This document shows positions 1 through 64,000 of a stretch of DNA of 64,000 nucleotides, one piece after another (position 1 is the first letter of the stretch; each line of letters opens with the position of its first letter). The stretch is from Chitinophagales bacterium. GTDB lineage: Bacteria; Bacteroidota; Bacteroidia; Chitinophagales; Saprospiraceae. The translations under genes were made by a program, and so were the position numbers. The notes below the pieces were generated by a model. That model was given only the letters and a program-made list of their open reading frames with translations, had not been told where the DNA came from and searched no databases. The DNA lies in contig JAAFJY010000008.1 of the NCBI GenBank assembly GCA_013299105.1, forward strand, positions 62,001 through 126,000. The letters are read 5' to 3'.

Positions 1-1
1 T

Positions 2-727
2 AGTTTGGTGTGCTTGCTGGTCCCATTGCTTTTACTCACATGGAGAGTTCGGGGCGAAGTAAGTCCCAACGAAGATGAAATGGATCAAGGCGGTCCGACC
101 AATCCTCGTGAGCAAAAATTGGTGCTTTTTTTGAGCGTCGCAGTACTGATTTTTGTACCGATTTTCAAAACGGTGACTCACTTGCCGCCTTTTCTGGGCA
201 TGTTGCTGGGGGTAGGCTTGGTTTGGGGGATCATCGAGCGTTTGCACCGCCGCAAAGAAGAGGACGAACGCAAACGCTTGAGTCCATCCAAGGCATTGCA
301 GAAAATTGACACTCCAAGCATCCTTTTTTTCATGGGCATCTTGCTGAGTGTGGCTTGCTTGCAAAGTGCAGAAATCCTGCCACATGTAGCCCAATGGCTG
401 GACCAAACCATTGGCAACGAATCCATTGTGGTAATGTCGATTGGCTTGCTTTCGGCCATTGTTGACAATGTTCCACTCGTAGCCGCCGCTCAAGGCATGT
501 ACAGCCTTGACACCTACCCTACTGACCACTATTTTTGGGAGTTTTTGGCGTATGCTGCTGGTACTGGAGGCAGCGCTTTAATCATAGGATCTGCTGCGGG
601 TGTAGCGGCAATGGGCATGGAAAACATCAATTTTTTCTGGTATCTCAAACGAGTGACCTGGCTGGCTTTGGCTGGCTTTTTTGCTGGTGCTTTGGTGTAC
701 ATGGCGATAATGGGGCATGTTGGTTGA
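2..727 (+). CDS. nhaD: NhaD-type Na+/H+ antiporter, C-terminal part (cut by window start)
   Basis: The reading frame is open to the left edge, so the true start lies outside the window and only about 241 C-terminal residues are seen; the family usually exceeds 400 residues. At least five hydrophobic segments are visible. The stretch GGSALIIGSAAGVAAMG, preceded by a conserved VDNVPLVAAA segment, is typical of NhaD inner-membrane sodium/proton antiporters of the ion transporter superfamily. Expected role: Na+ or Li+ export and pH homeostasis. A cytoplasmic loop rich in charged residues (RRKEEDERKR) separates two membrane blocks. A strong hairpin follows the stop codon and separates it from tpiA, which runs towards it. 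Confidence 0.85.
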   Translation, partial: SLVCLLVPLLLLTWRVRGEVSPNEDEMDQGGPTNPREQKLVLFLSVAVLIFVPIFKTVTHLPPFLGMLLGVGLVWGIIERLHRRKEEDERKRLSPSKALQKIDTPSILFFMGILLSVACLQSAEILPHVAQWLDQTIGNESIVVMSIGLLSAIVDNVPLVAAAQGMYSLDTYPTDHYFWEFLAYAAGTGGSALIIGSAAGVAAMGMENINFFWYLKRVTWLALAGFFAGALVYMAIMGHVG

Positions 728-738
728 AATGTTTAGGG

Positions 739-806
739 TTGAAATGTTGAAAAGAAAGGGGCTACGTGAAATTCAACATGTAGCCCCTTTCTCTTCAACA
801 TTTCAA
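739..806. terminator. Bidirectional hairpin terminator between nhaD and tpiA
   Basis: The arm TTGAAATGTTGAA pairs with TTCAACATTTCAA, and inside it GAAAGGGGCTAC pairs with GTAGCCCCTTTC, leaving a loop of about 14 nt. It lies between two convergent genes, so it probably ends transcription from both sides. The outer arm belongs to a sequence family seen again at 20.3 kb and 45.5 kb. Confidence 0.7.
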
Positions 807-814
807 CTTTTCAA

Positions 815-1573
815 CTAAAAGCTGTTGATGATCGTTGCAAATTCATCCGCCTTCAAAGAGGCGCCACCGACGAGTCCGCCGTCCACGTCAGGTTGAGAGA
901 AGAGTTCTTTGGCATTGGCGGCATTTACGCTGCCACCGTACAGAATGCTGATGCTATTGGCCAAATCAGCGCCATATTTGCCCGCAATCAAGCTCCGAAT
1001 GGCCGCGTGCATTTCCTGCGCTTGGGCCGGAGACGCAGTGCGGCCCGTGCCAATGGCCCAAATGGGTTCGTAAGCGATCACCACTTTTTCCATCTCCTCA
1101 GCGCCGAGGTGAAAGAGCCCTGCTTCGATTTGGGCGTTCACATGGGCTACATGGGAGCCCGCGTCACGGATGTCCAGGCTTTCGCCGCAGCAGAAAATGG
1201 GGGTCAGTCCATTACTCAGCACCTTGTTGGTTTTTTGCGCCAACAAGGCATCCGATTCGCCAAAATATTCGCGGCGCTCGGAATGGCCCAGGATCACGTA
1301 GTCCACGCCTACCGATTGCAGCATTTCGATTGAGGTTTCACCCGTATAAGCCCCTTTGTCTTCCTGGTGGCAGTTTTGTGCACCTAAGAAAAAGCCTTCG
1401 CGGTTTTTCAATACCTCATTTACCGCATACAAATGAATGAATGGGGTGCAAAAAACCACCGTCGCTTTTGGTTCGGCGACTTTATCTAGGATGTCGTAGC
1501 AAAGGACCAAGCCATCGTTGTAAGACTTGTTCATTTTCCAGTTGCCCGCTACGATTTTTTTTCTCATTTCCAT
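815..1573 (-). CDS. tpiA: Triosephosphate isomerase
   Basis: Interconverts dihydroxyacetone phosphate and glyceraldehyde 3-phosphate in cytosolic glycolysis and gluconeogenesis. The 252-residue length fits the family. All catalytic landmarks are present: N11 and K13 in GNWKMN, electrophile H97 in LGHSERR, base E169 in AYEPIWAIGTG (which also holds the flexible lid loop), and the phosphate-binding LYGGSVN near the C-terminus. ATG codons 1 and 3 are both possible starts; related proteins usually begin MRKKIVAGNWK, which favours codon 3 (position 1567). It lies 26 bp behind bioB on the same strand, so it may share the biotin transcript. Confidence 0.97.
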   Translation of the reverse strand: MEMRKKIVAGNWKMNKSYNDGLVLCYDILDKVAEPKATVVFCTPFIHLYAVNEVLKNREGFFLGAQNCHQEDKGAYTGETSIEMLQSVGVDYVILGHSERREYFGESDALLAQKTNKVLSNGLTPIFCCGESLDIRDAGSHVAHVNAQIEAGLFHLGAEEMEKVVIAYEPIWAIGTGRTASPAQAQEMHAAIRSLIAGKYGADLANSISILYGGSVNAANAKELFSQPDVDGGLVGGASLKADEFATIINSF

Positions 1574-1599
1574 ACAAGTTTGTTTGAATCACTCCGAGA

Positions 1600-2724
1600 T
1601 TATTCCTGGGCTTTGCGTTTTTCCTTGCCCAATTTGGTGTACTGCACGTTGGCTTCAATGGTATGTCCGGGGCGAGACCACCTCAAGTCATCAGGGTTGG
1701 AGCTCAAATCTTCGTTTATTTCTTCGATCTGAGGCACAAAACCATCCGTAAAAGGCTTTTTAGGGATCAAACCCAGCTCTTTGAACATGTCCATGTCCTC
1801 GTAAGCGTCTGGGTTGGGGGTGGTCAAGAGTTTGTCGCCAGCAAAAATCGAACCCGCTCCCGCCAAGAAGCACAAAGCCTGGCCTTCCTGGCTCATTTCG
1901 GTTCGGCCAGCCGACAGGCGCACCACCGTATCGGGCATCACGATGCGGGTAACGGCGACCATGCGCACCATTTCCCAAATGCCGATTGGTTTCAAATGCT
2001 CCATTGGCGTACCTTCTACGGCCACCAGGGCATTGATGGGCACTGAATCGGGTTGCGGACTGAGGCCAGCCAGGGTCAGTAACATTTTGCAGCGGTCTTC
2101 CACCGATTCGCCCATGCCGATGATGCCACCTGAACAAACGGTCAGGTTGGCCTTGCGCACGTTGGACAAGGTCTTCAGGCGGTCGTCGTAACTGCGGGTG
2201 GAGATGATGTCGTCGTAGTATTCTTCCGAAGTATCGAGGTTGTGGTTGTAGGCATACAAACCAGCTTTGGCGAGGCGCTTGGCTTGGTTTTCGCTGAGCA
2301 TACCCAGGGTACAACACACTTCCATGTCGAGTTCGCGCACGGTTTTGACCAATTCTACCACGTGGTCGAAGTCTTCGTCGTCCTTGACATTGCGCCAGGC
2401 AGCGCCCATGCACAAACGCGAAGCGCCAATGGCCTGGGCTTGCATGGCCGCCGAGCGCACAGTTTCTACGCTCAACAAGTCGTTGTTTTCGACCCCAGTG
2501 GCATAGCGGGCTGCTTGCGGGCAATAGGCGCAATCCTCAGGACAACCACCCGTTTTGATCGAAACCAAGGTACTGATTTGTACCTCGCGTGGATTGTGGT
2601 GCTGCCGGTGTACGGTGGCAGCACGGTAAACCAACTCCAGCAGTGGAGTATTGTACAATTCATGGACCTCTTCCAGGGTCCATACTTTTTTATTGGCAAC
2701 CATTAGATGGCTTGATTTTTTCAA
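1600..2724 (-). CDS. bioB: Biotin synthase (radical SAM)
   Basis: Inserts sulfur into dethiobiotin to form biotin. The radical SAM motif CxxxCxxC is seen as CPEDCAYC (C61, C65, C68) and would bind the 4Fe-4S cluster. Further cysteines in MEVCCTLGM and TVCSGG, and the arginine in VRLSAGR, match the 2Fe-2S site of BioB. The length of 374 is slightly above the usual 320-350 because of a C-terminal tail rich in Lys, Arg and Glu. ATG codons 1 and 8 are both possible starts. It is preceded by the ketosynthase and bioA on the same strand, with a 163-bp gap to the ketosynthase that may hold its own promoter. Confidence 0.97.
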   Translation of the reverse strand: MKKSSHLMVANKKVWTLEEVHELYNTPLLELVYRAATVHRQHHNPREVQISTLVSIKTGGCPEDCAYCPQAARYATGVENNDLLSVETVRSAAMQAQAIGASRLCMGAAWRNVKDDEDFDHVVELVKTVRELDMEVCCTLGMLSENQAKRLAKAGLYAYNHNLDTSEEYYDDIISTRSYDDRLKTLSNVRKANLTVCSGGIIGMGESVEDRCKMLLTLAGLSPQPDSVPINALVAVEGTPMEHLKPIGIWEMVRMVAVTRIVMPDTVVRLSAGRTEMSQEGQALCFLAGAGSIFAGDKLLTTPNPDAYEDMDMFKELGLIPKKPFTDGFVPQIEEINEDLSSNPDDLRWSRPGHTIEANVQYTKLGKEKRKAQE

Positions 2725-2887
2725 AAAATAAGAAGGCGTCTAGCGAACTGCCCGATTGCTCTTAGTATTTGAGCTAAAATAAGGTAAACAAATTTGCTTT
2801 TGAGGTTTAGCAAAAAAAGAACGCACCTTCCTTTCAGTCAGTTGCTTTTCTTTTTTCACTAAACCCAAATCCGTTTTCCTTATTTTT

Positions 2888-4039
2888 TTACGCTCCCTTA
2901 CGCAGCAAAATACTCACCGCGTTTCCACCAAAACCCATGCCATTGACCATGATGGTTTCGGGAGCCTTGGCCTCGCGTGGCGCAAGATAGGGAATTCCGA
3001 TAAATTGGCGCTGCAATAACATCAATAGTCCAAATTCCACACTCAGCCCCCCCGAAGCGCCGAGGGTATGCCCCAATTTCCACTTGTTGTTGCTGATCAG
3101 CACTTTTTCGCCCAAAACGTGACGAATGGCTTCTAATTCGGCTTTATCGCCCTGGATAGTTCCCGGTGCATGGGCAATCACCGCATCAACCGTGCTCAAA
3201 CCTGCTTCGTTCAAAGCCATGCGCATCGACCTTTGCAAGGCCCCTGCTTCCCGGCTCACGCCAGTGGGGCTGCCCGCCCATTCGGTCGAAAACCCTATGC
3301 CTTCGATGTAGGCATAGGCTTGCTCAGGGTCTTTTTCGAGGCAAAAACAGACGGCCCCTTCGCCCAGGGCCATGCCGTTGCGTTTCTTCTCAGTATCGAG
3401 GGCACGCACCGGATAAGGCTCGTCCTCCACATCAGTAATCAGGCGCAAGGCCCGCATTTGTGAGATGGTAAATGGGGTCAAAGGCGCTTCGGTGCCGCCT
3501 GCCAGGTAGCGTTGTACCCGGCCACTTTCCAGCCAAGTAATGCCGCTGAGGATGGCATGCAAGGCCGTGCTGCAAGTCACCGAGTGATCGACCACCATAT
3601 CGCCTTGCTGCAAATGATACGACACCCAAGACGACACATTGCCCAAGGTAGTCAGTGGTGACGCCAAGGGCGAAAGCCCAATTTCGCTGTTGCCCTCAAA
3701 TTGCTGATAGTGGTATTCCCAGGTATTGGTGGCCCCGCGTGATGAGCCGATTTGGATGCCCAAGCCGCCCGATTTGTCCCAGTCAGACATGCGCATGGCT
3801 TGTTCAGCGGCGGTGATGGCCAGCAAAACCGAGCGATCGACCTGGGTGTAGTACTTGTTTTGCACACACAACTTGGTCACCCTGGCTTCCGCAGCAAATG
3901 GCAAGCGCCCCAGCCAGTTGCCATAAGCGTCCTGGGTGAGGTGGTGTTGAGTGGTATGTTGATAGGCTTGCCAGGGGTCGAAACCCAGGGCCGAAATGCT
4001 GCCCCAACCCGTGATGCCTATTCTATGTGTTTTCGCCAT
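2888..4039 (-). CDS. FabF/FabB-like beta-ketoacyl-ACP synthase in the biotin gene cluster
   Basis: A 383-residue condensing enzyme of the thiolase fold. The Cys-His-His triad is complete: C156 in TCSTAL, H290 in AHAPGTIQGD, and H324 in KLGHTLGASG. It should extend an acyl-ACP with malonyl-ACP. I chose the ATG at 4039 because a purine-rich GGGAGG lies 10 bp upstream inside the bioA stop region; the longer frame would need a TTG start. The gap to the bioA stop is only 7 bp, so the two genes are very likely co-transcribed. Context suggests a part in making the pimeloyl precursor of biotin, but general fatty acid or pigment synthesis is not excluded by sequence alone. Confidence 0.85.
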   Translation of the reverse strand: MAKTHRIGITGWGSISALGFDPWQAYQHTTQHHLTQDAYGNWLGRLPFAAEARVTKLCVQNKYYTQVDRSVLLAITAAEQAMRMSDWDKSGGLGIQIGSSRGATNTWEYHYQQFEGNSEIGLSPLASPLTTLGNVSSWVSYHLQQGDMVVDHSVTCSTALHAILSGITWLESGRVQRYLAGGTEAPLTPFTISQMRALRLITDVEDEPYPVRALDTEKKRNGMALGEGAVCFCLEKDPEQAYAYIEGIGFSTEWAGSPTGVSREAGALQRSMRMALNEAGLSTVDAVIAHAPGTIQGDKAELEAIRHVLGEKVLISNNKWKLGHTLGASGGLSVEFGLLMLLQRQFIGIPYLAPREAKAPETIMVNGMGFGGNAVSILLRKGA

Positions 4040-4046
4040 GTTGTTG

Positions 4047-5327
4047 TTATCCTCCCGCAAATTCCTCCAAAGCCTCTTTCAGGGCTGCATACACGCGATC
4101 CATTTGTTCGTCGGTGATGCAATAAGGTGGCAGGAAGTACACCACGTTGCCCAAGGGCCGCAAAATTAAACCCCGTTCCAAGAAAAACAAGTAAAGGCGG
4201 TCGCGTAAATTGTTAAAATAACCGGAGTTTTCACCCGTCTTGAATTCCAGTGCAATGATGGTGCCTTGTTGGCGGGTGTACAAGAGGCTTGGGTGGTTTT
4301 TGATTTTGGCTAAAAATGCTGCATGGCGGCTTTCGATGCGCTGGATATTGGCCATGCAAGCTGGATCGAGCAACAAGTCCAAACTCGCTAGTGCCGCCGC
4401 GCAACCGATCGGATTGCCCGTAAAAGAATGCCCGTGGTAAAGGGCTTTGCTTTTTTCGTCTTGGTAAAAAGCTTGAAAAACGGCATCGGTACAAGTGGTC
4501 AGGGCCATCGGCAACATGCCGCCTGTCAAGCCTTTGGACAAGGCGATGATGTCGGGTTTTTCTTCACAATGATCGGTCGCAAAAAAACGTCCGGTACGGC
4601 CAAAACCAGTCATCACCTCATCGGCAATACACAAAGCGCCGTGTTCGTGGGCCATTTTCATCAAGCGATCCAGTACCATTGGCTGGTACATCAACATGCC
4701 CGCCGAACCCAGGATCAGGGGCTCAAACAAGAAGCCTGCCACGTCGCCCTTTTGCAATATTTTTTCAAAAGCCTCAAAACAAGCAGTTTCCTGCCCCGGA
4801 ATAGGTACAGGGATGCGTTCCACTTCAAAAAGGAAATCTTGGAAGGCCGTGTAAAACGACAAATCACCCCCTACCGACATGGCTCCAAAAGTATCGCCGT
4901 GATACGCCAGGTCAAAAGCCACGATGCGTTTTTTGGCGATTCCTTGGTTAAAAAAGTATTGAATGGCCATTTTCACGCCCACTTCCACAGCAGTTGAACC
5001 ATTGTCCGTGAAAAAAATGCGGGCTTGGTTGGGCGGCAAAATGGGCAAAAGCCTTTCGGCCAACTCCACTGCTGAGGGGTGGGTAAAACCGCCAAAAATG
5101 ACGTGCTCCAGTTTTTGGGCTTGTTCAAATACTTTTTGAGCCAAATGCGGGTGGGAATGGCCGTGAATATTGGTCCACCAGGATGAAATGGCGTCGATGT
5201 AAACTTTGCCATCCTCATCCACCAACTCGGCCCCTCTCCCTGAAACGATTGCAATGGGCGGCGCAGCAGTCTTCATTTGGGTATAAGGGTGCCATACTTT
5301 TTCCAGGTCGCGTTGTGAAAGGCTCAT
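4047..5327 (-). CDS. bioA: Adenosylmethionine-8-amino-7-oxononanoate aminotransferase
   Basis: PLP-dependent class III aminotransferase that converts KAPA to DAPA in biotin synthesis, using S-adenosylmethionine as amino donor. Landmarks: the N-terminal VWHPYTQM typical of BioA, the substrate-site SSWWTNIHGH, the PLP-ring aspartate D236 in ADEVMTGFGRTG, and the Schiff-base lysine K265 in ALSKGLTGG. I chose the ATG at 5327 (426 residues) because homologues begin just before this segment; the upstream extension of 26 residues looks unrelated. First gene of the minus-strand run bioA, ketosynthase, bioB, tpiA. bioF and bioD are not in the window. Confidence 0.96.
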   Translation of the reverse strand: MSLSQRDLEKVWHPYTQMKTAAPPIAIVSGRGAELVDEDGKVYIDAISSWWTNIHGHSHPHLAQKVFEQAQKLEHVIFGGFTHPSAVELAERLLPILPPNQARIFFTDNGSTAVEVGVKMAIQYFFNQGIAKKRIVAFDLAYHGDTFGAMSVGGDLSFYTAFQDFLFEVERIPVPIPGQETACFEAFEKILQKGDVAGFLFEPLILGSAGMLMYQPMVLDRLMKMAHEHGALCIADEVMTGFGRTGRFFATDHCEEKPDIIALSKGLTGGMLPMALTTCTDAVFQAFYQDEKSKALYHGHSFTGNPIGCAAALASLDLLLDPACMANIQRIESRHAAFLAKIKNHPSLLYTRQQGTIIALEFKTGENSGYFNNLRDRLYLFFLERGLILRPLGNVVYFLPPYCITDEQMDRVYAALKEALEEFAGG

Positions 5328-5453
5328 CTTTGTTGATTTTTCGCAAAAAAAGACAAATTCAGGGAGTTTGGCAATTTGTGGCAAGCCCAAGTGGAGTTTT
5401 GCCATTTTTATCTTCTGAAAACTTTGGAGAAAGGCGGTCTCAATAAGCGAGAC

Positions 5454-5580
5454 TTTTTTGTCTAAACCAGAATTACAGAATTACAGAATTACAGAATTTC
5501 TTGCGTGATGTTGACTGAGACAGAATTTGAAAGAATTATAGAATTGGCCCGCTTTGCGGTCATACACGCTTCATATTTAG
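5454..5580. repeat. Dispersed intergenic repeat, block A, copy 1
   Basis: Begins TTTTTTGTCT followed by AACCAGA, contains the 8-bp unit AATTACAG three times in tandem (5471-5494), then GAATTTGAAAGAATTA, then the small hairpin CCGCTTTGCGG (5549-5559) and GGTCATACACGCTTCATATTT. Copy 2 is at 5863-5925 and copy 3 at 35031-35180. It is not coding. Confidence 0.75.
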
Positions 5581-5599
5581 TAACGGTTCAAAAATAAAC

Positions 5600-5862
5600 C
5601 TTACCAATTTTTTAATTGCCAGTTGTCAACATCATGGTCAACGTCATGCTGGAAATCCGTAAGAAAGGGTGTGGAGTGTGTAAGTGTGAGTTCGGGTGTG
5701 GGAGCTTCGAGCTTTTACTTTTATCTCGATCGCTTGAAAACGGGGTTTTCTCACACTCCCACCCAAACAAACACACCCAAACCCAGTTTCATCCGTGTTC
5801 CCAACTGGCCTCGCACAGCGAGGCAACGAAGATGTCTACTTTATTTAATCTGCGGCTCTAAG
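5600..5862. repeat. Dispersed intergenic repeat, block B, copy 1 (with an insert)
   Basis: Shares with copies at 5971 and 8135 the pieces ATCATGGTCAA, GTCATGCTGGAAATC, TTTCATCCGTGTTCCCAA, the hairpin GCCTCGCACAGCGAGGC (5808-5824), and the tail from CAACGAAGATGTC to CTGCGGCTCTAAG. Between about 5660 and 5780 it carries about 120 bp absent from the other copies, rich in GTGTG and then in CACAC-like runs. Open frames crossing it are translations of the repeat. Confidence 0.75.
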
Positions 5863-5925
5863 CCAGAATTTGAAAGAATTATTGAATTGGCCCACTTCGT
5901 GGTCATACACGCTTCATATTTGCCA
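5863..5925. repeat. Dispersed intergenic repeat, block A, copy 2 (short)
   Basis: CCAGAATTTGAAAGAATTAT, then TTGGCC, then the hairpin CCACTTCGTGG (5892-5902), then TCATACACGCTTCATATTT. Compared with copy 1, the hairpin stem has changed on both arms (CCGC/GCGG to CCAC/GTGG), which keeps the pairing. Confidence 0.75.
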
Positions 5926-5970
5926 TTAAAATCGCAAAATTCTCAGCTACGGAAACTTCTCCGAGGATTT

Positions 5971-6169
5971 AAGGAACAGAAAAGAAATAAAGTGGACAAC
6001 TTTGACTTTGGATTAAGCCCTTTGTGTGGCAAGGTTATAGTCAAAATCATGGTCAAAATCATGCTGGAAATCAGTGAAAATCAGTTTTATCCGTTTCATC
6101 CGTGTTCCCAATTGGCCTCGCATAGCGAGGCAACGAAGATGTCTACTTTATTTAATCTGCGGCCCTAAG
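5971..6169. repeat. Dispersed intergenic repeat, block B, copy 2
   Basis: A full-length copy of about 199 bp, from AAGGAACAGAAAAGAAATAA to CTGCGGCCCTAAG. The hairpin GCCTCGCATAGCGAGGC sits at 6115-6131. It is closely similar over its whole length to the copy at 8135-8333. Confidence 0.8.
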
Positions 6170-6212
6170 CATCATCCCCAAATTGAAAAACTGAAAATGC
6201 CATGCTTTTCTT

Positions 6213-6220
6213 TACATTTG
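6213..6220 (+). promoter_or_regulatory. Candidate Bacteroidota -7 box upstream of the lipid kinase
   Basis: TACATTTG fits TAnnTTTG and lies 36 bp ahead of the ATG at 6256, just downstream of repeat block B. No clear -33 element at the expected spacing was seen. Confidence 0.35.
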
Positions 6221-6255
6221 AACATTCTTTTTAACTCAATCCACCTTCAACCCTT

Positions 6256-7188
6256 ATGGACACTTGGTTCATCGTGCTCAATCCTGCGGCGGGCGGCGGG
6301 AAAGTCAAGAAAACCTGGCCGCAGATCGAAGCGGAACTCAATAAACTGGGAATAGATTTCTCCGCGAATTTCACCATTGCACCAGGTCACGCCACGAGCA
6401 TGGTCCGCGAAGCGATCAATGCGGGATTTCGAAAATTCATCGCAGTAGGCGGTGATGGCACCAACCACGAAGCGATCAATGGCCTGATGAGCCAAAAAAT
6501 CGTCGACCCCAAAACCCTGACTTATGCTTTGCTGCCCGTAGGAACCGGAAATGATTGGATCAAAACCCACCAAATCCCCGTGAATTGGAAGAAGTGGTTG
6601 CCGCAAATTTTTCATTCAGTTGCCAGGCTTCACGACGTCGGTTTTTTGGAATACCAAGGTTCCCACGGTACTGAAAATCGCTATTTCATCAACATTGCGG
6701 GCTTTTGTTACGACGCATTCGTGGTACGGGCCATGAGCTTGATAACACCCCGGCCCAAAGGTAAATTGGCTTACTTATGGTGGGTGATTCGTTGTTTGTT
6801 TCAATACCAGCCGGGTCCTTGCCGCATTGATTTTAATGGCCAAAAGGTGGAGCAAAAATGCTACACGATCAATGCCGGAATTTGCAAATATTCGGGAGGT
6901 GGCATGCAATTCGTACCCCAAGCCCTGCCGGATGATGGCCTGATTGGCTTAACGATTGCAGGAGAAGTATCAAAGTGGAACGTGATCAAAAGTACGCCAA
7001 AGTTCTTTAGCGGGAAAATAGCAAATCACCCGCAAATCAAGCTTTATCAAAGCACTGAAATTGAAATAAAACCACTCGGTGATGATAAAATCTACGTCGA
7101 AGCCGATGGCGAATTCCTGGGTGAAGCACCCGTAAAAATCAGGATTTTGCCATCGGCTTTGTCGATTGTTTTACCTGCTAAAGTTTGA
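6256..7188 (+). CDS. YegS/DgkB-like diacylglycerol or lipid kinase
   Basis: A 310-residue protein of the diacylglycerol kinase catalytic superfamily. It has the N-terminal NPAAGGGK loop (residues 9-16) and the nucleotide-binding signature VGGDGTNHE (64-72), followed by LLPVGTGNDW, all typical of the family. It is expected to phosphorylate a membrane lipid (diacylglycerol, or a sphingoid base, which some Bacteroidota make) at the inner face of the cytoplasmic membrane using ATP. It overlaps the convergent gene 7178-7957 by 11 bp. The exact lipid substrate cannot be read from sequence. Confidence 0.88.
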   Translation: MDTWFIVLNPAAGGGKVKKTWPQIEAELNKLGIDFSANFTIAPGHATSMVREAINAGFRKFIAVGGDGTNHEAINGLMSQKIVDPKTLTYALLPVGTGNDWIKTHQIPVNWKKWLPQIFHSVARLHDVGFLEYQGSHGTENRYFINIAGFCYDAFVVRAMSLITPRPKGKLAYLWWVIRCLFQYQPGPCRIDFNGQKVEQKCYTINAGICKYSGGGMQFVPQALPDDGLIGLTIAGEVSKWNVIKSTPKFFSGKIANHPQIKLYQSTEIEIKPLGDDKIYVEADGEFLGEAPVKIRILPSALSIVLPAKV

Positions 7189-7957
7189 GTGCTGAAGTTG
7201 AAATAAACGCCTCTTTCGGCACCGTTTTGAGGACTTTCACGTTGTCGAGCTTGCGTTTTCCGCGGGAGTCCGAGAGTTTGATGCCGCCCATTTCCTGGTA
7301 ATTTTCCCAGGTATTGGTGAACATGGGTTTTTCGTCGCTGGCTTTTTGAAAATAGCTCCATTCCGTGACCAGACGGCTTTGTTTGTCCACGTACACCAGG
7401 TATTTGTTGTCCGGGGTGCGACCTACTCCTGCAAAAGTCATTTCCAACACCTCGGCAGGACGGCCATCGCTGGTATTTTGCTCGCCTTTGTACTTGAGCG
7501 TCAAGCCTGAGTCTTTCAACTTGAATGGCATGACCAGCCAATAGGAATCGTTGATCCAGATCGATTTGGCCATGTGGCCGTATTTTTTGATCGAATCAGG
7601 GGCCGTTTTGGCCTGCCCTTTGAAGGTAAATTGGCCAGTTTCGTCTTTGAGGTTAACGATGTAAACCGTCTCCTCTCCTACCATTTCAATGCGGGCCATT
7701 TCTTTCTTTTTGTCCCAAAGCAGGTTCCTGCGGCCAAAAAAAGTCCAATGAATGTAGCGGGTTTTGTCCCAGGCTTTTCTGCCACCCATCGCTGCCATTA
7801 CTTCATCGGCAATCGCAATGGCTTTAGGGTCAGAGCCGCTTTGATTGAATCCCTGCGCGGCAGGATTGTTGTTTTGAGCAAAACCTGAAAGGATGCTAAG
7901 TGCGAATGCCGCCAAAAAGCAGATCGAAATCTGCCTGAAATATTGGAATTTTTTCAT
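7178..7957 (-). CDS. Secreted periplasmic protein of unknown function
   Basis: A 259-residue protein. I chose the ATG at 7957 because it starts a classical signal peptide (MKK, hydrophobic core, cleavage after GFAQ); the upstream codons do not look coding. The mature part opens with a conserved-looking helix (DEVMAAMGGRKAWDKTRYIHWTFFGR) cut here into pieces IADEVMAAMGG and YIHWTFFGR, then beta-rich sequence with repeated W and Y, resembling Bacteroidota periplasmic proteins of the outer-membrane lipoprotein-sorting-like type (possibly DUF6503; not confirmed). It overlaps the convergent lipid kinase by 11 bp. Confidence 0.75.
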   Translation of the reverse strand: MKKFQYFRQISICFLAAFALSILSGFAQNNNPAAQGFNQSGSDPKAIAIADEVMAAMGGRKAWDKTRYIHWTFFGRRNLLWDKKKEMARIEMVGEETVYIVNLKDETGQFTFKGQAKTAPDSIKKYGHMAKSIWINDSYWLVMPFKLKDSGLTLKYKGEQNTSDGRPAEVLEMTFAGVGRTPDNKYLVYVDKQSRLVTEWSYFQKASDEKPMFTNTWENYQEMGGIKLSDSRGKRKLDNVKVLKTVPKEAFISTSALKL

Positions 7958-7992
7958 GTTTTCGATGTTTAAAAGCAGCACAAAATACAAAA

Positions 7993-8017
7993 AAGGGAAG
8001 CAGTTTTTGCTTCCCTT
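7993..8017 (-). terminator. Intrinsic terminator on the minus strand
   Basis: On the minus strand AAGGGAAGCA pairs with TGCTTCCCTT around a 5-nt loop and is followed by a T-rich run. It sits behind the OmpA and helix-hairpin-helix genes and before the secreted protein gene, so it should stop read-through from 8.3-10.2 kb. Confidence 0.65.
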
Positions 8018-8134
8018 CCAAACTATTTGGTTCTAATCCATTTCAAAATGGTTTTGAGTTGAAAAAGGCCTCAAAAACCTATGGTGGTGGTTAAATGGGA
8101 GTGTGCTAAATATTTGAGCTAAAATATGCTCCCT

Positions 8135-8333
8135 AAGGAACAGGAAAGAAATAAAGTGGACATCTATGAATTTTGATTAAGCCCTTTACGTGGCAACCTT
8201 ATCGCCAAAATCACGGTCAAAATCATGTTGGAAATCAGTGAAAATCAGTTTTATCAGTTTCATCCGTGTTCCCAACTAGCCTCGCGCAGCGAGGCAACGA
8301 AGATGTCCAATTTATTTAATCTGCGGCCCTAAG
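8135..8333. repeat. Dispersed intergenic repeat, block B, copy 3
   Basis: A full-length copy (about 199 bp) of the block at 5971-6169, including GCCTCGCGCAGCGAGGC at 8279-8295. Its last bases (CTAAG) overlap the stop codon of the minus-strand gene ending at 8329. Just upstream, ATTTGAGCTAAAATA (from about 8110) also occurs ahead of bioB near 2768. Confidence 0.8.
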
Positions 8334-9372
8334 ACGGATCTTTGCCCCCTGATAAAAACTCTTGGTAAGTTTTCAACTCGCCCCATTGGCCGTTGGCGGC
8401 CAATTCGGCTTGTTTGGGCCAGGTATCGGGCTTGGCGAGGCGGTAAGCATCTCCAGCTTGGTCCAGGATACCTTGCAGACGGTCGACCGGCGCGGCAGCG
8501 AGATCCACCCAAGTCATGATGCCCGCGTTTTTCAGCAATTCTTCGATCTTTGGACCGATGCCTTCTACGATCTTTAGGTCTTCTGGATTGTTGCTGAAGC
8601 CGAGGATTTTCAAAGCCATTTCTTCTACTTTGGCCGGAGTGAGGCCAGTAGCGTTGGTTTTGCCCGTATCCAGGGCTTTTTGGTACTCCACCAGACCAGT
8701 CCAATTGCCCGAAGCTGCCAATTCGGCTTGCTTTGGCCAGGTGCTTGGGTCCATCATTTTGTAAGCAGAGCCTGCCGCTTCCAAAATGGGGCGGATGTCG
8801 TCTGGTGTTTTAGTAGCCAAATCAGCCCAAGTGCTGATGCCATTTTTAGCCAGCAGTTCATTCACTTTTGGCCCGATACCTTCTACGATTTGCAAATTGT
8901 CAGCGGCGAAAATGGTGCCATAAGCGATGCCGCTTGCAGGTTGCAAGTCCGCGCTCATTTCAGGAGCAGGCGCAGCAACCGCAGCCGAGATAGCTGCGGC
9001 TGCTGGGGCGGCTGCTTGCAGTGCTTGTGCCTGCATGACCGCGATTTTTGCCCTCAAACCAGCCACATCGGCATCGGCGTGCATCAATTTATCGTGATAA
9101 GCCTGGCTTTCCTTTTGGCATTCTTCTAGCTTGTATTTGAGGTCCACGTTGGTTTTCTCGTAATCGCTGGCACGGTGTACTGCTTCGTCCAATTGAGCTT
9201 GCAGCGCACCACCATAAGCGCCTGAGCTGCCAACTGCAGTACTTGCCTGGCCACCTTTGCCACGCAAAAGAGAGCCAAATAACCAGCCCAAAATGAAGGG
9301 CAAAATACAGGCCAGCAAAAGCGGCAGCCAGCAATTCATCGGGATGTGTAAAAGCATATTGAGGAGTAACAT
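8329..9372 (-). CDS. Membrane-anchored protein with two helix-hairpin-helix-like repeats
   Basis: A 347-residue protein. Residues 13-35 form one membrane segment, 55-115 a probable coiled coil, 118-140 an Ala/Pro-rich linker, then two repeats at 160-236 and 266-342. Each repeat starts with IVEGIGPK and continues through a TW-DLA segment to PDTWPKQAELAA or a close variant. IVEGIGPK is a helix-hairpin-helix motif of the kind found in proteins described as predicted 5' nuclease-like (COG3743-type); such motifs bind DNA in other proteins, but no nuclease residues are evident. It lies 24 bp behind an OmpA-domain gene. ATG codons 1, 6 and 12 are all possible starts. Its stop codon lies in a dispersed repeat. 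Confidence 0.75.
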   Translation of the reverse strand: MLLLNMLLHIPMNCWLPLLLACILPFILGWLFGSLLRGKGGQASTAVGSSGAYGGALQAQLDEAVHRASDYEKTNVDLKYKLEECQKESQAYHDKLMHADADVAGLRAKIAVMQAQALQAAAPAAAAISAAVAAPAPEMSADLQPASGIAYGTIFAADNLQIVEGIGPKVNELLAKNGISTWADLATKTPDDIRPILEAAGSAYKMMDPSTWPKQAELAASGNWTGLVEYQKALDTGKTNATGLTPAKVEEMALKILGFSNNPEDLKIVEGIGPKIEELLKNAGIMTWVDLAAAPVDRLQGILDQAGDAYRLAKPDTWPKQAELAANGQWGELKTYQEFLSGGKDPS

Positions 9373-9396
9373 GGTAGTCGATTTTGGTTTTGATGC

Positions 9397-10230
9397 TTAT
9401 TTGATGAGCTTGACCTCTACCCGGCGGTTTTCGTGCCGGTTTTCGTCGGTCGTATTCGGGGCCACAGGTTCAGATTCGCCTTTGGAGCTGGTGCTGATTT
9501 GAGTGGATTTCACCCCTAGTTTCATCAGAATGCCCCTAATTTGCATAGCGCGATTTTGGCCTAGCTTGACGTTGTAGGGATCATCGCCTACATTGTCGGT
9601 ATGCCCAGTAAGAGAGATTTTCTCGCCGGATTTGATCACCTTTTTGGCCAAATCCTGGAGGTATTTTTCAACCTTGGGGTCATAATCCTTCTCGGTAGAA
9701 GCGAAGGGAAAACGGATAATTGCCCCATCGGCAACTTCTTCCACCGTTTCAGGGATGATTTTCTTCATCGAAAGCCATCCGAATTCCGAGGCATTGAAAT
9801 AGCCAGAACTTGGCGCGTCGCCGCTGAGTTTGCGAGCGTGAAGCCGGACCCTTTCTTCGGGTCTAGAGGTGAAGAATTGGTCTCGAATTTGCGCTGCACG
9901 GGCCAAGCCCATGTTTTCGTGACCAGCTGGTTTGGGCTCATTTTCGTAGTACAAACCAATGATTTCCAAAATACTGGTGTCACTGTTGCCAGCCATCACC
10001 GAAGTAATCAGAGAATCGAATCCAGGCCCTTGGACTGGCTTCATGTCCTGGGCTTGGAAATTGATGGGGAAACGAGGTCCCAAGCTGTCCATTTGATTTG
10101 GTACAGCAGCGGCACTGGTGTCTTTGGTACCACAGGCTTCGCAAATTTGCCGAGAGCAAAAATTGAGTAAGCCGAAGTAATAAAGCGCCAAGGCCAGCAA
10201 AATAAGGAGTATCCGTGTTGCTGTCGACAT
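9397..10230 (-). CDS. OmpA-domain cell-envelope protein
   Basis: A 277-residue protein with one N-terminal hydrophobic segment (residues 5-20) and a C-terminal OmpA/MotB domain from about residue 180. The peptidoglycan-binding signature is seen as LTGHTDNVGDD, followed by a conserved Arg/Asn-rich segment and ENRRVEVKL at the end. It should anchor the envelope to peptidoglycan. The middle part (residues 45-160) is not recognised. It precedes the helix-hairpin-helix membrane protein by 24 bp on the same strand, so the two are probably one transcript and may act together. Confidence 0.82.
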   Translation of the reverse strand: MSTATRILLILLALALYYFGLLNFCSRQICEACGTKDTSAAAVPNQMDSLGPRFPINFQAQDMKPVQGPGFDSLITSVMAGNSDTSILEIIGLYYENEPKPAGHENMGLARAAQIRDQFFTSRPEERVRLHARKLSGDAPSSGYFNASEFGWLSMKKIIPETVEEVADGAIIRFPFASTEKDYDPKVEKYLQDLAKKVIKSGEKISLTGHTDNVGDDPYNVKLGQNRAMQIRGILMKLGVKSTQISTSSKGESEPVAPNTTDENRHENRRVEVKLIK

Positions 10231-10457
10231 AGGCTAACGGGTTATCGTGATGCGATTAGATGCGATTAAATCCAGGTCCAATATGCTCTAGGGAAGGGAT
10301 GGTTCTACAAAACCAGTCGGAATGATGTGTGATAAGTTGCCTAAAAATAATATTTTATGCGGTCAAACAAGTATTCTACACAATATTTTTTTGTAATTTT
10401 TTTGAACGCTTACTGCGGAGGGCTTCAAAAAATAAAAACAACGTATTTTCGAGTCCC

Positions 10458-11864
10458 CTACAAGCCTGCTTCTTTGCCTTTTTCTAGCATATAAGCAAAG
10501 GCTGCTTCGTACTCATTGGGAATGATGCCTTCCAAAATGGCTTCGCGAACCGCGTTTTTAATGATGCCAACTTGAGATGAAGGTTCCAACTTGAAGGTTT
10601 CCATGATGATTTCGCCCGTGATTGGTGGCTGCCAGTTGCGCAAGTGGTCACGGGCTTCTACGGCCTCTAGGCGTTCCCTCACGAGCTCATAGTTTTCGAG
10701 GTAGCGCTTGACCTTAGTGGGGTTCTTTGAGGTAATATCGGCTTCACAAAGCAACATCAGGTCTTCCAGGTCCTCGTCCGCATCTACCAATAAGCGGCGC
10801 ATGGCCGAATCGGTAATTTCCTCTTTGGTCAGGCTGATTGGGCGCAAATGCAGGCGAACCAGCTTTTGCACATACTTCATTTTGTGGTCTGTTGGCAGTT
10901 TCAGCCTGCGGAAAATGTTAGGTACCATGTTGGCCCCCAGTACCTCGTGGCCATGAAAAGTCCAGCCGTGTTCCGGCTCAAAGCGCTTGGTTGGTGGTTT
11001 GGCAATGTCGTGCATGATGGCTGCCCAACGCAACCAGAGATCATCTGTTTTTTTGCTGAGGTTATCCAACACTTCCAGCGTATGGTAAAAATTATCCTTG
11101 TGGGCACGGCCATTTTTCACTTCGACCCCTTGCAAGGCGGCCATCTCTGGAAAAATCAGCTTGAGTAAACCTGTATCGAACAAATGCTTGAATCCGATAG
11201 AGGGCTTGGGCGAAAGGATGATTTTGTTCAACTCGGTCGCAATGCGCTCTTGTGATATTATTTTGATGCGGTCTTTGTACTTCCCAATGGCTTGGAAAGT
11301 AGTAGCTTCGATGCTGAAATCCAACTGACAGGCAAACCGAATGGCCCGCAACATCCGCAGGGGGTCGTCTGAAAAAGTTTTGCCAGGCTCTAAAGGCGTG
11401 CGAATGATTTTGCTTTCGAGATCCCTTAAGCCATTGAAAGGGTCAATGATGCGGCCAAAGTCTTCGTCTTTGAGACTTACCGCAAGGGCGTTGATCGTAA
11501 AATCACGGCGATTTTGATCGTCTTCAAGGCTGCCTTCTTCCACTGCGGGTTTGCGAGAGTCGTGGCGATAAGATTCTTTACGGGCACCTACGAACTCAAT
11601 TTCGAGGTCACCGTGCTTCAACATGGCCGTGCCGAAACGACGAAAAACAGTTACCCTAGGAATGGGATGTAACTCATAAGCCACCTTTTCAGCCAGATCG
11701 ACACCACTGCCAATGCAAACCACGTCTAAATCCTTGGATGGCCTTGCCAAAAGCCGATCACGGACATACCCACCCACTACGTAAGCAGGTACATCCATTC
11801 CTTTGGCCACTCGGCTGACGAGTTCCAATATTTTCCGTTCCTTGTCCTCGATCTTAAATACCAC
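10458..11864 (-). CDS. cca: CCA-adding tRNA nucleotidyltransferase / poly(A) polymerase family
   Basis: A 468-residue protein. The head has GGYVRDRLL (residues 31-39) and the metal-binding DLD (D45, D47) of class II nucleotidyltransferases, then RRDFTINALA and DPLRMLRAIRFACQLDF, the nucleotide-specificity region. A C-terminal HD domain (MHDIAKP near residue 285) suggests an additional phosphohydrolase activity. It should add or repair the 3' CCA end of tRNAs; poly(A) polymerase activity cannot be excluded by sequence. It lies 20 bp behind dusB on the same strand, making a two-gene tRNA-modification operon. Confidence 0.92.
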   Translation of the reverse strand: MVFKIEDKERKILELVSRVAKGMDVPAYVVGGYVRDRLLARPSKDLDVVCIGSGVDLAEKVAYELHPIPRVTVFRRFGTAMLKHGDLEIEFVGARKESYRHDSRKPAVEEGSLEDDQNRRDFTINALAVSLKDEDFGRIIDPFNGLRDLESKIIRTPLEPGKTFSDDPLRMLRAIRFACQLDFSIEATTFQAIGKYKDRIKIISQERIATELNKIILSPKPSIGFKHLFDTGLLKLIFPEMAALQGVEVKNGRAHKDNFYHTLEVLDNLSKKTDDLWLRWAAIMHDIAKPPTKRFEPEHGWTFHGHEVLGANMVPNIFRRLKLPTDHKMKYVQKLVRLHLRPISLTKEEITDSAMRRLLVDADEDLEDLMLLCEADITSKNPTKVKRYLENYELVRERLEAVEARDHLRNWQPPITGEIIMETFKLEPSSQVGIIKNAVREAILEGIIPNEYEAAFAYMLEKGKEAGL

Positions 11865-11884
11865 GGTAAGGCTAATAGCAGGTG

Positions 11885-12886
11885 TTAGTAAGCAGGCTCC
11901 AATTCGGTTTCTCCGTAAGCCATTTCGATTTGGTAAAGCACCTCAAAAAGGTCATCTGGGTTTTCCAGGCTCACCAATTGGCTGCGAAATTCTTTGATAT
12001 TTGGAAAACCTCGGAAATAATTGGTGTAGTGGCGGCGCATTTCAACCACGCCCACCTTTTCTCCTTTCCACTCAATTGAATGTTGCAAATGCTGTTTGAC
12101 CGCTTCTACCCTTTCGTTTACGCTGGGAGGAGCCAGTAATTCACCAGTTTCAAAATAATGCTTGATTTCGCGGAAAATCCAGGGGTAACCAATGCTGGCG
12201 CGGCCAATCATGATGCCATCCACATTGTACTTTTGGCGGTATTCCAAGGCTTTTTGCGGCGAATCTACGTCACCATTGCCAAAGACCGGGATTTTTAGGC
12301 GTGGGTTGGCTTTGACTTTATTGATCCATTCCCAATCGGCCTCCCCCTTGTACATTTGGGCGCGGGTTCGGGCGTGAATGGTCAACGCCTTGATGCCAAC
12401 GTCTTGCAGGCGTTCAGCAACTTCTTCGATGAAAATGGTGCTGTGGTCCCAACCCAAGCGGGTTTTGACCGTCACGGGCAAGTTGGTGGAATCCACAACT
12501 GCCTTGGTGAGCTCCACCATTTTTTTGACGTCGCGCAGGATGCCTGCCCCTGCCATTTTACACACCACTTTTTGTACCGGACAACCATAATTGATGTCCA
12601 ATACTTCGGGCTGGGCGGCTTCTACAATTTCAGCCGCTTTCATCATTGAATCCAGTTCAGCGCCGAAAATTTGCACCCCAATAGGCCGCTCGTAATCGTA
12701 AATATCCAGCTTCTGTAAACTTTTTTCAGCATCACGGATCAGACCTTCCACGGAGATAAACTCGGTGTACATCATGTCTGCCCCATGTTTTTTGCACAAG
12801 GCCCGGAATGGCGGATCACTCACATCCTCCATGGGTGCCAGCAAAAGTGGGAAGGCTCCTAGCTCAACATTTTCGATTTTTACCAT
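11885..12886 (-). CDS. dusB: tRNA-dihydrouridine synthase (DusB-like)
   Basis: FMN-dependent reduction of uridine to dihydrouridine in tRNA. A 333-residue TIM-barrel protein. It has LLLAPMEDVSDPPFR near the N-terminus (FMN binding), the active-site loop DINYGCPVQKV with catalytic C102, KTRLGWD, the TIHART segment and MIGRASIGYPW for phosphate binding. First gene of an operon with cca. Its leader carries a perfect 17-bp inverted repeat (12905-12952) that ends 18 bp before the start codon, so translation or transcription may be controlled there. Confidence 0.93.
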   Translation of the reverse strand: MVKIENVELGAFPLLLAPMEDVSDPPFRALCKKHGADMMYTEFISVEGLIRDAEKSLQKLDIYDYERPIGVQIFGAELDSMMKAAEIVEAAQPEVLDINYGCPVQKVVCKMAGAGILRDVKKMVELTKAVVDSTNLPVTVKTRLGWDHSTIFIEEVAERLQDVGIKALTIHARTRAQMYKGEADWEWINKVKANPRLKIPVFGNGDVDSPQKALEYRQKYNVDGIMIGRASIGYPWIFREIKHYFETGELLAPPSVNERVEAVKQHLQHSIEWKGEKVGVVEMRRHYTNYFRGFPNIKEFRSQLVSLENPDDLFEVLYQIEMAYGETELEPAY

Positions 12887-12904
12887 AGCTGCATGATACC
12901 GCGT

Positions 12905-12952
12905 GCTGCCTTGTTTTGTGCATTGCTAAATTGATTTGCACAAAACAAGGCA
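12905..12952. promoter_or_regulatory. Large perfect inverted repeat in the dusB leader
   Basis: CTGCCTTGTTTTGTGCA (12905-12921) is the exact reverse complement of TGCACAAAACAAGGCAG (12936-12952), with a 14-nt spacer. It lies between the dusB start codon and a candidate minus-strand -7 box (12975), so it would form a stable hairpin in the dusB leader RNA. It is not followed by a T-run, so a simple terminator is unlikely. It could be an operator, a leader structure, or the trace of a small mobile element. Confidence 0.7.
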
Positions 12953-12974
12953 GTACAAACTATAAAATAACGCG

Positions 12975-12982
12975 CAAAAATA
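12975..12982 (-). promoter_or_regulatory. Candidate -7 box for dusB-cca
   Basis: On the minus strand the bases read TATTTTTG, fitting TAnnTTTG, 88 bp ahead of the dusB ATG. The inverted repeat lies between this box and the gene. Confidence 0.35.
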
Positions 12983-13070
12983 CAGTAGAATTGGGACAAG
13001 CGCAAGTAAAGTGCCTACTTCCCTATCCTATTTGGCAAACTCAGCTTATTTTCGCGCCAAAATAGAAGAC

Positions 13071-13454
13071 ATGCAGCTCAATAAAGTGGTATACGTAGCC
13101 TTGTTCCTGGCAATGGGCCTGATGGTGGCTTGTTCAAAATTCAAGCAACGCGACATCGTGGGCAATTGGGAAGGAGCGCTCATCACCCAAGGTGAGGACA
13201 CTTTGAAGATTGATCCTAAAATCCTAAAATTTTCCTTTGACAAAAACAAGAAGTATAAATTTGAAGGCACCCTGCTGCACAAAGAAGCTGGCGACTATTC
13301 GGTGTACAACAAATACCTCTTCACGACTGATCGTTTGGCCGAAAAACCGGAAGAGAAAGCAGTAGAAATTTTGGTTCTGAGTGCAGATTCATTGCACCTG
13401 CGCATGAATGATGGGGGTAATGAACGGGTATTGAAGTTGAAGCGGAAGAAGTAA
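13071..13454 (+). CDS. Small lipoprotein of unknown function
   Basis: A 127-residue protein starting at the ATG at 13071, which opens a lipoprotein signal peptide ending in the lipobox LMVAC. The mature part (about 105 residues) has IVGNWEGAL and later SLHLRMNDGG, a beta-rich lipocalin-like pattern seen in many short Bacteroidota lipoproteins. A longer frame from 13011 would bury the signal peptide and is unlikely. It is transcribed divergently from dusB. Function unknown. Confidence 0.75.
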   Translation: MQLNKVVYVALFLAMGLMVACSKFKQRDIVGNWEGALITQGEDTLKIDPKILKFSFDKNKKYKFEGTLLHKEAGDYSVYNKYLFTTDRLAEKPEEKAVEILVLSADSLHLRMNDGGNERVLKLKRKK

Positions 13455-13471
13455 GCTACAACAAACCCGCC

Positions 13472-14848
13472 TCACTTCCGCTTTGGGTCCACCGTCACTT
13501 TAAGGTTCCCGTTGATGTCCAGCCCAATGAAAAACCCACCTGGAGTCAGTTGCAATTGACCAATTTTCAGGTTATTCACCTTGCTGTCTACTTTCAATCC
13601 GCCACCTATTTTGAAGTTATTGAGCTCGGATTGCAGCATGTTTTTCATTTCTTCCAGGTTGTAGCCCAATAAGAAGTTCATGTTGTCTTGAATGCGGTTT
13701 TTAATGGTTGATTTGAGCAGCCAAGCCCCACCTTTTGCCAAAAAGCTCTTGGTTTCCAGGGTAAAATCGAGGTTATTGACCTTGATTTTGTTGGTATTTT
13801 GATCCAATTCGGGCGTTCCACTCAGGTAGATGCTGCCATTGTAACTGCCAGAGAGGCGGGTATTGACTATGACTTTTCCGTTTTGACCAAACAATTTGAG
13901 GTCTTCCACTGTCACTTTGCGCTTGCCGGAGGAGTAGGTTTCGCCCACGACTTGTGCTTTGGCGATGCGCTCGGCTTCTTCCCAGGCTACGGTGGTGTTG
14001 ATGCTCAGGTCGATGCCGGGTTCAAGGGGGCCAAAAAGGGTCAGTGGCGGCAGTTTCTCACTTTCATTTACTTCAGGGCGTGGGCCAACGCTGACCATAG
14101 GTTTAGCTTCAATGGCAATTGTAGTGTTTATTGTGTTGTTTTGCACGCCAACCGGAGTCATACCGATGCTGGTAGGGTTGAACACCATCCAAGCGCTGTA
14201 TTCAGGTGAAACAAGGATGGGCTGAAACAATACATCCCAAGTATCGCTCACTACTCGGCTCAAACCCAGGTAATCGTGCAGAATATCGTCAATTTCTCGA
14301 CCCAGCGATTTTTTGGTGTTCTTTAATACCGCATCAACCAAGTAGCCCACTGGCAAGTTGATTCCTCCCACTTGCAAAACTGGTTTTCTCAGCCAACGGT
14401 GGCTAACGATCTCGGTTTTCGTCACTACTTTCCAATCTGGCTGGATGAGGTATTCACTGCGCAGGTCCACCGCTATGTCGCCCTTGGCGTCCATGATTCC
14501 TAAGATGCCTGCATTGTATTGAATTTTCAAAGCGAGGGGCAAGGAGTAAGAAATAGACTTGTTGTCTGCTTTGAATAGAATGCGATCTAGTTTAGTGGCC
14601 TGTAATTTGAGGTTGTCTCCGTCTTCAAAACTTTGGTCATTGAACAAAACGCCTTGTAGTTCTTGGTTAAGTGTATTCTCCAAGTCAGCAATGTTCAATT
14701 GCACAGGGATGTGAAACAAAGAGCGTTTCTCTTCAGGCGCAGCCGGGTAAGCTTCCATTGGGGCAGCAAGTTTTTTTTGACTTTGACAAGCGGTAAAACA
14801 GCAAAGGATAACCAAGATAGCGGTGAATCCACGGGAGTTAAAAGACAT
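13472..14848 (-). CDS. DUF4403-type lipoprotein
   Basis: A 458-residue protein. The ATG at 14848 begins a signal peptide with lipobox CFTAC. Features: FHIPVQLNIADLENTLNQE near the mature N-terminus, a long beta-rich body with AWMVFNPTSIGMTPV, and GSIYLSGTPELDQ towards the C-terminus; this pattern matches my memory of the DUF4403 family, which has a lipid- or tube-like (SMP-like) beta fold. Role unknown; an envelope lipid-binding function is only inference. It is convergent with the small lipoprotein at 13071-13454 (17 bp gap) and divergent from the PDZ protein. Confidence 0.72.
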   Translation of the reverse strand: MSFNSRGFTAILVILCCFTACQSQKKLAAPMEAYPAAPEEKRSLFHIPVQLNIADLENTLNQELQGVLFNDQSFEDGDNLKLQATKLDRILFKADNKSISYSLPLALKIQYNAGILGIMDAKGDIAVDLRSEYLIQPDWKVVTKTEIVSHRWLRKPVLQVGGINLPVGYLVDAVLKNTKKSLGREIDDILHDYLGLSRVVSDTWDVLFQPILVSPEYSAWMVFNPTSIGMTPVGVQNNTINTTIAIEAKPMVSVGPRPEVNESEKLPPLTLFGPLEPGIDLSINTTVAWEEAERIAKAQVVGETYSSGKRKVTVEDLKLFGQNGKVIVNTRLSGSYNGSIYLSGTPELDQNTNKIKVNNLDFTLETKSFLAKGGAWLLKSTIKNRIQDNMNFLLGYNLEEMKNMLQSELNNFKIGGGLKVDSKVNNLKIGQLQLTPGGFFIGLDINGNLKVTVDPKRK

Positions 14849-14962
14849 ATAGAGGTTATTTGGGTTCAAAGTTAACATGCTGTACATGAAGTTGTGAAAA
14901 AAATTTCTTCACCATGCAACCTTGCAAAGAAGGATATGTCATTGAGGCAAAACGAGACTTGT

Positions 14963-16807
14963 ATGAAACGTTTATTGATTTACCTACAACTTTTTTTTCT
15001 CCCCCTTTTGCTACCCATAATGCCAGTTTCGGCCAAAGTTACAACTGGCCTGAAATTACCTGATCGTGCTTATCTCGGTGTTCAGACTGAAGAAATCAGT
15101 GACCGCAAAGCTGAATTGATTGGGGCCAAACATCCTTATGGCTCATACATCACTAAGGTCATTGCGGGCTCTGCGGCTGAAAAAGCGGGACTGAAAGCAC
15201 TGGATTATATTGTTGGCATTGACCAGCACAAAATGGATGAAGACACCAATTTGCACGATCTACTCAGCATTTATGAACCAGGCGCAAAAGCTACCATCCA
15301 CTACTACCGCAATGGGCAGGAAATGCACAGCGAAGTAATATTTATGGATGAAAACCAATTAGAAGATGATGAAGATAGCAATGCTTTTTTAGGCGTCGAC
15401 AATGAAGATGACGATGAAGACGCCGTAGGCATCCGCGTTTCGGTTTCAGAAGGTAGTAGCGCAGATAAGATGGGCTTAAAAGACGATGACATCATCACCG
15501 CCATGAACGGACGCACGGTCATTGACTGGACCGATCTCAAGGCGGTGATTGGTGCCATGAAACCCGGCGATCAACTTGAACTCCAAGTCCGTCGCAACAA
15601 TGAAACCCTCAACTTGAAAGGCCCGATTGGACACGAAGATGATCGCAGGTATGAATCTTACAGCCGCTGGGACAACTGGGATGGCCCAAGGGCTTTACGT
15701 TCTCTCCGTGGCTTGAATTTTGACATGGATTGGGATCGCAGCCAAAACAGCAGCAGTGCTTTTTTGGGCATCACTTTGGGCAGCATGTCGCGAGAAAAAG
15801 CCAAAAAAATGGGATTTACTAACCATTATGGCAGTTATGTAGCTTCAGTTTATGAAAACTCTGGGGCTCAAAAGGCAGGCATTCAACCCCTTGATTATAT
15901 CTATGGCATTGACGAGTACCGCGTTGGTGAAGATCAAAACATCTATTTCATCCTAAGCAAGTACAAGGTTGGACAAAAAGTAAATGTTCACCTGATCCGC
16001 AAGGGGCAAGACAAAACCATTGCCCTGACTTTTGTTCCTAAAAGCGATACGCGCACTTATGAAGGGTACGATGAGTGTGACAAAGCTTTCTTGGGCGTGC
16101 AACAGTCCCACGACAACTACGGCTCTAAAGGCTTAGAAGTAGACGTTATTTCCAATACTACCGCTGATGAACTAGGGCTAGAAGACGGCGATGAAATCCT
16201 AAGTATCAATGGCTATCAAATTGTGGATTGGAGCGATTTGACTGGCGCTTTGCGTTTGGTGAAAGCCAAAAGCAATGTTACGGTGGAGTTTTTGCACGAT
16301 GGCAAAAAAATGAGTGCCACCAAAGCCATCAAGTCCCCTTGCGACCGCGAGCGTGAAACCCGCTCCTCCTCTTGGTTTGACGAGCGTAGGGAATCAATTA
16401 CCAGGAGCTATCCTACCCGCGAAAAATCAGCTTCTGCACCTACACCACGCCTCAACCCCAGCACCACCAAAATGAGCCTTAACGAAATCAGCAGTGATGA
16501 CCTAGAACGACTGGGTAGCAAGGGCCTCAATACCCAGGGCATGGGAGCCCTAAAACTCGATGGTTTTTCGCTTTCGATCAACAGCGAGGGATTAAAGGTC
16601 AGGTTCAAACTGAATGAGAAAGGAGACACCGAAGTCAAATTGTACAACAGTAGTGGCCGTGTCATTTATGAATACGACCTGGGTAATTTTAGTGGCGATT
16701 TTTCAGACGATATCGATGTGTTAAAAAATGGTGCTGGCACTTATTTCTTGGTCATTCGACATGGAGAAAAAAAAGTAGGCCGCAAAATCACCTTGCAAGC
16801 CGATTGA
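14963..16807 (+). CDS. Secreted protein with four PDZ domains and a T9SS-like tail
   Basis: A 614-residue protein from the ATG at 14963, which begins a signal peptide (MKRLLIY, long Leu run, cleavage after VSA). Four PDZ domains lie at about residues 35-135, 142-225, 265-365 and 374-460. Domains 1 and 3 resemble each other (YGSY, then KAGL/I, then LDYI-GID), and domains 2 and 4 resemble each other (GLKDDDII-MNG versus GLEDGDEILSING), so a two-PDZ module has been duplicated. An acidic linker, a Ser/Arg-rich linker and a C-terminal beta domain (VKLYNSSGRVIYEYDL to TYFLVIRHG) follow; this tail resembles T9SS type A sorting domains. No protease domain is present, so it is a scaffold or binding protein. 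Confidence 0.82.
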   Translation: MKRLLIYLQLFFLPLLLPIMPVSAKVTTGLKLPDRAYLGVQTEEISDRKAELIGAKHPYGSYITKVIAGSAAEKAGLKALDYIVGIDQHKMDEDTNLHDLLSIYEPGAKATIHYYRNGQEMHSEVIFMDENQLEDDEDSNAFLGVDNEDDDEDAVGIRVSVSEGSSADKMGLKDDDIITAMNGRTVIDWTDLKAVIGAMKPGDQLELQVRRNNETLNLKGPIGHEDDRRYESYSRWDNWDGPRALRSLRGLNFDMDWDRSQNSSSAFLGITLGSMSREKAKKMGFTNHYGSYVASVYENSGAQKAGIQPLDYIYGIDEYRVGEDQNIYFILSKYKVGQKVNVHLIRKGQDKTIALTFVPKSDTRTYEGYDECDKAFLGVQQSHDNYGSKGLEVDVISNTTADELGLEDGDEILSINGYQIVDWSDLTGALRLVKAKSNVTVEFLHDGKKMSATKAIKSPCDRERETRSSSWFDERRESITRSYPTREKSASAPTPRLNPSTTKMSLNEISSDDLERLGSKGLNTQGMGALKLDGFSLSINSEGLKVRFKLNEKGDTEVKLYNSSGRVIYEYDLGNFSGDFSDDIDVLKNGAGTYFLVIRHGEKKVGRKITLQAD

Positions 16808-16985
16808 TGCAGGCTTTTCAATACAGTTTTTTAGTTGAAATGACATTTTTTGGGCATCGTGCCTAATTTTAGCACTTTGCTTTTCATCGACCTGTTTTTG
16901 TATTTCGTCGCCGCCAAGGCGCTCTTGTAAGCAACACCCGACTGACAAAGAAACCAACAAGGCGAGATTTTCTCTTGACCAATTT

Positions 16986-17016
16986 GCCGCATCACAACTT
17001 GATGCGGCTTTTTTTA
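16986..17016 (+). terminator. Intrinsic terminator after the PDZ protein
   Basis: GCCGCATC pairs with GATGCGGC around a 7-nt loop and is followed by seven T residues. It lies in the 270-bp gap behind the PDZ gene, in which no other feature was seen. Confidence 0.8.
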
Positions 17017-17078
17017 TATTTTAGGGCCACTCTAATCAAATTCATTGGTCCAATGGGCCTTTTAACCAAGAATTTAGT

Positions 17079-20000
17079 ATGAAAATCCTGACCCGTTTAC
17101 TTGTCCTTTTGCTGCTAATTGCAGGTAATACAGTGGCATTTGGCCAGAAAAAAGCGAGCAAATCTGTTCCTGTAACAGCAACTCCAGCCAGCACCCCTGT
17201 GGTACAAAATACCTATACTGAAAATCTTTACAACTCCATCAAGTGGCGCTCAATTGGCCCTTATCGCGGTGGTCGCTCATGTACCGTGACCGGGGTGCCA
17301 GGCAAACCCAATCTCTTTTATTTTGGCAGTGTAGGTGGCGGTGTGTGGCGCACCAAAGACGGCGGCCAAACTTGGGAAAACATCAGCGATGGTTTCTTTG
17401 GCGGTTCAATTGGTGCAGTGGCCGTTTCGGAGTACGACAACAACGTAATCTATGTAGGTGGTGGTGAAAAAACCGTGCGGGGTAACGTTTCTTTCGGCTA
17501 TGGCCTATGGCGCAGCCAAGACGCGGGCAAGACCTGGAAAAACATGGGCTTGGAAAAATCTCGCCACATTGGTCGCATCCGTATTCACCCAAAAAATCCT
17601 GATGTGGTGTATGCAGCAGTGATGGGTGACTTGTTCAAGTCGAGTGAAGAACGTGGAGTTTACCGTAGTAAAGACGGCGGCAAAACCTGGGAACGCATTC
17701 TCTTCGCCAATGCCGATGCAGGTGCAGTGGACCTGATCATGGATCCAGGCAACCCCCGTATTTTGTATGCCAGTACCTGGCGAGTACGCCGCACCCCTTA
17801 CAGCCTCGATAGTGGTGGTGAAGGCTCGACCCTATGGAAAAGCACCGACGGTGGCGATACCTGGGTAAACCTAATGGACAAAAAAGGTTTGCCCAAAGGC
17901 CCACATGGCATCATTGGTATTGCTGTTTCGCCCATAAACACCGAACGCGTTTGGGCTTTGATCGAAGCCGCCGAAGGTGGCATTTATCGCTCCGAAGATG
18001 GCGGCATGACCTGGCGTAAAATCAACGAAGACCGTGCCTTGCGCCAAAGAGCCTGGTACTACACCCGTATCTATGCCGACACCAAGGACGAAAACACCGT
18101 TTATGTGATGAACGTAAGCTACCACAAGTCAACCGATGGTGGCCGTACTTTTGCTTCATCCAATGCCCCTCATGGTGACCACCATGACCTGTGGATCGCA
18201 CCCGAAGACAATCAAAGGATGATCATTGCTGACGATGGCGGGGCCCAGGTTTCATTTGATGGCGGAGCAAACTGGAGCACTTACTACAATCAACCTACAG
18301 CCCAATATTATCGCGTAACGACCGATAATGCATTCCCATACCGCATTTATGGCGCTCAACAAGACAATTCTACAGTGAGAATCCAGCATCGCAGCGAGGG
18401 CGCAAGCATCGGCGAGCGCCAATGGGAAGAATCAGCAGGCGGTGAAAGTGCACACCTGGCCGTAGATCCGCTCGACAACGATGTGGTATACGGCGGCAGC
18501 TACGGCGGCTACCTGACCCGCGTCAACCACCGCACCAAGCAAGAGCAATCTATCGATGTATGGCCCGACAACATCATGGGAGCTGGCGTAGAAGCCATGA
18601 AGTACCGTTTTCAGTGGAATTTCCCGATTTTCTTCTCACCCCACGATCCCAAGAAACTGTATGTTGCTTCGCAGCATTTGCACACCACGATGGATGGTGG
18701 CGCTTCCTGGAATACCATCAGCCCGGACTTGACCCGCAACGACAAGGCCAAGCAAAAATCATCGGGTGGCCCGATTACCCAAGACAACACTGGCGTAGAA
18801 TATTACTGCACCATTTTTGCCGCTTGTGAGTCTCCCTACGAAAAAGACCTGCTCTGGACGGGTTCTGACGATGGTTTGATCCAGGTGTCTCGTGATGGCG
18901 GCAAAAACTGGACCAATGTAACCCCTGCTGGCATGCCCGAATTCAGCATGATCAACAGTGTCGAACCTGATCCTTTTACCAAAGGTGGTTTGTACGTAGC
19001 CGCTACCCGCTACAAATTAGGCGACTACACACCTTATATATATTACACCAAGGATTACGGCAAAACCTGGACCAAAATCACCAATGGCATCGCTGCGGAG
19101 CATTTCACCCGCGTATGCCGGGCCGATCCCAAGCGCCAAGGCTTGTTGTATGCAGGTACCGAAACCGGTATGTACATCTCCTTCGACAATGGTGCCAACT
19201 GGCAAGCCTTCCAATTGAACTTGCCCATCGTGCCCATCACCGACCTGACGATCAAAAACGACAACCTGATCGCTGCTACCCAAGGCCGTAGCTTTTGGTT
19301 GATCGACGACATCACGCCATTGCACCAGCTCAGTACGCAAATTGCCAGCAGTAACTTCCACTTGTTCCGCCCCATTGCTTCTTATCGCATGGATGGCGGC
19401 GGTGGTTTCCGTGGAGGAGCATCCAAAACCGAAGGGGCCAATCACCCTGGCGGTGTCACTTTCCACTACTACCTGAAAAACAAACCAGCCGATTCGGTAG
19501 AAGTGAAGCTGAGCATCATGGAAATGGGCGGCAAGCTGATCAAGGAATATTCGACCAAGGCCAAGGAAGAAAACCAAAAAATACCCGAACTCAAAGCAGG
19601 TGGCAATACCTTCAACTGGAACATACGCTACCCCGATGCAACCCGCTTCGAAGGTATGATCCTGTGGGCTGGCGGCACAGTTGGGCCAAAGGCAGTGCCT
19701 GGCAAATACAAAGCCAAACTGCAAGTGGGCAAGGAAACCCAGGAAATTGAGTTTGAAATCCTCAAAGACCCGCGCAGTGAGTCTTCATTGGCGGACTTAC
19801 AAGAGCAATTTGACTTTTTGACCGGCATTCGCGACAAAGTGAGCGAAGCCCACCAAACCATTCTGGACATCCGCACCATCAAGCGCCAGTTGAATCACTT
19901 CAAGGAACTGTGGAAAGACAGTCCTGAAATGAAGCCCTTGATCGACAAAGCCAACGAAATCGAAAAAGAAATTTCCAAGATCGAAAACGAGCTGTACCAG

Positions 20001-20267
20001 ACCAAAAACCGCAGTGGTCAAGACCCGCTCAACTTCCCGATCAAATTAAGTAACAAACTGGCTTACGTGGGCTCAGTGAGTGGTGGTGGCGATTTCAAAC
20101 CTACCAAACAAGCCAAGGAAGTGAAGGATGACATGACGCAAAAAATCAACTCTGAACTGGGCAAATTTGAACAAGTCAAAAGCACCCTTTTACCTGAGTT
20201 CAACAAGCAAGTACGGGAAAAAGGCATGGACGCGATCATGATGAAAGAGGCCAAACCTAAGAGCTGA
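17079..20267 (+). CDS. Secreted BNR/VPS10-type beta-propeller protein
   Basis: A 1062-residue protein with a signal peptide (MKILTRLLVLLLLIAG, cleavage after FGQ). Many Asp-box (BNR) motifs are seen, for example TKDGGQTWEN, SQDAGKTWKN, SKDGGKTWER, STDGGDTWVN, SEDGGMTWRK, SRDGGKNWTN and TKDYGKTWTK; these build a sortilin/VPS10-like beta-propeller from about residue 45 to 740. The last 300 residues hold an Ig-like segment and a helical, charged region (about 900-1000). Proteins of this kind are common in Bacteroidota and often labelled glycosyl hydrolase, without shown activity. No T9SS tail is evident. Confidence 0.85.
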   Translation: MKILTRLLVLLLLIAGNTVAFGQKKASKSVPVTATPASTPVVQNTYTENLYNSIKWRSIGPYRGGRSCTVTGVPGKPNLFYFGSVGGGVWRTKDGGQTWENISDGFFGGSIGAVAVSEYDNNVIYVGGGEKTVRGNVSFGYGLWRSQDAGKTWKNMGLEKSRHIGRIRIHPKNPDVVYAAVMGDLFKSSEERGVYRSKDGGKTWERILFANADAGAVDLIMDPGNPRILYASTWRVRRTPYSLDSGGEGSTLWKSTDGGDTWVNLMDKKGLPKGPHGIIGIAVSPINTERVWALIEAAEGGIYRSEDGGMTWRKINEDRALRQRAWYYTRIYADTKDENTVYVMNVSYHKSTDGGRTFASSNAPHGDHHDLWIAPEDNQRMIIADDGGAQVSFDGGANWSTYYNQPTAQYYRVTTDNAFPYRIYGAQQDNSTVRIQHRSEGASIGERQWEESAGGESAHLAVDPLDNDVVYGGSYGGYLTRVNHRTKQEQSIDVWPDNIMGAGVEAMKYRFQWNFPIFFSPHDPKKLYVASQHLHTTMDGGASWNTISPDLTRNDKAKQKSSGGPITQDNTGVEYYCTIFAACESPYEKDLLWTGSDDGLIQVSRDGGKNWTNVTPAGMPEFSMINSVEPDPFTKGGLYVAATRYKLGDYTPYIYYTKDYGKTWTKITNGIAAEHFTRVCRADPKRQGLLYAGTETGMYISFDNGANWQAFQLNLPIVPITDLTIKNDNLIAATQGRSFWLIDDITPLHQLSTQIASSNFHLFRPIASYRMDGGGGFRGGASKTEGANHPGGVTFHYYLKNKPADSVEVKLSIMEMGGKLIKEYSTKAKEENQKIPELKAGGNTFNWNIRYPDATRFEGMILWAGGTVGPKAVPGKYKAKLQVGKETQEIEFEILKDPRSESSLADLQEQFDFLTGIRDKVSEAHQTILDIRTIKRQLNHFKELWKDSPEMKPLIDKANEIEKEISKIENELYQTKNRSGQDPLNFPIKLSNKLAYVGSVSGGGDFKPTKQAKEVKDDMTQKINSELGKFEQVKSTLLPEFNKQVREKGMDAIMMKEAKPKS

Positions 20268-20286
20268 TTTTAGTAGAGAAGTGGAG

Positions 20287-20341
20287 AAGTTGAGGGGTTG
20301 AGAAGTAGGAACTGGAGTCCTGCTTTTCAACCCCTCAACTT
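20287..20341. terminator. Hairpin between the BNR protein and glmM
   Basis: AAGTTGAGGGGTTGA (20287-20301) is the exact reverse complement of TCAACCCCTCAACTT (20327-20341). It lies 20 bp behind the stop codon of the BNR protein gene and ahead of the glmM promoter. It belongs to the same GTTGAnnnGTTGAAAAG-like hairpin family as at 739 and 45482. Confidence 0.6.
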
Positions 20342-20363
20342 TTCAACCTGTAAACTAAATTGC

Positions 20364-20371
20364 TATCTTCG
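20364..20371 (+). promoter_or_regulatory. Candidate -7 box for glmM
   Basis: TATCTTCG followed by CCCC, 21 bp before the ATG at 20392. The same 12-base string TATCTTCGCCCC occurs ahead of the methyltransferase at 41146. Confidence 0.45.
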
Positions 20372-20391
20372 CCCCGCAAAAAAGACAAACC

Positions 20392-21765
20392 ATGCCATTG
20401 ATCAAATCCATTTCCGGCATTCGCGGTACCATTGGAGGAAAAGCGGGCGAAAACCTCAGTCCTGAAGACATTGTTTCCTGTGCAGCGGGACTAGGCACTT
20501 GGTTGTTGCAAGGTAATAACCCTGCTAAAATCGTGATTGGTCGCGACGCCCGGGTTTCGGGCCCAATGGTATCAAGCTTGGTGATCAATACGCTTGTTGG
20601 CCTCGGAATTGAGGTCGTTGACCTAGGTTTGTCTACCACTCCAACAGTTGAAATGGCGGTAGTTGCTGAGCGTGCTGGTGCAGGTATCATCATTACCGCA
20701 AGTCACAATCCTGGTGAATGGAATGCTTTGAAGTTTTTGAACGAAAAAGGTGAATTCATCTCCGCTGCTGATGGTGCCAGGATTTTGGAAATCATCGCAA
20801 GTGGCGAGATAGTTTACGCGCCAGTTGAGAAACTGGGCCAGGTCACAACTAATTCCATCGCTTTGGAGCAGCACCTTGAAGCTGTTTGTGCTTTGGAAAA
20901 AGTGAAACTGGAGGCCACCCGTGAGCGCAAATTCAAAATTGTAGTCGATCCGGTCAATTCCAGCGGTGCCATTGCGGTTCCTGCTTTGTTGGCGCAATTG
21001 GGTTGCGAGTGCATCCTGATCAATGGCGAACCCAATGGCCACTTTGCCCACAACCCTGAGCCGCTACCCGAGCACTTAAAAGACCTCTCAGTCGCAGTGG
21101 TAAAACATGGGGCTGACTTGGGTATTTCCGTAGACCCCGATGTAGATCGCCTGGCCCTGATTTGCGAAGATGGCAGTCCCTTTGGTGAAGAATACACTTT
21201 GGTAGCCATTGCGGATTTTTACCTCCAGCATGGCGTCGGCAACACCGTTTCTAACCTGTCTTCTTCACGCGCCCTGCGCGATGTGACCCATAAATACGGC
21301 GGCGAGTACCATGCAGCAGCGGTAGGTGAAGTAAATGTGGTGGAAAAAATGAAAGCGGTAAACGCAGTGATGGGTGGCGAAGGCAATGGTGGCATCATCG
21401 TACCAGAACTGCACTATGGCCGCGATGCTTTGGCAGGCATCGCTTTGTTTTTGTCGGCCTTGTCAACATTCGGCGGCAAAGCCTCCGCGCTAAGGGCCAA
21501 ATTGCCACATTACGAAATGGTCAAGGACAAAATCGTATTGAGTCCTGATTTGGACGTAGACGCTATTTTGGTGGCATTGGAGAGAAAATACCAACACGAG
21601 GAACACAGCAGCATCGATGGCCTGAAAATCGACTTCCCCGATGCCTGGGTTCACCTGCGTAAGTCCAACACCGAGCCCATTATTCGCATTTACGCCGAGG
21701 CTCCCACCCTCGCACGGGCGCAAGAGTTGGCGAAGAAAATGCACGAAGACGTGAAGAGTGTCTGA
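20392..21765 (+). CDS. glmM: Phosphoglucosamine mutase / phosphohexomutase
   Basis: A 457-residue alpha-D-phosphohexomutase. The phosphoserine loop is TASHNPGEWN (S104), the Mg2+ site is DPDVDR (D248, D250, D252), the sugar-binding loop GGEGNGG is present, and the C-terminal phosphate-binding loop is RKSNTEPIIRIYAEA. It should convert glucosamine 6-phosphate to glucosamine 1-phosphate for peptidoglycan and LPS precursors; activity on mannose or glucose phosphates is also possible in this family. The start fits the usual N-terminus (IKSISGIRGTIGG). Confidence 0.9.
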   Translation: MPLIKSISGIRGTIGGKAGENLSPEDIVSCAAGLGTWLLQGNNPAKIVIGRDARVSGPMVSSLVINTLVGLGIEVVDLGLSTTPTVEMAVVAERAGAGIIITASHNPGEWNALKFLNEKGEFISAADGARILEIIASGEIVYAPVEKLGQVTTNSIALEQHLEAVCALEKVKLEATRERKFKIVVDPVNSSGAIAVPALLAQLGCECILINGEPNGHFAHNPEPLPEHLKDLSVAVVKHGADLGISVDPDVDRLALICEDGSPFGEEYTLVAIADFYLQHGVGNTVSNLSSSRALRDVTHKYGGEYHAAAVGEVNVVEKMKAVNAVMGGEGNGGIIVPELHYGRDALAGIALFLSALSTFGGKASALRAKLPHYEMVKDKIVLSPDLDVDAILVALERKYQHEEHSSIDGLKIDFPDAWVHLRKSNTEPIIRIYAEAPTLARAQELAKKMHEDVKSV

Positions 21766-21886
21766 TTTTCGGGAATATCCTCTCTCCTTAGGGGGTCACC
21801 TTTGTCCTCATCATACTTTGATCGTGCATAGATGGTCAACAGAAAAACAGTCTTAAACCTTCAAAAAACAAAGCCCCAATAACAGC

Positions 21887-23320
21887 TTATCTACGCTCTC
21901 GCTCCCTCTCCGCAATTTTCTCCAACAGCCAGTCGCGCGAGGCAATGGTGCCCGTAGCTTGCACCTCCTTCTTCAGCTCTTCAACCGCCTTGCGGCTGCC
22001 TGGTGGCAGGCTCATGAGCTTTTTAGTGTACTTGATCAGGTTTTTGAAGTTGATTTTGCGGTTTTCAGGGATTTCGGTGTTGCGATTGAGGTATACGCGC
22101 ATACTTTCTAAAAGAGCGAGCAACGGTTCCTGCTCGTCCATTTCGTAATAAGTTACCAGTAAAAAGTTCTTGGAGTTGATGTTGAAAGTGTAATCGGCGT
22201 ACTCCACCGATTGTAGGGTTTGGAGTACTTTGTGGTATTTTTTTTGGTAAAAATAAAGCTGTGCGATGCTAAAAGAATACACGTTTTCCTGCACATCAGC
22301 CGGAAGTTTAGATTTAAAATCTTGGATAAACTGCTCGATATAAGCAAAGTCGCCAGAGCGCAAGCCTACGGTGACTACGTTTCTAAAAACCTGCGATTCC
22401 AAAGCTCCGTCTTTGAGCACCAAGTCTTTTTCCAACATTTCTTTGAACAACTGTAAGTATTCCTTTGAAAAATGACTACCGCCTCGGTTGAGCTGCGAGA
22501 TGCAATAGTTTTGTGCACCATCGTAAAAACTCTTTGCTTCTTCTTTGTCGAACAAAGCAGAGTACTCTTTTACCAATTCTTTAAATCGCTCGTAATGTTT
22601 CAGTTCGTCTGGAAATTCAGACATTTTTAATATTTGTAAATATATAGCGATCAAAGGAGTAGACATGAAATCTTCTCGCTCTGCAATACTAAGTACTTCA
22701 TTGACCAAGTTGATATCGTATTCCCCTTTAGCTAATCTTTTCTTGGAGGAAACGCTGCACATGATCCGTAATTTTTCACCTAGGTAAAAAACGTCGAGGT
22801 TGTGACTGATTTTTTCCAGGTTGGTTTTTTCAGTTTTGGTTTGCTCCAAGGAATCGAGGTATTTTTCAAAATTGGATTCCACCAAGTATTGCCCATGAAA
22901 AAACTGAGAATCGCGATAGGGGTTTCTTTCGGGTAATTGGTCTACGTTTCTGACCACTGACTTGTGCAAAGCGTTGAGTTTCTTTTTGCGCAAAGACTGA
23001 ATGAGGTAAGCTTGACGGCCAGCCAAATCGTTCTCAAAAGCTTGCTGTACCAAAAACTCTTCGACCAACTTCAACAAATCCGAGTAATATTTTCTCATTC
23101 TCACGTCATCGTAAGGCATGTTCAGTCCCAAACTTTTCCACACTTTGTCCTTTTCATAAACTTGACCGGAATTTCGGTTGATGTCGTCCAGAATCAACTC
23201 ATTTAGGTCGTTGATTACTTCATCCCGATTGAAGTATGGAGATTGAATGAACTTGCGTAAGCGATTCTGTTCAATCTTACTAAACTGCGACAAAATTTTG
23301 TATACCTTGGTGTCTTGCAT
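21887..23320 (-). CDS. Hypothetical helical protein
   Basis: A 477-residue protein. I chose the ATG at 23320 (MQDTKVYKIL) because the upstream codons look unlike the rest. The N-terminal segment LRKFIQSPYFNRDE, followed by predicted alpha-helices with many Leu, Tyr and Lys residues, suggests a TPR-like helical repeat scaffold. It has no signal peptide or membrane segment and is probably cytoplasmic. I have seen similar openings in large Bacteroidota proteins of unknown function but cannot name a family. It stands alone on the minus strand between glmM and the dockerin protein. Confidence 0.75.
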   Translation of the reverse strand: MQDTKVYKILSQFSKIEQNRLRKFIQSPYFNRDEVINDLNELILDDINRNSGQVYEKDKVWKSLGLNMPYDDVRMRKYYSDLLKLVEEFLVQQAFENDLAGRQAYLIQSLRKKKLNALHKSVVRNVDQLPERNPYRDSQFFHGQYLVESNFEKYLDSLEQTKTEKTNLEKISHNLDVFYLGEKLRIMCSVSSKKRLAKGEYDINLVNEVLSIAEREDFMSTPLIAIYLQILKMSEFPDELKHYERFKELVKEYSALFDKEEAKSFYDGAQNYCISQLNRGGSHFSKEYLQLFKEMLEKDLVLKDGALESQVFRNVVTVGLRSGDFAYIEQFIQDFKSKLPADVQENVYSFSIAQLYFYQKKYHKVLQTLQSVEYADYTFNINSKNFLLVTYYEMDEQEPLLALLESMRVYLNRNTEIPENRKINFKNLIKYTKKLMSLPPGSRKAVEELKKEVQATGTIASRDWLLEKIAERERERR

Positions 23321-23572
23321 CGTTTTTTGATTCTTCCTTGTAACCAGGGAAAAAATATTTTGCCGCACAAGCTGCATAAGTCGCGAAACTAGCCTTGATT
23401 CACGGCGATGTTTTCTTCACAAGAACGCTTCAATTCACGCCTCAATTCTTTGACATTCAATTTTTTACCCCAAAATACCCCCAATAAGGTATTCACAAAG
23501 CTACGTAAAAAATGGGAATAATAAAATGTGTACTTTTTCTCCAAAAGATTAGCATAAAACCCAAGGAGCATG

Positions 23573-23580
23573 TATCTTAG
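23573..23580 (+). promoter_or_regulatory. Candidate -7 box for the dockerin protein
   Basis: TATCTTAG, one base off the consensus, 52 bp ahead of the ATG at 23633. The surrounding 312-bp gap (23321-23632) holds only a weak minus-strand frame, which I did not accept as a gene. Confidence 0.3.
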
Positions 23581-23632
23581 CGCCAAATATTGCCCCAGCG
23601 TTTTCTAGCAATGATGAAAAATCCACGAAACC

Positions 23633-26188
23633 ATGAATGTATTTTTACCAAAAACTGTTTTTAGCTTACTAGCCGGAGTGCTTTTGCTGCTCTTGGTGCC
23701 GGTAACGCTGGGGGCGCAAACCAAGACCTTCAGGGAACTGGATGTTGTCAAGGACACCCGCGGCAAGTTCTTTTTTCAGGGCCTCAGCTCTCCAGGAAAA
23801 GTAATTTCGCAGGCCAAAAACGGTACTGCTGTTCTCGATGAAAGCCTCACAGTTCCAGCTGACAAAGGTTCTCTATTCACCATTATTTATACACCTAAAG
23901 CTGGATTCATCGGAAGAGATACTTTCGCTTACAACGTCAGAACCTGCATTGGCGGTAGTGATTGTTACCAAGAAGTTTTCGTTGCTGTTACTGTTCGTTT
24001 GTCAAAAGTAGATGCCATTGATGATTTGTATTACATGCCTTCCAACGGCGCATCCATCTCGCTCAATGTATTGGGCAATGACAAATCTGACGTAGGGGGA
24101 TTGAAGCTCATGGGTATCGCAGCCACTAACAATGGTACAGCCAGTTTCACCGAAGGTTCTCCAAATGTCGATTTCAAAGCAGCACCAGGATTTTCTGGTA
24201 TTTCCAAGTTGATTTATACCGTTTGCGACAAAACTGGCGCTTGCGACCAAGGTTCGGTTAGTATTTTCGTGGATCGTCAAGACCGTAGCAAGCCTGATAC
24301 TTTTCGGGTTTTTACGGTAAAGAATGACCTTTTGGACGTTTTGATCCCAGCCGTTTACACGCTGGTTGAACAGCCTTTGAATGGCTTATTTGACAACAAA
24401 ACGGATGTTCCAACCTATCGTCCAAACAACAATTTCAGCGGCAAGGACTTTCTGATCTTTCAGGATGGAAGTGCTAAAATCGTATTGGAGGTTACGGTTC
24501 TTGACCGGGTACGCAACAAGTACGCCTTCAATGACCGTGGTGACGTCTTACCAGGCAAAAGCATTGAGATTGACGTATTGAAAAATGATTCCTACGGTTA
24601 TGGTGCAGGTTGTATCAGTGTTGCACAGGCCAAATTCGGCCGCATCACATATGACGAACGCAACAAGGGTATTGTCAGCTATCGCGCGCCAAATGGGTTC
24701 ATTGGTGTGGACGAGTTTACCTACACCTCCTACCCTCCCGGCTGTGGGGGCGCGCCTGAAGTTGCCAAAGTATTGGTTTATGTAAGCAATTATGAGCCCG
24801 CTGCGCCAAAATTTGTAATGAATACACCAAAGGCTACACCATTGGTTATCTCATACAATGCTCCGGTCAGTGATTTCCAGTTCCGGGTGCAAAAGCAAAG
24901 CCTCAAAGGGAAAGTTGTCTATTTGCAAGGTCCTGTCGACAGCATGATCCTGGGCCAGCGCGTTCAAGGGCACAATTTGCTGCTTTATATCCCAAGCAAC
25001 ACGGCGAGCGGTACTGATGAGTTTGAAGTTTCATACTGTACTGCTGGTGAAAGTGCGAATTGCAAAAATCGCCGCACCGTAAAAATTGAAGTCAATATCC
25101 TGAATATCTCCAATCCAAACGGTGGGCCATCCTGTTTCGCTGATTGCGTTTGGGCAGGCGACATGAACCGTGATGGCATCGTTAGCTTAGGAGATTTGCT
25201 GTCACTTGGACAAACCCTAGGTGAGATTGGCCCTAAGCGCAGCCAAGTCGATGCCAACCAGTGGTATGGGCAGTCTGCGGCGAAGTGGGGCAATCCTTAT
25301 TACAGTGGTCCTGATCTGGAGAATATGGACAGTGATGGCGATGGTTTTATCACCGCCGCTGATACTACTGCCATTGGAAAGTTCTATGGAAAAACCAAAG
25401 CCATCATTCCTACACAATTGCCCTACAACCTTTATGATGTACGCATCAAAGGAGACACTGAAGTAGAGCCAGGAGGCACTTTCAACTTCGAGTTGGTAAT
25501 GGGAGACAGCAAAACTCCAGTGATTGATTTCTATGGCATGGTGATGAATGTACCTTATAATAAGGATTTCTTCAAAAGTTTTGACATTATCTTTGATGAC
25601 CAAAGCTGGTTGGCCTACAACTCCGCAGTGGTATCAATGACCAAAAGCAATCCGGGTGCTGTCGAAGCCGCACTGACCAGGGTAAACCGCAAGCCAGTCA
25701 GCGGTCGTGGTCGCATCGCACGTGGCAAAGGTATTGTGGTCGATATCATTGATGGCGTAGGAGCTACTGATCAGCAAGGCCCCTCCTACATCGAATTCCC
25801 AGGCGGCACCGCCATCGGCATTGGCCCTAATGGCGAACAATTTGGCATCACCATAGCGCCTTATCAAATACAGATCAAGCGCAAAGAAGATACCAATAAG
25901 CCTTACAATGGGATCAATGGCCGTCCCTTAGCCCAGCAAAAGCGAAATCCAATTGCTCGCATTTATCCCAATCCTGCGATCAATACCATCAGAATTGACT
26001 TTAAAACTGATCAGGATATTCAGCGCCTCCAAATTTTCAACGCGATGGGTAGTATGTTGCAAGAAATTGTTGGCAACGGCAACCCGTACGCCGAAATCAA
26101 CGTAAGCGATTGGAACAATGGCATTTACTTTGTAAAGGCTTATACGAAAAATGGCGTAGTTGGGGAAAAATTTGAAGTTCTAAAATAA
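23633..26188 (+). CDS. Secreted multidomain protein with Ig/cadherin-like repeats, dockerin and T9SS sorting tail
   Basis: An 851-residue protein with a signal peptide (cleavage after TLGAQ). Repeats resembling bacterial Ig-like/cadherin-tandem domains (Big_9 type) fill residues 35-480: VLGNDKSD and VLKNDSYG mark two of them and FIGRDTFAYNV and FIGVDEFTYTS are typical. Two dockerin-type Ca-binding segments follow: GDMNRDGIVSLGDLL (about 506) and MDSDGDGFITAADTT (about 565). The last 70 residues (IYPNPAINTIRIDF to GIYFVKAYTKNG) are a T9SS type A sorting domain. So it should be exported across the outer membrane and attached to or released from the surface, where the dockerin could bind a cohesin partner, if one exists in this genome. 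Confidence 0.85.
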   Translation: MNVFLPKTVFSLLAGVLLLLLVPVTLGAQTKTFRELDVVKDTRGKFFFQGLSSPGKVISQAKNGTAVLDESLTVPADKGSLFTIIYTPKAGFIGRDTFAYNVRTCIGGSDCYQEVFVAVTVRLSKVDAIDDLYYMPSNGASISLNVLGNDKSDVGGLKLMGIAATNNGTASFTEGSPNVDFKAAPGFSGISKLIYTVCDKTGACDQGSVSIFVDRQDRSKPDTFRVFTVKNDLLDVLIPAVYTLVEQPLNGLFDNKTDVPTYRPNNNFSGKDFLIFQDGSAKIVLEVTVLDRVRNKYAFNDRGDVLPGKSIEIDVLKNDSYGYGAGCISVAQAKFGRITYDERNKGIVSYRAPNGFIGVDEFTYTSYPPGCGGAPEVAKVLVYVSNYEPAAPKFVMNTPKATPLVISYNAPVSDFQFRVQKQSLKGKVVYLQGPVDSMILGQRVQGHNLLLYIPSNTASGTDEFEVSYCTAGESANCKNRRTVKIEVNILNISNPNGGPSCFADCVWAGDMNRDGIVSLGDLLSLGQTLGEIGPKRSQVDANQWYGQSAAKWGNPYYSGPDLENMDSDGDGFITAADTTAIGKFYGKTKAIIPTQLPYNLYDVRIKGDTEVEPGGTFNFELVMGDSKTPVIDFYGMVMNVPYNKDFFKSFDIIFDDQSWLAYNSAVVSMTKSNPGAVEAALTRVNRKPVSGRGRIARGKGIVVDIIDGVGATDQQGPSYIEFPGGTAIGIGPNGEQFGITIAPYQIQIKRKEDTNKPYNGINGRPLAQQKRNPIARIYPNPAINTIRIDFKTDQDIQRLQIFNAMGSMLQEIVGNGNPYAEINVSDWNNGIYFVKAYTKNGVVGEKFEVLK

Positions 26189-26324
26189 TATTTTCCCAAA
26201 TACGTACTAATATTTGAAAGGTATGCGTTAAATTTGTACTCCGCTGCACTATCGACGTGTACCTTTCAAACCGCCTCAGTTAAAAAGATTTTTTTTCGTG
26301 GAATTATTATCATTGCTAGTGACG

Positions 26325-26355
26325 AGCCGTACAATTTGATGTACGGCTTTTTTTA
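26325..26355 (+). terminator. Intrinsic terminator after the dockerin protein
   Basis: AGCCGTAC pairs with GTACGGCT around an 8-nt loop and is followed by a run of T. The remaining part of the 446-bp gap 26189-26634 shows only a candidate promoter at 26508 and no gene. Confidence 0.8.
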
Positions 26356-26507
26356 TTTTGTGTTTTTTAGAGATCTTCCAATGGTAAAATGGCGTGTGGC
26401 TTCGCCTACAAAATTTTCATACTTCTGAGCTTCAGGTAAATAGTCGCTTTTCTGCTTGCTTTTACCGACAAGAAAGATCTGTATCTATTTTTATCTCACA
26501 TTATTGC

Positions 26508-26515
26508 TATTTTTG
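26508..26515 (+). promoter_or_regulatory. Candidate -7 box upstream of the E1 fusion
   Basis: TATTTTTG within TGCTATTTTTGACC; the same 14 bases recur ahead of msrB at 40343. It lies 119 bp ahead of the ATG at 26635, implying a long leader. Confidence 0.4.
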
Positions 26516-26634
26516 ACCCGCAAATCCCCATGAACCATAGGCACGTAATCGTGTTCTATGCCAGGTCTCAAAACATATCGGGCCCGGAATTATTTCCAGG
26601 TTACCGTTTCCACTAACCAGACGCATCAAGATCG

Positions 26635-29046
26635 ATGGTGGGTAATGTTAAAAAGAAATCCGCTGGAAAATCCAATCTTGACTTTCCAATCAGCCGAGAG
26701 GAAATATTGGAGGATTATCGGATCTGTTGCATCAGCCGGGAGGTCAGTTTATTGGCCCGCAAGGAGGTGCTAACAGGAAAAGCCAAATTCGCTGTAACTG
26801 GGGATGGCAAAGAAGTACCTCAAGTAGCTATGGCTCGTGCTTTTCGCAAAGGTGATTGGCGTTCGGGATATTATCGCGACCAAACCCTGATGTTTGCCCT
26901 CGGCACCAGTTCTGTAGAGCAATATTTTGCCCAACTTTATACTGACCACTACAACGATCCTTTCTCGGGTGGTCGGCAAATGAACAATCATTTCGCCACA
27001 GCCATCGTAGACGCTCAAACGGGCGAATGGCTTCCCCAATTGGCCCAATACAATACTGCTTCGGATGTGAGCTGCACGGCTGGTCAAATGGCACGTGCAC
27101 TTGGACTGGCCTACGCTTCCAAGGTTTATCGGCAAAATGAATTCGCTATTGATGCACGTTTTTCGGAAAATGGTGCTGAAATATGTTTTTGTACCATCGG
27201 CGACGCCAGTACTTCCGAGGGGATTTTTTGGGAAGTCATCAACGCCGCCGGGGTCACTCAAGTCCCATTGATGATTTCAATCTGGGATGATGGTTATGGG
27301 ATTTCAGTGCCCTCTGAATACCAAACTACGAAAAGTGACATTTCTGCGGTGCTCAAGGGTTTTAATCCCGATGAAAAAGGCCCAGGCGTACAAATCCTAG
27401 AGGCCAAAGCATGGGACTATCCCGGCCTCTTAAAATTGTACACCCAAACGGCGTATGAAATGCGCCAAAGTCATGCCCCTACACTAATCCATGTAAAAGA
27501 AGTCACTCAACCGCAGGGGCATTCCACTTCAGGCTCGCATGAACGCTACAAGTCGCGCGAGCGCTTGGAATGGGAAAAAGAAATGGACTGCATCAAAGTG
27601 ATGGAAGAATGGATTCTTGAACAGGGAATGATCACAAAAGAGCAAGTCAAGCAAATCCGCGACCAAGCTCGTAAGCAAGTCAAAGAAGCACGTGACCGGG
27701 CCTGGAAAGCCTTCATGGCTCCAGTAAATCAGCAAAAACGTGAACTGGAAGAAATCTATCAAAACATTGCCACCAGCCATCCACAAGTAACCCATTTGCT
27801 GAATGATCAAAAAGAGATGATCAGCCCGCTGAACAGCGAGCTGCTACAAAACGCTCGCCGTATTTTGTTTACCACTTTGGGAGAAAATTCCCCAGAACGC
27901 AGCCTTTTACAGCGCTGGATAAAAAGTGTGGAAACTGAAGCTCAGCACAAGTTTCACACTCATCTGTACAGCGACACGCCAAATGCTGCTTTGAAAGTGC
28001 CCGTAGTCGCTCCAGTATTTTCAGAAGATTCGCCCGTCAAAAACGGTTTTGAGATTCTCAATGCCTTTTTTGATGCCACCATTGAAAAAAATCCACGCGT
28101 ATTTGCCTTTGGTGAGGACGTAGGCAATATTGGCGATGTAAACCAGGGTTTTGCAGGTCTGCAGAAAAAATATGGCATTGAACGCGTATTCGACACGGGC
28201 ATTCGCGAATGGAGCATCATGGGTACCGCCCAGGGAATGGCCATGCGGGGCCTGCGCCCAATTGCCGAAATTCAGTACCTTGATTATCTGCTCTATGGCC
28301 TTGAGCCCCTTTCTGACGATGTGGCTTCACTGCGCTACCGCACCAACGGAATTCAAGCTTGCCCCATGATCGTCCGTTCACGCGGCCATCGCCTGGAAGG
28401 CATTTGGCATTCCGGATCGCCGATGGGAATGATCATCAATGCCCTGCGGGGCATGTATGTATGTGTACCTCGCAACATGACCCAAGCCGCAGGCATGTAC
28501 AATACCTTACTCCAATCCGACGACCCCGGATTGGTAATCGAATGCCTCAATGGCTATCGCCTCAAAGAAACCTTGCCCGACAACATCAGTGAGATGACCG
28601 TGCCCTTGGGCATTCCCGAAATATTACAAAAAGGAACAGATGTAACCCTGGTTACTTATGGTTCCTGTGTGCGGGTGGCTCAAGAAGGCATCACTTTATT
28701 GGAAAAAGTAGGCATCAGCGTGGAATTGATTGACGTACAAACCCTTTTGCCTTTCGACATCCATGCCCATATCCTGGAATCGGTCAAAAAAACCAATCGG
28801 GTAGTATTTCTCGATGAAGACGTGCCTGGTGGTGCTACAGGATATATGCTACGCGAAGTACTAGATGTGCAAGGTGCTTACAAATATACCGATACCCAAC
28901 CCATTTGTATCAGTGCCAAAGCCCACCGTCCGCCTTACGGTTCGGATGGGGATTATTTCTCCAAGCCCAATCCGGAGGATGTATTCATGAACATTTATCG
29001 CTTGATGCAGGAATGTGAACCAGGACGCTTTCAGGGGGATATTTGA
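26635..29046 (+). CDS. Fused E1 alpha/beta subunits of a 2-oxoacid dehydrogenase
   Basis: An 803-residue protein in which the alpha part (about 1-390) and the beta part (about 450-803) are joined in one chain. The alpha half carries the thiamine diphosphate/Mg motif GDASTSEGIFWEVINAA in place of the usual GDG start. The beta half has FGEDVGNIGDVNQGFAGL, a transketolase-like core, and the C-terminal LPFDIHAHILESVKKT region. It should catalyse TPP-dependent oxidative decarboxylation of a 2-oxoacid, probably branched-chain oxoacids, and pass the acyl group to an E2 subunit. The E2 and E3 genes are not adjacent. Similar fused E1 proteins are common in Bacteroidota. Confidence 0.87.
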   Translation: MVGNVKKKSAGKSNLDFPISREEILEDYRICCISREVSLLARKEVLTGKAKFAVTGDGKEVPQVAMARAFRKGDWRSGYYRDQTLMFALGTSSVEQYFAQLYTDHYNDPFSGGRQMNNHFATAIVDAQTGEWLPQLAQYNTASDVSCTAGQMARALGLAYASKVYRQNEFAIDARFSENGAEICFCTIGDASTSEGIFWEVINAAGVTQVPLMISIWDDGYGISVPSEYQTTKSDISAVLKGFNPDEKGPGVQILEAKAWDYPGLLKLYTQTAYEMRQSHAPTLIHVKEVTQPQGHSTSGSHERYKSRERLEWEKEMDCIKVMEEWILEQGMITKEQVKQIRDQARKQVKEARDRAWKAFMAPVNQQKRELEEIYQNIATSHPQVTHLLNDQKEMISPLNSELLQNARRILFTTLGENSPERSLLQRWIKSVETEAQHKFHTHLYSDTPNAALKVPVVAPVFSEDSPVKNGFEILNAFFDATIEKNPRVFAFGEDVGNIGDVNQGFAGLQKKYGIERVFDTGIREWSIMGTAQGMAMRGLRPIAEIQYLDYLLYGLEPLSDDVASLRYRTNGIQACPMIVRSRGHRLEGIWHSGSPMGMIINALRGMYVCVPRNMTQAAGMYNTLLQSDDPGLVIECLNGYRLKETLPDNISEMTVPLGIPEILQKGTDVTLVTYGSCVRVAQEGITLLEKVGISVELIDVQTLLPFDIHAHILESVKKTNRVVFLDEDVPGGATGYMLREVLDVQGAYKYTDTQPICISAKAHRPPYGSDGDYFSKPNPEDVFMNIYRLMQECEPGRFQGDI

Positions 29047-29083
29047 GTAAGCTCCCTCCCAAGGCTACCAGAACTTATGCTTT

Positions 29084-29413
29084 TTACCGGAACTTGATCT
29101 CCAGTACTGTCACCATGTTTTTATATCCGGGACAACTGGACTTGATCGGTATTGCCCGCAGTCTCACTGGTATTTTGAGGCACGGCGCATCTTCACAAAG
29201 TGGAAATTCACGCTTCAAAAGCGCCAAGATGGGTGAGAGGCTAAAATATTCAGTACCTTCTATCGCTATCACATGCCCTTCGCCACAGTCTTGGGCCTTG
29301 ACTGATCTGATCACAGTACCTTCCATCCATTCAGGACCCCAAGTCCGTTCCTGCTGACAGGCCAGCAGGCCAAAAACGACCATTAAGACAATTATTTTTT
29401 TCATCTTTTTCAA
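29084..29413 (-). CDS. Small lipoprotein of unknown function
   Basis: A 109-residue protein with a lipoprotein signal peptide (MKKMKKIIVLMVVFG, lipobox LLAC). The mature part is about 90 residues, with three cysteines besides the lipid one (in DCGEG, LCEDAPC and SSCPGY), so disulfides are possible after export. It ends 37 bp from the convergent E1 gene. ATG codons 1 and 4 are both possible. Function unknown. Confidence 0.7.
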   Translation of the reverse strand: MKKMKKIIVLMVVFGLLACQQERTWGPEWMEGTVIRSVKAQDCGEGHVIAIEGTEYFSLSPILALLKREFPLCEDAPCLKIPVRLRAIPIKSSCPGYKNMVTVLEIKFR

Positions 29414-29970
29414 GCTTCATATTTGTTTAGAAACCACTTTAAACCGCTATAAATGAAGGGATCCGTCTCATTCTCTGATCAGGTTTCGAGTCTCCGATTA
29501 GAGCAATTTTTGAGGGCTTAATCAGAGCTATTGTCTCAAAAACTGATGCAGTATGGCACCAAAAGATGGCGTTTTAAATACTTTCTTAGACTGCCAATTG
29601 AGGCACACCGTTGGTATGATTGAAACACATTATTGGTATCTTTTTTGCAAATTAGCCGACATATTTAGCAGCTATTTTTACCATCAGGCGACTTCCCTTT
29701 GGTTTTTACGGTCTTTCAGACGAACCTTTTTCGATTTACAGGGTTCAGGTTTTTGTCTTGTCCATTTCAATCACTTCAAAATTTTAGTATGAAAAAATCT
29801 CCACGCCTACTATATTTTCATTTCCAAACCACTTTTTGCAAAATAAAAATTTTCAGCATGTGTAGTGAACGCTGAAAATACACGTAATTTTTGTTCGCAA
29901 TGATAAAGCAGTTCTGACCTTTTGAGAGGCCACTGCTGATTCACCTATTTTTCACCAAACTCACTTGATT
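29414..29970 (+). other. Long leader region of the first SusC gene, no gene seen
   Basis: About 560 bp of AT-rich sequence between the divergent lipoprotein gene and SusC. Imperfect dyads around TCCGATTAGAGC and GGCTTAATCAGAGC (about 29495-29530) are visible. No sigma/anti-sigma pair or other regulator gene is present. A 79-codon frame at 29553 has no features and is not accepted. Confidence 0.5.
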
Positions 29971-32949
29971 ATGAAATCATGGTTTACCAAAACCTGCGTT
30001 TTGGTACTTGTCGCAATGTTCTGTTCAGGGGCATTGCTGGCCCAGTTTACGGTTAATGGAACTGTAAAAGACGACAAAGGAGAAGCCTTAATTGGTGTAT
30101 CTGTAGCCGTCAAAGGGACCCTGAAAGGTACCGTTACCGATCTCGAGGGCAAATTTAGCCTCGACATTCCCGGCGAATCTGCCGCTTTACAATTGTCTTA
30201 CACCGGATTTAAAACCATTGAAGAAAAAGTCAGCCGCGACAATGCCACCCTCAATCTGGTCATGGGCTCAGACATTGCCCGGCTCGATGAAGTGGTGGTA
30301 ACAGGCCTTGCATCTGGCATCAAACGCTCGAATTCAGGCAATGCGGTGACCACCATCAAAGCTGATGAACTGGTGGGCAACACCAATCCACAAACCTTGG
30401 ACAATGCCTTGTTTGGCAAAATTCCTGGTGTCACCATCAACTCGAATGGTGGTGCACCTGGCGGTGGTATCAACATGCAGTTTCGAGGAGTATCGACCCT
30501 TGGTTCGGGTTCTTCTCAGCCTTTGTACATCATCGACGGGGTTTATGTAGATAACTCGACCATCCGTACGGGCCGAACCCAGGTCAATGGTGCAGGGGGT
30601 GGAGCCGCCGGGGGTAACCAAGACGATGCTGCTAACCGCATCGCCGACATCAACCCTGACGACATCGAGCGGATGGAAATCCTGAAAGGCCCTTCTGCTG
30701 CGGCTATTTACGGAACCCGCGCCAACGCCGGGGTAATCATCATCACCACCAAGCGTGGCGCAGCTGGCCAAACCAAAGTATCTCTCAGTCAGGACATGGG
30801 CTTTGCCAAGGCGCAAAATCTTTTGGGCTTTGAGCCTTGGAATGAGGCCAAAATCAATACTTTCTACGGCACTCGTGCTCCAGCCCAATTGGACTTGTAC
30901 CGTGCAGCCGTAGCCGAAAACCGCGTCACTGATTGGGAACAATTCTTTTATGGCGAAACGGGGGTTTTGTCCAATACCCAGCTCAGCTTGAGTGGTGGCA
31001 ACCAAAAAACCCAATTCTTCGTTTCCGGGGGCATACAATCTGAAACAGGGATCATCAAGTTTACCGATTTCCAGCGTTACAACGTGCGTGCCAACCTTGA
31101 CCACAAAATTGGCGACCGAGTCAAAGTATCGCTGAACAGCTCTTATTCTCGTTCTGATAACGACCGTGGTTTTACTGGTAATCAGAACAACACTGGGGGC
31201 TCGATTGGTTACAACATCGCCTATACACCAAGTTATGCGAACCTGTTCCCCAATGCCCAGGGGGTTTATCCTACCAACCCCTATTTCAACGACAACCCGA
31301 TTGCGATCCGTGATTTGGGCAAAAACAACCAGAAAGTTGACCGCTTCATCACCGCTGCCAACTTGGAATGGGACATTTACCGGGGTGCAAAATCTAACTT
31401 GCGCTTCAAGGCCAATGGTGGGGTAGACTACCTGAGCGGTATTTCCCTCGTGTATTTCCCCGAAATCATGCAACACCAACGCGCTACGGCCAACCCTGGC
31501 GACGTGATGCACGGCTACAACGACAACCTGAACACCAACCTCCAGGCTTTCCTGACTTACAACACCGAATTGGGGGACATCAGCTCCAACACCACGGTAG
31601 GTGGGGTACGCTTGGACTTCGCTTCTGACTACATCCTAAACCGTGGCCGCGGCTTGTCGGGTGGTCAAACCAACCTTCGTTGGGGTCGGGTGCAATCCGT
31701 TGAATCTCAAATCGACCAACGCACCACCGACGTAGGTTGGATAGCCCAGCAAGATTTCAACTGGAAAGACCGTATTAACGTCTCTGCCGGCTTGCGTTTT
31801 GACAAATCGACCCTCAATCGCGACCAGGATAAATACTACGCTTTCCCCAAGGTTTCGACTGCGATCAACCTGACCAAGTTTGATTTTTGGAAATTTAGCG
31901 CGGTCAATCAGTTTAAACTCCGCGCCGCATATGGCGAAACGGGGGGCTTACCCAATTTTGGTGTGACCTTTGAATCACTGGTTCCTCAGTTGATCACAGG
32001 CAGCCTCGGGGGACAGGTAAGTGCACGTGCAGTAGACCCCAACTTGGTACCAGAAACTGCTGCCGAATTAGAATTTGGCGTCGATTTGGCGATGTTCAAT
32101 AACCGCCTGACCCTGGAAGTGACGGCCTACAACAAGCAAGTACGCGACCTGATCTTTGACTTGGCTCCTGCCGAATCAACTGGGATCACCGCTATCGCCA
32201 CCAATGCTGCCGATCTGGTAAACCGTGGGTTAGAACTGGGCTTGGGCTACAATGTGGTGCGCACCCAAAACCTCGATTGGTTTACCAAACTGTTGTGGTG
32301 GAAAAACGCTTCTGAAATCACCGATTTGCGCATTCCGGTGCGTACAGTGGGCGGTTTTGGCCCTTCATTGGGTACTTACCTCTTGGCTGAAGGCTTCTCT
32401 CCTACTGCAGTAGTTGGAGCAAGTCCTCGTAATACCGCCAATCCTTTGAATTTGACCGTATTTGGCGATCGCCAACCCGATTTCCAAATGTCTTGGGCCA
32501 ACAATTTCCGTTTCTTGAAGCATTTTGATTTCAATTTCTTGTTCCACTACCAAAAAGGTGGTACCAACATCAACTTGACTGAATTCCTCTTGGATGTAGG
32601 TGGTACCTCACCTGACTGGAGTCAAGACAAGGATGGAGTAGAAGGCCCCGACGGCCGCAACCGCTTGACCGCCCAAGGTACCAACACAGGGATATATATC
32701 CAGCCCACCAGCTACCTGAAGTTGCGGGAAATTGGCTTGTACTATACCTTCCCCAAGCCTTTGGCCAACAACTTTGTGAAGCGCATGAAAATTGGGGTTT
32801 CGGGCAATAATTTCCTGCTTTGGACCAATTACCGCAGCTACGACCCCGAAGTGTCCAACTTTGGTATCCAAGCAATCGCGGGTAGCATTGAGGTTACACC
32901 TTATCCAAGTGCCCGCCGCATGTTCTTTCATTTGAAAATGGATTTCTAG
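29971..32949 (+). CDS. SusC/RagA-type TonB-linked outer-membrane protein
   Basis: A 992-residue protein from the ATG at 29971 (a TTG two codons earlier is less likely). Signal peptide with cleavage near LLAQ, then a CarboxypepD_reg-like domain (FTVNGTVKDDKGEALIGVSV), the TonB-box-like LDEVVVTG, a plug domain with the RagA signature around YIIDGVYVDN and EILKGPSAAAIYG, and a beta-barrel ending in an aromatic residue (MDF). It should import a nutrient, often a glycan or peptide, across the outer membrane with energy from TonB. SusD follows 131 bp downstream. Confidence 0.93.
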   Translation: MKSWFTKTCVLVLVAMFCSGALLAQFTVNGTVKDDKGEALIGVSVAVKGTLKGTVTDLEGKFSLDIPGESAALQLSYTGFKTIEEKVSRDNATLNLVMGSDIARLDEVVVTGLASGIKRSNSGNAVTTIKADELVGNTNPQTLDNALFGKIPGVTINSNGGAPGGGINMQFRGVSTLGSGSSQPLYIIDGVYVDNSTIRTGRTQVNGAGGGAAGGNQDDAANRIADINPDDIERMEILKGPSAAAIYGTRANAGVIIITTKRGAAGQTKVSLSQDMGFAKAQNLLGFEPWNEAKINTFYGTRAPAQLDLYRAAVAENRVTDWEQFFYGETGVLSNTQLSLSGGNQKTQFFVSGGIQSETGIIKFTDFQRYNVRANLDHKIGDRVKVSLNSSYSRSDNDRGFTGNQNNTGGSIGYNIAYTPSYANLFPNAQGVYPTNPYFNDNPIAIRDLGKNNQKVDRFITAANLEWDIYRGAKSNLRFKANGGVDYLSGISLVYFPEIMQHQRATANPGDVMHGYNDNLNTNLQAFLTYNTELGDISSNTTVGGVRLDFASDYILNRGRGLSGGQTNLRWGRVQSVESQIDQRTTDVGWIAQQDFNWKDRINVSAGLRFDKSTLNRDQDKYYAFPKVSTAINLTKFDFWKFSAVNQFKLRAAYGETGGLPNFGVTFESLVPQLITGSLGGQVSARAVDPNLVPETAAELEFGVDLAMFNNRLTLEVTAYNKQVRDLIFDLAPAESTGITAIATNAADLVNRGLELGLGYNVVRTQNLDWFTKLLWWKNASEITDLRIPVRTVGGFGPSLGTYLLAEGFSPTAVVGASPRNTANPLNLTVFGDRQPDFQMSWANNFRFLKHFDFNFLFHYQKGGTNINLTEFLLDVGGTSPDWSQDKDGVEGPDGRNRLTAQGTNTGIYIQPTSYLKLREIGLYYTFPKPLANNFVKRMKIGVSGNNFLLWTNYRSYDPEVSNFGIQAIAGSIEVTPYPSARRMFFHLKMDF

Positions 32950-33080
32950 AGCGATCGTTGAAATGTTGAAAAGTTGAAAGCTTGAGATGAAAAATATTCT
33001 TCAATCAATTTTCCAAGCAGTCATTTTTTCAGGCACTTTGGCGAATCAGCCAGATTCTATTCACTAAAAATTAAACGACG

Positions 33081-34451
33081 ATGAATCGTTTTGTCTATAA
33101 AACAATAGCTGTAATCGGCTTGTTTTTTATCATCAGCGCATGTGAGGTCGAAGAAGTAGTCGATCCCAACAACCCCTCTTTGGGCAGTGTGCTGAGCAAT
33201 GCGACTACCCCGCAATTGCAAACCTTGATTACGGGACTTGAAGCCCGGAACCGGACTTTTTTCGACAATGCAGTCCAAATGTTTGGGGTCTTTGGCCGGG
33301 AGGTTTTCTTTTACAATGCTTCCGACCCTCGTTTTGCCCGTGAGTGGCTGGGGGTGACGATCAAAGAGACCTATCCCGATTTTTTTGGATCAGGAAACAC
33401 CTATGTCGCCCCTTTTGGTGCGGTAAAACAAGCCAACGTGCTGATCGATGCGGCCAATGCTTCGACCAATATCACCGACGAACAAAAACGCGGTTATGCT
33501 GGTTTTGCCAAAACCATCAAAGGGTTTCAATTGCTGTGGCCATTGATGCAGCAGTACCAAAATGGTATTCGCATCGACGTAAACGACCCACTCAAACCTG
33601 GGCCGATTGTACCTTACAACGATGCATTGGCTTTTATTCGCAAAACCCTCGATGAAGGTTTTGCAGACTTGCAGGCAGCAGGTGCCACTTTCAATTTCCG
33701 CTTGACCATGGGCTTTGCCACACCTGCTCAAATGGCCCGCGTGAACCGCGCTATTGCGGCTCGTGCCGCCATTTATGCTGCAGATGGACCAGGAGCCTTG
33801 ACTGCGTTGCAGGCTTCATTTATGGACTTGGATGTGACGGCAGCCAATGCGGCCACCAAGATGAATATCGGCCCCGTATTGACCTTCGGCGAAGCGCCCG
33901 ATATCAACAACCCATTGTTTTATCCTTTCGATGTGGCTACCCAGACCATCCTGATTTGCCACCCCGACTGGATTGAAGACGCCACCCCTGGCGACTTGCG
34001 CCTCGGTAAAGTAGTACGTCGCGTAAACAACCGTGTGATCAGTTCAGATATCCGCGACCGCTCGCAAAACCCCATTCCGGGTGAGTACCAAGATGCCCGC
34101 TGGCGTACCAATACCACTGCGGTGCCTTTCATCCGCAACGAGGAGTTGATCCTGATTTATGCCGAAGCACAGGCTCGCGCCAACAATACTGCTGAAGCCA
34201 CCCGTGGCATCAATATCGTACGAAATGCATGGGGCTTACCCAACTACGCAGGCGCTACGACCCTAGATGCCCTGATCGATGAAGTATTGGCGCAGCGCCG
34301 TTATTCATTGTGGGCTGAAGGCGGTCACCGCTGGATCGACCTGCGCCGAACTGGGCGCTTGAATGCAACCAACGTAGATTTGCGCGATGGTGGCACGATC
34401 TACACCCAAGTTTCCAAGCGCCAGTCAGAAATCAACTGGGACGCCCGCTAA
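33081..34451 (+). CDS. SusD/RagB-type nutrient-binding outer-membrane lipoprotein
   Basis: A 456-residue lipoprotein with lipobox IISAC. The protein has the RagB/SusD pattern: an alpha-helical TPR-like core, the segment RNEELILIYAEAQARANN and the C-terminal QRRYSLWAEGGHRWIDLRR typical of the family. It should form the lid on the SusC barrel encoded just upstream and bind the transported ligand at the cell surface. It lacks the usual enzymes or regulators of a polysaccharide utilisation locus, so the ligand cannot be guessed. Confidence 0.9.
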   Translation: MNRFVYKTIAVIGLFFIISACEVEEVVDPNNPSLGSVLSNATTPQLQTLITGLEARNRTFFDNAVQMFGVFGREVFFYNASDPRFAREWLGVTIKETYPDFFGSGNTYVAPFGAVKQANVLIDAANASTNITDEQKRGYAGFAKTIKGFQLLWPLMQQYQNGIRIDVNDPLKPGPIVPYNDALAFIRKTLDEGFADLQAAGATFNFRLTMGFATPAQMARVNRAIAARAAIYAADGPGALTALQASFMDLDVTAANAATKMNIGPVLTFGEAPDINNPLFYPFDVATQTILICHPDWIEDATPGDLRLGKVVRRVNNRVISSDIRDRSQNPIPGEYQDARWRTNTTAVPFIRNEELILIYAEAQARANNTAEATRGINIVRNAWGLPNYAGATTLDALIDEVLAQRRYSLWAEGGHRWIDLRRTGRLNATNVDLRDGGTIYTQVSKRQSEINWDAR

Positions 34452-34476
34452 GGTTTTTTGAAAAACTATTAAATGG

Positions 34477-34523
34477 AGAGAACAAGTCGAGCATCATTGC
34501 CTCAACTTGTTCTCTTTATTTTT
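34477..34523 (+). terminator. Intrinsic terminator after SusD
   Basis: AGAGAACAAGT (34477-34487) pairs with ACTTGTTCTCT (34505-34515) and is followed by a T-rich run. Confidence 0.8.
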
Positions 34524-34546
34524 ACGCAAGCCCTATACACAACAAC

Positions 34547-34588
34547 TAACCATTAACAATTAACCATTAACAACTAACCATTAACAAC
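34547..34588. repeat. Three 14-bp tandem repeats
   Basis: TAACCATTAACAAC (first copy ends AAT) is repeated three times head to tail at 34547, 34561 and 34575. The array ends at the stop codon of the minus-strand gene 34588-34875. Confidence 0.8.
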
Positions 34589-34875
34589 TAACTCCGCTTG
34601 GCAATCCCGTTCATACTGATTCTTCTTTGTCGATTGCATTTGAAACGGGTTACTTCATCACCCCTCAATTCCTGGTGTTTAGTTTTTCGACCTTGTACAC
34701 GGGCACGCCACTTGCGCCAATTACGTGGGTGCATTTCGCGGCGCATCAGGTCAATGACTTGGCTCTCGCTGAGGCCAAATTGGGTTTCGATGGCTTCAAA
34801 AGGGGTGCGATCCTCCCAGGCCATTTCGATGATCCGGTCGATTTCTGCTTCGTTTAAGTTCTTAAATGGGTTCAT
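34588..34875 (-). CDS. TIGR03643/DUF2805-type small protein
   Basis: A 95-residue protein. The core is a helix-turn-helix-like segment: [20 protein letters not shown], then [16 protein letters not shown], then [16 protein letters not shown]. This matches my memory of the TIGR03643 (DUF2805) family, small proteins related in fold to sigma-factor-type helices. Its ATG overlaps the stop codon of the upstream zinc-ribbon gene (ATGA), so the pair is translationally coupled. Function unknown; it lies beside a photolyase. Confidence 0.78.
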
Positions 34876-35024
34876 GATGTCTTTTTATCTTTGTTTCGGC
34901 GGCAGCGCTCGCTGCAATATTGGACCTTTTCCCAGTTTTTTTCCCATTTTTTGCGCCATGCAAATGGCAAACCACAAACTGGACAGGTCTTTTCAGGGAG
35001 GTTTTCTTTTTTTGGTTTTTTCAT
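34872..35024 (-). CDS. DUF2256-type zinc-ribbon protein (50 residues)
   Basis: A small gene of 50 codons plus stop. It encodes [14 protein letters not shown] followed by PVCG, then [14 protein letters not shown], then YCSERCRR. The cysteines C14, C17, C37 and C41 form a zinc-ribbon-like pair (CxxC and CxxxC). FAWRKKW followed by YCSxRCR is the hallmark of the DUF2256 family. The stop codon overlaps the ATG of the TIGR03643-type gene as ATGA, indicating coupled translation. The pair lies upstream, on the minus strand, of an island with a photolyase. It probably binds zinc; its target is unknown. Confidence 0.85.
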
Positions 35025-35030
35025 TGGGAT

Positions 35031-35180
35031 TTTTTTGTCTGAACCAGAGTTATCTGAATTGCAGAATTACAGAATTTATTGAGTAACGTCGACCAAAACA
35101 AGGATTTTAAAGAATTAGAAAATTCGCTCGCTTTCACGCCAAGGCGTGACACGGCGAACGGTCATGAACGCTTTTTAAAC
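35031..35180. repeat. Dispersed intergenic repeat, block A, copy 3
   Basis: Begins TTTTTTGTCTGAACCAGAGT and continues with GCAGAATTACAGAATTTATT. The hairpin position carries the longer stem TCACGCC-AA-GGCGTGA (35134-35149), flanked by TTCGC and GCGAA. It is related to copies at 5454 and 5863. The rest of the 324-bp gap 35025-35348 shows no gene. Confidence 0.7.
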
Positions 35181-35348
35181 ATCCAAAGTAGGCAAGAATT
35201 CATCAATTTTAGATTTCAGAAATCCTAAACCGTGCAAAAGACGAACCGAAATGCGACAAATCTCTCCAGCGAGCCGCTAAATCATATGTCGTATTTCGTA
35301 TGCCGTCTATTGTACTTAAAGAAACAAGCCCTTATTTCAATCTTTCAA

Positions 35349-36050
35349 CTAAACCTTCACTGCGCTCATCCCCCCATCTTGGTGCATCACCTGACCAGTG
35401 ATCCAAGCGGCATCGTCAGAAAGTAAAAACTTAGCCAAGGCTGCGATTTCTTCCGGACTGCCTACTTTTTTGAGCGGATGCCGCGCCGCCGAGGCTTCAC
35501 GCTTGTCGTCGCTATTGAGCAAACGGGCGGCCAATGGCGTATCGGTTAAAGAAGGTGCAATGCAATTGACCCGGATATTGGGTGCCAATTCAGCGGCCAG
35601 GGAACGGGTCAGACCCTCTATTGCGCCCTTGGCTGCGGACACGCTGGCATGAAAAGGCATGCCGAGACCCACCGCCACCGTACTGAAAAGGACAATGCTG
35701 CTATCAGGGGTATTTTTCAAAGCCTTTAGAGCGGCTTGGATGCTTTTAACGGCTCCCAAGAGGTTGATTTCTAAATCTTCCCGAAAACTTTCAGGTTTCA
35801 GCGAGGAAAAAGCCCTTAGGTTGATGCTACCCGGGCAATACGCCAAGCCATGTACTTGTGCAGGAAGGCTCTCCGTAGGAAAATCTTGTTGTACAACGTC
35901 CAATGCGATGTGCTCGACACCAGACAAGCCGGCCAGCTGCTCTGCGGTGCGCGAATAAACCAGGATCCGGTGTCCGGCCATGCTCAAACTGCGGGTCAAA
36001 GCAAGGCCAATGCCCGTACTACCGCCTACCACAATGTATGTTTTTTGCAT
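35349..36050 (-). CDS. Short-chain dehydrogenase-like protein lacking the catalytic tyrosine
   Basis: A 233-residue Rossmann-fold protein with the nucleotide-binding GGSTGIG (residues 9-15) and a conserved LDVVQQD segment. The catalytic serine is S123, but at the tyrosine position of YxxxK there is valine: the segment reads HASVSAAKGAIEG, with V137 where tyrosine should be and K141 retained. So it may bind NAD(P)H without normal dehydrogenase chemistry, or use another acid. The C-terminal half is typical (RVNCIAPSLTDTPLA). It is divergent from the photolyase gene, 70 bp away. I recall related proteins near cryptochrome genes. Confidence 0.85.
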   Translation of the reverse strand: MQKTYIVVGGSTGIGLALTRSLSMAGHRILVYSRTAEQLAGLSGVEHIALDVVQQDFPTESLPAQVHGLAYCPGSINLRAFSSLKPESFREDLEINLLGAVKSIQAALKALKNTPDSSIVLFSTVAVGLGMPFHASVSAAKGAIEGLTRSLAAELAPNIRVNCIAPSLTDTPLAARLLNSDDKREASAARHPLKKVGSPEEIAALAKFLLSDDAAWITGQVMHQDGGMSAVKV

Positions 36051-36120
36051 AAGTGCGTTTAATTTTTGCCATCGGTAAACAAACTATAAGGAAGCTTGTT
36101 GTGCTTGTTTTTAGTAAAAA

Positions 36121-37668
36121 ATGCAAAAATTTAGCACACTGCGCTTAATCTTGGGCGACCAGCTCAATGTTCAGCATTCCTGGTTTGAAACCACCAGCGA
36201 TGATGTCCTCTACGTGATGATGGAATTGCACAGCGAAACCGACTACGTGCAGCACCACGTCCAAAAAGTGCTGGGCTTTTTTGCAGCGATGCGTTTGTTT
36301 GCGAAAGAAGTACGGGACAGAGGACACCATATTCACTACTTCAAACTTGATGACTCCGACAATCAACAAGTTTTTGCCGACAACTGCCATGCGCTAATCG
36401 ACGCCTATCGAATCGAATGTTTTGAGTACCAATTACCCGACGAATGGCGAGTGGATGAGCACTTGAAGGCTTTTTGCCAGCGACTGAACATCCCCTCCAA
36501 GGCTGTGGAAAGCGAGCATTTTTACAGCAACCGCGAAGCCCTGGCCACCCAGTTTCAAGGCAAAAAGACCTTCCTCATGGAAGCTTTTTACCGCAAAATA
36601 CGTGAAAAGTACCAGGTTTTGATGGAGGTCGATGGTAAAACCCCACTCACTGGTCAATGGAACTATGATGAGCAAAACCGCAAAAAACTGCCGAAAGGTT
36701 TTGTCATACCGGCTTACAAGCTTTTTCCGAGGGATCTAAGCGACTTGTACCAGCTCATTCAAAACCAGGGCATAGTTTGTATCGGCACCGTGGACCCCAA
36801 GCAATTCGACTGGCCCCTTACCCGCGCTGAAAGCCTGGACTTATTGCAGCATTTCGTCCAGATCCGCTTACAACACTTCGGCGATTACCAAGATGCCCTT
36901 AGTAATGAGCACTGGCTGCTTTTTCACTCGCGGCTTTCTTTCTCAATGAATGTAAAACTCATCAGCCCACAGGAAGTGGTGGATGCAGCGATTGCATTTT
37001 GGCAAAAACAGCCCCAATTGGTGCCTTATTCGGCCCTGGAGGGTTTTGTACGACAGATCATCGGTTGGCGCGAGTACATGCGGGGCGTGTATTGGGCGAA
37101 GATGCCAGTGTACCAGACATTGAACTATTTCGATCACCAAGCGCCATTGCCCAGTTGGTACTGGACCGGGGAAACCAAAATGCATTGCCTACACAAAGCC
37201 ATCACCCAATCTTTAGAGCGGGCTTATGCCCACCACATCCAGCGATTGATGGTCACGGGCAATTTTGCGCTGCTCCTTGGCGTACACCCCGATGAGGTTG
37301 ATGCCTGGTACCTGGGTATCTATATGGACGCCATTGAGTGGGTCGAAATCACCAACACCCGTGGCATGAGCCAGTTTGCCGATGGCGGCATTGTGGGTAC
37401 CAAGCCCTATGTGTCGAGTGCCAATTATGTACACAAGATGGGCGATCATTGCAGCACTTGCCACTACGACCGGAGCCTGCGACATGGCCCCAAGGCTTGT
37501 CCGTTCAACAGCCTTTATTGGGATTTTTACGATCGCCACCGCGACAAGCTGCGATCCAATCCCCGCATCGGCATGGCCTATCAACTCTGGGATAAAATGG
37601 ACCCTGATGAGCGGGCCAAAACCTTAGAGCAGGCCAATATTTACAAAAATAAGGTCAATCAACTCTAA
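36121..37668 (+). CDS. Iron-sulfur (6-4) photolyase / bacterial cryptochrome
   Basis: A 515-residue FAD protein of the COG3046 / FeS-BCP branch. The N-terminal Rossmann domain begins LILGDQLN, typical of this branch. The C-terminal helical FAD domain contains all four cysteines that ligate the 4Fe-4S cluster in this branch: C356, C444, C447 and C460. Their spacing (88, 3, 13) equals that recalled for PhrB of Agrobacterium (C350, C438, C441, C454). It should repair (6-4) photoproducts in DNA using blue light, with a lumazine antenna, or act as a light sensor. The flavin reductase-like gene follows 3 bp behind, so one transcript is very likely. Confidence 0.93.
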   Translation: MQKFSTLRLILGDQLNVQHSWFETTSDDVLYVMMELHSETDYVQHHVQKVLGFFAAMRLFAKEVRDRGHHIHYFKLDDSDNQQVFADNCHALIDAYRIECFEYQLPDEWRVDEHLKAFCQRLNIPSKAVESEHFYSNREALATQFQGKKTFLMEAFYRKIREKYQVLMEVDGKTPLTGQWNYDEQNRKKLPKGFVIPAYKLFPRDLSDLYQLIQNQGIVCIGTVDPKQFDWPLTRAESLDLLQHFVQIRLQHFGDYQDALSNEHWLLFHSRLSFSMNVKLISPQEVVDAAIAFWQKQPQLVPYSALEGFVRQIIGWREYMRGVYWAKMPVYQTLNYFDHQAPLPSWYWTGETKMHCLHKAITQSLERAYAHHIQRLMVTGNFALLLGVHPDEVDAWYLGIYMDAIEWVEITNTRGMSQFADGGIVGTKPYVSSANYVHKMGDHCSTCHYDRSLRHGPKACPFNSLYWDFYDRHRDKLRSNPRIGMAYQLWDKMDPDERAKTLEQANIYKNKVNQL

Positions 37669-37671
37669 ACC

Positions 37672-38292
37672 ATGATCTTAACACTTTCCGAGCTTGAAAA
37701 ACTGCCTCGTATCCCGCGTCTGACCCTCGTCAATGCCATCACGGGTTTTAAAAGCGCTAACCTTATCGGTACGATGGGCGACGATGGGGTGCCCAACTTG
37801 GCCATTTTTTCTTCAGCGGTCCACCTGGGCTCGGCTCCACCCCTCATTAGCCTGGTGACCCGCCCCGTGGATGGGGACCTAAAAACCACCCGGCATACTT
37901 ACAAAAACATCCGACAAAATCCCCACTTCACCATCAACCACGTACACCACAGCATGGTTGCTGCCGCCCACCAAACCTCCGCCAGCTACCCCGATGGAGT
38001 TTCAGAATTTGAAATGGCGGGACTGACACCAGAATGGCGCGAGGGCATCAATGCCCCTTACGTGGCCGAGTCGCCGATCAAAATGGGCTTGAAGTACATC
38101 GAGGAATACCATATCAAGGCGAACAATACCATTATGATCGTGGGCCAGATTACCGAGTTGATCCTACCCGATGGCAGCGTGGACGAGCAGGGCAATCTCG
38201 ACCTGCAAGGCGCAGGTACGGTAGCTTTGAGCGGTCTGGATACCTATTATAAGGTGGAGTTTTTGCAAAGGTTGGGCTATGCTAGGGTGTGA
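37672..38292 (+). CDS. Flavin reductase-like FMN-binding protein
   Basis: A 206-residue split-barrel protein resembling the flavin reductase-like FMN-binding family: IGTMGDDGVPNLAIFSS, then SLVTRPVDGDLKTTRHT and FTINHVHHSMVAAAHQTS. It may bind FMN and transfer electrons from NAD(P)H. It starts 3 bp behind the photolyase stop codon, so it could supply reduced flavin or electrons to the photolyase; this is inference from context. No membrane segment or signal peptide is seen. Confidence 0.82.
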   Translation: MILTLSELEKLPRIPRLTLVNAITGFKSANLIGTMGDDGVPNLAIFSSAVHLGSAPPLISLVTRPVDGDLKTTRHTYKNIRQNPHFTINHVHHSMVAAAHQTSASYPDGVSEFEMAGLTPEWREGINAPYVAESPIKMGLKYIEEYHIKANNTIMIVGQITELILPDGSVDEQGNLDLQGAGTVALSGLDTYYKVEFLQRLGYARV

Positions 38293-38360
38293 TGAGGTAA
38301 AAAAAGGGTTTCACAAACATACCCAAGCCTGTTCACGTAAACATTACAGCGAAAAATTGT

Positions 38361-38368
38361 TACCTTTG
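38361..38368 (+). promoter_or_regulatory. Candidate -7 box for rimO
   Basis: TACCTTTG followed by CCCC, a clean match to TAnnTTTG, 29 bp ahead of the ATG at 38398. Confidence 0.5.
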
Positions 38369-38397
38369 CCCCTTCAAAAACAGGAATTAGGTACAAG

Positions 38398-39711
38398 ATG
38401 AAGACCAAAACGCTGCGAAAGGACAAGGTGAATGTCATCACCCTGGGGTGCTCGAAAAACCTGGTGGACTCCGAAAACCTGATCACCCAATTGCGGGGCA
38501 ATGACTTTGAAGTGAGCCACGAAAGCCAAAACGACGACGCCAATGTGGTGATCATCAACACTTGCGGCTTCATTGACCTGGCCAAGCAGGAATCCATCGA
38601 CACCATCCTGGAGTATGCTGATATCAAAAAACAAGGTGGCATCGAAAAACTGTACGTCACAGGCTGCCTTTCACAACGGTACAAAGAAGACCTGGAGGTC
38701 GAAATCCCAGAAGTCGATGCCTATTTTGGCACCCTCGAACTACCCGGCCTGCTGGCCAAGCTCAACGCTGACTACAAGCACGAACTGATCGGTGAACGCC
38801 TGATCACTACCCCGCAGCACTACGCTTACCTCAAAATCGGCGAGGGTTGCAACCGCACCTGCTCCTTTTGTGCCATTCCGTTGATGCGCGGAGGCCATGT
38901 GTCGCGCCCCATCGAAGAACTGGTGCGCGAAGCCCAAAACCTGGCCCGTCGCGGGGTGAAAGAAATCATGCTGATTGCCCAGGAATTGACCTATTACGGC
39001 TTAGACCTGTACAAAAAACGCGAGTTGCCGCGCCTGCTTCACGCTCTGGCTGACGTGGACGGTATCGAATGGATCCGCCTGCACTATGCCTACCCCAGCA
39101 AGTTTCCAGCAGAAATTTTTGACGTGATGGCTGAGCGCCCTGAGATTTGCAACTACCTCGACATGCCCTTGCAGCACGCTTCAAATGGCGTACTGGAGCG
39201 CATGCGCCGCCAAATCACCCGCGAAGAAACCATTGACTTGGTCTATCTTGCCCGTGAGCGCGTACCCAACCTGACCCTCCGCACCACCATGCTGGTTGGT
39301 TTCCCCGGTGAAACTGAACAGGAGTTTCAGGAGCTCTGCGATTTTGCGGAGGAAATGCAGTTCGACCGCCTGGGCGTTTTCCAGTACTCACATGAAGAAA
39401 GCACCCGCGCCTACGATTACGAAGACGATATCCCCGCAGAAGTAAAAGCTGAACGCGCCCAAACCTTGATGGACATTCAACAGGAAATCTCACACCAGAA
39501 AAACCTGGCCAAAGTGGGCAGAACCTTTAAAACCCTTTTCGACCGCAAGGAAGGTCAATATTTCGTTGGCCGCACCGAAGGCGATTCGCCCGAAGTAGAC
39601 AACGAAGTACTGGTCAAAGCAAAAAAACAATACGCCCGGATTGGTGACTTCGCCCAAGTGAAAATCATAGAGGCTACGGAATATGACTTGTTTGGAGAAA
39701 TTGTGATTTAG
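38398..39711 (+). CDS. rimO: Ribosomal protein S12 methylthiotransferase
   Basis: A 437-residue radical SAM methylthiotransferase. The N-terminal domain has C18 in LGCSKNLVDSE, C58 in INTCGFID and C92 in VTGCLSQRY, which bind the second 4Fe-4S cluster. The radical SAM motif is GCNRTCSFCAIPLMRGG. The C-terminal TRAM domain ends with EYDLFGEIV. GCSKNLVDSE and FCAIPLMRG point to RimO rather than MiaB. It should methylthiolate the conserved aspartate of ribosomal protein S12. Confidence 0.94.
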   Translation: MKTKTLRKDKVNVITLGCSKNLVDSENLITQLRGNDFEVSHESQNDDANVVIINTCGFIDLAKQESIDTILEYADIKKQGGIEKLYVTGCLSQRYKEDLEVEIPEVDAYFGTLELPGLLAKLNADYKHELIGERLITTPQHYAYLKIGEGCNRTCSFCAIPLMRGGHVSRPIEELVREAQNLARRGVKEIMLIAQELTYYGLDLYKKRELPRLLHALADVDGIEWIRLHYAYPSKFPAEIFDVMAERPEICNYLDMPLQHASNGVLERMRRQITREETIDLVYLARERVPNLTLRTTMLVGFPGETEQEFQELCDFAEEMQFDRLGVFQYSHEESTRAYDYEDDIPAEVKAERAQTLMDIQQEISHQKNLAKVGRTFKTLFDRKEGQYFVGRTEGDSPEVDNEVLVKAKKQYARIGDFAQVKIIEATEYDLFGEIVI

Positions 39712-39827
39712 TTGAAAGGTGGAAGGGTTGAAATGTTGAAAAGAAGCGCCTTTGATTGAATTTGTCAAAAAAATGCTTATTCCAGCTTCGTTTTGAACTT
39801 TTTACCCTACTCCCTCATTTATTGCCC

Positions 39828-40289
39828 ATGACGCAAGTACAACAAGCCCCTTTGGGCAAATTCGGCAATCCATTCATACAAGCTGCCATCACCCTCGCAG
39901 CTGTCGTATTGGTCAATCTGGTGGCCAAAATCTGCGCTTGGGCTGGTGCTGACATCGAGGAGCGCTTTCCCTGGCTCACAGCTGCTGCTTTCATGTTGGT
40001 CTTTGCTCTTTTCAATAGCATCATCTCTCTTTCCAGCGCTAGTATGTTGCAATACTGGAGTCGCTCGGTGTATAGTTTCCTAGGCTTGGGATTTGTATCG
40101 GCTATGCTGGCTTACCTGCTTTCCGGTTTGAGTTTGGGCGAAGCGGGCTCCTACTGGTGGATTTTTATTGTGGTTAGTTTTGGCTACCTGGTTTTCCTTA
40201 GCATGATGGCCATGATCCGAAATATTGTAGAATTTGCACAGAAAGAAGAGTGGAATCAGCCACGTTTTCGTCAAAAAAAGCGTAAATAA
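39828..40289 (+). CDS. Membrane protein of unknown function
   Basis: A 153-residue protein with four hydrophobic segments and a charged C-terminus (EEWNQPRFRQKKRK). I chose the ATG at 39828 (MTQVQQAPLGKFG); a longer frame from TTG at 39756 begins in the sequence TTGAAATGTTGAAAAG, which looks like the intergenic motif. Mostly Leu, Ala and Ile with a Gly-Ser-Tyr-Trp-Trp segment near residue 120. No domain recognised. Confidence 0.7.
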   Translation: MTQVQQAPLGKFGNPFIQAAITLAAVVLVNLVAKICAWAGADIEERFPWLTAAAFMLVFALFNSIISLSSASMLQYWSRSVYSFLGLGFVSAMLAYLLSGLSLGEAGSYWWIFIVVSFGYLVFLSMMAMIRNIVEFAQKEEWNQPRFRQKKRK

Positions 40290-40342
40290 ATTGTAATCTG
40301 CCAACTTCTGCGGGTAAACATGCGCGATTTTCAAATTTATGC

Positions 40343-40350
40343 TATTTTTG
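40343..40350 (+). promoter_or_regulatory. Candidate -7 box for msrB
   Basis: TATTTTTG within TGCTATTTTTGACC, identical to the string ahead of the E1 gene at 26508; it lies 105 bp ahead of the ATG at 40456. Confidence 0.4.
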
Positions 40351-40455
40351 ACCAAGTGTTACAAAATCACCCAATACAATAAGATCCTGCCATACGTCAC
40401 CAGCATTCAACAAAAACTTCAATCCATATTGCTAATCTTTTCAAAAACACACTGT

Positions 40456-40992
40456 ATGCGAACTTATGCAATCCTATCTATTCTGATTGCAACACTCGGT
40501 CTCTTGTCATGCAACAGTTCTCAGTCGGGTCAGCACACAAGGCCCAAAATCAATCCAAAGGCTGAGTTTGTTTCTTTGGAAGGGCGAGTGATCGGTCCGG
40601 TTATCAAAACAGAGGAGGAGTGGAAAACCGAACTTGATGCGATGGAGTTCCATGTACTTCGCCAAGCTGGCACCGAACGGGCCTTTTCTGGCAAATATTG
40701 GGACCATCACGAGGAAGGTACCTATTCTTGCCGGGCTTGTGAGCTACCACTGTTTGAATCTGATAAAAAATTCGATTCAGGCACTGGTTGGCCAAGTTTT
40801 TCGGATGAGTACATGCGAGGAAACGTGGTTCAAGTTTCTGACAACAGCTACGGTATGATGCGTATTGAAGTCAACTGCGCTCGTTGTGGTGGTCATTTGG
40901 GACATGTTTTCAACGATGGTCCTGAGCCAACCGGCCTGCGTTACTGCATCAATTCCGTTTCTCTGAAATTTTTGGAGGCCAAGAGAAATTAA
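40456..40992 (+). CDS. msrB: Lipoprotein peptide-methionine (R)-S-oxide reductase
   Basis: A 178-residue MsrB with a lipoprotein signal peptide (lipobox LLSC, lipidated C19), so it acts outside the cytoplasm. Zinc-binding cysteines are C92, C95, C141 and C144 (CRAC and CARCGGHLGHVF); the catalytic cysteine is C164 in RYCINSVSL. It should reduce methionine-R-sulfoxide in envelope proteins. The start at 40456 is chosen because it opens the signal peptide; a longer frame from 40339 would place 39 residues before it. Confidence 0.9.
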   Translation: MRTYAILSILIATLGLLSCNSSQSGQHTRPKINPKAEFVSLEGRVIGPVIKTEEEWKTELDAMEFHVLRQAGTERAFSGKYWDHHEEGTYSCRACELPLFESDKKFDSGTGWPSFSDEYMRGNVVQVSDNSYGMMRIEVNCARCGGHLGHVFNDGPEPTGLRYCINSVSLKFLEAKRN

Positions 40993-41024
40993 CCTTACCC
41001 TCAGTTTTGAGTAAAAAAAAACAA

Positions 41025-41057
41025 AAACCCGAATCAGGTATCACTTGGTTCGGGTTT
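41025..41057 (+). terminator. Intrinsic terminator after msrB
   Basis: AAACCCGAA pairs with TTCGGGTTT around a 15-nt loop, followed by a CTGCTTTTAGGG segment. The right side is not a pure T-run. Confidence 0.6.
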
Positions 41058-41145
41058 CTGCTTTTAGGGAGCTGAAAAAAATAAGGTGGACGGATTTGGA
41101 TGGGTGCGGTGCTTTTGTTTTACTCAAAATCCGGGCAATAATCCG

Positions 41146-41153
41146 TATCTTCG
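41146..41153 (+). promoter_or_regulatory. Candidate -7 box for the methyltransferase
   Basis: TATCTTCG followed by CCCC, identical to the glmM box at 20364, 36 bp ahead of the ATG at 41190. Confidence 0.45.
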
Positions 41154-41189
41154 CCCCACCAATTGCATTATTACACCCTATCTCTACAC

Positions 41190-41816
41190 ATGGACTTGCT
41201 GATCACCTACATCCGCAAAAAGCTCCTCCTTTCCCAAATCCAAGCTTACCAAAGTATCCAAGGCTGGCTATCGGAAGGAGAAGCAACTCACTTGTATCAT
41301 TTTGCCAAAAAAGTACCAAGCGGAGGAACGATTTTAGAGATCGGCTGTTGGAAAGGCAAAAGTACTTTCTGCCTGGCCAAAGGTGCTCCTCAGGCCCAGG
41401 TCATTTCGATTGACCCTTTCAATGCAGCAGGAGAATCGGATAGTCTGGCCGAGTATTCGGAAAAAAAAGGCGAATTAAGCCTGCTCGAACAATATCAAGC
41501 CAATTTAGAACGCTTGGGGGTAGTCCAGAATGTAAAAGCCTTGGTGGGCTACAGTGCTGCTTTTGTCAATGAATTTGAAGACCAGAGCCTGGATTTACTC
41601 TTCATTGATGGCGACCACAGCCGCGAAGGCGCTGAATTTGATTTTACTCATTTTGCCCACAAAGTAAAAATTGGCGGCTACATTATTTTTCACGATTATC
41701 GGCCCAATAAAAAAGATTTTGGTCCGACCTGGGTAATCAACAACCTGGTTGTGCCTGGTGGGCAATTTCAAAAAATTGGCAAATTTGATTCTTTATGGGT
41801 CGGGCAACGTTGTTGA
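41190..41816 (+). CDS. Class I SAM-dependent methyltransferase
   Basis: A 208-residue protein with the SAM-binding motif I ILEIGCWKGKST (residues 44-55), a conserved acidic residue in VISIDPFN, and LLFIDGDHSREG of the Methyltransf_24 type. The ATG at 41190 is chosen because the first nine codons of the longer frame look unrelated. It could methylate a sugar or an O-antigen- or polyketide-type substrate; nothing narrows it down. A promoter box lies upstream and a long non-coding tract downstream. Confidence 0.85.
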   Translation: MDLLITYIRKKLLLSQIQAYQSIQGWLSEGEATHLYHFAKKVPSGGTILEIGCWKGKSTFCLAKGAPQAQVISIDPFNAAGESDSLAEYSEKKGELSLLEQYQANLERLGVVQNVKALVGYSAAFVNEFEDQSLDLLFIDGDHSREGAEFDFTHFAHKVKIGGYIIFHDYRPNKKDFGPTWVINNLVVPGGQFQKIGKFDSLWVGQRC

Positions 41817-42965
41817 ACTTAGGTTAAGATCAGAGACGTGCAGATACTAGTTTGAATTTAGAGTCTGTATCAGTTTATCTCGTTATTTTGGGTTGGCGAA
41901 GCTTCTCAGCAAGTGCAGGGGGTGCGGCTCCCGTTTGATGTACTTTTGAAAGAAAAAAGCACCCATGACTCAATAAATTCATTTTCAATATAATGTCCTT
42001 TTTCTTTTTTTCTTGACCTCAGGTTTCGCGCAAAATTTTAACAAAAATGAAAATGACCGCTTCTTTGCCCAATAATCCGGATTTTTATAGGTCAAAATCA
42101 GGATAAAGTTTTCTTATTGGGATTTTTAACATTTGTCAAAACGTTAATTAAAAATTAAATTTCGTTTCACTCTGTATATTGAGTGTAAACAAAATAAAAG
42201 CAGGTTTTTACTTCGTTTTCTTATTTTTTATTTACGCGAAACATCAGCTTGACAAAAAAGAAACAAAAAAGTCAAGGGCTGTGATCAAATCCTGCCATTT
42301 TGCTTGAAACGCCAGCTCTAAGGAACAACGGGAATCCACCAAACTCGCTCCTTCGTCGCTCAAACAGTGGTGGCTTCTGATCTGTCGCGCTTTACAGCGC
42401 CCTTTCGCAAAATCGGGATTTGCTCAAGGCCCGTTTGAACCCCAGCGGCATCCTCTAAAAACTCGAACTTACATCGGCTTGGAGCTGCACCCAGTGCAGG
42501 TTTAAACGCTGCAAGGCTAGATTTACTGTTCCAAAACTGCGATTTATTCCCTCCAATTTTCATTTTATTTGTATAACATATTCATTGTCTTTTAGTTACT
42601 ACTCAAGTCAAGGGTTGTTGTTCAGTTTATTTCAATTCTTCGAAAAAAATAAACCAATTTATTTTTGAATTTAAAAATGGTCTATTTAACATTACACTAT
42701 CCTTTCATTTATCCTTTCAGGACCATCTCTTTTTGGTCTACAACTACGAGCGTTTAGGTCAAGTTCTTACCTGTGCTTACCAAAACTTCCTATTCCTTTG
42801 CCCTTTTCCAAAACACAAGGTTGTTCTTTTTTCCATAAGTACCTGTTGCATTGCTTACAAATTTTTCATGGATCCCCCATCTTAAGCCTGTAAGGCTACA
42901 AGATAAGACAAACCTCATTGGTCTGCGATCTTCGTTTTTTTGTAGTGCTCTACTGCTCAAAAAAA
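41817..42965. other. Long intergenic tract, no convincing gene
   Basis: About 1.15 kb. Most of it is AT-rich and closed in all frames. One piece (42278-42530) is more GC-rich; its minus strand carries a 67-codon frame (42360-42563) with no recognisable motif. Just left of it, CTTGAC and GTCAAG (42248-42276) frame a hairpin with A/T-rich arms. The GC-rich piece may be a dispersed repeat or a decayed gene remnant. No promoter or RNA gene was recognised. Confidence 0.55.
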
Positions 42966-42997
42966 ACGGCCCTCACACCGATTAGCATGAGGGCCGT
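42966..42997 (-). terminator. Terminator of the GMC operon (minus strand)
   Basis: ACGGCCCTCA pairs with TGAGGGCCGT around a 12-nt loop. On the minus strand a T-rich run follows the stem, and it lies 21 bp behind the stop codon of the GMC flavoprotein. Confidence 0.8.
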
Positions 42998-43017
42998 ATT
43001 AATATTTCAGATTGCAA

Positions 43018-44733
43018 TTACAAATTGCGCTTTTTCAACTCCTTTACGGCATAGTCTGCCGCGCGAGCAGTCATGGCCATGTAGGTGAGTGACGGATTGA
43101 CGCAAGAAGAGGACGCCATAAAAGCACCATCGGTCATGAAGACGTTGGGGCAGGCCCAGATTTGGTTCCACTGGTTCAAAACCGAAGTTTTGGGGTCGCG
43201 GCCCATGCGAGCAGTCCCCATTTCGTGGATGCCGATGCCGGGGTTTTTGAAAAACTCGTCGCGGGTGCGGATGTTTTTAGCTCCTGCGGCTTCCAACATT
43301 TCGGCAGCATCGCTAATCATGGCTTTGCGCATTTGAAGGGCATTTGGGCCCCAGGCGGCATCAAACTCCACAATCGGCAAGCCCCATTTGTCTTTTTTAT
43401 CCGACAAGCGCATTCGGTTATTTGGATCGGGTAAGGTTTCACCAAAGCCTCCCAGGTTTATGCTCCATTTTCCAGGTTCAGTGAGTTGCTCTTTGAAGTC
43501 GGCTCCGAAGCCTTTCAGGCCATTGCCACGCCCCCAAGAATCGCGCGAGCCCCCACCCTGGTAGCCAAAGCCACGCACGAAATCTTTGCGCTTGTCTTTG
43601 CCCCAGTTGGCAAAACGTGGTACGTAAATTCCGTTGGCACGGCGACCATATACATATTGATCTTCCCAACCTTCAAACTCGCCCGAGGCGCCTGCACCCA
43701 AATGGTGATCCATGATGTTGCGCCCCACTTGGTCTGAATCATTGCCCAAGCCGTTGGGAAAACGAGCAGAGGTAGAATTCAACAACAACCAAGCCGAGTT
43801 AATGGACGAAGCGTTAAGAAAAATGATTTTGGCGTAGTATTCTTTTTGCTCCATCGTGTTTTGGTCAATGACCCTTACTCCAATGGCTTTGTTTTTCTTT
43901 TCATCAAAAATGACATTGTACACGATTTTATCAGTAATCAGTGTCAATTTTTTGGTTTTCACAGCCGCTGGTAAAGTAGCCGACTGCGTGCTGAAGTATC
44001 CTCCAAATGGGCAACCACGAGAGCACAAATTACGCGATTGGCATTGTCCACGCCCCAAATCGGTCTGAATTTTGGTCGGAGCAGTCAAAATCGCAGTGCG
44101 TCCAATGGTCATGCCCCGGCCAAATGTTTTCATCATGGAGTCTTTGACGTGTTTTTCAACAACCGTCATGTCCATTGGCTTGAGAAATTGGCCATCAGGC
44201 AATTGGCCCCAGCCTTCAGCCTGACCAGAAATGCCAGCGAAGCGCTCTACATAATCATACCAAGGTGCAATATCGGCATAACGGATTGGCCAGTCAACGC
44301 CGTGACCGTCTTCAGCGTTAGCGGTGAAATCAAGGTCGCCCAAACGGTAACTCTGGCGGCCCCACATCAGCGAGCGACCTCCGAGGTGGTAACCCCTGAT
44401 CCAATCAAAGGGACGTTTTTCGAGGTATGGGTTTTCTTTGTCGTTTTCAAACAGGTAACGCGTAGGTTCGTTGGCGGTATAACCTGTACGCATACTGGCC
44501 CAATATTCCTCGCGTGATACATTGTCCACCCGACCTCGGTGTGGAAACTCCCAGGGGTCTTTCATGGCAGTATCATATCCTTCGATGTGCTTGATGTCGC
44601 GGCCACGCTCTAACATCAACACTTTAAGGCCTTTTTCGCACAACTCTTTGGCAGCCCAGCCCCCAGATATCCCGGAGCCGACTACAATGGCGTCGAAAGT
44701 AGATTTGGCCTTTTCCTGTCCAACTATGTTCAT
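43018..44733 (-). CDS. GMC-family flavin oxidoreductase
   Basis: A 571-residue FAD enzyme from the ATG at 44733. The FAD-binding motif VVGSGISGGWAAKELCEKG is at residues 15-33; the C-terminal GMC region has HEMGTARMGRDP and SCVNPSLTYMAMTARAAD. It should oxidise an alcohol group, for example a sugar or polyol. It follows a Tat-signal small subunit gene (44791-45438) with a 57-bp gap, so it is probably the large subunit of a periplasmic dehydrogenase complex. Together with SusC/SusD upstream it forms one locus on the minus strand. Confidence 0.9.
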   Translation of the reverse strand: MNIVGQEKAKSTFDAIVVGSGISGGWAAKELCEKGLKVLMLERGRDIKHIEGYDTAMKDPWEFPHRGRVDNVSREEYWASMRTGYTANEPTRYLFENDKENPYLEKRPFDWIRGYHLGGRSLMWGRQSYRLGDLDFTANAEDGHGVDWPIRYADIAPWYDYVERFAGISGQAEGWGQLPDGQFLKPMDMTVVEKHVKDSMMKTFGRGMTIGRTAILTAPTKIQTDLGRGQCQSRNLCSRGCPFGGYFSTQSATLPAAVKTKKLTLITDKIVYNVIFDEKKNKAIGVRVIDQNTMEQKEYYAKIIFLNASSINSAWLLLNSTSARFPNGLGNDSDQVGRNIMDHHLGAGASGEFEGWEDQYVYGRRANGIYVPRFANWGKDKRKDFVRGFGYQGGGSRDSWGRGNGLKGFGADFKEQLTEPGKWSINLGGFGETLPDPNNRMRLSDKKDKWGLPIVEFDAAWGPNALQMRKAMISDAAEMLEAAGAKNIRTRDEFFKNPGIGIHEMGTARMGRDPKTSVLNQWNQIWACPNVFMTDGAFMASSSCVNPSLTYMAMTARAADYAVKELKKRNL

Positions 44734-44790
44734 TGTGAAAATTGCTTGTGGATTTGAAAAAAAGTTCCTAAAACATGTTAGATACACGTG

Positions 44791-45438
44791 CTAGGTCGCC
44801 CAGGCCTTGTCCCCTTTTTTGTACGGCACACTTCCCTCGAATCGTCCAGGGACGGCTACGTAGCGCAAAGCTTTGGTCGCACCAATTTCAGAGGAGAAAT
44901 AGCCCAACAAGGTCAGCTCTTTGGCCAAAGAGAAAAATGGCACCAATGGATCGGAAGCCTTGGCTTTCACTTCTTTGACGTTGCCAGTTTCAGCGTCCAC
45001 ATCGGCTTTTACCACGTTGGCGGCGGCTTGTTTGCGCTCGTCAGCAGCTTTTTGTTCAAAAGTTGTCATGACAGCAATGCGTTGCTCATTGCTCAAGCTG
45101 ACGTAGTTTTTGCCGTGGTTTTTCATGCTTTCGGCATCAATATCCCCCAAGCCTTTCATGAAATGCTGCTGTTGAGCTGGCAGGTAGCAATCCTTGATCA
45201 TCAACTCGATGAAAGGCCCTACACCTGCTGCCTTGGCTCCGGGTGTAGAGGTAGTTGGGATGATGGTCTCCGCGATTTCAGCCAACAGGGCTTGTTGATC
45301 GGCGGTGAAATTCAGCGCTCCAGGCACCCAATCGGGTTGTAGCTCACCATTGCGGATGGCCATGGCCGAGAGCGTCGGGCCGGAGAGGGCTCCTCCCAGC
45401 AAGAGCGCAACGCTTTTGATGGCGGTTCTTCTTTCCAA
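44791..45438 (-). CDS. Gluconate 2-dehydrogenase subunit 3-like protein
   Basis: A 215-residue protein with a twin-arginine-like signal (MERRTAIKSVALLLGG), which would carry folded flavoprotein complexes across the inner membrane. The body has LAEIAETIIPTTSTPGAKAAGVGPFIE, cut here as LAEIAETIIPTTSTPG and KAAGVGPFIE, typical of the subunit 3 family (PF13618). It precedes the GMC large subunit on the same strand. Likely role: small subunit and secretion chaperone of a periplasmic sugar or alcohol dehydrogenase. Confidence 0.85.
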   Translation of the reverse strand: MERRTAIKSVALLLGGALSGPTLSAMAIRNGELQPDWVPGALNFTADQQALLAEIAETIIPTTSTPGAKAAGVGPFIELMIKDCYLPAQQQHFMKGLGDIDAESMKNHGKNYVSLSNEQRIAVMTTFEQKAADERKQAAANVVKADVDAETGNVKEVKAKASDPLVPFFSLAKELTLLGYFSSEIGATKALRYVAVPGRFEGSVPYKKGDKAWAT

Positions 45439-45481
45439 AGCAATTGTAGGTTATGAGGTTAGAAAAGAGTAGTAAAGTCGA

Positions 45482-45536
45482 ATGTTGAAATGTTGAAAAG
45501 TTGAAAAGTGATGTCCACTCTTCAACATTTCAACAT
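45482..45536. promoter_or_regulatory. Perfect inverted repeat between SusD and subunit 3 genes
   Basis: ATGTTGAAATGTTGAA (45482-45497) is the exact reverse complement of TTCAACATTTCAACAT (45521-45536). It belongs to the hairpin family at 739 and 20287. It could end or attenuate transcription between SusC/SusD and the dehydrogenase genes, or mark a processing site, giving different expression levels. Confidence 0.65.
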
Positions 45537-45555
45537 CTAAACTCTTCAACTAAAA

Positions 45556-47268
45556 TTAAAATCCAGGGTTCTGCTTCAGGGTAGCCTGACCATCTTTGGC
45601 AGAGTTCAGGATTTCCTGGTTGGGAATCGGAAAGTATTCGTGCTTGCCTTTCACAAACTTAGCTCCGCGCAGGTAAGTACGGCGGGTTTGCTCTACGGTG
45701 AGGTAATCGTTGATCACCTGGTCAGCTATGCCCCAACGCACCAAGTCAAAGAAGCGATGGCCTTCCATCGCAAATTCCAGGCGCTGCTCGAAACGCACTG
45801 CTTTTTGGGCAGTAGCTTTGTCGGTCCAGGTAGCGGTGTATTCGCGGATCACATAGTTTCCTGCATTGCTGCCATTGGCTAGTTTCACAAAACCATCGGC
45901 ATTGGCAGCGCGGCGGCGAATCTGGTTGACCAAAGCTCGGGCGCGTTCCAAGTTTCCTGCTTCTACTTCGCATTCTGCCAACCACAACAATACGTGAGAG
46001 AGGCGAATAATACGGTAGTTGTTGGCGTTCATACGTGGATTACCCGTCCAAGTCAAAGTACCGTTTTCGGAGCGGTAAGGTGAGCTTTTCTTGGGCGTGA
46101 ACGGACCAGCGTAGGCACGGTCGCGCACATATTCTGGATTGTGAATGCCCCAATCCAAATAAGGCACACCATCACGCCCAACGGTCCAGTCAAGACGTGG
46201 ATCTAGGTTGCCTGTAAAGGTCTGAGAGTTGTTGCCTGGTACATCAACTGCGTTGAAGTCATCCAAGAAAGGCAAGCCATCAGCATTGGTCTTGAAGGCA
46301 TTCACCAGGTTCTGTGAAGGCTGGAAAAAGCCGCAGCAGGTAGTCAATGCACCCCCACCATAAGGAAAATTGAGGGTATGCCCCCGGTTTCCGTTGTTAG
46401 AAATCGCTGCACCATCATTCACCGAGTGCTGGATTTCAAAAATAGACTCCGTGTTGTTGTTGGTTGGTGCGCGGAAATTATCATGGTAGCGAGCCACCAA
46501 AGTGTAACCACCATTGGCCACGATGGCTTCCAAAATCGTTTTGGCATCAGCAAATTTATTTTGGAACATCATCGCTTTGGCCAACGTGGCTCCAGCAGCC
46601 CATTTGGTCACACGACCTGGAGCACCCGCCCAGCGGTTAGGTAGGTTGTCATAAGCAAACTTCAAGTCGGTTTCGATATTTGGCCAGATCTCCTTGTCAT
46701 TGGGTAGCTTGGTGCTGTTCGCATCACCTGAGCTGTAGGTTTTATCATCAATATAAGGCACGTTTTTGAACATCTTACGTGCTTCAAAGTGATAATGACC
46801 ACGAAGGAACCGAGCCTGGGCAACAGCTTGAGTCTTCTGCACATCGGTCATGTCCGTTGCTTTTTCCACCAATTGGATCACATCGTTGGTACGTGCAATT
46901 CCATCGTAAACTGCCCGCCACTTGCCGCGGAAGTGGGTCAAGTCACCCGTATGGGTATAAGCCTCAATGAGTGAGATTTCAGGTTGGTCGCCAGCGTTGG
47001 ACCCCTTGTAGGCATCATCAGAAGCTACGGAACCATACACCCAATTGTCGGCAGAACCCGTCCAGTCTGGAAAAGCAGAACCTACGTTGGTCTGCACCCC
47101 ATCCAGCAGAGAGTATGCACCAGTCAACACAAAGTTGACACCTGCTGCATTCGACAAAGTGCCTTCACTCAAAACACCCAGAGGGGTTACTGTTAAAAAA
47201 TCTTCATTGCAGGATACGACGCCTAAAGAAGCGGCCAGTAATGCTGCGAAAACCTTTATTTTTTTCAT
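45556..47268 (-). CDS. SusD/RagB-type nutrient-binding lipoprotein
   Basis: A 570-residue lipoprotein from the ATG at 47268 (lipobox VVSC); four extra upstream residues (MTNV) are possible. RagB/SusD pattern: FLTVTPLGVLSEGTL near the mature start, RFLRGHYHFEARKMFKNVPY, LSHVLLWLAECEVEAGN and EQRLEFAMEGHRFFDLVRWG at the C-terminal side. It should bind the ligand of the SusC barrel encoded 72 bp upstream on the same strand. Confidence 0.93.
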   Translation of the reverse strand: MKKIKVFAALLAASLGVVSCNEDFLTVTPLGVLSEGTLSNAAGVNFVLTGAYSLLDGVQTNVGSAFPDWTGSADNWVYGSVASDDAYKGSNAGDQPEISLIEAYTHTGDLTHFRGKWRAVYDGIARTNDVIQLVEKATDMTDVQKTQAVAQARFLRGHYHFEARKMFKNVPYIDDKTYSSGDANSTKLPNDKEIWPNIETDLKFAYDNLPNRWAGAPGRVTKWAAGATLAKAMMFQNKFADAKTILEAIVANGGYTLVARYHDNFRAPTNNNTESIFEIQHSVNDGAAISNNGNRGHTLNFPYGGGALTTCCGFFQPSQNLVNAFKTNADGLPFLDDFNAVDVPGNNSQTFTGNLDPRLDWTVGRDGVPYLDWGIHNPEYVRDRAYAGPFTPKKSSPYRSENGTLTWTGNPRMNANNYRIIRLSHVLLWLAECEVEAGNLERARALVNQIRRRAANADGFVKLANGSNAGNYVIREYTATWTDKATAQKAVRFEQRLEFAMEGHRFFDLVRWGIADQVINDYLTVEQTRRTYLRGAKFVKGKHEYFPIPNQEILNSAKDGQATLKQNPGF

Positions 47269-47340
47269 GACATTGGTCATTTAGGTTGTTTAAAAGTAAA
47301 CAGTTTCTGCGTTGTTTAGATCGCAAAATCGCCGAACGGA

Positions 47341-50300
47341 TTAGAAACTGATGCTTACGCCAAAGTTGGTTGAACGGAATGCAGGATAAGACCCTTCGTC
47401 CACACCCAATTGGCGATCAGAACCCGCTGCAAAGTTGCGGAGGTTAACTTCAGGATCAAGTCCTTCGTATTTGGTGATGGTCAACACGTTTTGGCCCTGC
47501 ACCCAGACGCGACAAGCACCCAAACCAGCTTTATCCGTCAACTTGGTAGGAATAGTGTAGGTCAACTGCACGTTTTTGAGGCGGAAGTAAGAACCATCTT
47601 CCAGGTAGTACGTGGAAGGATTTGAGCTGATTACGTCATTCGAACGTGGAATCGGCAGCAAGGCATTGGTGCTGCCAGGGCGCCAGCTCCGCTCCAACAT
47701 GCGTTGGCTGCGGTTGCCACCAAAGGTTGGGAAGTCGGTCCAGTAACGCACGTAGTTGAATAGTTCATTGCCTTGTACCCCTTGGCCAAATACGTCCAAC
47801 TGGAAGTTCTTGTAGCCCAGGCTCAAGTTGATGCCATACATGAAGTCAGGGTGTGGATTGCCGATGATGCCACGGTCGGCGGGGTTGATCACGCCGTCGC
47901 CATTGACGTCGCGGTAACGGAAAGCACCAGCTTTGTTCATCGCACCACCACCAAACTGCACGGGCGCTTCAGTAGCCTCTTTGTCAGTTTGGAAAATACC
48001 CAGGATCTCGTAACCAAAGAACGAAGCCAGCGGGAAACCTTGCTGGGTAACAGAAACCGTACCCGTTGGCAAGCGCAGGTTGGAGAACCCAAAGTACTGG
48101 GTACGTGGGTCACCTGTGGTTTTGATCACGGTGTTTTTGTAGGTAGAAAAGTTACCGCCAATGCTGTAACGGAAATTGCCATTGCTGCTCTTGTTGCGGT
48201 AGTTCAAAGCTAGGTCAATGCCCTTGTTTTCCATTTCACCGATATTCTGGAATGGGTTGATAGCCACTCCTTGGGTGAATTGTACTTCTACGGGAAAAAG
48301 CATGTCAGACGTGGTACGGGTGTACCAATCGAAGTTAACATCCAATTTACCATTGAGCAAGGTCAGGTCAAGACCTGCATTGAGTGAGGTAGTTGTCTCC
48401 CACTTGGCGCGAGAGTTGCCAAATTGGCCCAATTCGTAACCTTGCTGAGAAGAGGTGCGAGAACCTGCCAAATCGTAGAAAGACGATTCTGGTGAAGTCG
48501 CATAAGTAGAGAAAGCATTGTAGTTACCAATTTCCTGGTTACCCGTTTGGCCCCAACCTACACGTACTTTGGCAAAAGTAAGCCATTTGGCGTCAGCCAG
48601 GAAAGCTTCTTCTGACAAGACCCAGCCTGCACTCACTGCAGGAAAAACTGCTGTGCGAAACTCTGGTGCAAAACGAGAAGAACGGTCACGGCGTACCGTT
48701 GCATCGATCAAGTACTTGTTGTCAAAAGAATAGTTCAACCGCGCAAACTCGGAAGCCAAGCGCCATTCAGATGCGCCACCAGAGTTGTTGATCCCTGAAC
48801 GGCCAGCGCTGAGGTAGCGGTTAGGTAAGGCAGTAGAAGCAAAACCATTGCGTTCAGCAGTGAAGAACTCGAAGTAGTTTTTGATAGCTTCGGTACCCAC
48901 TAATACATTGAACCGGTGTTTTTCACCCAATTCAAGGTTATAATTCAGGGTGTTGTACCAAGTCCAGGTTGACTCGTAATTGTTAAACACCGTCAACACA
49001 TCCGCTCCAACTGGCTCCGCAGATTCAGGGTCATTGGCCCGGAAGCGGCGCAGGTTGAAAAGGTTGTAGTCGATTCCAAACTGCGAACGTGCAGTTAGGT
49101 TTTTAAGAATGTCCACCTCGGCATAAGCACTACCGAAAAGGCGGGTTTCCTTGTTCACGTTGTCCTTGTTGCGGTCCAATTCTGCCAGTGGGTTACGCGA
49201 ATTGTCGAGTACGGTTGGCGGACCTGCAAAGTAACCTCTGATGTCGGTCAAAGGCACGATCGGTGGCATCCGGTAAGCGAAAGAAATTGGGTTGCTTTCA
49301 CTTTGGTTGCCGTTGGGCTGACCAATTTGCTCGCCGTAAGCCAACTGGAAGTTTTCTCCGATGCGAATACGCTTGCTTACATTGAACTCGGTATTGGCCC
49401 GCAGCGAATAGCGCTTGTACCCTGTAAACTTCATGATCCCTTGTTGGTCGAAATAGTTCAAGGACATGGCGTAACGCGCTTGATCGGAAGCTCCACTTAC
49501 CCCAATTTGGTGGTTTTGGATCGGCGCAGCATCAAAGATTGCGTCCATCCAATCGGTACCTTGCTTGTTGGCTTTGGTGATCAGGTTTTTCGGTGTCACG
49601 CTGTAGGCAGCCTCATTGACCTGGCCTTCTTTTCCGTTCACTGGAAAAATGTAATCAGGAAGCGTAGGCGTAGCTGCTGGTCCACCAAACATTGGGATGT
49701 TAGGAAAAACTACTTTGCTTGGGTCACTGATTTTACCGTCCACCAGCAAGTTGTTGTTTTCGGCATTGATGCGCGATTCCCAGAGCAGGTTGGCGTATTC
49801 AGTAGGGTTAATCAAGTCCAAAAACTTGATCGCATTTTGGCGGCCATAGTAAGCATCATAAGTGAACTTGGGCTTACCAGCTTTGCCACGCTTGGTGGTG
49901 ATGATCACAACCCCATTGCCCGCACGAGAACCATAAATCGAGGCAGCAGAAGCGTCTTTCAGGATTTGAATGGTTTCGATGTCGTTCAGGTTCAGCGTAT
50001 TCAGGTTGCCCTTGGTAGGCACACCATCAACTACAAACAACGGTGAGTTATCGTTGATGGTCCCAAAACCACGGATGCGCACCATTACCCCACCACCTGG
50101 CGAGTTGTCGTTGCTTACATTTACCCCAGCTACGCGGCCTTGCATAGCTTGAGCTACATTGGCTGCCGGCACTGAAAGCAAATCTTTGGTGTTGATGGTA
50201 GAAACCGCACCCGTAATATCACGCTTGGTTTGGCTACCATATCCGGTGACCACCGCTTCGCTCAAGGTAGTTACATCGGGTTGCAGGGTAATGTCAATGG

Positions 50301-50586
50301 ATGACAATCCGGCAGAAGAAATCTCTTGGGTGACATAACCCACCGATGAAACAATCAGGATGTCGGCTCCCGCAGGAAGTTGCAATGTAAAAGATCCATC
50401 AATTTCAGTCGCGGCACCAGCGGTGGTGCCTTTGGCCAAGATGGTCGCTCCAATCAATCCAGTGCCGTCATCGCCTGCGATGACTTTGCCTGTAATGGTA
50501 CGTTGAGCAAAAACTCCCGTACCCACAAGTGCAAGCACCAGCACCAGGATTAACCTGAGCGGGTGTAAACAGTAGGCTTTTTTCAT
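47341..50586 (-). CDS. SusC/RagA-type TonB-linked outer-membrane protein
   Basis: A 1081-residue protein from the ATG at 50586. Signal peptide ending near VFAQ, CarboxypepD_reg-like domain (ITGKVIAGDDGTGLIGATIL), a plug with LSEAVVTGYGSQTKRDITGA, FVVDGVPTKGN and ASAASIYGSRAGNGVVIITTKRG (given in pieces), and a long beta-barrel ending in ISF. It should import a glycan or peptide fragment with energy from TonB. With SusD and the two dehydrogenase genes it forms a locus of four co-oriented genes. Confidence 0.93.
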   Translation of the reverse strand: MKKAYCLHPLRLILVLVLALVGTGVFAQRTITGKVIAGDDGTGLIGATILAKGTTAGAATEIDGSFTLQLPAGADILIVSSVGYVTQEISSAGLSSIDITLQPDVTTLSEAVVTGYGSQTKRDITGAVSTINTKDLLSVPAANVAQAMQGRVAGVNVSNDNSPGGGVMVRIRGFGTINDNSPLFVVDGVPTKGNLNTLNLNDIETIQILKDASAASIYGSRAGNGVVIITTKRGKAGKPKFTYDAYYGRQNAIKFLDLINPTEYANLLWESRINAENNNLLVDGKISDPSKVVFPNIPMFGGPAATPTLPDYIFPVNGKEGQVNEAAYSVTPKNLITKANKQGTDWMDAIFDAAPIQNHQIGVSGASDQARYAMSLNYFDQQGIMKFTGYKRYSLRANTEFNVSKRIRIGENFQLAYGEQIGQPNGNQSESNPISFAYRMPPIVPLTDIRGYFAGPPTVLDNSRNPLAELDRNKDNVNKETRLFGSAYAEVDILKNLTARSQFGIDYNLFNLRRFRANDPESAEPVGADVLTVFNNYESTWTWYNTLNYNLELGEKHRFNVLVGTEAIKNYFEFFTAERNGFASTALPNRYLSAGRSGINNSGGASEWRLASEFARLNYSFDNKYLIDATVRRDRSSRFAPEFRTAVFPAVSAGWVLSEEAFLADAKWLTFAKVRVGWGQTGNQEIGNYNAFSTYATSPESSFYDLAGSRTSSQQGYELGQFGNSRAKWETTTSLNAGLDLTLLNGKLDVNFDWYTRTTSDMLFPVEVQFTQGVAINPFQNIGEMENKGIDLALNYRNKSSNGNFRYSIGGNFSTYKNTVIKTTGDPRTQYFGFSNLRLPTGTVSVTQQGFPLASFFGYEILGIFQTDKEATEAPVQFGGGAMNKAGAFRYRDVNGDGVINPADRGIIGNPHPDFMYGINLSLGYKNFQLDVFGQGVQGNELFNYVRYWTDFPTFGGNRSQRMLERSWRPGSTNALLPIPRSNDVISSNPSTYYLEDGSYFRLKNVQLTYTIPTKLTDKAGLGACRVWVQGQNVLTITKYEGLDPEVNLRNFAAGSDRQLGVDEGSYPAFRSTNFGVSISF

Positions 50587-50816
50587 AAAAACTAGAATTG
50601 TGCTTAATAAAAAGGTAAAAAACCACGCCAAATTAATCAGAGAATTGGTAAATCCATACGATCGCCAAATATTGTTGCTTACTTTCTAAAGAAATTTACA
50701 TTGGCGAAAATTTAACGCTCTTTTCTCAACCATTCTTGGGTTTGCACTGTTTTAAGCCATTGATTTTGACATGATACAACAAGATTTTCAACACTACTTT
50801 TGCATAGAACCACCAT

Positions 50817-51524
50817 TCATGATTCACCGAACTGGGCCATCATCAATACATCACTTTCTCCACCAATAGTAAATTCACCTTGACCCCAACAACCGGATCC
50901 GCCCGCACTCACAAAATCATCACTTGGCCCAACACAATTGGCCATGACAACATTCAGTGCAAATTGCTTTGAAATTTCAGGATAATGCAGGTAGGCTTTC
51001 GCCAAACCTTGGGCTGACTTGGCTACGCTCGCCAAGTAAATTTGGGCACCTTTTTTCACCACACTTTCAGCGTGCTCATGCAAAAGCGACTCGTAACAAA
51101 TGGCTGGCGCAATGGTAAAACCCTTAATTTTTAGAACAACCTGCTCATTTCCAGGCACAAAAAATGGTAGTTCATCGGCATGGAGATGCTGTTTGGAATA
51201 GAGCACCGGGGCTTGGCCAGCTTGAAAAAAGAGCATACTGATCCTGATACCTTCGGGGCACGAAGACGGAAAACCTACCCCAATGACCATGTCATACTGA
51301 TTGCTCAAACGCTGAAAAACTTCCAATCTGGGGTCATCGGCCTGCATAGCCAATTTTTTTACTAACCTTGGTTCATAGCCCGTCAAAGAAAGTTCAGGAA
51401 AAAACACCAGGTCAGCACTTTTTTCAGCAGCTTGTTGGATCAAGGTGCCGTGCTTTTTAATGTTTTGTTGAATATTGCCCGCGATTGGCGCAATTTGAGC
51501 AGCTGCTATTTTGATCGCTCTCAT
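50817..51524 (-). CDS. Carbon-nitrogen hydrolase (nitrilase superfamily)
   Basis: A 235-residue protein with the nitrilase triad: E44 in FPELSLTGYE, K111 in YSKQHLHADE, and C143 in AICYES. It should hydrolyse a C-N bond in an amide or N-carbamoyl compound. Its ATG overlaps the stop of the upstream acyl-CoA dehydrogenase gene by 4 bp (ATGA), with GGGAGG just before it, so the two are translationally coupled. Slightly shorter than most members of the family; substrate unknown. Confidence 0.87.
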   Translation of the reverse strand: MRAIKIAAAQIAPIAGNIQQNIKKHGTLIQQAAEKSADLVFFPELSLTGYEPRLVKKLAMQADDPRLEVFQRLSNQYDMVIGVGFPSSCPEGIRISMLFFQAGQAPVLYSKQHLHADELPFFVPGNEQVVLKIKGFTIAPAICYESLLHEHAESVVKKGAQIYLASVAKSAQGLAKAYLHYPEISKQFALNVVMANCVGPSDDFVSAGGSGCWGQGEFTIGGESDVLMMAQFGES

Positions 51525-53059
51525 TTTCCTCCCAAAATTCCTTGCAATTTCATCGCCACAGCCATGTCGCCTTTGATTTCCATTTTTCCACTCATCAATG
51601 CGGTCATGGGGTTCAATTTGCCTTGCATCATGGCTTCGAAATCAGCCAGGCTTAGGGCGACAGTACAATCTGCTTCTCCATCTTCAGTACTCACTTGGTT
51701 TTGGTCCCCATATCCATCAAGGAGCAGGTGTTGGTCTCCAAAGTCAAATTTGAGGCGGGAGCCCAATGCTTTGGCTTGAGTGGCCCTTTTTTCGATGATG
51801 GGCAAAATTTGGGCCAATCCGCCCATTGGAGCAGCTTGAGCAGCATGAGGGGGGCTGTTTAAAGCAGCTTTAGTAGTACTCGCTTGTTCGCCTGGGCTTG
51901 TTTTTTGGTAGGATTTTTCGTCGATCACCATTTTAGCAATGATTTCGCGCATGATTTCACTGGTTCCTCCCCCGATGGTGCCGATGCGGCTGTCGCGGAA
52001 CATGCGGGCAATTTTGTATTCCTCCATGTAACCATACCCACCAAAACATTGCAAGCATTGGGTCATAACTTTGTCCGACAATTCGGTGGCCAGTAGCTTG
52101 GCCATGCTGCTTTCTTTAACTGCATATTGTCCATCTTGTTCCATTTTGCAAACCAGGTACACGAAAGCTTTGGTGGATTCAATTTCTGCGGCCAACTGGG
52201 CGATCCGGTGCCTCAAGACTTGAAATTTATTGATCGAACGGCCAAAAGCTTCCCTTTCGCTCATGTATTGCATGGTGTATTCCAATGCATGCTCGCTACC
52301 TGAAATGGCACTGATGGCCCCAGCCAGGCGTTCAACTTGCAAGCCCCCCATGAGGTAGTAAAAGCCCTTTCCTTCTTCACCGATCAGGTTTTCAAGTGGT
52401 ACTTTTACTTCGTCAAAATTCAATTCAGCGGTATCGGATGCGTGCCAACCCAATTTTTTGAGCTTGCGAGCTGACACACCTTGAGCATTGCGGTCGATGA
52501 TGAGTAAGCTCACCCCAGCAACTCCTGCATTGGGATCTGTTTTGACCACTGTGATCAGGAAATCACCGTAATAACCGTTGGTGATGAAAGTTTTAGCACC
52601 ATTCACCACATAATGATCGCCTCTCCGTTCGGCGCGGGTTTGAATATTCGCTACATCTGATCCCGCACCCGGTTCTGAAATCGCAATGGAGCAGATCATT
52701 TCGCCCGAAATGGCTTTTCTAAGGTACTTTTCTTTCAAAAAATCGGAACCGTGCTTGTATACATATGGCGAAGCCATGTATTGCTGAACACTTGGGGTGA
52801 TGGTAAAACCTCCCGAAAAACAACGCGCTATTTCTTCCAAAAACACTACCGAGAAGAAAAAATCGGCCTCCATGCCGCCATAAGTTTCTGGATAATTGAG
52901 CCCCAAGTAGCCCATATCTCCAAACTTTGTCCACAAATCTTTTGGAATTTGCCCCGCATCTTCCCATTCATCGATATTGGGAAGGACTTCTTTTTGTAAA
53001 AAATCGCGCAAGCCCTGACGGAATAGTTCGTGGTCTTCGTTGAAAAAATATTGCTTCAT
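51521..53059 (-). CDS. Acyl-CoA dehydrogenase fused to a C-terminal SCP2-like domain
   Basis: A 512-residue protein. Residues 1-380 are an acyl-CoA dehydrogenase: FAD-binding SEPGAGSDVANIQT, TFITNGYYGDFL, and the C-terminal CFGGYGYMEEYKIARMFRD and GGGTSEIMREI. The glutamate used by medium-chain dehydrogenases before the GTS motif is G364 here; the catalytic base is more likely E243 in LQVERL, as in isovaleryl-CoA dehydrogenase. Residues 415-512 resemble the SCP2 sterol-carrier domain (LNPMTALMSGKMEIKG), joined by a Pro/Ala linker. It should oxidise an acyl-CoA in lipid or branched-chain catabolism. Stop overlaps the nitrilase gene. Confidence 0.87.
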   Translation of the reverse strand: MKQYFFNEDHELFRQGLRDFLQKEVLPNIDEWEDAGQIPKDLWTKFGDMGYLGLNYPETYGGMEADFFFSVVFLEEIARCFSGGFTITPSVQQYMASPYVYKHGSDFLKEKYLRKAISGEMICSIAISEPGAGSDVANIQTRAERRGDHYVVNGAKTFITNGYYGDFLITVVKTDPNAGVAGVSLLIIDRNAQGVSARKLKKLGWHASDTAELNFDEVKVPLENLIGEEGKGFYYLMGGLQVERLAGAISAISGSEHALEYTMQYMSEREAFGRSINKFQVLRHRIAQLAAEIESTKAFVYLVCKMEQDGQYAVKESSMAKLLATELSDKVMTQCLQCFGGYGYMEEYKIARMFRDSRIGTIGGGTSEIMREIIAKMVIDEKSYQKTSPGEQASTTKAALNSPPHAAQAAPMGGLAQILPIIEKRATQAKALGSRLKFDFGDQHLLLDGYGDQNQVSTEDGEADCTVALSLADFEAMMQGKLNPMTALMSGKMEIKGDMAVAMKLQGILGGK

Positions 53060-53279
53060 GGTGGATGGATGTTTCTAGAGTAAAACGCAGGTTACTATAT
53101 CTGGTTGGAGCTTTTCAGGAATTTATTTTTTGACTGCAAATGTTTACACCGCCCTCGCTTCGGCCCCAATGAGGCCGTTTTTTGGTGATGCTAGGATTTG
53201 ACTCCACAAGCGGCTCTTCGCCGATCTTTAATTCGAGGCCACTGACCAAGTTTTTACTTTCGACCAATGAATGCCGACT

Positions 53280-53699
53280 TCAATTCTCTTTATCTTGTTC
53301 TTGAGCTTCTTTTTCAACGAGGATGCGTACGAAAGCTCGGTAAGAGTGAAAAGAAATCACCAAAAAAGCTACTCCCATCGCCGCATGATACGCAACAGCA
53401 CCTTTTAGTAAAGGAGATACCGTCATCTGAGCAGTGATGAAAAAATGAAAAATAGTGCACTGAATGGCACACCGGATATGATCCTTGATGTCGAGCCACT
53501 GGCTAGCCAAGTAACAATACACCCCAAAACCAAAGGCCATGAGCCCGTACATCTGCACAAATGCGATGCCCATCGTGCCAGCAATAAAATCAGGGGCAAA
53601 AAGTCGGTTCATGATACCGGGTGCAAACATGAGGGTGATACCAACCAATACTTCGACCGCAGCATGGAACATAAAAATCCTTAGCATCCAAATTGGCAT
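53280..53699 (-). CDS. Four-helix membrane protein of unknown function
   Basis: A 139-residue protein with four hydrophobic segments and a short Lys/Glu-rich cytoplasmic tail (VEKEAQEQDKEN). Methionine codons 1 and 5 are both possible starts. It lies 10 bp behind a short-chain dehydrogenase gene on the same strand, so the two are co-transcribed. No conserved motif recognised. Confidence 0.7.
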   Translation of the reverse strand: MPIWMLRIFMFHAAVEVLVGITLMFAPGIMNRLFAPDFIAGTMGIAFVQMYGLMAFGFGVYCYLASQWLDIKDHIRCAIQCTIFHFFITAQMTVSPLLKGAVAYHAAMGVAFLVISFHSYRAFVRILVEKEAQEQDKEN

Positions 53700-53709
53700 A
53701 ATGTAAAGT

Positions 53710-54504
53710 TTATCGGGTTTGTAAATAATACCTGGACATTCGAATGATCAAAGCATTGGGCAGCAAGCCAGTCAAGCTTTGCGCAATCGGAAAATACCAG
53801 GGGCCTGGAATTACCACCGCTTTACCCGCCTTCATTCCTCGATAAGCATCCAAAGCCACTTTTTCGGGCGTGAGAACCATCCAATTGTCAAATGTATTGG
53901 TACGATCCATACCCGCTGCATGTTGAAAAGCAGTATTTTTGACTGGTGGCGGGCACACTGCTGTAACCCTAACAGCTGAACCTTTTTCTCTCAATTCGTA
54001 AGCAATTGCCTGGCTGAATTGGTACACAAAAGCTTTGCTGGCTCCGTAAGTTTGCAGAAATGGGTTGGGCTGGAAGGCTGAGACAGAAGACAGGTTCATG
54101 ATTCGCCCCTGGTTGTTGGCGAACATGTCTTTTAAAAACAAACGGGTCAGGCGGTAAAGAGTTATTACATGCAAATCAAGCATGGCAGTGTCTTGTTCTA
54201 GGTCAATGTCATTGATGAACCCGTAGGTGCCAAAACCAGCATTGTTGACCAATATTTCAACTGTTCCCACTTTTTGTTCGGCCCAATTGTACACCTGTTC
54301 AGCACTGGTTCTTAGCGACAAATCCAGAGCCAAAGTATGTACCATGAGTCCTGCAAATAATTTTTCCAGGCCAGCCTTGGCTTGGGCCAACTCGTAGTCT
54401 GGTTTGGCAACAATGAGCAAGCCATATCCTTCAGCAGCCAATAACTTACTGATTTCTAAGCCAATACCCGAAGACCCCCCCGTTACCAGTGCATATTTTT
54501 GCAT
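53710..54504 (-). CDS. Short-chain dehydrogenase/reductase
   Basis: A 264-residue classical SDR: TGGSSGIG (residues 8-15), NNAGFGTYGF, catalytic S in LSSVSAFQ, and YGASKAF, so the S-Y-K set is complete. It should use NAD(P)H; the C-terminal CPPPVKNTAF and the VLTPEKVALDAYRGM region resemble SDR proteins that act on lipid-type substrates. It is followed by a membrane protein gene 10 bp downstream and is divergent from the lysoplasmalogenase gene. Substrate unknown. Confidence 0.87.
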   Translation of the reverse strand: MQKYALVTGGSSGIGLEISKLLAAEGYGLLIVAKPDYELAQAKAGLEKLFAGLMVHTLALDLSLRTSAEQVYNWAEQKVGTVEILVNNAGFGTYGFINDIDLEQDTAMLDLHVITLYRLTRLFLKDMFANNQGRIMNLSSVSAFQPNPFLQTYGASKAFVYQFSQAIAYELREKGSAVRVTAVCPPPVKNTAFQHAAGMDRTNTFDNWMVLTPEKVALDAYRGMKAGKAVVIPGPWYFPIAQSLTGLLPNALIIRMSRYYLQTR

Positions 54505-54590
54505 AAACTAAATTGACAAAACCCTATAAAGAATCTAAGCTAGGTAAAAAAATCGTATCTAGTCATGTAAAATGCATTTATTGTTGAGTT

Positions 54591-55277
54591 ATGGTATCAA
54601 ATATCGAAAAACGAGCCTTGATCTTGTATTTCCTGGCTGCAGGGTTGAACATACGCGCTACCTTGGATTCAGACCTTACCCTGGTATTTTTGAGCAAACC
54701 CCTGCTTTTATCGACACTTTTTTTTGCCTGGAGCAGGATTAGCGTTTTAAGTCCGCGTTTTAAAAATCTCATTGCTGCCGCATTTGCCTTTTCCTGGCTG
54801 GGTGACGTGTTGCTGATGATGATTCCAAGCGCTTGGGGGGGAATTGCACCATTTTTCGTGATGGGTTTGTTAAGTTTCCTGGCAGCCCATTGTTGTTTTA
54901 TTGCTGCATTTGAGCATTGGCGAGCCGGTCGAGCGGGTTTGTTTTCGAAAAAGCCTTGGTTTGCACTGCCCTTGTTGTTGTTTGTGGGATGGATGATTTA
55001 CAGCATTTGGCCCCAAGCAGGTGCTTTGCGCGTTCCGGTTTTGGCATATGGCCTGGTGCTGGCTACCATGTCCTTGAGCGCGCAGAACTTGTGGGGAGTG
55101 ATCCGCAGCAAAGCTTATGCCTGGCTAGTGCCCGGTACGGTTCTATTTGTCGTTTCGGATAGCCTGATCGCTTTGAACAAATTTGGATACCCCGTTTCCA
55201 ACGCGTCCTTTTTGATCATGGGCACTTACATCCTGGCGCAGTATTTGATTTATGAGGGGGTGAAACAGTACGAATAG
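54591..55277 (+). CDS. Lysoplasmalogenase-like YhhN/TMEM86 family membrane protein
   Basis: A 228-residue protein with about seven or eight membrane segments. Conserved segments SWLGDVLLMM and FVVSDSLIALNKFGYP match the YhhN family. In animals relatives hydrolyse the vinyl ether bond of lysoplasmalogens; in bacteria the role is less clear. It is convergent with the membrane protein at 55279-55749, with only a 1-bp gap, and divergent from the SDR gene 86 bp upstream. Confidence 0.82.
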   Translation: MVSNIEKRALILYFLAAGLNIRATLDSDLTLVFLSKPLLLSTLFFAWSRISVLSPRFKNLIAAAFAFSWLGDVLLMMIPSAWGGIAPFFVMGLLSFLAAHCCFIAAFEHWRAGRAGLFSKKPWFALPLLLFVGWMIYSIWPQAGALRVPVLAYGLVLATMSLSAQNLWGVIRSKAYAWLVPGTVLFVVSDSLIALNKFGYPVSNASFLIMGTYILAQYLIYEGVKQYE

Positions 55278-55278
55278 A

Positions 55279-55749
55279 TCAAGCCTTGCCCAAATTCCGG
55301 TACCGCCATACCGAAATGATCAATCGAAAAGGCAAAACGATCAAACTAATGATGCTGCCTACCCCAAAAAGCAACATCACTGACCGGGTGTACTGCAGCA
55401 TGGCGTACATGGTTTTTTGCGGCAACAAACCTACGATGTACTCTGGCTCAGAATTGTCCAGGATAACCTGATAGCGATTTAGTTCCTGGATAAACATGAA
55501 AATGACCGGAATAACCACAAAGACCAAGGCGATTTTAAGGACCTGCAACTTGGCCAAAAAAGTGGTTTTCAACAAAAAAATGTACCGCGTAATGGTAACA
55601 AAAACAAAGATGAACAGGATACTCAAGTTCCAAAACCGATAGTCATCAATGTAAAAATAAATGGGTGCCATGATGAGGACTGCAATTAAGAAAGTCAAAA
55701 GCCACCAGAGCAATTCCAGTTTTAATATTTGTGCGTTGCTTGTTTCCAT
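55279..55749 (-). CDS. Membrane protein of unknown function
   Basis: A 156-residue protein with four hydrophobic segments, from the ATG at 55749 (METSNAQILK), preceded by a clean TACCTTTG box on the minus strand. Between segments 3 and 4 a soluble loop has ILDNSEPEYIVGLLPQKTMY. The C-terminus is basic. No domain recognised. Confidence 0.7.
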   Translation of the reverse strand: METSNAQILKLELLWWLLTFLIAVLIMAPIYFYIDDYRFWNLSILFIFVFVTITRYIFLLKTTFLAKLQVLKIALVFVVIPVIFMFIQELNRYQVILDNSEPEYIVGLLPQKTMYAMLQYTRSVMLLFGVGSIISLIVLPFRLIISVWRYRNLGKA

Positions 55750-55790
55750 GTTTTGCAAATTGCGGGGCAAAAAGGTCCGCAAAATTTCCG

Positions 55791-55798
55791 CAAAGGTA
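55791..55798 (-). promoter_or_regulatory. Candidate -7 box for the membrane protein at 55279
   Basis: The minus strand reads TACCTTTG, an exact TAnnTTTG match, 41 bp ahead of the ATG at 55749. Confidence 0.45.
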
Positions 55799-55802
55799 TA
55801 AC

Positions 55803-55835
55803 AGGCCGCTACCTTTTTCTGAAAAATAGCGGCCT
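55803..55835. terminator. Hairpin behind the T9SS metalloprotease gene
   Basis: AGGCCGCTA (55803-55811) pairs with TAGCGGCCT (55827-55835). ATTTTT follows on the plus strand. It lies between the stop codon of the minus-strand metalloprotease gene (55874) and the promoter of the next minus-strand gene, so it probably insulates the two. Confidence 0.55.
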
Positions 55836-55873
55836 ATTTTTGGCAAAAACAACAGTTCAGAACTGTTAGAGCA

Positions 55874-57247
55874 CTATTGCTTGACCAACTTGGTGGTATA
55901 TTGGTAGCGTTCATTGCGCACTTGAAGGCTGTAAAAGCCTGGACTTAGGTCGGACATATCCAATTCAAGTTTGCCCGATAAAGGCATTTTCCCGAAATTG
56001 ACAACTCTACCGTGCAAATCACGCAGAAAATATTGGTATGCTTCATTACCAGGCAGTGCTTCATGAGCTTGCAGCAGCACCCTGTCTTGCACTGGATTTG
56101 GGAATAAATTGAACTGAGCCGTGGGCAAGTCAATCACAGGGGTAGCCCCCAATAATTTCGCGGTGACCTGTGAGCGGCCCCAGGTTGCGGTTTTCCAGTC
56201 ATTGGGCAGGTCAGCAGCCAATTTGCGAATGAGTGTCAAGTCAGTTGCATCCATTGCTTCGTCCTTGCCTTTGATGACAACCAAAAGTACTTTGATGTCT
56301 TTCATTTTGGGGTCCAGGCTGGGAATGCGCCTGCCATCGCCTTCATAGCGGCCATCATTGGCGAGTTTCAGGGCCGCGATAAAGTCGTCCAATTTAATGG
56401 TGTGTTGCGCAGTCGGTTTGTTGTTTTCGTAGATGGTGTAATTGATTTTGGAAGCCTCCATATAGTCCATCAAACCCATCGTGTACAAGTCGTAAGCATT
56501 GAATTTGGGGTCAGTAGCCCCAGAATACATGATTCCCGGCCAGGTTCCATTGGCGTCTTTGGTCCAGTTCCAAGACCAGTGGGCGCAGCAGCCAGATAGC
56601 CAGGTGATGGGGTGCTTACTGGCATCCCAGGTAGCGGGGCCGACACTGGCATTGGCAGTAAGTTGTACCCCAAAATAATGCCCCATTTCATGAAAAGCGG
56701 TCAAAGTACTGTTGTAGTTGGGAGGGAACTCTATGTTTTTGGTCAAAAAGGCCAGGTCGTTCATGTGCGGTGCGGAGCGCAGTTTAGTCCAACCTGCATG
56801 CGCAGTAGAAGTAGTAGTGTATTGCGAATTGTTTTGACCGATATTTCTGGCAGGCACAAACATGCGCCCGCCAGAATGAATCCAACCTGGGAGTTCACGC
56901 AGTGAGTACATCAACACAAAATCGTATTCGGAAGCAGTGACCGCCTTCCTCAATTGTGGCATGATCGTATTGAGGTCAAACACCCCCGGTTGTACCCGCA
57001 TGTTGGGGTATTTGACCGCATCGTGGGTGGGGTGTACGTCATACACCGAGGGGTACTCCATCACCACCGCGATGTTGTCGATGTAAGAGATTTTGGCTTC
57101 GGGAGCACCCGATCGCAACTGGCTATGGAAAACGTGCTGATTAGGGTCAAAATAGTCGTTGGCGCAAAAGGGAGTGTGGACATGCTGGGCGGCGGCAAAG
57201 AGTAGCTGACCAAGCAGTACAAAAGTCAAAATGGTTCTTTTTCTCAT
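55874..57247 (-). CDS. Secreted HExxH zinc metalloprotease-like protein with T9SS tail
   Basis: A 457-residue protein with a signal peptide ending near FAAA. The motif HEMGHYFG (H186, E187, H190) in AFHEMGHYFG is a zinc-metallopeptidase signature. The third zinc ligand at the usual spacing is not obvious. Several histidines, tryptophans and a CC pair (WLSGCCAHWSWNW) follow. The last 80 residues (FNLFPNPVQDRVLLQ to GFYSLQVRNERYQYTT) form a T9SS type A sorting domain, so it is probably exported and cell-surface exposed. Substrate unknown. No inhibitor or chaperone gene adjoins it. Confidence 0.85.
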   Translation of the reverse strand: MRKRTILTFVLLGQLLFAAAQHVHTPFCANDYFDPNQHVFHSQLRSGAPEAKISYIDNIAVVMEYPSVYDVHPTHDAVKYPNMRVQPGVFDLNTIMPQLRKAVTASEYDFVLMYSLRELPGWIHSGGRMFVPARNIGQNNSQYTTTSTAHAGWTKLRSAPHMNDLAFLTKNIEFPPNYNSTLTAFHEMGHYFGVQLTANASVGPATWDASKHPITWLSGCCAHWSWNWTKDANGTWPGIMYSGATDPKFNAYDLYTMGLMDYMEASKINYTIYENNKPTAQHTIKLDDFIAALKLANDGRYEGDGRRIPSLDPKMKDIKVLLVVIKGKDEAMDATDLTLIRKLAADLPNDWKTATWGRSQVTAKLLGATPVIDLPTAQFNLFPNPVQDRVLLQAHEALPGNEAYQYFLRDLHGRVVNFGKMPLSGKLELDMSDLSPGFYSLQVRNERYQYTTKLVKQ

Positions 57248-57509
57248 CGGAATGAAGGTTTGTTAGGTGTAAATAGGCAAAAAGAGTGTGTTTCGAGCAC
57301 TACTCTGATCATGTATTCCGATGTCTGGCTTGAAGACCAGTGCAAAATCTAAAAACCACCTGCACTGTCGAGATCAAAAATACACCCTTTTCTGTTCATT
57401 ATCAATAGTTTATTGGAGAAAAACGTCAGTTTATGCAAAATAACATGGTTTAAAGGGAATGGTTTGTACCTTGATTTTAGCTTCATAACTGCGTTGCACC
57501 CCAATCCAC

Positions 57510-58751
57510 TCACTCAAACAATTTATACCAACTCCGCGCATATAAATTTTCAGATAAGAGCAATTCATCATGAACTCCTTGTACGCCAATCGTCCCTTGC
57601 TCAATGACGTAAATGCGGTCCATTTTTCTAGCAATATTTGAGTGGTGCGTAAACAAAACCACTATACAATTTGGTTTGATTTTTTGCAAAAGTTGGAGCA
57701 TAAACGCTTCTGTATTGTTGTCCAACGCGGAGGTGGGTTCATCCAATAGAAGCAACCTGGGCTGGTGAACAAGTGCTCGTGCAAGCCCGATGATTTGTTT
57801 TTGGCCTCCAGAAATCGCCAAGCCCGATTCACCAAGCATGGTAGCGTATCCATTGGGAAATTGTTGAAAGAAAACATCAAATCCAAAATGACTAAAGAAG
57901 TGTTCAACTTGCTGAGCGTCCTGAATTTCTTCACCCAAGAGGATATTGTCAATCAAAGATGCATTGAATATTTTGGTTTCCTGTGAAACCACACCAATCA
58001 AGGACCGCCAGTTATTAAGACCAATTTGATCCAGATTTGTACCATTCACCAATATTTCTCCACTTTCGATGGCGAAAAACTTTTGTAAGATGTACATCAA
58101 CGTACTTTTTCCACAGCCATTTTCACCGATGAATGCAACACTTTCTCCTTTTACAACCTTGAAGGAGAAGTTTTTGAGCAAAGCCGATTTGCCTGGAAAC
58201 CTGAACAGCAAATCTTTAACCTCAAGCGTTTCGATGTCCAGAATCTGCTCATCCGCCTCTTTTTTTGGGGGTCCTGATTCGTGCTCGATGGCAGTAAATT
58301 CAAACATCCGATCAAAAGCGATCTTGGCTTCTTCAATGCCGATGAGAATTTGTGAAAAACTGACCGTAGCGTTGGTTACCATCCCTGTCAGTTGCAAAAT
58401 GGCAATCAGGGTACCCGCAGTCATATGACCATTGAGCATTAGGTAGGCACACCAACTCAACACGATTATCAGGGTTAAGCTGCTTAGTATGTCTATTTTG
58501 ATCTTGAAGTTCGTGTTCAAAATGGCAAGGTTATAGCCTACTTGATGCAGTTGTTGATAGATCCCTCGGGTCATTTGAAAAAATACACTTTGCTTGTTTT
58601 TTCGCTTGATTTCATCCATTCCTTGCATGGTGTCGATGAACTGACTTTCGTTCATGCCATTCAGATTCATCGTCTCATACTGAGCTTTGATGAGTTTAGG
58701 CTTATATACATGAAACAGAAAATAAAACATCGGAAACCACAGTAAACTCAC
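57510..58751 (-). CDS. C39-peptidase ABC exporter, C-terminal part (membrane half and ATPase)
   Basis: A 413-residue frame with two or more membrane helices and a full ABC ATPase: Walker A GENGCGKST (209-217), Q-loop VVSQETKIF, signature ISGGQKQI (313-320), Walker B LLLLDE (333-338), and an H-loop in LFTHH. It starts with GTG inside a membrane helix, so it is not a natural N-terminus. It is the C-terminal part of the exporter whose first part is 58748-59686. The two frames overlap by 4 bp. Adding one T in the T6 run on the minus strand (A-run 58772-58777) would join them as a 725-residue protein. It should couple ATP hydrolysis to export of a peptide. Confidence 0.85.
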   Translation of the reverse strand: MSLLWFPMFYFLFHVYKPKLIKAQYETMNLNGMNESQFIDTMQGMDEIKRKNKQSVFFQMTRGIYQQLHQVGYNLAILNTNFKIKIDILSSLTLIIVLSWCAYLMLNGHMTAGTLIAILQLTGMVTNATVSFSQILIGIEEAKIAFDRMFEFTAIEHESGPPKKEADEQILDIETLEVKDLLFRFPGKSALLKNFSFKVVKGESVAFIGENGCGKSTLMYILQKFFAIESGEILVNGTNLDQIGLNNWRSLIGVVSQETKIFNASLIDNILLGEEIQDAQQVEHFFSHFGFDVFFQQFPNGYATMLGESGLAISGGQKQIIGLARALVHQPRLLLLDEPTSALDNNTEAFMLQLLQKIKPNCIVVLFTHHSNIARKMDRIYVIEQGTIGVQGVHDELLLSENLYARSWYKLFE

Positions 58752-59686
58752 CAGGCCGATTTGCCAATTGTAAAAAAGATGGCAAAAATGGCCACCAAAC
58801 CCACCAAAATGTCAATAGAAGCCTGACTGATCAGCGTTGAAATAGTACGCTGAATCCTTTGAGTATCGTTCATCCTCGCAATCAAATCCCCTACCTTGCG
58901 ATTAAGAAAAAAGGATTTAGGCAAGTTGAGCAACCTTGAAAAGAAAAAATCCAGGGTCCTGATGTTGAAATCGCGCCCTTGCCGCACCAGCATCAATGAC
59001 CTGGTATAGGCAAACAAAGCCTTGATCGAGAACAAGAAAAAAAGTACAAACAATGCGACGAATACCTTGCTAAAATCCTTGGATGGAATGATTTTATCGA
59101 GCAATCGCTGTGAAAAGATTGCCGTTGAAATACTCAATATTGCGATCAACACCCCAAAGGAGAAGAAAAATAACAATAAATTTTTGTCTTCTAAAATCAA
59201 GGTTCTGAACCACCTTACTTTTTTGCTACCCAAGTTCTCCTTTTTCAAGAGGGCCTCGTTGGGTTTCAACAGCAATAAGGTCTTTGAAAGCCAAATCGAG
59301 CTTAAATCTTGTGGGCTGATCAACCTTACACTAGCCTCGGCTGGATCGCCAATTAAAAACTTTCCAGTACCTGAATCAAATCCGTAAGAAACCAGAAAAT
59401 GGGCCTGGTTGTTTTCTTTGGATACATGCAAAATGCCAATGTCAGCACAAGCCTTCAAGTGTTCCACATCCGATTCGTATCCTTCTGCATTCAACCCAAG
59501 TTGTGCACTTGCTTGGTAAAGCCCAAGCAATGAGGTACCCTGCGTATTGGTACCCGATAGATTTCGGATGGCTTCAATGGTTGCATCCGACTGGAAGTAA
59601 CGCAATACACTTTTTACACAGGCTGGCCCACAATCACTGCTGTCTCTTTGTTTTACGTGATATTTTTGGATGTTTTTCAGGTTCAT
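58748..59686 (-). CDS. C39-peptidase ABC exporter, N-terminal part (peptidase and first membrane helices)
   Basis: A 312-residue frame. The C39 cysteine peptidase domain spans residues 1-130: oxyanion Q13, catalytic C19 in DSSDCGPACVK, H96 in AHFLVSYGF and D114 in IGDPAE are all seen. Such domains cut leader peptides after a double glycine. Membrane helices follow from about residue 165. The frame stops at TGA after FFTIGKSAW; with one extra T in the preceding T-run it continues as FFYNWQIGLV into the ABC half. So the gene is either broken, uses slippage at the homopolymer, or carries a sequencing error. It is the last gene of the operon with glycosyltransferase and thioredoxin-like genes. 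Confidence 0.85.
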   Translation of the reverse strand: MNLKNIQKYHVKQRDSSDCGPACVKSVLRYFQSDATIEAIRNLSGTNTQGTSLLGLYQASAQLGLNAEGYESDVEHLKACADIGILHVSKENNQAHFLVSYGFDSGTGKFLIGDPAEASVRLISPQDLSSIWLSKTLLLLKPNEALLKKENLGSKKVRWFRTLILEDKNLLLFFFSFGVLIAILSISTAIFSQRLLDKIIPSKDFSKVFVALFVLFFLFSIKALFAYTRSLMLVRQGRDFNIRTLDFFFSRLLNLPKSFFLNRKVGDLIARMNDTQRIQRTISTLISQASIDILVGLVAIFAIFFTIGKSAW

Positions 59687-59716
59687 TGGTTTCGTTTTAT
59701 GGTTATGTCAAATAGG

Positions 59717-61051
59717 CTATCTGCCCCCCAAAGATCGGAGCAAGGGGATGACCTCGACCCGCTGCTCCTCTTGTACCATTTTAGCTTTCAAGGCTTTGAT
59801 GTTTTGTTTGAATGCAGGTTCTGTGAGCAAGCTTTTGATTTTGCCATCCAGCTCTTTTGTGCTGGCCCTATTCACATTCGCCCGCAAGCCAATATTATGG
59901 TAAACAATCCTTGCAGCATTGCCATTTTGATCCCATCGGGCATTCAAGGGCAGGGCCAGCATGGGGACTTCATTGTGGATACATTCATACACCGAGTTCG
60001 CCCCAGCATGGGTAATCATCAAGTCGAACAAGGGAAGCGATTTTACCTGGGCGATGGTTTCGTAAACGAGGATGTTTTGCCCCTGGCTTTCTTTGAGTTC
60101 CCTGTGAAATGAATTGGAAGCAATGACGAGGCACCATTCGGGGCGATTTTGAAAAAGCTTAACCAATTTCTTCAACACCATGACGCTTCCTTTCTTGTTG
60201 TGGGTAGCGCTCAAAGTGCCTAATGCGCAAAAAACAAGTTTAGAGAAATTTCCTTTTTCCTTCACCAAGACAAGCTGGTCGTGGATTTCGAGTTCATTTT
60301 GAGCGAAGTTTGGCTGCGGATTGTATTGAATGGCCAGGTAATGCTGCTCAACTTTTGGTTTGCTGCGCGGAAAATCAAAGGACTGGTAGCCGAGAATAAG
60401 CTCTGGTATGTTTTTTATCCCTGGGTGAAAACACTTGTTGTACCAAATCGCGTCCTTGGTGCTGTATCCATTTTTTTGGGCAAATCTTTTGGCGGTAATC
60501 CAAGAATCTTGCCAAAAAGTATGAAATGGACGCAGCGCTTTTTCAATATTTATCCTAATCCATGCCATCGAAATGACCAATTGGTTGAAAATTGAGCCCT
60601 CATAAAGCAAGCTTGAATTCAGGGGCGGCAGTTTTTGGTCTCTGTAATTGTTCATTTGCGTGTTGAACAGCACCATTTTAGACTGAAAAGACGGTAGGGC
60701 AAAATAGAAACGCGACAAAAAACTGTCGATGAGCACAAGATCAGGATTGTAGGCCACTATCTGTTGTTCCAAATGCTGGATTTGGTTTGCAAAAATCTTG
60801 TAGTTTTTGTCTGATAACCAATCTCCAAAAAGATCCAGCATTGATTCATGGAAACCATGCTCTCTTTCAAGTTCCTTATTTTGGAAAAGAAAACCAGTGC
60901 TTGAAACACTGGTCTGTTTGCTGATGAAATAAGAGCCGTCTTTCTCAGAAACAAAGGCCAATTCCAAATTCGCTGCATTGCAAATGTGCAAGAGAGGCTG
61001 ACAGGCAACAGTATGTCCGCTGGCAGATGGTATCCAGAATAGCATTTTCAT
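59717..61051 (-). CDS. GT1-type (MGT/UGT-like) glycosyltransferase
   Basis: A 444-residue protein of the GT-B fold. The C-terminal nucleotide-sugar segment is clear: DLMITHAGANSVYECIHN followed by PMLALPLNARWDQNGNAARI (residues 343-382), the MGT/UGT donor-binding pattern. The N-terminus begins MKMLFWIPSASGH, like macrolide or lipid glycosyltransferases. It should transfer a sugar to an acceptor, which could be a peptide, lipid or small molecule. It starts 3 bp behind the thioredoxin-like gene and ends 30 bp before the exporter gene. It is unrelated to the GT2 type (SunS) of known glycocin systems. Confidence 0.87.
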   Translation of the reverse strand: MKMLFWIPSASGHTVACQPLLHICNAANLELAFVSEKDGSYFISKQTSVSSTGFLFQNKELEREHGFHESMLDLFGDWLSDKNYKIFANQIQHLEQQIVAYNPDLVLIDSFLSRFYFALPSFQSKMVLFNTQMNNYRDQKLPPLNSSLLYEGSIFNQLVISMAWIRINIEKALRPFHTFWQDSWITAKRFAQKNGYSTKDAIWYNKCFHPGIKNIPELILGYQSFDFPRSKPKVEQHYLAIQYNPQPNFAQNELEIHDQLVLVKEKGNFSKLVFCALGTLSATHNKKGSVMVLKKLVKLFQNRPEWCLVIASNSFHRELKESQGQNILVYETIAQVKSLPLFDLMITHAGANSVYECIHNEVPMLALPLNARWDQNGNAARIVYHNIGLRANVNRASTKELDGKIKSLLTEPAFKQNIKALKAKMVQEEQRVEVIPLLRSLGGR

Positions 61052-61054
61052 CTC

Positions 61055-61576
61055 TCAAAAACGCAGGTCAATGTTATCAATGGATTCATAACCTTCGTAT
61101 ATCTTGTGGATACGACCAGCCTCATCGAAGGTAATGATGGCTGAGGAAGACTTGATTTTTAGCTTTACGTGTACAGAACCATATGGATCGTGCAGAAAGT
61201 TGACGTTCTCCTTGGCTAGAAAATCGTGGTCTTGGTTCTGCAAAAGGGAATAGGCGTCTTTGATGTTAGGTCCGATGAAAATAATCCTTGAATCAGCAAA
61301 GAGGTGAAAATTTTCATGGATTTCCCGGATTGCTGATTGACAAATTTCGCAACCCGGGTTGAACAAAACCATGACTACATTTTTGTCGCTCTTTTCAAAT
61401 TTATAGAGCGTACTGTCTCTTTTGTAAAGTTTGAAATCACTGATAGCCGTATTGCTCCTGGAGCTTTTTCCTTCAGCCAGTTTTTTGCTTTTTGACAGGG
61501 CAAAATACACCGCTACCAGTGGCAAGGCCATGATCAGCAAAAAATAGACGATGCCCAAGCTTCTTTTCTTTTTCAT
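61055..61576 (-). CDS. Membrane-anchored thioredoxin-like protein
   Basis: A 173-residue protein with one N-terminal membrane anchor (residues 8-27) and a thioredoxin-fold domain outside the cytoplasm. The active-site motif is CEIC (C76, C79) in FNPGCEICQS. The C-terminal half has FLHDPYGSVHVKLKIKSSSA and a cis-Pro-like position is not evident. It could reduce, oxidise or isomerise disulfides of an exported peptide or protein. It lies 11 bp behind the membrane protein gene and 3 bp ahead of the glycosyltransferase. Confidence 0.82.
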   Translation of the reverse strand: MKKKRSLGIVYFLLIMALPLVAVYFALSKSKKLAEGKSSRSNTAISDFKLYKRDSTLYKFEKSDKNVVMVLFNPGCEICQSAIREIHENFHLFADSRIIFIGPNIKDAYSLLQNQDHDFLAKENVNFLHDPYGSVHVKLKIKSSSAIITFDEAGRIHKIYEGYESIDNIDLRF

Positions 61577-61587
61577 GCTTGATATTT

Positions 61588-62199
61588 TTAAACCATCATT
61601 AAAGTCATGGCGATTGTGATACTGAAATAGACGATGGCCATTAAAAAAGAGATAATAGCCAATGACCTAGTAGAGATGGTGTCAAATACATAATCACTCA
61701 ATAAAAAAACCACTACAAAAAAGATCAGGTCGAAATAGCTGATAGATGAGAGAATAATCCTGAAGACATCATCGCCTAGCTCAAATGTGTTGGATTCTTG
61801 CTCCAAATAAAACACCCGGTTGAAATCCTTCATCTCACCAAGGGCGAAATCGGCATGGAAAAAAGAAAAATAGATCACCCGGACAATATCTGGCACAAAA
61901 AAAGCGCAGTAGGCAATCAAAATTATTTTCAACAATTTGCGATTGTCAAGGTCAGCCCAGAGGTAGGAAATGCCTTTTAGCAACACAAAGAACATAAAGA
62001 CATATAACAACATGATACCAATGCCTAACATGCAGTTGTATACCATAAAACTACTGAAAGTTACGTTGTTCGTAATATCTTCTTCTTTTAGCATGGGTGC
62101 TCGTAACCAAAAGTATAGAATATACCTGGTACTAAACATTAGTGCTGGAAGGATTAGAAAAAGCCAGTAGCGATTTTTTATTTGAAGAATTGTCTCCAT
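61588..62199 (-). CDS. Polytopic membrane protein of unknown function
   Basis: A 203-residue protein with five or six hydrophobic segments, with long aromatic-rich helices (YVFMFFVLLKG, VRVIYFSFFH, DLIFFVVVFLL). Its charged N-terminus (METILQIKNRYW) suggests a cytoplasmic start. It is the first gene of the operon leading to the thioredoxin-like protein, glycosyltransferase and C39 exporter. It could be an immunity or maturation protein, but nothing in its sequence shows this. Confidence 0.78.
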   Translation of the reverse strand: METILQIKNRYWLFLILPALMFSTRYILYFWLRAPMLKEEDITNNVTFSSFMVYNCMLGIGIMLLYVFMFFVLLKGISYLWADLDNRKLLKIILIAYCAFFVPDIVRVIYFSFFHADFALGEMKDFNRVFYLEQESNTFELGDDVFRIILSSISYFDLIFFVVVFLLSDYVFDTISTRSLAIISFLMAIVYFSITIAMTLMMV

Positions 62200-62407
62200 G
62201 CGTATCTTTGTATTAGTTGAAAAATAACTTCACTGTATTATGGCACCAGTGCCGTTAAAATCGTGGGTAGTGCAACAGATGTAAGGCTAGCTCATTGGAT
62301 TTGTTAGGCTATTTCAAGGCGATTAGAGCTAATCAGCATTACATTTGGATGACTACCAAATCGTGAACTTAGTTTTTGATTGTTACTTAGTTTACTACTT
62401 TTTTTAT

Positions 62408-63922
62408 TTAGTTCTTTTTATATTGCTCCTCCAGTGATTCTTTAAATGTTAGATCCCTAATGACTTTAGCTTCTATAGGAGAGGCAAGGAGAATATTATA
62501 GTTTCGCCAGAACTCCTCATTATACTTAGCCTTTGTTTTACTTATATTCTCATCTCTATCAATAGTTTCCCGGGGCTTAATTTTATCCATTTCATCCCTT
62601 TCCGTTTGTATAGAATTGATCATCAAAGTACATGTTTTATAACTATAAGTTTTTTTACCTTGACTGACATTGCTTTGCCGAGAATCTCCGAGGGTTAACC
62701 AATTGATAAAAGACAAGTAGTATTTCCCTTTTATTTTTTGGTAATCTATATTTAATTTATCCATGTATTGTTCCTCAAAATGAGTGCTTTTGCTAGATTC
62801 TTCAGCAGACCTCCTTAGGTGCTCGGGTAACGACTCTATGGAAGTTAGATTAGAATAATACATATCTATGTGATGAATCCCGTAATCATTGCAATTTACA
62901 AATAAGTTCCCAGTTCGACTATAGTAACGGAATTTCAAATTAAAAACGGGTTCTCCATCATAAGATGTAACATCTACTATACGAATAGTACTCTTAGGCT
63001 CAGTAAGGATCACTTCCAATTCATTTCTAAAGGAGCCTCCATAAGCTACTATTCCACCTACGTCAGATCGTTCAATTTTATTAATAAGGTGTATTCTTAT
63101 TGGATCCTGAATGAGAATATCGTACAAATCATTCTCCTCGCCAAATATTTTTTTCCGCTCCCAAAGGGAAAACCCTCTCTTTGCATAATCATCGCTCTTC
63201 CTAAATTCGTTTAATCGAATACGAATCTTTTTAGGGTCTGACTTAATTCCCCAATCTCTAATATCAAGCATCCCTTCAAAAAGTTGTGTAAAACGATAAT
63301 CATCTCTATTTTGTACTTTTTCCCGAAAGAAAGCGTTCATTTGAAAAGGTTTCGTAGGGTAATTTTTTTTGAACCGATCAATAGCTTTTTTTAATATTTT
63401 TTTTGCAGAATCTGTATTGTTGAAAATAACAATCTCTTGTAAGCTAATAATATCTGGAATCAGTTCAATCTTCAAAGTATCATTTTGAGTTAATTTCGAA
63501 TAATTTTTTATTACTATTTGCTTAGTCCTGTACCCAAGGAAGCTAATCAACAAGGTATCGTTTTCGGCACTTTGTGGATAATAAAATGAAAAACGCCCCG
63601 ATTCATTTGAGACGACACCTATGCCAATTTGAGGGATTCCAACATGAGCAAATGCAATGGAAGCATTGGTTTGTTTGTCGATAATTCTGCCGTTTAGTTG
63701 TTTGTTTTGTGCAAATGAAAAATTAATAGTTGAGAATAAAAAAACTGGGAGCAAAAATAATTGAATTAGTTTATTTTTGATCTTCCAATATTTCTTCTCA
63801 ACGAATAAAAGGTTGTGTCTTTTTATTCTGTTCTGGTTTAAAATTAAAGTAGCAACCATTTTTTTACTATTTAAGCTTTTAACCAGATGTTCAACACCAA
63901 AAAACAAATGATTAATTAGCAT
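62408..63922 (-). CDS. CarboxypepD_reg-like secreted protein
   Basis: A 504-residue protein. A hydrophobic segment around residues 52-70 ending at FAQ is a signal peptide only if the true start is nearer than the first Met; the ATG at codon 22 (position 63859) is also possible. The mature part begins with a CarboxypepD_reg-like domain (QLNGRIIDKQTNASIAFAHV, LISFLGYRTKQIVI), then a long beta-rich region of the kind found behind such domains in Bacteroidota (DUF5686-like; not confirmed). The gene is visibly AT-rich and rich in Lys, Asn and Ile codons, unlike most of the window. The 208-bp gap to the export operon (62200-62407) holds no accepted gene. Confidence 0.75.
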   Translation of the reverse strand: MLINHLFFGVEHLVKSLNSKKMVATLILNQNRIKRHNLLFVEKKYWKIKNKLIQLFLLPVFLFSTINFSFAQNKQLNGRIIDKQTNASIAFAHVGIPQIGIGVVSNESGRFSFYYPQSAENDTLLISFLGYRTKQIVIKNYSKLTQNDTLKIELIPDIISLQEIVIFNNTDSAKKILKKAIDRFKKNYPTKPFQMNAFFREKVQNRDDYRFTQLFEGMLDIRDWGIKSDPKKIRIRLNEFRKSDDYAKRGFSLWERKKIFGEENDLYDILIQDPIRIHLINKIERSDVGGIVAYGGSFRNELEVILTEPKSTIRIVDVTSYDGEPVFNLKFRYYSRTGNLFVNCNDYGIHHIDMYYSNLTSIESLPEHLRRSAEESSKSTHFEEQYMDKLNIDYQKIKGKYYLSFINWLTLGDSRQSNVSQGKKTYSYKTCTLMINSIQTERDEMDKIKPRETIDRDENISKTKAKYNEEFWRNYNILLASPIEAKVIRDLTFKESLEEQYKKN

Positions 63923-63955
63923 ACTATTAGTGTGGGAAATAACAGAAATACAATG

Positions 63956-63999
63956 ACGCGCAATTAATAAGAGCCAGGTGACAGTTATTAATTGCGCGT
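63956..63999. repeat. Perfect 15-bp inverted repeat at the right edge
   Basis: ACGCGCAATTAATAA (63956-63970) is the exact reverse complement of TTATTAATTGCGCGT (63985-63999), with a 14-nt spacer. It lies behind the 62408 gene's start and near the window end. It could be a terminator of a gene beyond the edge, an operator, or the end of a mobile element. Confidence 0.6.
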
Positions 64000-64000
64000 T

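Follow-up and report, generated by a model that had tools for sequence, protein, structure and literature searches.

The operon at positions 57510 to 62199 of the 64,000-nucleotide stretch of DNA analysed here (the window) is, on balance, a bacteroidetocin-type (class IIf-like) bacteriocin operon with an added GT1 glycosyltransferase, which would make a glycosylated, disulfide-bonded antibacterial peptide. Gene content, the leader and cysteine pattern of an adjacent putative precursor, recurrence of the gene set in relatives and the predicted fold type of the enzyme, all read from sequence, point to this assignment.

Operon layout and recurrence of the gene set

The operon was confirmed on the minus strand, with the four functions and the gaps of 11, 3 and 30 bp reported in the first-pass annotation. 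The gene order is putative precursor, CarbopepD_reg_2 protein, then the operon with the membrane protein first. No lipid or sugar-nucleotide genes were found inside the operon. The features are as follows.

G000:C76:126019-126213 (window-extrapolated 64019-64213), minus strand: putative precursor ORF with stop, just past the window end
62408-63922, minus strand: CarbopepD_reg_2 domain protein (CPD protein), 504 aa, 208 bp before the membrane protein gene
61588-62199, minus strand: membrane protein (TM prediction; family profile match)
61055-61576, minus strand: thioredoxin/ResA-like protein (TRX) with a CEIC motif (profile matches; one N-terminal hydrophobic segment)
59717-61051, minus strand: GT1 (UGT/MGT, GT-B) glycosyltransferase (UDPGT/MGT profile)
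58748-59686, minus strand: exporter ORF 1, C39 peptidase and first half of the TM region, 312 aa
58772-58777, minus strand: six-T run, site of the exporter frame change (alignment to unbroken relatives)
57510-58751, minus strand: exporter ORF 2, second half of the TM region and ATPase, 413 aa

The set is more than a chance grouping: its gene types recur side by side in relatives. The glycosyltransferase, the same membrane-protein family and double-glycine peptides with two Cys were found together in two genomes of the same genus, one of the same family and one of another class (G003, G004, G366 and G968). Small double-glycine ORFs accompany the glycosyltransferase and membrane-protein genes in 4/4 of these, so that the refuting outcome named in the first-pass annotation, related operons that never carry such an ORF, did not occur. 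A C39 exporter was also present at the glycosyltransferase loci of three of the four (G004, G366 and G968, all unbroken); none was found on the contig of G003. The order membrane protein, TRX, glycosyltransferase is conserved in G003 and G004.

Putative precursor peptide

The first-pass annotation had found no double-glycine precursor, whether within the operon or on either side of it. This holds inside the window, where a double-glycine leader scan of the 64 kb gave 0 matches, but a precursor-type ORF lies directly past the end, and the precursor appeared absent because the window stops there. This ORF is the sole match within the organism's own genome. It is 64 aa long, is placed 96 bp upstream of the CPD protein gene, and comprises a 15-aa double-glycine leader (MKSISFEQMAKVTGG) and a 49-aa core. 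The core carries four Cys at core positions 5, 16, 34 and 49, giving C-x10-C and C-x14-C spacings. An NCBIfam search with the precursor matched no model and returned a generic leader model only, sub-threshold; a PDB search with the peptide of one relative gave no match. A promoter-like scan placed TAATTTTG upstream of the precursor, at window-equivalent 64382, and showed no matching upstream element for it.

With a putative precursor beside the operon and the set recurring in relatives, there is good support for an export system for double-glycine peptides with a GT1 enzyme among its genes. The earlier idea of a glycosylated peptide is thereby strengthened and its main objection falls.

Exporter

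The C39 exporter named by the first-pass annotation has all its domains (C39 peptidase, TM region and ATPase), but its frame is interrupted: it is split into two ORFs that overlap at GTGA. The alignment of unbroken relatives (own contig C33, G004 and G366; n = 3) runs through ORF 1 in one frame and continues beyond it in a different one, leaving ≤1 residue unaligned between the two parts and placing the frame change at the six-T run. A natural gene split at GTGA was ruled out, as the alignment of the relatives passes through the break with a switch of frame, and this switch lies upstream of GTGA, at the T run.

The frame change is either a true lesion or a sequence error. Since the frame is broken in the assembly, this copy either contains a sequence error or cannot export alone. 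A decaying copy, in which a genuine mutation broke the frame and the locus yields no product here whatever its role in relatives, is possible but doubtful. The frame shifts although the sequence on either side stays conserved, as decay would allow; on the other hand, sequence errors are common in T runs, where this break sits, the remaining operon genes are open, and the unbroken C39 exporter on contig C33 (∼45% identical) could serve in trans. Decay of the window copy would also be compatible with a bacteroidetocin-type operon with GT1 in the relatives.

Membrane protein and its loci

The membrane protein gave no Pfam or NCBIfam match. In a profile search it joined a family found at C39/double-glycine peptide loci (E 2.3e-14), the profile having been built with the window protein left out and its two G003/G004 relatives included. 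Five TM segments were predicted in the G003 and G366 homologs, and four above the cut-off in the window protein. The window protein is divergent; its nearest relatives (G003/G004) are paired with CPD proteins, with no exporter or peptide nearby. Neither a collection scan with the window protein nor a plasmid search that used a related protein gave a match. The AlphaFold model of the G366 membrane protein has a pLDDT of 51.

A C39 gene was present at 31/43 membrane-protein loci, and a C39 gene together with a double-glycine candidate at 25/43; exporter pieces were absent at 9/43. Control loci totalling 262,504 bases gave 4 leader matches, 0 with two Cys. The locus set left out G1028 (two rows for one place, one with internal stops) and G104 (internal stops), and at L167 ORF choice and profile recovered no membrane protein. 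The TRX count at these loci is a lower bound, the greedy ORF choice having missed an open TRX gene in L016 (9757-10461). The glycosyltransferase itself is absent from 38/43 membrane-protein loci and so is dispensable for the basic system.

Thioredoxin-like and CPD proteins

The CEIC protein gave weak AhpC-TSA/ResA family scores, that for AhpC-TSA falling below its cut-off. Its probable role, as a membrane-anchored protein, is to oxidise or isomerise the disulfides of the peptide. At L128 a CPD-like protein lies between the double-glycine peptide and the exporter; our guess for the CPD protein is a receptor or immunity role.

Glycosyltransferase

By profile, sequence and predicted model the enzyme is a GT1 glycosyltransferase (MGT/UGT-like), not GT2, as the first-pass annotation had it. 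It scored 55.2 bits against UDPGT (cut-off 19.5) and 66.4 bits against TIGR01426, below the subfamily cut-off of 260. The predicted model (pLDDT 71.5) is GT-B, with UGT202A2 and OleD-type enzymes as top fold matches; the nearest solved relatives by sequence are OleD-type enzymes and YjiC. Across five homologs no change is seen at His13, at Asp109 or in the C-terminal donor-site motif, and we take His13 and Asp109 to be the catalytic pair. A second search, of 345 phylum genomes, gave 6 matches including the organism's own, none of them new.

In a tree of homologs, glycosyltransferases adjoining C39 genes cluster: C39 was found at 9/13 loci of the window enzyme's clade and at 0/16 in the other clade. 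That clade (27 rows, support 100/100) comes from NRPS-like and polysaccharide clusters; 11/27 of its rows were left out of the C39 count, having only ∼1.5 kb around each, and the 16 counted include three short ones: L018, a contig of 3.8 kb, and L065 and L069, each below 9 kb. The window enzyme is a long branch, and its clade has support of 90/83, under the program's star. C39 was not seen at 4/13 loci of this clade, two of which (L072, L085) have ∼10 kb of visible sequence to one side or to both. The clade also adjoins Cys-rich double-glycine peptides of quite different types, with maturation systems of the VKOR and grasp-with-spasm kinds.

Genes that by eye resemble AMP-ligase, carrier and condensation genes surround the family's most common homologs. 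Such neighbours would suit an enzyme of a lipid or NRPS-like glycolipid pathway that adjoins the exporter by chance, which we consider very improbable: those homologs form the separate clade, where C39 was found at none of the counted loci, and the conserved gene order in G003 and G004 also speaks against chance. The tree and the neighbouring genes thus disfavour such an origin.

It is conceivable, though unlikely, that the peptide system stands but the acceptor of the enzyme is something else, be it a lipid of the envelope, a target at the surface or some other small molecule, for instance in self-protection of the macrolide-glycosyltransferase style. Known OleD/OleI-type and YjiC members act on small molecules, and loci of the same type without the enzyme are common. 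According to PMC6671954, bacteroidetocin regions have no recognised immunity gene, which leaves room for self-protection. Against this, the association of the clade with diverse Cys-rich peptides and maturation systems fits peptide maturation at least equally, and the operon holds no lipid or sugar-nucleotide gene.

Candidate acceptor tyrosine

The Tyr beside the last Cys of the peptides is a post hoc candidate for the glycosylation site, the feature having been spotted first and tested afterwards. It was present in 10/10 versus 10/40 peptides, which are non-independent (naive Fisher p 1.8e-5). Before this count L016:5929, L122:5809, L152:4775 and L170:5594 were excluded (judged within genes or with a wrong start), as were cores with <2 Cys and duplicate cores. 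An exact permutation by locus used 12 versus 40 peptides from 26 loci, with G003 and G004 merged and two peptides added by hand, L016:2786 (outside the scanned span) and L062:6201 (GEG for GG). Among the 20 residues tried Tyr scored best, with p 0.014, which is not significant after correction. Tyr with Cys near both ends gave p 0.0023 by locus, post hoc.

Proposed mechanism

In the bacteroidetocin-type reading, the GT1 enzyme would glycosylate the 64-aa precursor in the cytoplasm from a sugar nucleotide. The C39 exporter would cleave behind the double glycine and export the 49-aa core, and the CxxC protein and the membrane protein would close the disulfides, so that the product would be a small antibacterial peptide bearing a sugar and disulfide bonds. 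We infer that the peptide is the acceptor, and likewise the modified residue, the sugar and the antibacterial activity. A wider proposal, more speculative still, is a Bacteroidota family of glycosylated disulfide-looped bacteriocins in which one GT1 clade is common to several peptide-export systems and the acceptor is the Tyr beside the terminal Cys; as a whole we regard it as rather unlikely.

If the peptide is the sugar acceptor, the product would be a known type of peptide weapon that carries a sugar. A bacteroidetocin branch with its own GT1 would broaden the chemistry of these peptides and could enlarge the set of enzyme types that glycosylate peptides. The G004 and G366 gene sets look unbroken and are small enough for testing in E. 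coli.

Comparison with known systems

Glycocins carry a GT2-type (SunS-like) glycosyltransferase and two C-x6-C helices joined by a loop. The UDPGT/MGT-family enzyme with its GT-B model, and the Cys spacings of the core, differ on both counts, and membership of the glycocins was ruled out on these two features. Glycocin clusters (sublancin, thermoglycocin), as described in the available part of PMC12457901, share with this operon a double-glycine peptide, a peptidase-transporter, thioredoxin-like proteins and a glycosyltransferase, and are described there without a five-TM protein.

GT1 macrolide glycosyltransferases (OleD/OleI type) and YjiC share sequence and fold family with the window enzyme; to our knowledge none is part of a C39 peptide operon. 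Cacaoidin shows that a ribosomal peptide can be O-glycosylated on tyrosine, but is a Streptomyces lanthidin with GT-2 and GT-4 enzymes and other maturation (PMC8068269, in part). The same portion of that source names glycocins, NAI-112 and cacaoidin as glycosylated ribosomal peptides; the present product, if real, would be a kind outside these three. Bacteroidales RiPP clusters share double-glycine peptides, peptidase-transporters and some accessory glycosyltransferases (BGC3, BGC9), but have rSAM/LanC or LanM enzymes, as far as the excerpted PMC10352776 describes them.

Bacteroidetocins are peptide weapons whose producers and targets are both Bacteroidetes. As given in the available text of PMC6671954, their regions hold a five-TM protein, a Cys peptide, a C39 transporter and, in most regions, a thiol oxidoreductase; the peptides have a 15-16-aa double-glycine leader and a core with two Cys or more (four in A and B), and a four-gene region was tested in E. 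coli. Shared here are the 15-aa leader, the four-Cys core, the CEIC protein as a probable thiol oxidoreductase, and a compact gene region; the C39 exporter has all its domains but a broken frame. The published five-TM protein and the window protein (four segments passing, five in its G003 and G366 relatives) were compared by description, and bacteroidetocins A and B and the putative precursor by gene set and leader/Cys features. The operon differs in the CPD protein between peptide and operon, the broken exporter frame and the added GT1; the word 'glycosyltransferase' is absent from the main text of PMC6671954. The parallel with sublancin drawn in the first-pass annotation stands as a functional analogy, but the gene set fits bacteroidetocin loci, which are the closest kin of the operon.

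Operon organisation and candidate precursor

The first-pass annotation had proposed a glycosylated-peptide export operon. All four gene types it named were present; the exporter, however, was recovered as two ORFs with a frame break. The genes, in transcription order and with the two upstream ORFs, were as follows.

64019-64213 (window-equivalent numbering, locus L027), minus: putative precursor, 64-aa ORF with leader MKSISFEQMAKVTGG
62408-63922, minus: CarboxypepD-reg-domain (CPD) protein, 96 bp after the precursor and 208 bp before the operon
61588-62199, minus: membrane protein, first gene of the operon
61055-61576, minus: CEIC thioredoxin/ResA-like protein (TRX), second gene
59717-61051, minus: UDPGT/MGT-type glycosyltransferase (GT), third gene
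59686 down to 57510, minus: C39-ABC exporter, fourth gene, two ORFs overlapping at GTGA

Each of three unbroken relatives aligned to the two parts of the exporter in different frames with at most one residue unaligned between them, and these alignments placed the frame change at a six-T run (58772-58777). The exporter thus carries a frame break, either true or a sequencing error. A C39 exporter in two ORFs (450 + 263 aa) was also observed in G434 (L117, 9775-11943), split at a different site. Downstream of the operon, 55874-57247 (minus) encodes a protein of 457 aa that bears a sorting tail for type IX secretion.

A scan for double-glycine (GG) leaders returned 0 candidates in the 64-kb window, in keeping with the earlier statement that operon and flanks lacked a precursor. 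That statement does not extend past the window end, directly beyond which lies the precursor-type ORF; the leader peptide had been missed because the window stops just short of it, the stop codon ending 19 positions past the last window base. The 49-aa core has four Cys, and the ORF was its own sole match in the genome. The same scan gave 4 candidates, 0 with two Cys, in 16 control loci (262,504 bases), and 57 candidates, 55 with two or more Cys, at loci of the membrane-protein family, this total including four later-discarded matches and repeats.

A second locus of the same genome (L026, contig C33, 241-3768) was observed to encode a small ORF with a GA leader and two Cys, a thioredoxin-like protein and a C39 exporter of 730 aa with an intact frame, ∼45% identical to that of the window. 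The membrane protein was not seen at this locus, whose contig starts just upstream.

Glycosyltransferase identity and distribution

The window GT was assigned to GT1 by profile, and its nearest solved sequences were of OleD type and YjiC. Its structure model (pLDDT 71.5, weak at residues 38-79) matched UGT202A2 (E 2.2e-15) and a macrolide glycosyltransferase (E 5.5e-15) in Foldseek, with TM-scores of ∼0.6.

Searches with the GT, in overlapping genome sets that all include the own genome, matched 10/60 relatives (E 0.001), 36/398 family and 6/395 class genomes (E 1e-20) and 6/345 phylum genomes (E 1e-25). The majority were of a more distant type. In a maximum-likelihood tree built from 45 rows, 43 of them different, these formed a second group containing most family homologs (27 rows, support 100/100); the window GT fell in a group of 14 rows from 13 loci with support of 90/83, which does not reach the program's star, and its long branch leaves its precise position uncertain. 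A C39 gene was present at 9 of the 13 loci of the window-GT group, one of them (L077) encoding a C39-domain protein without an ABC part, and at 0/16 second-group loci with fetched neighbourhoods and 0/3 outgroup loci.

The window-GT group covers several peptide kinds. TIGR04149-like peptides, below the TIGR04149 cut-off, were found in G659 with a C39-like protein and in G707 with a VKOR-family protein; in G201 a VKOR protein accompanies a GG peptide rich in Cys, and G533 (L080) has a grasp-with-spasm locus (TIGR04192) with an exporter and a GT1 of the window's clade. A GT4-like protein was also noted by eye at L080. Within the window's family, members of a different GT1 clade (L017, L019, L020, L063-L071, L074, L075, L081) were observed in recurring clusters with, by eye, acyl-CoA-dehydrogenase-, AMP-ligase-, carrier-, condensation-like or polysaccharide genes.

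Two MAGs of the window's genus, deposited as 'Saprospiraceae bacterium' (G003, G004), keep membrane protein, TRX and GT in the window's order, followed by GG two-Cys peptides. Several of these peptides are followed by a TlpA-like protein (two of these proteins were scanned), as if each peptide had one TlpA-like partner. The alternating TlpA-like thioredoxin-domain proteins at these loci (L015, L016) are ∼400 aa long. The exporter is unbroken in G004 (712 aa) and absent from the 6.9-kb contig of G003. Membrane protein, exporter and GT accompany a series of two-Cys peptides in G366 (same family) and a two-Cys peptide in G968 (another class), where TRX was not found at the locus.

Candidate acceptor residue

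At loci with both GT and membrane protein, all 12 distinct peptides had the first Cys within 5 residues of the leader and the last within 4 residues of the C-terminus, and all had a Tyr between positions -4 and +2 relative to the last Cys. All three features were shared by 5/40 peptides from GT-less loci, of which 10/40 had the Tyr. Tested by locus, Tyr alone gave p 0.014 among 20 residues tried, the pattern having been noticed first and tested afterwards. Phenolic hydroxyls are frequent acceptors of GT1 enzymes. An O-glycosylated Tyr is known from cacaoidin, according to the available text of PMC8068269. Tyr near the last Cys is offered as a glycosylation site only as a lead.

Membrane-protein family and comparison with bacteroidetocin loci

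A profile of the membrane protein, built from four sequences with the window's among them, matched 27/395 phylum and 13/398 family genomes (own included). In 44 neighbourhoods (40 fetched plus L015, L016, L027 and L062) the protein was recovered in the ORF set at 43, which carried a C39 gene at 31/43, C39 with TRX at at least 19/43, C39 with a GG candidate at 25/43 and GT at 5/43. Among the 12 loci without C39, the sequence of L015 stops early and fragments of an exporter occur at L124 and L152; 9 of the 43 had no exporter piece of any sort, and the family is therefore not restricted to exporter/peptide loci.

An iterated profile built without the window protein but with its G003/G004 relatives recovered it at E 2.3e-14 (next window ORF 0.0076). 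These relatives (43-44% identity) adjoin CPD proteins at L161 and L162, where no exporter, GT or GG peptide was found, a setting that weakens the link of the window membrane protein to exporter loci. At L128 a membrane protein, a GG peptide, a CPD-like protein and an exporter occur together, an arrangement in favour of that link. A MoxR-like gene, named by eye, was also observed beside the CPD and membrane proteins of L161 and L162.

At L159 (G027, 8679-10207), five near-identical GG peptides with six Cys each were observed in series, preceded by a membrane-protein family member and followed by a C39 exporter. GG peptides with four Cys and a KFWG core start adjoin membrane protein and C39 exporter at L128, L134 and L164; such starts resemble those of pediocin-like peptides, and these may be true bacteroidetocins.

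A GT combined with GG/C39 peptide export in Bacteroidota was not found described in titles and abstract openings of the open-licence literature. The available text of PMC10352776 reports accessory glycosyltransferases in 2/9 Bacteroidales clusters, of types other than the window's, and that of PMC13289728 mentions neither bacteroidetocins nor glyco- terms. Glycosylation of the candidate peptide is a proposal, and the frame-broken window copy may or may not be active. The proposal of a glycosylated-peptide export system survives, strengthened by the precursor beyond the window and the recurring gene set, with its nearest kind revised. In the available text of Coyne et al. 2019 (PMC6671954), bacteroidetocin regions encode a Cys peptide with a GG leader together with a five-TM protein, a thiol oxidoreductase and an ABC transporter of the C39 type; these four genes suffice in E. 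coli, and activity is weaker when the gene for either the TM protein or the oxidoreductase is deleted. The nearest kind to the window operon is a bacteroidetocin-type locus.
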